Below are positions 1 to 18,415 of a DNA stretch of 18,415 nt, in pieces (position 1 is the first letter of the stretch; every line of letters starts with the position of its first letter). The translations under genes were made by a program, and so were the position numbers. The DNA comes from Bacillota bacterium (lineage in GTDB: Bacteria > Bacillota > Dethiobacteria > Dethiobacterales > Dethiobacteraceae). Location of the stretch: NCBI GenBank assembly GCA_024650095.1, contig JANKMV010000007.1, positions 1 through 18,415 of the forward strand, read 5' to 3'. The notes beneath the pieces were generated by a model, which was not told the origin of the DNA, did no database searches, and saw nothing but the letters and a program-made list of their open reading frames with translations.

Positions 1-41
1 CCCCGTATGTAAGGGATAATATTTAACCGGGAGGAAGTAAA

Positions 42-1526
42 ATGACGGATTATTATATTAAAACTAAACGAGCATTTACTATTATTCGTACGTATGGATG
101 GTTGCTTACTGTACTAATCGCTATTGGAGGCTTGTGGCAGCCTAAATTGGGTCTGCTGGTTATATTAATTATGGCAGGATTAACAGTGACGGCATTTTTT
201 ACGGGTCGCTACTGGTGTGGAAATTTTTGTCCCCATGGTAGTTTATTCGATGTTATTTTGATGCCACTAAGTAAAAACAGGAAAATATCAAAACTATTAA
301 AATCCAAAGTGATGATCGGTGGCTTTTTCTTATTTTTTATGTTTAATTTTTCGAAAAAGGTTTTCAATGTGGCAAAGCTTTGGGGAAGCATGGCATTTCT
401 AGATCGGCTAGGGTTTGTATTTGTGACTACGTATTTGATGGTTTTGGTTGTAGGGGGAGTATTGGCCCTGTTTGTCAATGCGAGAACGTGGTGCCAGTTT
501 TGCCCTATGGGCAGTATACAGAAGATGTCGTACAGCTTGGGTAAGCTGTTGGGCGTAACAAAAAGAACTGATCGTAAAGTGACCATCGCCAGCCAGGCTC
601 AGTGCCATACCTGTGGTAAGTGTGCTCGAGTATGTCCGTTCCAATTAACGCCGTACCTTGAATTTACAGATAAAAACCAGTTTGATAACGTCAACTGCAT
701 TAAATGTTCTACCTGCGTAGAAAATTGCCCCGCTGGCATTTTATCCATCGCCACGGAGCGAGATGCCCTTGCCTTGAAAGAAAGTACTTCTCTTGAGGGG
801 TATGAAAATCGTCAAGCAATCCAAGCTCAAATTACTGAGATTATCGATCTTAACAAGGATACAAAAGAGTATACGTTTACCTTTATCTCGCCCCAGAAGG
901 TTGCATATCGGGCAGGTCAATTTATCCTACTCAAAATTGAAGATGAGCCCAAAAGTTATCGCGCCTATTCCATTTCGACCTATAATGACGATGGTAGTAA
1001 AGTCAGCGTCATCGTTAAAAAGGTTGATCAGGGATATGGAACCGACATTATCTTCACGCGCTTTACGGTGGGAGATATGGTCGAGCTTGAAGGTCCCATG
1101 GGTGAGGAACTTGTACCAGATCGGGAGGTAGAAAAGATTCTGTTTATCGGTAATGGCATCGGCATCACGCCCTTTGTTGGTCTTGCCAAAGACGTTTTAC
1201 TCAATCAACCTGTAGCAAGCCAAGTAAAGCTTCTTTCGGGCCAACGATTTGAGGAAGATTTCTTATATGATGACTACTTTAGACAGTTAGATGATCAATA
1301 TGAGCAGTTTGAATACATTTCCGTAGCATCCCGTGTTAAAAGCGATAAGTACCACAAGGGACATGTAACGGATGTACTAAAAGAGATGGATGTTGAGGGT
1401 TACAAAGTATATATGTGTGGGACAAAGAATATGATTATTGATAGTTATAATATTCTCATTGGCAAAGGAGTGAGAAAGGAAGATATTTTCTATGAAGGGG
1501 AAGAAAGAATTAAAGAAATAGCATGA
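42..1526 (+). CDS. NapH-like polyferredoxin membrane protein fused to FAD/NAD(P) reductase module
   Basis: This 494-residue protein probably moves electrons between a nicotinamide cofactor and iron-sulfur clusters at the cytoplasmic membrane. The N-terminal half (about 1-165) has hydrophobic segments and two NapH/NosR-type cysteine motifs, WCGNFCPHG (C59, C63) and WCQFCPMG (C151, C154). Two ferredoxin-type 4Fe-4S motifs follow: C188/C191/C194/C198 and C219/C222/C225/C229. The C-terminal half (about 255-494) is ferredoxin-NADP reductase-like, with a flavin-binding RAYSIST at 307-313, a nucleotide-binding GNGIGITPFVG at 370-380 and the late YMCG (C459). ATG 42 has a GGGAGGAAG ribosome site just upstream. 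Such modules more often occur as separate subunits. The physiological donor and acceptor cannot be read from the sequence, and no partner oxidoreductase lies downstream. Confidence 0.85.
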   Translation: MTDYYIKTKRAFTIIRTYGWLLTVLIAIGGLWQPKLGLLVILIMAGLTVTAFFTGRYWCGNFCPHGSLFDVILMPLSKNRKISKLLKSKVMIGGFFLFFMFNFSKKVFNVAKLWGSMAFLDRLGFVFVTTYLMVLVVGGVLALFVNARTWCQFCPMGSIQKMSYSLGKLLGVTKRTDRKVTIASQAQCHTCGKCARVCPFQLTPYLEFTDKNQFDNVNCIKCSTCVENCPAGILSIATERDALALKESTSLEGYENRQAIQAQITEIIDLNKDTKEYTFTFISPQKVAYRAGQFILLKIEDEPKSYRAYSISTYNDDGSKVSVIVKKVDQGYGTDIIFTRFTVGDMVELEGPMGEELVPDREVEKILFIGNGIGITPFVGLAKDVLLNQPVASQVKLLSGQRFEEDFLYDDYFRQLDDQYEQFEYISVASRVKSDKYHKGHVTDVLKEMDVEGYKVYMCGTKNMIIDSYNILIGKGVRKEDIFYEGEERIKEIA

Positions 1527-1534
1527 GTCCAATG

Positions 1535-1571
1535 GGGGTCTACCATGGCTAGTATTAGCATGGTAGGCCTC
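1535..1571 (+). terminator. Strong hairpin after the redox gene, probable terminator
   Basis: CTACCATG (1540-1547) pairs with CATGGTAG (1559-1566). It is extended outward by GGG/CCT pairs including G-U, and inward by CTA/TAG across a GTAT loop, giving a stem of about 14 pairs with one bulged G. It lies 9 bases after the stop codon. The following sequence is only weakly T-rich, so termination could be inefficient or factor-assisted. Confidence 0.45.
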
Positions 1572-1667
1572 ATTAGGTTATTACGTACATAATATTTTAA
1601 AGGCTAGCCGTTCACTCAAGCAGATGCAATAGTGTGTACAGATATAGTAAGAGTGATGTAATGTGAG

Positions 1668-1710
1668 TTCATTTTACCATTGACTAACGGTTAGTCAATG
1701 GTAAAATGAA
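1668..1710 (+). promoter_or_regulatory. 43-bp perfect palindrome containing the ABC operon promoter; probable TetR operator
   Basis: The arms 1668-1688 and 1690-1710 are exact reverse complements around a single central G at 1689. The core reads TTGACTAACGGTTAGTCAA, a shape typical of TetR-family operators. Within it, TTGACT (1680-1685), a 16-bp spacer and TAAAAT (1702-1707) form a good sigma-A promoter pointing to the ABC ATPase gene at 1741. By symmetry the same promoter elements exist on the minus strand. A repressor bound here would cover both hexamers, and the TetR gene at the end of the operon is the natural candidate. The palindrome is directly visible; its pairing with that regulator is inference. 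Confidence 0.75.
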
Positions 1711-1740
1711 GATATACTGGGAGAGCAGGGTGGTATAGAG

Positions 1741-2442
1741 ATGGCTTTTGTGCAGCTAAAGGACGTAACGAAAAAGTATCAGATGGGGGAAGTTACCATT
1801 ACCGCGGTAGACGGTGTCGATTTTGCCATAGAAAAAGGAGATTTTGCAGTGGTCGTGGGGGCCTCCGGTGCAGGTAAAACAACGGTGCTCAATCTTTTAG
1901 GCGGTATGGATAAGCTCGATGGTGGCAGTATAGAGATCGATGGACGAGAGATTTCACATTATAGTGCCAAACAGCTCACTGAATATCGACGTTTCGATAT
2001 TGGTTTTGTCTTTCAGTTTTATAACTTAATTCAAACATTAACGGCAAAAGAAAATGTGGAACTTGCCTCGCAGATTTCAAGAAGTCCTCTAGACGTGGAG
2101 GGTGTTTTGGAGATGGTGGGGCTGAAGGATAGAATGAATAACTTTCCTTCTCAACTATCAGGAGGAGAGCAACAGCGGGTGGCCATTGCTAGAGCCCTGG
2201 CCAAGAACCCCAAGTTGCTTCTTTGTGATGAACCCACCGGAGCGCTGGACTATCAAACGGGGAAAGCAATTTTGCAACTGCTGCAGGATACATCGCGGGA
2301 ACGAAATATGACCGTGATTATTATCACCCATAATACCGCAATCCAAGCCATCGCAAATAAAATTATTAAAATGAAAAACGGTAAGGTCGCGGAGTTTATC
2401 ATCAATGAAAATCCACAGCCTGTAGAAAGGATTGAGTGGTAA
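1741..2442 (+). CDS. ABC transporter ATP-binding protein (MacB/LolD-type)
   Basis: Cytoplasmic ATPase that would energise the adjacent FtsX-type permease. All motifs are intact in 233 residues: Walker A GASGAGKT at 40-47, Q-loop glutamine Q92 in FQFYNLI, signature LSGGEQQR at 139-146, Walker [13 protein letters not shown] at 159-170 with catalytic E164, and the H-loop histidine H197. Length and the [15 protein letters not shown] signature fit the MacB/LolD subfamily, whose permeases transduce force across the membrane and do not form a classical channel. A GGGTGG ribosome site lies 7 bases before ATG 1741. The stop codon overlaps the permease ATG by one base (TAATG), so the two are translationally coupled. 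Substrate unknown. Confidence 0.95.
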
Positions 2443-5400
2443 TGGTGAAAACTTCCTTTAACAGGGACCTAATCCGCTCCATTATAAAAAGCCGTAGCCG
2501 TTTTTTTTCCGTTATGGCCATTATCTTCTTAGGTGTGTGTTTCTTTGCCGGCATCAATGCCACGGAGCCGGATATGCTTCTTTCCGCGGATAAATATTAT
2601 AAAGAGCAGCGACTCTCTGATTTCCGCATCTTTTCCCCGTTGGGGTTTAAGGATGAAGATTTTGCTGGCTTACATAATATTAGTGATGTGAAAACCGTAC
2701 AAAAGGGATACTACAAAGATCTCTTTTTTACAACACCCGTTGGCACTACCTCCATTGTGAAGCTGATGAGCTTGCAACCAGGCAATTCTGCAGAAAAGAA
2801 TGGCATCAATATTCCTTATCTTACGGAGGGGCGTTTGCCTAAAGCGAGTGGGGAAGTGTTGCTGCTGAGGGGTAACGGAGTACCTCAAGAGCTAGAAATC
2901 GGCTCCACTGTCTCTGTCACACTGCCCAATGATGAAGAGATCCAAGATTATCTTATAACCACAGAGCTCACCGTGGTGGGTTTTATGAAGTCACCTTTGT
3001 ATATTACCTTTGAGCGTGGACAAACAAATATTGGCGATGGTTCCATCGCATATATTGCCTATATATTAGAGGATGATTTTACCCTAGAATCGTATAATGA
3101 AGCCTACGTGCGACTACAGGATACAGATCAGTACATGTCGTACTCCGTGCAATACAATGAAATGACGTTGACTGCAAAGAACGCCATTGAGGCTTTAGGT
3201 AAAAAAGCCATGTCCCGGGAAACCGGTGCCCTTCGCAAGGAGCTTGAGGAGGGGAAAGATACATTTCTTGAAAGTAAGGCTGAGGCAGAAGAGGAACTTG
3301 CCGCTGCCGAAGAGCAATTGCAGCAGGCAGAGCAGGCCATCGTTGCTGGTGAGGCCCAACTGACTGAGAATGAAATCCGCCATAGTCGAGAGCTAGAAGC
3401 GGGCAGGAAGAAGATCAGCAGGGGCAAGGAAGAACTGGCGCTCGGTAAATTGGCATATTATGACGGCTATGCCTTGTGGCTAGAAGGTTATAGTCGTTAC
3501 CAGGATGGTAGAGATGAACTGCATGAGGCAAAAGTTGCATTAGATGAGGGCAGGATCAAGTTGGAAGCAGGGGAATATGAACTTGAGGCCGCACGTAGCC
3601 AACTTGAGGATTCGCAAAATCAGTTGACACTCTTGGATAATATCATATTACTTCTTCGTGAAATAGAAGGCACTCTGCCTCAAGCAGACCCAAATTTGAA
3701 TGAAGAATATCAAGAGCTCCTGCAAACGAGTAGGGAAATCTATCCGGAGTTTGCTGATGGCTTACAGTCCATAGTAGGTGTTAGTCACAACTATGTAACA
3801 GAATTGCGAACTACCCTACGTTTTGCCATTGCTGAACTTGAATTAATGTATGATCACGGTCAACTGCAGTACGCAGAGGGCCAAAAGCAACTTATAGCTG
3901 GAGAAAAAGCGTTGGTCGAAAACAGAATGCTTTATGAAAATGGGTTACTAGTATATCAAGCAAGCATGCAGGAGCTAGCGGTGGCCAAAGATGATATAGA
4001 CAAAGCCAAGGTTGAGCTTGACGCTGCTCGTGTGAAGATTGAAGAAAATGTAGAGCAGTTGGAACAAGCAGAACAAGATATCGCAGCGGCTGAAGCGAAG
4101 CTTGCAGCATCGCTTGATGAGGGTTTTCAGGAGTTACAAGTGGCAAGAGATAAACTGGATAAAGGCTGGGCAACCTTCCTTGAGGAGAAAGAAGACGCTT
4201 TGGCAAAAATTGACGAAGCGGAAGAGGAAATCACTGAAGCAGAACGGCAGTTGCTTGAGCTTCCTACTCAATGGTTTGTCTCTACTAGGGACGGGAACCC
4301 CGGATACTCCGGGTATGGAGATGATGTTGAGCGCATCGGAGCTGTGGCCAAGGTCTTTCCACTTTTTTTCTTTTTAGTCGCGGCCTTAGTGTGCCTAACC
4401 ACCATGACCCGTATGATCGAGGAAGAGCGTACGCAGATAGGAACTATGAAGGCATTGGGATACGGTACGTGGCTTATTGCCTCTAAATATTTGCTTTACG
4501 CCCTTGTGGCTAGCCTTGTGGGTAGCGTGCTCGGGTTCAGTCTGGGATTTCAGTTGTTTCCAAGGACGATCATGACAATTTATGGTAATATGTATGCGAT
4601 CCCCCATCTGTTGACGCCCTTCCATCTTGATTATGCGCTCATCTCCATGGCGATTGCTGTCTTAACCACCGTGGTGGCGGCATTAGCTGCAACCCTTACC
4701 ACCCTTAAATCAACTCCAGCGCAGCTGATGCAACCTAAAGCACCTTTACCAGGAAAGCGTATTTTATTCGAACGCGTTACCTTCTTATGGGAGCGGCTCA
4801 GCTTTATTCAAAAGGTGACAGTGAGAAACCTTTTCCGCTATAAGAGGAGACTATTTATGACGGTCATTGGGATTGCCGGTTGTTGTGCCCTTCTGCTAAC
4901 GGGTTTTGGTATTCGTGATTCCGTCAATGCCATTATGGAGAAACAGTTTAATGAGATTTTCATTTATGACGGTATGGTAATGGTGGATGCTACCGAAGAT
5001 GAGCCGGTCGACTTTGAGGCAATCCTAGGCGTAGAGCCGCATGTCACCTCATATAACGCTGTTATGACGGAAGCTGTGACTGTATCTACAGATGAGAGTG
5101 TCCGTAATTTTAAGGTGAATCTCTTGGTCCCGGAGCATGAACGTACATTATCAGATTATTTTGAGCTGCATCAGAGGATTGGCGGGGAGCACTTGCCTCT
5201 TACCAACGAGGGTGCTGTGATCACTGAAAAGCTAGCCAGACTGCTTGATGTAGCGGTCGGAGATACTTTAGAGTATAGAGATACAGAAAACCGTATCTAC
5301 AGCATTACGATTTCTGGAATTGCTGAAAACTATTTGACTCACTATGTTTTTATGTCCAATGAGTATTTTGGGCAGCTGACTTTTAGGGATCCTGTATATA

Positions 5401-5942
5401 ATGCTGGTGTCTTTAACTTGGATTATGCTTCGGATTATGTGGAATCACAGTTTCGGCAAACTCTAATGGAGAAGGACGGCGTTATTGGTATTGCACTTAC
5501 ACGATCGTATAGTCAGCGGTTTTCTGATACACTGAGTAGCTTAGATTATGTGGTCTTGATTCTCATCTTAGCCGCAGGTGCTTTGGCCATTGTGGTGCTT
5601 TATAACTTAACTAATATTAATATTACAGAGCGCATGCGGGAGATCGCTACCATCAAAGTTTTAGGTTTTCGAGATCGTGAGGTTTCCTCTTATGTTTATC
5701 GCGAAAATATGATTCTCTCTTTTATCGGTACTCTTTTTGGCCTCTTGCTCGGCTCTGTGCTGCATCGATTTGTCATAGAGACCATGGAAGTGGATAATAT
5801 GATGTTTGGCAGGGAGATATCATCGATCAATTATCTTATTGCCGTGCTAATGACGTTGGCTTTTACCATGTTGGTAAATTTTTTCATGTACTATCGCTTA
5901 AAGAAAGTGGATATGGTGGAATCTTTAAAATCTGTTGAATAG
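2442..5942 (+). CDS. Large FtsX-family ABC permease with long extracytoplasmic coiled coil
   Basis: A 1166-residue membrane protein partnering the upstream ATPase. In order: an N-terminal membrane segment (about 22-40), an extracytoplasmic domain (to about 240), and a charged helical region of about 340 residues (about 262-605) rich in E, A, L, K and Q. Then come FtsX-like membrane segments near 632-657, 680-706 and 733-755, a fourth near 806-824, a second extracytoplasmic domain (about 830-1035) and a final FtsX-like C-terminal block. The layout is a duplicated FtsX half with a long coiled-coil insertion. That insertion has a recurrent xxGxxxL pattern (VAGEAQL, LDEGRIKL, LEAGEYEL) similar in style to the YhgE/Pip surface proteins. 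GTG 2436 is an alternative start, but ATG 2442 overlaps the ATPase stop and is preferred. Likely role: export, or a mechanical action on a cell-surface substrate. Substrate unknown. Confidence 0.88.
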   Translation: MVKTSFNRDLIRSIIKSRSRFFSVMAIIFLGVCFFAGINATEPDMLLSADKYYKEQRLSDFRIFSPLGFKDEDFAGLHNISDVKTVQKGYYKDLFFTTPVGTTSIVKLMSLQPGNSAEKNGINIPYLTEGRLPKASGEVLLLRGNGVPQELEIGSTVSVTLPNDEEIQDYLITTELTVVGFMKSPLYITFERGQTNIGDGSIAYIAYILEDDFTLESYNEAYVRLQDTDQYMSYSVQYNEMTLTAKNAIEALGKKAMSRETGALRKELEEGKDTFLESKAEAEEELAAAEEQLQQAEQAIVAGEAQLTENEIRHSRELEAGRKKISRGKEELALGKLAYYDGYALWLEGYSRYQDGRDELHEAKVALDEGRIKLEAGEYELEAARSQLEDSQNQLTLLDNIILLLREIEGTLPQADPNLNEEYQELLQTSREIYPEFADGLQSIVGVSHNYVTELRTTLRFAIAELELMYDHGQLQYAEGQKQLIAGEKALVENRMLYENGLLVYQASMQELAVAKDDIDKAKVELDAARVKIEENVEQLEQAEQDIAAAEAKLAASLDEGFQELQVARDKLDKGWATFLEEKEDALAKIDEAEEEITEAERQLLELPTQWFVSTRDGNPGYSGYGDDVERIGAVAKVFPLFFFLVAALVCLTTMTRMIEEERTQIGTMKALGYGTWLIASKYLLYALVASLVGSVLGFSLGFQLFPRTIMTIYGNMYAIPHLLTPFHLDYALISMAIAVLTTVVAALAATLTTLKSTPAQLMQPKAPLPGKRILFERVTFLWERLSFIQKVTVRNLFRYKRRLFMTVIGIAGCCALLLTGFGIRDSVNAIMEKQFNEIFIYDGMVMVDATEDEPVDFEAILGVEPHVTSYNAVMTEAVTVSTDESVRNFKVNLLVPEHERTLSDYFELHQRIGGEHLPLTNEGAVITEKLARLLDVAVGDTLEYRDTENRIYSITISGIAENYLTHYVFMSNEYFGQLTFRDPVYNAGVFNLDYASDYVESQFRQTLMEKDGVIGIALTRSYSQRFSDTLSSLDYVVLILILAAGALAIVVLYNLTNINITERMREIATIKVLGFRDREVSSYVYRENMILSFIGTLFGLLLGSVLHRFVIETMEVDNMMFGREISSINYLIAVLMTLAFTMLVNFFMYYRLKKVDMVESLKSVE

Positions 5943-5952
5943 GAGGGAGAGC

Positions 5953-6528
5953 ATGAGAGTAACAAAGGATCCGCAAATAAGAAAGCAAGAAATACTAGAG
6001 ACAGCCATGACCCTATTTGAACAGAATGGTATTGGCAAGACGTCTATGAGTGATATAGCTAAAGAGGCTAACGTGACGAAGGGACTTGTGTATTACTACT
6101 TTTCCTCTAAGGATGAGCTAGTGGAAGCGGTGGTGGCACTGTTCGTCAGAGACACCAATCAACGCCTGCAGCAAATTGTTGAAGGATCTTCGCTGACTTT
6201 TTATGAAAAACTTTTGCAAATTATGACGCTCTATTTTGTAACCATCCAAGAGCATTTAAAATTTGTGGAAGCTTCTCCCGCAAACGCTGGGATCTATGAG
6301 CTTATCAAAAATAGTCTTTCGGAGTCTGCGCTGGTGCAGACGAAGGATTTTATTAAACAAGCCACAGAAGAAGGCATTCTTACCATTGATTATCCCGAAT
6401 ATACCTTAAAGATTCTCATAAACGGTATTGCAGACCTTTATCTCGAAGGCGTACATAACCCCAAGATATTTGCTACGCTTATTGAGCAGACGCTCGCGTT
6501 ACCGAAAGGTTCTTTGCAGCTCAAATGA
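5953..6528 (+). CDS. TetR/AcrR-family transcriptional regulator, probable repressor of the ABC operon
   Basis: A 191-residue regulator. The N-terminal helix-turn-helix (about 29-52) contains TSMSDIAKEANVTKGLVYYY followed by FSSKDEL, the standard TetR recognition-helix block. The remaining roughly 130 residues are an all-helical putative ligand-binding and dimerisation domain. ATG 5953 is preceded by AGGAGGG 6 bases upstream; the in-frame TTG at 5935 would put that ribosome site inside the gene, so it is rejected. The gene follows the permease stop by 10 bases and is last in the operon. Its likely operator is the 43-bp palindrome at 1668-1710, which would give negative autoregulation of the whole operon. 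Inducer unknown. Confidence 0.9.
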   Translation: MRVTKDPQIRKQEILETAMTLFEQNGIGKTSMSDIAKEANVTKGLVYYYFSSKDELVEAVVALFVRDTNQRLQQIVEGSSLTFYEKLLQIMTLYFVTIQEHLKFVEASPANAGIYELIKNSLSESALVQTKDFIKQATEEGILTIDYPEYTLKILINGIADLYLEGVHNPKIFATLIEQTLALPKGSLQLK

Positions 6529-6593
6529 TTAAAGTTTTGCCTCTAATCTCAAAAAGAAAGTTCAAAACTTCTAACCTGACCCCGTGTTTTTGG

Positions 6594-6617
6594 GCATAGT
6601 AACTGTAGAAACTATGC
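6594..6617 (+). promoter_or_regulatory. Inverted repeat just upstream of the cooS ribosome site
   Basis: GCATAGT (6594-6600) and ACTATGC (6611-6617) form a perfect 7-bp inverted repeat with a 10-base gap, ending about 8 bases before the GGAGG of cooS. It could be an operator or an RNA hairpin that controls translation. It does not match a regulator site I recognise, and no clear promoter was found in the 112-bp gap after the TetR gene. Confidence 0.25.
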
Positions 6618-6640
6618 TAAATTTGGAGGTTGGTTAGGTT

Positions 6641-7972
6641 ATGTCCGAAAGTCGCGTTAGTTATCATGATTCTGTGGAAGAGATGTTGAAGAGAATCAGA
6701 GATGATGGGTTATCTAGTGTCTTCTCACGTTGGGAAGCGCAAGAAAAAATCCGCTGTAAGTTCTGTTTGGAAGGGGTAAGCTGCCAGTTGTGTACCCATG
6801 GTCCGTGCAGAATTAGTGAAAAAGCAGGTGCGGATAAGGGTGTTTGCGGAATCGGCCCCGATGCCATGGCGATGCGAAACTTCCTCATGAGAAACATCAT
6901 GGGTGCAGCAACCTATGGGCATCATGCCTTTGAAGCGTTTCGAACGCTTAAAGCTACAGGTGAGGGCAAAACATCGTTTACCATTACCGACACTGATAAA
7001 TTGAAGTGGATGTGTGAAAAAACAGGTATCAATACGAATCAAGATACCAATCAATTGGCCATTCAACTGGCAGAACTGCTAGATCGGGAATTGAAGATAA
7101 ATCCTGATGAAGAAAGTATTATGGTGGAAGCCTTTGCTCCGAAAAAGAGAAAACCATTATGGCGCAAGTTGAATCTTTATCCCGTAGGTATACAGCATGA
7201 GGTTGAAAATTGTATTGCAAGTTGTTTAACCAATGTGGATGGGGATTACGTCTCTTTAGCCAAAAAAGCCCTACGGTTGGGTCTTTCCACCATCTATACG
7301 GCACAAATTGGTTTGGAAATGACGCAAGATATTCTCTTTGGCACGCCGATGCCGCATGAAGTGGATGTGGACATGGGCATTATGGATCCAGACTATGTCA
7401 ACATTGCTTTTAACGGCCATCAACCGTGGGTGGGTGTGGCCACGCTACAGAAAGCGAAAAAAGAAGAATATCAAGCAATGGCAAGAAAAGCTGGCGCCAA
7501 GGGTCTGCGCATTGTGGGTTCCATCGAAACTGGCCAAGAGCTATTACAACGATTCGAAGTTGATGATGTGTTTGTCGGTCTGATGGGAAACTGGTTGGCG
7601 TTAGAGCCATTTTTAGCCACGGGTACGGTGGATGCTCTGGTGATGGAAGAAAACTGCTCACCTCCTGCTCTGGATCAATATGCTGAGAAGTATCAAGTTG
7701 CACTCATTAGTGTTAGCACCATTATTGGCGTGCCAGGCACAGAACATGAAATGCCTTACTACCCGGCTAAAGTAGATGAAATGGCAGAAAACTGTATTGA
7801 GATAGCCATAGAAAACTTTAAAAAGAGACATGGGGCAATAAAACCAATGGTGCCTCAGCATAAGAGAAAGGCCATTGCTGGGTTTTCCACAGAAGCCGTT
7901 TTGCAGGCTATTGGCAATGACTTGCTTTTGCCATGCCATGTATCGGGGAACCTTTCCACGAGCAAGGTATAA
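6641..7972 (+). CDS. cooS: Anaerobic CO dehydrogenase catalytic subunit, 3'-truncated fragment
   Basis: Full-length CooS (about 630 residues) oxidises CO at a Ni-Fe-S C-cluster and passes electrons through B and D clusters. This ORF has 443 residues. About 426 align from memory with CooS, including DILFGTP, the NGHQP histidine (H260), C339 and AGFSTEAV. It then ends in an unrelated tail (from about residue 427), so the distal C-cluster cysteines and the C-terminal domain are absent. The N-terminal cysteines are C39, C42, C48, C51, C56 and C69. The C39-x2-C42 spacing resembles the Desulfovibrio vulgaris enzyme with a [2Fe-2S] D-cluster. The usual GICCTG that supplies C-cluster Cys295 reads GSIETG (293-298), so that ligand is also missing. 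A GGAGG lies about 11 bases before ATG 6641. No cooC or cooF is adjacent. It cannot be a normal CO dehydrogenase as it stands. Confidence 0.85.
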   Translation: MSESRVSYHDSVEEMLKRIRDDGLSSVFSRWEAQEKIRCKFCLEGVSCQLCTHGPCRISEKAGADKGVCGIGPDAMAMRNFLMRNIMGAATYGHHAFEAFRTLKATGEGKTSFTITDTDKLKWMCEKTGINTNQDTNQLAIQLAELLDRELKINPDEESIMVEAFAPKKRKPLWRKLNLYPVGIQHEVENCIASCLTNVDGDYVSLAKKALRLGLSTIYTAQIGLEMTQDILFGTPMPHEVDVDMGIMDPDYVNIAFNGHQPWVGVATLQKAKKEEYQAMARKAGAKGLRIVGSIETGQELLQRFEVDDVFVGLMGNWLALEPFLATGTVDALVMEENCSPPALDQYAEKYQVALISVSTIIGVPGTEHEMPYYPAKVDEMAENCIEIAIENFKKRHGAIKPMVPQHKRKAIAGFSTEAVLQAIGNDLLLPCHVSGNLSTSKV

Positions 7973-8295
7973 TAGTCAACAGCTTCCTGCGAGATGATCG
8001 CATCCGGGTGGCCACCTGTTCCTCCAATACTACGTGGTGTAACCATCAGTAAATTACCCTCGGAGGCAATGATGGCGGCCTGTTCCAAGGCAGCGGCGGT
8101 CTTGCCATGCTGGGGAAAATAATCGTTTAAGCGATCATAATAGATTTTTGCTGTTAATGGTTCTCCTTGCGCTCTGTACTTTTCTCCTTGGGAAAAGAGC
8201 AAACTAGGCAGTAGTAAGTAGCCGAGCGCGAAGAACACGAGCAGAATTGCACAAACACTAAGCAGATGTTTTACTTTAAAACGTATTTGGCGCAT
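7855..8295 (-). CDS. Membrane-anchored helical-repeat-like protein, 3'-truncated fragment
   Basis: Third gene after the sigma and anti-sigma genes. An N-terminal membrane anchor (about 9-35, LLSVCAILLVFFALGYLLLP) is followed by TPR-like helical text: GEKYRAQGEPLTAKIYYDRL and then an EAVDYYTLLVERFPDTWHGK stretch (104-123). This would place the repeats outside the membrane. From about residue 124 the frame runs through the antisense of cooS, so the last roughly 23 residues are not native and an unknown length of the original C-terminus has been lost. ATG 8295 has an AGGA 9 bases upstream. The gene starts 54 bases after the anti-sigma stop, consistent with one operon. Function unknown; as an exported protein in a sigma/anti-sigma locus it could have been a sensor or an effector. 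Confidence 0.6.
   Translation of the reverse strand: MRQIRFKVKHLLSVCAILLVFFALGYLLLPSLLFSQGEKYRAQGEPLTAKIYYDRLNDYFPQHGKTAAALEQAAIIASEGNLLMVTPRSIGGTGGHPDAIISQEAVDYYTLLVERFPDTWHGKSKSLPIACKTASVENPAMAFLLC
7916..7935. other. Tail-to-tail junction between two truncated genes
   Basis: CooS-like protein text on the plus strand stops at about residue 426 (near 7916). TPR-like text on the minus strand stops at about residue 122 (near 7930). Each ORF then continues only as the antisense of the other. A single deletion between two convergent genes would produce exactly this arrangement; an inversion breakpoint or an assembly misjoin are the alternatives. The exact base cannot be fixed from this sequence alone. 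Confidence 0.65.
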
Positions 8296-8349
8296 ACCAT
8301 CATTCCTAACATTTTGTACTTTTGATCATATTGCTACTTGCACGCAACA

Positions 8350-8679
8350 CTACAGCCATTCTAGCTGGGAAACGTCAGATTGTAGAGCCTGCATTTCAAT
8401 AATTTTATATTTTGGTGTGGGTACGTCTCCAGGAAGAAACAATGTCTGCAGGAGGAGTCCAACCACGAGGACCATGGCACCGGCTACAACTGTCACGGTC
8501 GTTAAAGAAATCGTCACTTCTCTTTCCAGAAATCGCTGTACAGGTGACATGGTAAGTTCACTACGCTGCTGAGCAAGTAATTTCTCACGCAACGCATTAT
8601 CCATTGTTACCTCACTCACATGTTCAGCAAAGAGATTTTTGATCTGCTGGTCTAGCGAGTGTTCCTTATCCTTCATCAT
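8350..8679 (-). CDS. Putative single-pass anti-sigma factor
   Basis: A 109-residue protein with a charged, helical cytoplasmic N-terminus (about 1-52) and one strong membrane segment (about 55-80, ISLTTVTVVAGAMVLVVGLLL). A short tail of about 25 residues lies outside. This is the usual shape of a short membrane anti-sigma factor. It lacks the zinc-binding HxxxCxxC motif of the ZAS class, so identification rests on topology and position. Its ATG lies inside the 3' end of the sigma gene (overlap of 14 bases) with a GGGAG about 9 bases upstream, which implies coupled translation and matched amounts. It would hold the sigma factor at the membrane until a signal arrives. Confidence 0.7.
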   Translation of the reverse strand: MMKDKEHSLDQQIKNLFAEHVSEVTMDNALREKLLAQQRSELTMSPVQRFLEREVTISLTTVTVVAGAMVLVVGLLLQTLFLPGDVPTPKYKIIEMQALQSDVSQLEWL

Positions 8680-9232
8680 CTAAACCAACTCCCATCGTTA
8701 CTAACAGCGCTTTCATTTTTTCCCGTCCCCGCTGCAGTCTTGATTTAATACCCGACTCGCCCACATCCAGTACCTGTGCAATTTCCTTGACCTTCATTTC
8801 TTCATAATAATAGAGATAAAGAACGTCACGATATTTTAACGGTAAGGCACACATGGTATCTTTAACCAACCGCTTTTGCTCTTTCTCTTCGTAATCTTGC
8901 TGAGGCAATGGTCCTGTATCTTCCGCTTGGACATCCCAGAAGTACATAATCTTCTGCCACATCTTTGGTCTTATCTTATTTTTAGCCTTATTAAGGGCTA
9001 TTCTTGTCATCCATGTATCAAAGCTACTATCACCTCGAAAATTATGTACATTGGTATAAACGGCCAAAAAACTCTCCTGCACCACATCTTCAGCCAACTG
9101 TTGGTCCCCGACAACCATATAGGCCAAGCGGAGGAGCCTTTCCCCATAGGCGTCGACCAGTTCTTCGTAGGCAATTTGATCATTACTGCGTAATTTCTTA
9201 ATGGTCTCATCTAGCACCAGTGAATTTGCCAC
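8666..9232 (-). CDS. ECF-type RNA polymerase sigma factor
   Basis: An alternative sigma-70 factor with only regions 2 and 4. Region 2 is seen in the block starting YEELVDAYGERLLRLAYMVV and running through AEDVVQESFLAVY and FDTWMTRIALN. Region 4 is seen in ALPLKYRDVLYLYYYEEM and KEIAQVLDVGESGIKSRLQR, which is the -35-recognition HTH. The frame opens at GTG 9265. GTG 9232 has a GAGGAAGG site 7 bases upstream and begins closer to the conserved region, so I chose it (188 residues); 9265 would give 199 residues. The gene is first of three co-oriented genes with the anti-sigma-like and membrane repeat proteins. The upstream promoter looks like sigma-A, so autoregulation is not evident. Confidence 0.9.
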   Translation of the reverse strand: MANSLVLDETIKKLRSNDQIAYEELVDAYGERLLRLAYMVVGDQQLAEDVVQESFLAVYTNVHNFRGDSSFDTWMTRIALNKAKNKIRPKMWQKIMYFWDVQAEDTGPLPQQDYEEKEQKRLVKDTMCALPLKYRDVLYLYYYEEMKVKEIAQVLDVGESGIKSRLQRGREKMKALLVTMGVGLDDEG

Positions 9233-9311
9233 CCCTCCACCTTCCTCTCTCACTCTATTAGACACATGCTCACCCCAAATGGTCGCACAAAAAAAGCTAC
9301 TTTTGTTTAGT

Positions 9312-9339
9312 TATATATTATCGGCTTAAGATAAAACAA
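9312..9339 (-). promoter_or_regulatory. Candidate sigma-A promoter of the ECF sigma operon
   Basis: On the minus strand, TTGTTT (9339-9334), a 16-bp spacer and TATATA (9317-9312) lie about 45 bases upstream of GTG 9265. I see no GAAC-type -35 that would suggest an ECF-recognised promoter. Prediction by eye only. Confidence 0.4.
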
Positions 9340-9389
9340 TCTACTGACTATCATCATAAATTGTATCATTACTTTAGGAGAAACAAGAC

Positions 9390-9425
9390 AAAAAACGCTG
9401 AAACGTTTGGTATCCCCGTTTCAGC
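9390..9425 (-). terminator. Intrinsic terminator of the GTPase-GNAT unit
   Basis: GCTGAAACG (9397-9405) and CGTTTCAGC (9417-9425) form a perfect 9-bp stem with an 11-base loop. Read on the minus strand, it is followed by a run of six T (9395-9390) after one G. It lies about 46 bases after the GNAT stop and ahead of the sigma promoter, so it separates the two minus-strand units. Confidence 0.85.
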
Positions 9426-9471
9426 AATTTTAACTTATTCTATTATCTCATATTTTTGTTTTAAAGGAATC

Positions 9472-10005
9472 TCACAAGACATACTCCAATTGGATATCCC
9501 TTGGATCACTTTCACTTAGTTCCTTATTTATTTCTTCTGCTTCTCTACACCCTCTTGCTGCGTAAAATTTTATTGTCTCTTCTGCCGAGCCTGCACATAT
9601 ATAAATTCTATCGGCGCCCCAGCCTCTTGCAGTATCGGCACAGAGCATAAATAACTTTCTGCCTATTCCTTTACTTCTTTGTTCTTTTGTTACAAAAAGC
9701 TGATCCAATAAGACGTACCTATAATTACTGCCAAAAAAATCCCTTTTAAGGGTTGCAAAGCCGATCAACTTATTAAATTCATCAAAGGCACCGATTGCAC
9801 TACCCCCATTTACTATAGTTTGCTGCAAACCATGGTAGTGGTGCTCGTAGCCATTGGGCCAATCTAGGTCATGATAGTTAATCTCTACTAATTGTCGCTT
9901 TCCATCAACATCTCGCCATGCTTTTGCAATAAACTGTGCTGGATTCATTTGCTTGATACACTCACATTCATTTAATTCCAGTTGCCGATATTTTATCTTG
10001 ATCAT
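9472..10005 (-). CDS. GNAT-family N-acetyltransferase
   Basis: A 177-residue acetyltransferase. The strand before motif A (VLLDQLFVTKEQRSKGIGRK) carries the acetyl-CoA pyrophosphate loop RSKGIG (about 110-115). Motif B follows as AGSAEETIKFYAARGC. The family moves an acetyl group from acetyl-CoA to an amine; the substrate cannot be told from the sequence. The frame can open at TTG 10014, but ATG 10005 gives a normal N-terminus; neither has a strong ribosome site. It lies 59 bases downstream of the GTPase-NYN gene on the same strand with no terminator between them, so it is probably co-transcribed, and then ends at the clear terminator. A link to ribosome or toxin modification is only speculation. 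Confidence 0.85.
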   Translation of the reverse strand: MIKIKYRQLELNECECIKQMNPAQFIAKAWRDVDGKRQLVEINYHDLDWPNGYEHHYHGLQQTIVNGGSAIGAFDEFNKLIGFATLKRDFFGSNYRYVLLDQLFVTKEQRSKGIGRKLFMLCADTARGWGADRIYICAGSAEETIKFYAARGCREAEEINKELSESDPRDIQLEYVL

Positions 10006-10064
10006 AGCACCCAACCGTTTTCATTATTTTTTGTGATTATTCCTTACTGCTCCTCCAGTTCAAC

Positions 10065-12722
10065 TTACTTATCTTTTTCTTCGCTAAAGAGTTTTTCTAT
10101 CTGCTCTTTACTCTCAGCCGATAGTGCATCCTGCAGGTGATTAGGATCTATTCTCTGTTTTTCCTGATAAGCCTGCATAACGTCCGCATTCGTTCTTTCA
10201 ATTTCTTCTTTTAGCTCTCTGGCGGATAAGATAGCACAGCCTGCGCCCCTGATTATCAACTGCTCCAATCCATCGGATGTGGCAACAGTTATCTGATATT
10301 TTTCCTGGTTATCATGGCTGAACTTTTCAATATAATGGTCTGCCGTTTGTGCTTCCCTGGTAAAGACCATATGAATATTATCATAGTCAATTATTTCCTC
10401 ATGTTGTCTCTGTACGCGATAAGCATCAAAGACAACGATAATCTGACATTTTCGCACACTTTGATATTTGCTGAGTACATCAAGTAGTTTTATTCTCGCT
10501 CCATCCAGATTGTCTTCTGCAAGGTCTTTCAATTCGGGCCAGGCAAAAATAATATTGTAGCCATCTACAAGAAGATATTCTTCTTTGCTATCCTTATGTT
10601 TACTTAAATGAGTAGTCGATCTATCATGACCTACGTTCATTGTGCTTTTTTTTTGCCAAACAGATTTTCTTCCTTGATTTGCATAGTAGGTTTGCTGAAA
10701 GATCCGCTCAATCTCTTCTGGATCAATCCGGCTCTTGCCGCTCAAAGAAGCCTCTTTCCCAACCGTTTCTTCCCAAGGGGTCTCCTTTTTTTGTAAGCGG
10801 CTTTCAACATGCATATAGTCCTCTACTTGATCCCACTCAATCAAAAAGCTGGTGCCTTTTTCACAGAATATCGAACCCGTGGGGTTTTCAACATCTTCTT
10901 CAGATTTGTATCCCCACATGGCGATGACTTCGCCCGAGTTATGGCAGGGCTCGTAGCCCAGCAGACTACAAAAAAGCCGGCCCTGACCGTTACTATAGGC
11001 CATTACATCTTGTTGATAATTCCTCATATTTACCACGGGAGCTTTCCCTGTAATGGATGCGATGTCGCCTACTAGCTGTGAAATCTGGCAGGTACCATGC
11101 ATTTTCTCAATGTCTGTCATGGCACGACCCACCATTTTTTCCGGTAACTCTAGCTGATAAGAGTAATACGGTTCTAGCAAAATAGATTCTGCTACCTTTA
11201 AACCCTGACGTACTGCACGGTAGGTGGCTTCCCTAAAGTCACCGCCCGCTGTATGCTTATTGTGCGCTCGCCCAGACACTAACGTAATTTTAAGATCTGT
11301 AATGGCTGAGCCTGTGAGCACACCTTTATGATCCTTTTCCTTTAAATGGGAGAGAATGAGCTTCTTCCAGCTTTTACCTAACACGGCCTCACGACAATCT
11401 TCCGCAAACTGCAGACCGCTTCCCCGCTCCCCGGGTTCTAGTAACAGATGAACCTCCGCGTAATGGCCTAAAGGTTCAAAGTGCCCTACTCCTTCTACAA
11501 CATTGGCAATCGTCTCTTTATAAACAATCTGGCCTGTATCAAATGTTACACTTATGCCAAAGCGGCTTTGGATAACACTTTGCAGAATCTCGGTTTGCAC
11601 CTCGCCCATCACCTTTAGCCGGATTTCCTCAAGTTGTTCATCCCAAACAAGCTGCAACTGTGGCTCTTCTTCCTCGAGTTGACGCAACTTCGGCATCATC
11701 ACTCGCGGGTCGCAGTCTGCGGGCAGCAAAATCCGATAGGTCAAGACAGGTTCCAATACAGGTGCATGTAAATCTGTCTCATCCCCCAAAGCCTCCCCCG
11801 GCTTTGTTTGCGTCAGGCCTGTTACTGCACAGACAACGCCCGCGTCTGCCTCGCTCACTGCTACGAATTTCTCTCCTGAGTAGATACGAATTTGCGTAAT
11901 CTTTTCTTGCCAAACTCCATTGGTCACAACGTCTCTTACCTTAAGTCTGCCACCGGTTATCTTCATATAGGTGAGGCGATTTCCCTGTTCGTCTCTGCCG
12001 ATTTTGAATATTTTAGCGCCAAATGTTTCCGGAAAGAGAGGCATCTCGGTATAATTCACAAGGCCTTGCATAAACGCCTCAATACCTTGCAATTTTAAAG
12101 CTGAACCAAAAAAGCACGGAAAGAACTTACGTGCCCTGAGCGCTACGCGAATTTGCGAGATTCCGATTTGTCCTGTTTCCAGATATTCTTCTAACAATAT
12201 TTCATCACACATGGCCACTTGCTCATAAAAATCTTCATCTTGACCTTGTCCGCAGACAATACAACTGTCAGCCAGCTGTTTTTTTAGTTCACTTAGTAAT
12301 TGTTCTTTATCCGTACCCATTTGGTCCATTTTATTAATAAATAGAAACACAGGTATGCGATAATGGGTAAGCAAACGCCATAGGGTTTTTGTATGCCCCT
12401 GCACACCATCTGCCCCGCTTATCACCAAAATGGCATAATCCAACACCTGGAGGGTTCGCTCCATTTCAGTGGAAAAGTCCACATGGCCCGGCGTATCCAG
12501 TAAGGTAATCTGCGTATCATCCACTTCAAACAGAGCCTGTTTAGAAAATATGGTAATCCCTCTTGCTTTTTCCAGCTCATCATTATCCAAGTAGGCGTCT
12601 TTATTGTCCACCCTACCCAATTTGCGTGTTTTACCACTCACATATAGCAGACTCTCAGATAGGGTTGTCTTGCCCGCATCTACATGGGCTAAGACGCCGA
12701 TGATCAATTTTTTCATAGCCAT
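10065..12722 (-). CDS. Tet(M)/EF-G-like ribosomal GTPase fused to a Rae1/YacP NYN endonuclease domain
   Basis: An 885-residue fusion. Residues 1 to about 640 are an EF-G-type translational GTPase of the ribosomal-protection superfamily: P-loop AHVDAGKT at 12-19, ARGITI at 54-59, DTPGH at 76-80, NKMD at 130-133, then EF-G domains II-V ending in the Tet(M)-like QQDVMAYSNGQGR. A linker (about 645-712) leads to a NYN/PIN-like domain (about 715-845) closely resembling Bacillus Rae1 (YacP): LLVDGYNII (D720), IVVFDAY (D766), TADHYIEKF (D795), VATSDGLEQ (D817) and SARELKEEIE. Rae1 cuts mRNA in the ribosomal A site, which is also where Tet(M)-type GTPases insert. The Tet(M) domain IV loop YYSPVSTPADF is here AHNKHTAGGDF, so tetracycline release is doubtful. 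ATG 12722 has AAGGA 7 bases upstream; the earlier in-frame codon at 12764 lies beyond that site. Likely a translation-surveillance factor (inference). Confidence 0.9.
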   Translation of the reverse strand: MAMKKLIIGVLAHVDAGKTTLSESLLYVSGKTRKLGRVDNKDAYLDNDELEKARGITIFSKQALFEVDDTQITLLDTPGHVDFSTEMERTLQVLDYAILVISGADGVQGHTKTLWRLLTHYRIPVFLFINKMDQMGTDKEQLLSELKKQLADSCIVCGQGQDEDFYEQVAMCDEILLEEYLETGQIGISQIRVALRARKFFPCFFGSALKLQGIEAFMQGLVNYTEMPLFPETFGAKIFKIGRDEQGNRLTYMKITGGRLKVRDVVTNGVWQEKITQIRIYSGEKFVAVSEADAGVVCAVTGLTQTKPGEALGDETDLHAPVLEPVLTYRILLPADCDPRVMMPKLRQLEEEEPQLQLVWDEQLEEIRLKVMGEVQTEILQSVIQSRFGISVTFDTGQIVYKETIANVVEGVGHFEPLGHYAEVHLLLEPGERGSGLQFAEDCREAVLGKSWKKLILSHLKEKDHKGVLTGSAITDLKITLVSGRAHNKHTAGGDFREATYRAVRQGLKVAESILLEPYYSYQLELPEKMVGRAMTDIEKMHGTCQISQLVGDIASITGKAPVVNMRNYQQDVMAYSNGQGRLFCSLLGYEPCHNSGEVIAMWGYKSEEDVENPTGSIFCEKGTSFLIEWDQVEDYMHVESRLQKKETPWEETVGKEASLSGKSRIDPEEIERIFQQTYYANQGRKSVWQKKSTMNVGHDRSTTHLSKHKDSKEEYLLVDGYNIIFAWPELKDLAEDNLDGARIKLLDVLSKYQSVRKCQIIVVFDAYRVQRQHEEIIDYDNIHMVFTREAQTADHYIEKFSHDNQEKYQITVATSDGLEQLIIRGAGCAILSARELKEEIERTNADVMQAYQEKQRIDPNHLQDALSAESKEQIEKLFSEEKDK

Positions 12723-12765
12723 TTTAAATTCCTTCGCTAACCTATGATTGTAAGAAAAGCGCACT

Positions 12766-12795
12766 TATTTAATTTCCTTAATATGCGCGTTTCAA
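12766..12795 (-). promoter_or_regulatory. Candidate promoter of the GTPase-NYN gene
   Basis: On the minus strand, TTGAAA (12795-12790), an 18-bp spacer and TAAATA (12771-12766) would give a leader of roughly 40 bases before ATG 12722. No long attenuator leader of the kind found upstream of tet(M) was recognised. Confidence 0.35.
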
Positions 12796-12999
12796 TACTG
12801 GCCACCTTAGCCACTTGCTAACTGCAAGTAATTTAATTCAGTTACCCGTGAAAATAGCCCACTTCAAAGGCTGAAAGGGGATTTAGAGTCTTATCATATG
12901 GCTATAGGTTCTTCACTTATGAGTGTTGTTCCTTCTTAAATGTTAACATTCATTATGCTAGTATCCCCATATTCCTAGCTTCCTCGCAACTCACAAATT

Positions 13000-13029
13000 A
13001 AATCCTTATTAATTTCAATTAAAGGATTT
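13000..13029 (+). promoter_or_regulatory. AT-rich inverted repeat upstream of the CPBP gene
   Basis: AAATCCTT (13000-13007) and AAGGATTT (13022-13029) pair perfectly. The inner TTAATT/AATTA extends the stem with one bulged base, and two further T follow. It could be an operator or a weak terminator or attenuator ahead of the gene at 13154. Confidence 0.3.
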
Positions 13030-13153
13030 TTACTTACATAGGGAGAAAAAGAGGAAAGTGACTCGGGAGTGTTACGTATTATGGCAAAATTATTTTCTGC
13101 AAGACAACTGTGGTATAACTGGAAGTCTCATGTGTGTCGGGAGGCAATATAAT

Positions 13154-14317
13154 ATGCAAAAAACATTAACCATGCGCCAGGGAATGCTGGTTTTCATTCT
13201 AGCTATGGTCGGGCTAGCTGTTGTTGGGTCTGTCGTGCAAAATGCGTGGGGGATTTATGGACTGGCGATAACAGAGCTGCTCATTTTATCGTTTGCTGTT
13301 ATTCCTGCACTTTTATACAAAGTTGACTTTAAAGAAGTATTTTCAGTTAAAGCCCCGAGCATAAGACAAGTAATGGGAAGTTTGTTAATTTGGTTCGGGA
13401 CGTACCTAATTGTAATGTTGGTCACGCAAGTAATTATGTACTTTTTCCCGGAAGGATTCTTGGCAGTATCAGATAGCATGAGTGACTTATTTTCAAGTTC
13501 AGCTATTTTAGTGGCTTTATTGATTGTAGCAGTAATGCCAGCAATCTGTGAAGAAATGCTCCATCGTGGATTCATACTACACACCCTTGGCGCACAAGGA
13601 AAGTGGCAAAGAGTTTTGCTGATGGGCTTTGTGTTTGGTGTTTTTCACCTTGATCCCTATCGATTTGTGCCTACTGCGTTATTGGGAATGGCATTTACCT
13701 TCGTGATGATAGAAACGAATAACATTATAATTCCTATGTTCATGCACTTTATTAATAATGCATTGGCCGTACTTTTTTCCTTTGTTGAAAGTGAAACCCC
13801 GCTCTTAACACAAGACCAACTGCTCATGACCTTAGGAACGTACCTCGTTATTGCCGCTACAGCACCCTTCTTATTGATGTATGGAACCAAACTAATCAGA
13901 AAACCAGGCTTTAAGATGAAGACAAAAGGGAAAATTATAGCGGTATCTGTATCTTTATTGTTTTTCCTGATTGGAGGATACACGTTATCAAGCTTGGATT
14001 TGAACACGGAGCCACTGTTTATAAGCAATATGTCAATGGGAGTCAATCATGAAACAACGCCACATTCGCTCCCCTTTGAGGTAGAGCAAAAAGACACCTA
14101 CAACCTGAATTTAGAAATGGAACTGGAGCAAGGGCTTGGACGTCTTTCTATAAGCGACTCGAGCAGCCTTGTTGTTTTTGATACTACAGCGCAACAACTA
14201 ACATTGACACAAGGGATCGATCTGATGCCTGGAGAGTACACGTGTAATATAGCCTTTATATTTGACGAAGCCGTAGAAGGGTATGGCAACTGTACCATCA
14301 ATATACGGATCGATTAA
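13154..14317 (+). CDS. CPBP-family intramembrane metalloprotease with C-terminal extracytoplasmic domain
   Basis: A 387-residue membrane protein. CPBP (Abi, Rce1-like) proteases carry their metal and catalytic residues within membrane helices. Here the motifs are CEEMLHRGF (E133, E134, R138), FGVFHLDP (H165) and MFMHFINN (H198, N202), all intact. There are hydrophobic segments at about 9-29, 33-55, 74-96, 116-131, 153-165, 174-187, 191-210, 226-244 and 260-278. After the last one comes an unusual tail of about 107 residues (280-387), polar and strand-rich (for example LGRLSISDSSSLVVFD), that would lie on the other side of the membrane. ATG 13154 is chosen over the upstream in-frame 13058 because GGGAGG lies 9 bases before it. 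Substrate unknown; relatives act in bacteriocin immunity, surface-protein processing or stress response. Confidence 0.88.
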   Translation: MQKTLTMRQGMLVFILAMVGLAVVGSVVQNAWGIYGLAITELLILSFAVIPALLYKVDFKEVFSVKAPSIRQVMGSLLIWFGTYLIVMLVTQVIMYFFPEGFLAVSDSMSDLFSSSAILVALLIVAVMPAICEEMLHRGFILHTLGAQGKWQRVLLMGFVFGVFHLDPYRFVPTALLGMAFTFVMIETNNIIIPMFMHFINNALAVLFSFVESETPLLTQDQLLMTLGTYLVIAATAPFLLMYGTKLIRKPGFKMKTKGKIIAVSVSLLFFLIGGYTLSSLDLNTEPLFISNMSMGVNHETTPHSLPFEVEQKDTYNLNLEMELEQGLGRLSISDSSSLVVFDTTAQQLTLTQGIDLMPGEYTCNIAFIFDEAVEGYGNCTINIRID

Positions 14318-14593
14318 TTTTTTGTGGTAGGCACAAAGCGCCTTATCGGTAGCGTTGGCAACCGGGGCTTTTACTGATCCGTTGCACCACATCACAAGTA
14401 TTCGGTGATTTTGTAATTGCATTTCTTTGTTCAATTCTTGTAAACATTGACTGTCACATGTAAACAAGATTTTGTTCTTTTTCTTTCATTTTACTTCTAC
14501 ATCTGAGAACATAGATTCCCCCGATCCAACTTTTGCGGTGTCATAACATCTCTTGTTTCTGATAACCCACAAAATTACTTCTTTTTTACTTTC
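14318..14593 (-). pseudogene. Possible degraded gene remnant with an in-frame TGA
   Basis: After a stop at 14594, one minus-strand frame stays protein-like for about 90 codons down to the CPBP stop region. It is broken only by a TGA at 14488-14486. Text includes KNKILFTCDSQCLQELNKEM before HRILVMWCNGSVKAPVANAT and ALCAYHKK. A possible start is ATG 14524 behind GGGGG. Below 14318 the frame only continues as CPBP antisense, so any 3' end has been lost. I do not recognise the family, and chance cannot be excluded. Confidence 0.25.
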
Positions 14594-14700
14594 TTATTTA
14601 CTTATCCCTCATGGCGATGGTTAATTCCGTTAAAACTAAACTTCATAACAGGAATCCCTAATATAGACGATAAATTTTTGTTTATATAGGTTACCATTAA

Positions 14701-14730
14701 TTGACATTGGTTGCGTTATAGCCTTATAAT
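14701..14730 (+). promoter_or_regulatory. Near-consensus sigma-A promoter of the HTH-Uma2 gene
   Basis: TTGACA (14701-14706) and TATAAT (14725-14730) are both perfect hexamers with an 18-bp spacer. Transcription would start about a dozen bases before ATG 14750, giving a very short leader that begins close to the GGAGGTGA ribosome site. It is the strongest promoter in the window by sequence and argues against the upstream in-frame start at 14711, which lies inside it. Confidence 0.8.
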
Positions 14731-14749
14731 TGTGGTGGAGGTGAAGAGA

Positions 14750-15499
14750 ATGCCTCATGATAAAGAACTAATGACTGCACATGCTCTCTCTACAGCACTA
14801 AACCTGTCGGCTGACACCATTTGGCGATATACAAGGGAAAAGAAGATTCCATACATTGAATTGGGGAATAAAAAATATCGTTATAACCTAAATGATGTTG
14901 TCAATACTCTATCCCAGTCTAACGTTAAGGAGAAAACCCCTAATTATGATACAACAAAAGAATACACATATGAGGATTATCTTGCACTGCCGCAAGAAAG
15001 GGGTTTTCGTTTCGAAGTTCTTGAGGGTGAATTAATAAAAGAACCCTCTCCAACTGTTTCTCATCAAAAGGCAGTGAGCGAATTGCACTTCCTACTCAAG
15101 CAGTACTTTAAAGAGGCGGACTCACACGGTGAAGTATTCGTATCTCCATTGGATATTACGTTTAGTGATACTACTGTGGTGCAACCGGATGTCTTATATG
15201 TGTCAGGCGAACAAAAAGAAATAATACAGCCTTTAGGTATTGATGGCCCTCCTATGCTGGTTGTGGAAGTTTTGTCTCCTACCAGCGGACGAAAAGACCG
15301 AATAAGGAAAATGCAGATTTATCAGCGTGGAAACGTGCAGCATTATTGGCTGGTTAATCCGGAAGATAAAATGATAGAGTGCTTCGCTCTCCGCAATGGT
15401 CTTTATGCCTTAGTTGCATCAGGAATGGATGGAGAAACGGTAAAGCATCCAGTTTTTGAAGGATTATCAATTGATTTAAGCCTTTTATGGATGTTATGA
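14750..15499 (+). CDS. HTH (excisionase/MerR-like) protein fused to a Uma2-family PD-(D/E)XK domain
   Basis: A 249-residue two-domain protein. Residues about 7-53 form a winged HTH of the excisionase/MerR type (TALNLSADTIWRYTREKKIP then IELGNKKYRYNLNDV). After a linker, residues about 73-245 are a Uma2 (DUF820) domain of the PD-(D/E)XK nuclease fold: FRFEVLEGELIKEPSP, the conserved HQKAV, VQPDVLYV (D147), LVVEVLSPTSGRKDR (E173) and KMQIYQRGNVQHYWLVNP. Both acidic positions of the fold are present, so nuclease activity is possible but unproven; Uma2 proteins are abundant and mostly uncharacterised. ATG 14750 follows GGAGGTGA. The gene stands alone between a near-consensus promoter and an intrinsic terminator. 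The fused HTH suggests site-directed binding. Confidence 0.88.
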   Translation: MPHDKELMTAHALSTALNLSADTIWRYTREKKIPYIELGNKKYRYNLNDVVNTLSQSNVKEKTPNYDTTKEYTYEDYLALPQERGFRFEVLEGELIKEPSPTVSHQKAVSELHFLLKQYFKEADSHGEVFVSPLDITFSDTTVVQPDVLYVSGEQKEIIQPLGIDGPPMLVVEVLSPTSGRKDRIRKMQIYQRGNVQHYWLVNPEDKMIECFALRNGLYALVASGMDGETVKHPVFEGLSIDLSLLWML

Positions 15500-15508
15500 T
15501 AAAAAGTT

Positions 15509-15551
15509 AAAAGCGACCGCTGATAATTCTATTACTGCGGTCGCTTTTTTT
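15509..15551 (+). terminator. Intrinsic terminator of the HTH-Uma2 gene
   Basis: GCGACCGC (15513-15520) and GCGGTCGC (15537-15544) form a perfect 8-bp GC-rich stem, extended by AAAA/TTTT, with a 16-base loop. Seven T follow (15545-15551). It lies 9 bases after the gene stop. The AAAA on the 5' side also makes it a possible terminator for the opposite strand. Confidence 0.95.
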
Positions 15552-15721
15552 ATGTCTTTATATAGATCGTGTTTCTTGGTAGCAGCCGACAGGATATCTC
15601 CATTAGCCTATTGTCCCATTTTAGTCATGCGCAGAGACTCATTCGTTTTTTATATGGGTTTGATTCTACACAGGAAAATATAGGTATCCCCACGGCTTAA
15701 ATCTAGGCAACTGCACCAAAG

Positions 15722-15835
15722 TGTAGGTACGGTCTTGACCGTTCCGCACTTTACAGCTTAGCAATCAAGAACCCACTCGTAAAACCCTCTTATGCTACTT
15801 GATGGGGTCCGGAACGGTCAAGACCGTTCCCTACA
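15722..15835. repeat. MITE-like element bounded by inverted 28/29-bp palindromic repeats
   Basis: The left copy (15722-15749) and the right copy (15807-15835) are reverse complements except for a TAC/GAAC difference and one C/G change. Each centres on a sequence that is itself palindromic (right copy GAACGGTCAAGACCGTTC), and the outer ends read TGTAGG and CCTACA. The 57 bases between them are non-coding. This is the shape of a small non-autonomous mobile or REP-like repeat. No target-site duplication is obvious. Confidence 0.65.
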
Positions 15836-15981
15836 TGTGGGTGTCACAGCACAAAAGAACCGCTTCTATGTTAGCGAGCGGTTGCGGTTGTACTTATGCT
15901 TGGTTTTTTAGGTACGCATCTAGAGCGTTAACAGAAAGATGATGCTGTCTCACTCCCTGTTCTTAAGTGGTTTCAACACAG

Positions 15982-16044
15982 ATATCCACAAGATATGCAG
16001 TAAAAATGGGGACTTAATAAGAGGTTATGCACAGGTTATACAGA
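15982..16044 (+). promoter_or_regulatory. Cluster of DnaA-box-like 9-mers
   Basis: TTATGCACA (16025-16033) is an exact match to the relaxed DnaA box TTATNCACA. ATATCCACA (15982-15990) differs from TTATCCACA by one base, and TTATACAGA (16036-16044) by two. All three are on the same strand. No replication genes are nearby, so a chromosomal origin is unlikely; chance, or a DnaA-responsive promoter for the gene at 16132, are alternatives. Confidence 0.25.
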
Positions 16045-16131
16045 ATATAGAGACGTAATAAAAGTTGAAGTTAAGTTCGACTCGGTTAGTGACCGCCCCT
16101 ATCCGTAAGCATGATGACTCGGAGGTTATAT

Positions 16132-17184
16132 ATGGAAGTAGAGCAAAGTAGTTTGCAAAAATGGCTAAAAGGGTTACTGATTGCAGGTCTCTCCATCTTC
16201 ATTTTGACACCATTAGTCCAGTCGACTGCCGAGCGCATGATGACGGGTGGTCCTTTCATCAAACCGACTTACTTTTCCGCAGAAGAAGTTAGCACAGCGC
16301 TTGATGAAAGCGAGGCGGACAGAGTTTTTTCGTTTGAGTCCGAAAACCTGTTGCTCTTTCTGGTAAACGACGATACAGGACTAACATTTCGTCCCTACAC
16401 AAAAAAATGGCGAAGCTACTATTCTGAAGTCACCGCCAAAGAATCGATGGGGGAAATTGTGCAGGTTAACAATAGCCTTTTTATCTACGGCGTGAGCGAA
16501 CTGGCTGGCGCACAGAGTATTTATCTGCAAACGCCTGCAGGACAACACATCCCTGCGGCGCAGGAGCAAGTGATCACATACAACGGCCGTGAAGCGCTGG
16601 CCTACATTTTTGCCATAGATGATGTTAAACCGCATACGGGCATTTATCAGTTTATGATAACGGATCGTCAGCAACAACTACTAAATGTTACAGCAAATGA
16701 TTTTGAAGATGCCGTCTTCACCTTAGTTGTTGAGGATTTTACAGTACCGCAGGGAAGCAAGCAATTCGTCCTCTCCGCCGCAGAGATAGCACGTTATCCC
16801 GATGAGCGGGCAGAGCTTCTGCAAACTTTTGTCAGCGCCGTCACTAATACTACCCTAGCTGAGCCCATCACCTACAGTGGACCTCAGCGCCCGCAAAAGA
16901 TGATCTTTGCCAGTTCGTCCCTGGGCGATTACCTCTCCCTAGAAGATAGCTTTTTACAAAAAAGATACCACAAATGGACACATTCAGTGGGATACCACCT
17001 TCATCTTGAAGGAGAATTTAAAGATATGTTGGGGAAATCCGATACCAATTACTTCAGCGCCAGCCTATTTGAGGGGGGCATACAAAGTGATAATCAAACG
17101 TATCAAATCCAATCAAGTGACAAATTAGCGGCAATCTTCCAGCTGTATCTAGAAAAAGACGATGGGTGGGAGTATATCAATTAG
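16132..17184 (+). CDS. Membrane-anchored exported protein of unknown function
   Basis: A 350-residue protein I do not recognise. A short basic N-terminus and one hydrophobic segment (about 14-33, LKGLLIAGLSIFILTPLVQS) indicate export with an uncleaved anchor or signal peptide; there is no lipoprotein cysteine. The rest is soluble, acidic and mixed alpha/beta in appearance, with no further membrane segment and no catalytic motif I can name. ATG 16132 has GGAGG 6 bases upstream, so the in-frame ATG at 16111 is rejected. It stands alone in the same direction as the dehydrogenase gene, 163 bases before that gene's start, with no clear terminator between them. Possibly a cell-surface or envelope protein. 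Confidence 0.75.
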   Translation: MEVEQSSLQKWLKGLLIAGLSIFILTPLVQSTAERMMTGGPFIKPTYFSAEEVSTALDESEADRVFSFESENLLLFLVNDDTGLTFRPYTKKWRSYYSEVTAKESMGEIVQVNNSLFIYGVSELAGAQSIYLQTPAGQHIPAAQEQVITYNGREALAYIFAIDDVKPHTGIYQFMITDRQQQLLNVTANDFEDAVFTLVVEDFTVPQGSKQFVLSAAEIARYPDERAELLQTFVSAVTNTTLAEPITYSGPQRPQKMIFASSSLGDYLSLEDSFLQKRYHKWTHSVGYHLHLEGEFKDMLGKSDTNYFSASLFEGGIQSDNQTYQIQSSDKLAAIFQLYLEKDDGWEYIN

Positions 17185-17260
17185 CCCGTCACATCGTAAT
17201 ATAGCCCCCAATATGTTAGTCATAGTTTGGCCCCATTCTAAAGAAAATTTATCTATGCGT

Positions 17261-17274
17261 ATTGTAAATACAAT
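17261..17274. promoter_or_regulatory. Short inverted repeat upstream of the dehydrogenase gene
   Basis: ATTGTA (17261-17266) and TACAAT (17269-17274) are perfect arms around AA, flanked by GCG and CGC. It lies 74 bases before ATG 17348 and could be an operator. It is shorter than the 18-bp Rex redox-repressor site, which would have been the natural expectation for a fermentative dehydrogenase. Confidence 0.2.
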
Positions 17275-17347
17275 CGCTATCGCTAGGCATACATAATTAC
17301 TGTCACGCTTCGGTATATTACAAACAAACTATAAAGGGAGCGTGTTC

Positions 17348-18355
17348 ATGTCAACCATTGCATTTTTTGAAACACAAAAGGATGATCAGCCATTTTATGA
17401 AAAACAGCTCAAGGAGCATCACCTCCTTTTCTCGCCAGAAATTCTCGATAATAAGCTAGCGGCAGACTATCAAGAAACAGAAGTTCTCTCCATCTTCATA
17501 CACTCTCACATTAATGAAGAAATTCTAGCCATGATGCCCAAGCTAAAACTCATCGCCACGCGCTCGGCAGGCTTTAACCATATTGATATTGAAGCCACCC
17601 AAAAGCAGAAACTAGGCGTCTGCTACGTGCCCACATATGGCGAATACACCGTAGCAGAACATACCTTCGCCCTCATTCTGGCACTCTCGCGCAACGTCCA
17701 TAAAGCATACTTCCGCACTTTGCAGGAGGATTTCTCCCTGACAGGGCTACAAGGATTCGATTTGAAGGGTAAGACCATTGGTGTAGTCGGGTCGGGACGG
17801 ATCGGCCTCCATGTGATCAAAATTGCACGTGGCTTTGATATGACCGTTTTGGCTGTGGATCCTTCACCCGATCCTTTCCTTGCTGAAGTATTACAGTTTC
17901 GTTATGCACCCCTAGCTGAAGTGCTAGCGCAATCTGATATAATTACTCTCCATGCACCCTTAAACAAAAAAACATTCCATTTGCTAAATCGAGATAATAT
18001 CCTCACCATCAAAAAAGGTGCCATTCTCATTAACACCGCCCGCGGTGAACTGATTGATACGGAAGCTCTCCTATATGCTCTGGCAGAAGGACACATCGCC
18101 GGTGCAGGTCTCGATGTTTTAGAGGGTGAAGAACTTTTTGTCGAAGAAGAGAAACTCTTTGATCCACAGACATCTAGTGAAACAAAATCTGTCTTTCACA
18201 AAAGCCAAGACCTTTTAGATCGTGAAGACGTGGTAATTACACCTCACATCGCCTTTAATTCCTATGAAGCTGTGCAACGGATACGCCAAACCACAGTGGA
18301 AAACATCGTGGCCTATCTCGCAGGTCAGCCCAAAAATATCGTTAAGCCAGATTAG
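17348..18355 (+). CDS. D-2-hydroxyacid dehydrogenase, probably D-lactate dehydrogenase
   Basis: A 335-residue cytoplasmic NAD-dependent enzyme that would reduce pyruvate (or a related 2-oxoacid) to the D-hydroxyacid while regenerating NAD+. The nucleotide-binding fold shows VVGSGRIG (loop glycines G148, G150, G153) followed by the acidic D171 of AVDPSPD, which favours NADH over NADPH. The catalytic set is in place: R232 in NTARGELID, E261 in GLDVLEGEE and H300 in TPHIAFNS. Substrate-domain text TRSAGFNHID and YGEYTVAEHTFALIL fits the D-lactate dehydrogenase group. ATG 17348 has GGGAG 7 bases upstream and is preferred over GTG 17342. Exact substrate is inferred; other 2-hydroxyacid dehydrogenases share these motifs. 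Confidence 0.9.
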   Translation: MSTIAFFETQKDDQPFYEKQLKEHHLLFSPEILDNKLAADYQETEVLSIFIHSHINEEILAMMPKLKLIATRSAGFNHIDIEATQKQKLGVCYVPTYGEYTVAEHTFALILALSRNVHKAYFRTLQEDFSLTGLQGFDLKGKTIGVVGSGRIGLHVIKIARGFDMTVLAVDPSPDPFLAEVLQFRYAPLAEVLAQSDIITLHAPLNKKTFHLLNRDNILTIKKGAILINTARGELIDTEALLYALAEGHIAGAGLDVLEGEELFVEEEKLFDPQTSSETKSVFHKSQDLLDREDVVITPHIAFNSYEAVQRIRQTTVENIVAYLAGQPKNIVKPD

Positions 18356-18415
18356 TTTCCCCCGTGTGTGTTATCTCGTGTCAATTTATAAGCGGAGACG
18401 GTTTCACTACTGTGA

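Follow-up and report, generated by a model that had tools for sequence, protein, structure and literature searches.

The window analyzed here, an 18,415-nt stretch of DNA taken at its full length, carries on its minus strand a gene that joins an EF-G/Tet(M)-like GTPase to a NYN domain resembling the Bacillus ribonuclease Rae1 (YacP) (Table 1). The position assigned to this gene in the earlier note was right, and the strand is the minus strand; the plus-strand translation of the same interval is full of stops. The mechanical ORF begins at the upstream GTG. On sequence grounds, the ATG is the likelier start because it has GAAGGA 7 nt upstream, because relatives start similarly (the first possible start falls at most 14 residues from the P-loop motif in 21 of 28 fused relatives), and because the residue numbering used earlier fits it.

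Table 1. Features of the fused gene and its leader, in window coordinates.
Feature	Position	Strand	Description and basis
Fused gene	10065..12722	-	885 aa from ATG 12722 (likelier start); alternative GTG 12764 gives 899 aa
GAAGGA, ribosome-binding-site-like, before ATG 12722	12730..12735	-	read from sequence
GTP_EFTU GTP-binding domain	12048..12707	-	G motifs intact; Pfam E 5.8e-53; motifs in 26 fused proteins
EF-G domain II (EF-G_D2)	11787..12017	-	Pfam
EF-G domain III (EFG_III)	11541..11753	-	Pfam
EF-G domain IV (EFG_IV)	11190..11534	-	tip loop GRAHxKHTxGGDF; Pfam, alignment with solved TetO/TetM chains, relatives
EF-G domain V (EFG_C)	10938..11180	-	Pfam
C-terminal strands and short helix WDxVxxYMH	10815..10937	-	DSSP of predicted model; C-termini of 6 unfused relatives
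Flexible linker	10581..10814	-	about 77 residues, mostly pLDDT < 50; predicted model, linker comparison
NYN_YacP (Rae1-like) nuclease domain	10086..10574	-	D720/D766/D795/D817; Pfam, alignment, fold comparison
Copy of dispersed ~90-nt structured repeat in leader	12751..12849	-	does not belong to the design of the fused gene

Six Pfam families (GTP_EFTU, EF-G_D2, EFG_III, EFG_IV, EFG_C, and NYN_YacP) match this one frame, all over their cut-offs, which bears out both the proposed domain assignments and their union in a single protein. The fusion is neither a chance event nor an assembly error, since 28 of 398 genomes of the phylum and 9 of 62 of the class share the architecture. In the GTPase half, the motifs HVDAGKTT, RGITI, DTPGH, and NKMD are all present, as expected for the intact GTPase that had been described. 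The G-motif residues are invariant in 26 aligned fused proteins, including the histidine of DTPGH, except for the glycine of RGITI, which is nearly so; a 27th fused protein (L231) has NVDSGKTT in place of HVDAGKTT. The AF2 model of the whole fusion (pTM 0.53) shows a disordered linker and does not fix the position of the NYN domain. Measured between the tryptophan of the C-terminal helix and the beginning of the NYN match, the linkers of 88 fused proteins span 76 to 161 residues (median 89), a length that might allow action on a neighboring ribosome. They are otherwise variable, and a patch of the form E-x-I-(F/I/L)-x-x-T-(Y/F)-x-A-N recurs, a looser version of it appearing in 63 of the 88; from its sequence, this patch is possibly a docking motif.

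A homology search for the spread of the two-domain architecture, as the earlier note had proposed, found it to be widespread in Clostridia-like bacteria. Across the phylum, the 28 fused genomes fall into 12 families, and each was confirmed to have its NYN domain in the same ORF (GTPases were scored for the best 3 candidates per genome). Within the class, all 9 fusions come from the family of the window, where 19 genomes were searched, and a GTPase match at E 1e-80 is confined to these same 9 of the 62. The other 10 genomes of the family comprise one with a free NYN protein and nine with neither form; the function is therefore dispensable. A search of named genomes with the fused NYN profile gave at least 80 loci, whose number is no measure of frequency because the matches listed are ranked by likeness to the fused form. 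By a strict pattern, both motifs stand in one ORF in 68 of the 80 named loci, and L158 and L166 pass a looser pattern for both. In three loci (L106, L137, and L170) the halves lie in overlapping ORFs of different frames, likely by frameshift, to judge from the reading frames; three others (L107, L128, and L139) start at the edge of the available sequence, three (L113, L118, and L130) have a shortened ORF, and L156 is a free NYN protein with no fusion. Many of the fused named genomes are Lachnospiraceae (Lacrimispora, Hungatella, Roseburia, Blautia, and Anaerostipes), and others are Desulfosporosinus acididurans, Fusibacter, Anaerovorax, and Clostridium punense. A 2006 paper on NYN domains by Anantharaman and Aravind might mention the fusion.

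The nuclease half matches NYN_YacP with 179.8 bits (cut-off 24.6, E 5.6e-53) over profile positions 1 to 165 of 166, and its predicted structure, compared with PDB 5mq8 and 5mq9, has the Rae1 fold; its reading as a Rae1-like domain thus stands on both the Pfam match and the fold. Asp720, Asp766, Asp795, and Asp817, exactly the residues singled out before, are invariant in the 26 aligned fused proteins, are each present in all of 34 fused NYN domains, and align with Asp7, Asp53, Asp81, and Asp104 of B. subtilis YacP/Rae1, and the matching aspartates are present in 49 to 50 of 50 free NYN proteins. We take these four to be the catalytic residues.

The two kinds of NYN protein differ at the C terminus. 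Free Rae1 proteins, as represented by the B. subtilis protein (PDB 5mq8, 5mq9), are about 170 residues long and mostly end in an RR tail, which we defined from the 50 free proteins as an aromatic or aliphatic residue plus RR within the last 25 residues. This tail appears in 42 of the 50 free proteins versus 2 of the 34 fused ones, and WRR within the last 40 residues in 30 of 50 versus 0 of 34. Among 67 further named fused proteins, the first pattern occurs in 2 and WRR in none. The residue changed in the solved W164L mutant (5mq9) maps to the tryptophan of the RR tail. The NYN domain in the window is without this tail, lies at the C-terminal end of an 885-residue GTPase, and is encoded away from rlmB. 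Absence of the tail from 32 of 34 fused domains suggests that the NYN domain changed on fusion. The earlier note had made its reading depend on both the Rae1 aspartates and the ribosome-binding surface; the aspartates are there, whereas the tail of free Rae1 is gone and the surface may be partly lacking. Because the conserved tail is gone, the GTPase could have taken over ribosome docking from it, with the tail regarded as a putative docking element. An apparent acidic shift of the fused NYN domain (-5.9 versus -1.8 with the tail) was dropped, the core alone giving -5.1 versus -4.4 (p 0.26).

In the genomes that carry it, the fusion probably stands in for Rae1. The window's own genome (93% complete, 556 contigs) has a single NYN_YacP match, the fused one. 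Exactly one match is found in each of the 28 fused phylum genomes, inside the fused ORF, and in each of the 9 fused class genomes; likewise, 23 genomes were reached through named loci, and each of the 22 with the fusion has one match over the cut-off (G455 has a second that falls below it), while in the remaining genome, Clostridium sp. 12(A), the only NYN protein is a free one. These exclusion counts ignore kinship and include many genomes that are not closed, our own among them, and the three genome sets overlap (Desulfosporosinus acididurans, for example, is in two). NYN matches over the cut-off occur in 215 of the 398 phylum genomes, 187 of them without the fusion, and among the matches listed, each non-fused NYN ORF has at most 302 residues. 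Two matches in one genome were found in G262 and G353 (2 of 219 positive phylum genomes), neither of which is a fused genome.

Gene order places the fused copy outside the position of free rae1. The NYN ORF follows rlmB in all six free-Rae1 genomes compared (G236, G359, G115, G151, G043, and G035), with sigH next in five of them, and G043, a relative within the window's family, retains the free gene there. By contrast, the NYN ORF is near rlmB in 0 of 11 fused genomes. In nine of these (G000, G051, G050, G273, G417, G432, G067, G175, and G191) rlmB is followed by sigH some 5 to 290 nt on, and in the window's own genome the two are about 178 nt apart with no NYN ORF between them; the old rae1 slot is therefore empty, and the fused copy sits elsewhere. 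In the remaining two, G127 and G395, rlmB has other neighbors and the slot is uninformative. ThyX, RlmB, and SigH of the window's genome were confirmed by NCBIfam models, RlmB of the others by TIGR00186, and their sigH by eye.

To examine the origin of the fusion, we built trees of both halves. In an NYN tree of 85 rows (34 fused and 51 free, one free pair being the same gene, and with neither 16 partial duplicates nor any of the 80 named loci included), the fused domains lie on one side of a branch supported at 98/86 and found in 98% of bootstrap trees. Fused GTPases likewise lie on one side of a branch in the GTPase tree (SH-aLRT 94); when 13 named fused proteins and 2 plasmid rows were added, with the distant U_L228 as sole outgroup, support was 25. 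Two or three far rows were dropped from each extended GTPase tree. The sister group of the fused GTPases (100/99) is a clade of unfused proteins of about 650 residues (L219-L223, L227, and L280), which are 40 to 49% identical to the fusion over the matched stretch. These share a domain IV tip of similar type, GRAHxKHTxGGDF, but have no linker or NYN domain, their C termini lying near the helix after which the fusion continues into its linker. Five of the seven genomes with an unfused sister GTPase have a free NYN protein (G359, G236, G259, G337, and G462), and two (G407 and G365) have no NYN match. A pairing of GTPase and Rae1 outside the fusion is without statistical support, about half of all genomes having an NYN protein anyway.

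The modules can also be found apart. The free 173-residue NYN protein of Clostridium sp. 12(A) nests in the fused NYN clade, and an unfused GTPase of the ~650-residue sister clade is encoded elsewhere in that genome. In the NYN tree that includes the free L156, this row falls inside the fused clade, where the starred branches force two changes; F_L231 and S_L027 were dropped from this tree as long branches, the class free rows were thinned to every second and the named rows to every third, and its bootstrap is not settled. By this placement, Clostridium sp. 12(A) represents a natural and later split of a fused pair. A plasmid GTPase of Ligilactobacillus salivarius that is without an NYN domain falls inside the fused GTPases, again with starred branches that force two changes; in a later tree built without F_L231, the starred branches no longer force it there. 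Because this plasmid copy is without the nuclease, the GTPase can be kept alone. In the plasmid record (L252, 2405-4923) the unfused GTPase gene adjoins rpsN (S14) and the gene of a small "putative metal homeostasis protein," neighbors that possibly link it to zinc-poor ribosomes.

How would a GTPase and a nuclease work together on the ribosome? The A site is where domain IV of Tet(M) and EF-G inserts and also where Rae1 cuts mRNA. For a small nuclease such as Rae1, entry to that site means competing with tRNA and factors, which raises the question of how it gains access. The earlier note's reading, a single-protein machine for stalled or abnormal ribosomes, is partly supported but needs amending on this point: domain IV and a Rae1 module cannot both occupy one A site at once. 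Because they share it, they would have to act in sequence, with the GTPase first to clear or test the site and the tethered nuclease after it, or the NYN domain would reach another ribosome or mRNA outside it. In the reading that we prefer, the C terminus of a GTPase became attached to the cell's Rae1, after which the free rae1 gene disappeared. The GTP-bound body would dock at the factor site when the A site of a ribosome is vacant or holds the wrong occupant, and domain IV would sample the decoding center. GTP hydrolysis would then let domain IV exit, after which the NYN domain, held by its ~77-residue linker, would enter the vacated A site and cut the mRNA, so that mRNA decay could start and the ribosome be rescued. 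These three steps, and the trigger, are our inference. Taken together, the joining, the loss of free rae1, and a sequential A-site cycle have about an even chance of being correct, and the narrower proposal that the GTPase delivers or gates the nuclease by this cycle falls slightly short of that. More tentatively still, the whole GTPase clade may be a delivery partner of Rae1, fused in Lachnospiraceae, Desulfosporosinus-like, and related lineages and separate in others, which would amount to a two-module system of ribosome rescue and mRNA quality control, a GTP-gated A-site mRNase hidden under a tetracycline-resistance label. With Rae1 wired to an A-site GTPase, the free copy dropped, and the pair once split again, the question of A-site access becomes directly testable.

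A simpler possibility, which we consider rather unlikely, is that the GTPase serves only as a tether. The NYN domain would then be an ordinary Rae1 acting in any A site, the GTPase would have a job of its own in translocation or in drug or stress protection, and the fusion would give co-expression and a high local concentration with no gating. The long, variable linker is what such a tether would look like, and both the L. salivarius plasmid GTPase and the separate modules of Clostridium sp. 12(A) fit it, but the loss of the conserved Rae1 tail and the maintenance of one clade of fusions across 12 families speak against it.

The GTPase might instead bring the NYN domain to rRNA rather than mRNA, in ribosome biogenesis or in rRNA or tRNA processing. 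Free rae1 adjoins rlmB, which encodes a 23S rRNA methylase, and NYN/PIN nucleases elsewhere process stable RNA; yet Rae1 itself cuts mRNA, and the GTPase half is of the decoding-center type. We consider this role improbable.

The weakest alternative is that the protein protects ribosomes from tetracycline or another antibiotic and has acquired a nuclease, as some public annotation implies. The likeness to Tet(M) and Tet(O) consists of a five-domain GTPase with intact G motifs, and these proteins are among the best solved relatives by sequence (TetO, E 8.7e-75; EF-G, 2e-72; TetM, 5.7e-72). However, the fused protein reaches 427.8 bits with NCBIfam tet_protect (cut-off 775) and falls short of the model cut-offs for Tet(M), Tet(Q), and Otr(A) by a wide margin; because these are missed, it is not a tetracycline-resistance protein by curated standards, as far as sequence models define one. 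It has a nuclease besides, its domain IV tip GRAHxKHTxGGDF differs from the aligned TetO/TetM loop, and its identity to Tet(M)-sized proteins encoded in other genomes is about 31%, 644-residue proteins of this kind accompanying the fusion as a second copy in G127 and G191. Nor does it reach the EF-G model TIGR00484 (299.1 bits, cut-off 659.4), and its genome has another gene, on C196 with an open frame of 712 residues, that is EF-G-like by likeness rather than by a family model. Of 1314 plasmid records with any match, 2 show a match that covers 80% or more of the protein; eight of the 10 plasmid matches listed are named TetM/TetW/TetO/TetS, one of these eight being a fusion from Agathobacter rectalis. 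Antibiotic protection is thus highly improbable, the family names on plasmids and the TetO match notwithstanding, given the missed cut-offs, the different tip, and the second Tet(M)-sized copies. In the explanation that we prefer, the GTPase half comes from a clade that is Tet/EF-G-like yet separate from the true tetracycline-protection proteins. Since the gene is found in many Clostridia and some records call its relatives TetM/TetW/TetO/TetS, resistance surveys based on loose homology may miscount.

Elsewhere, the PADLOC anti-phage defense models gave 0 families for the fused protein at E 0.001, and a search of viral contigs found no relative. An origin from a phage or mobile element was considered and rejected. 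Phage records contain 12 NYN matches, without annotation among the 10 matches listed; one, in a fecal "Bacteriophage sp." (MT835514.1, H11), is 56% identical to the NYN domain of the window and is either host DNA or real cargo. Across 114 loci, no neighbor is conserved; the commonest cluster occurs in 17 loci at scattered positions, and the window is not among these 17. Within the window, an ORF at 6641-7972 (+) matches the anaerobic CO dehydrogenase catalytic subunit (TIGR01702, 539.7 bits, over cut-off), the match ending at profile position 419 of 621 with the C-terminal third missing. The ORF at 42-1526 (+) combines a NapH-like ferredoxin part with an NADH/FAD oxidoreductase part, and none of the NCBIfam models listed for it is over cut-off. 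At 8350-9265 (-), an ECF-type sigma factor precedes a short protein, perhaps its anti-sigma factor, in which one transmembrane stretch is apparent by eye and which has no Pfam match.

We also considered leader attenuation of the tet(M) type and rejected it, because the 201-nt leader folds no better than shuffled sequences (z -0.97) and one of the copies of a dispersed repeat occupies this stretch. The leader has a GCGC hairpin with a T run, 45 nt ahead of the region taken as the start. Of 112 loci, the window among them, 45 have terminator-like hairpins upstream, in most cases at a greater distance, as where a preceding gene ends, and in the relatives listed a promoter-like box, read by eye, is close to the gene. 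The ~90-nt structured repeat in the leader has 50 matches in the window's own genome (40 of 74 candidate places scored), 8 in G043, 1 in G053, and none in 16 other genomes of the family; no Rfam match was found in the window. Copies in G000 lie on C533, C214, C85, C388, and others, some in tandem at about 92 to 100 nt. RNAalifold on the raw alignment gave only -2.7, and in 30 aligned copies such paired segments as CA-CTTGC/GCAAG-TG and CG-CTTGC/GCAAG-CG, together with AAAAGCGC/GCGCTTTT and AAGGCGC/GCGCCTT, covary by eye.
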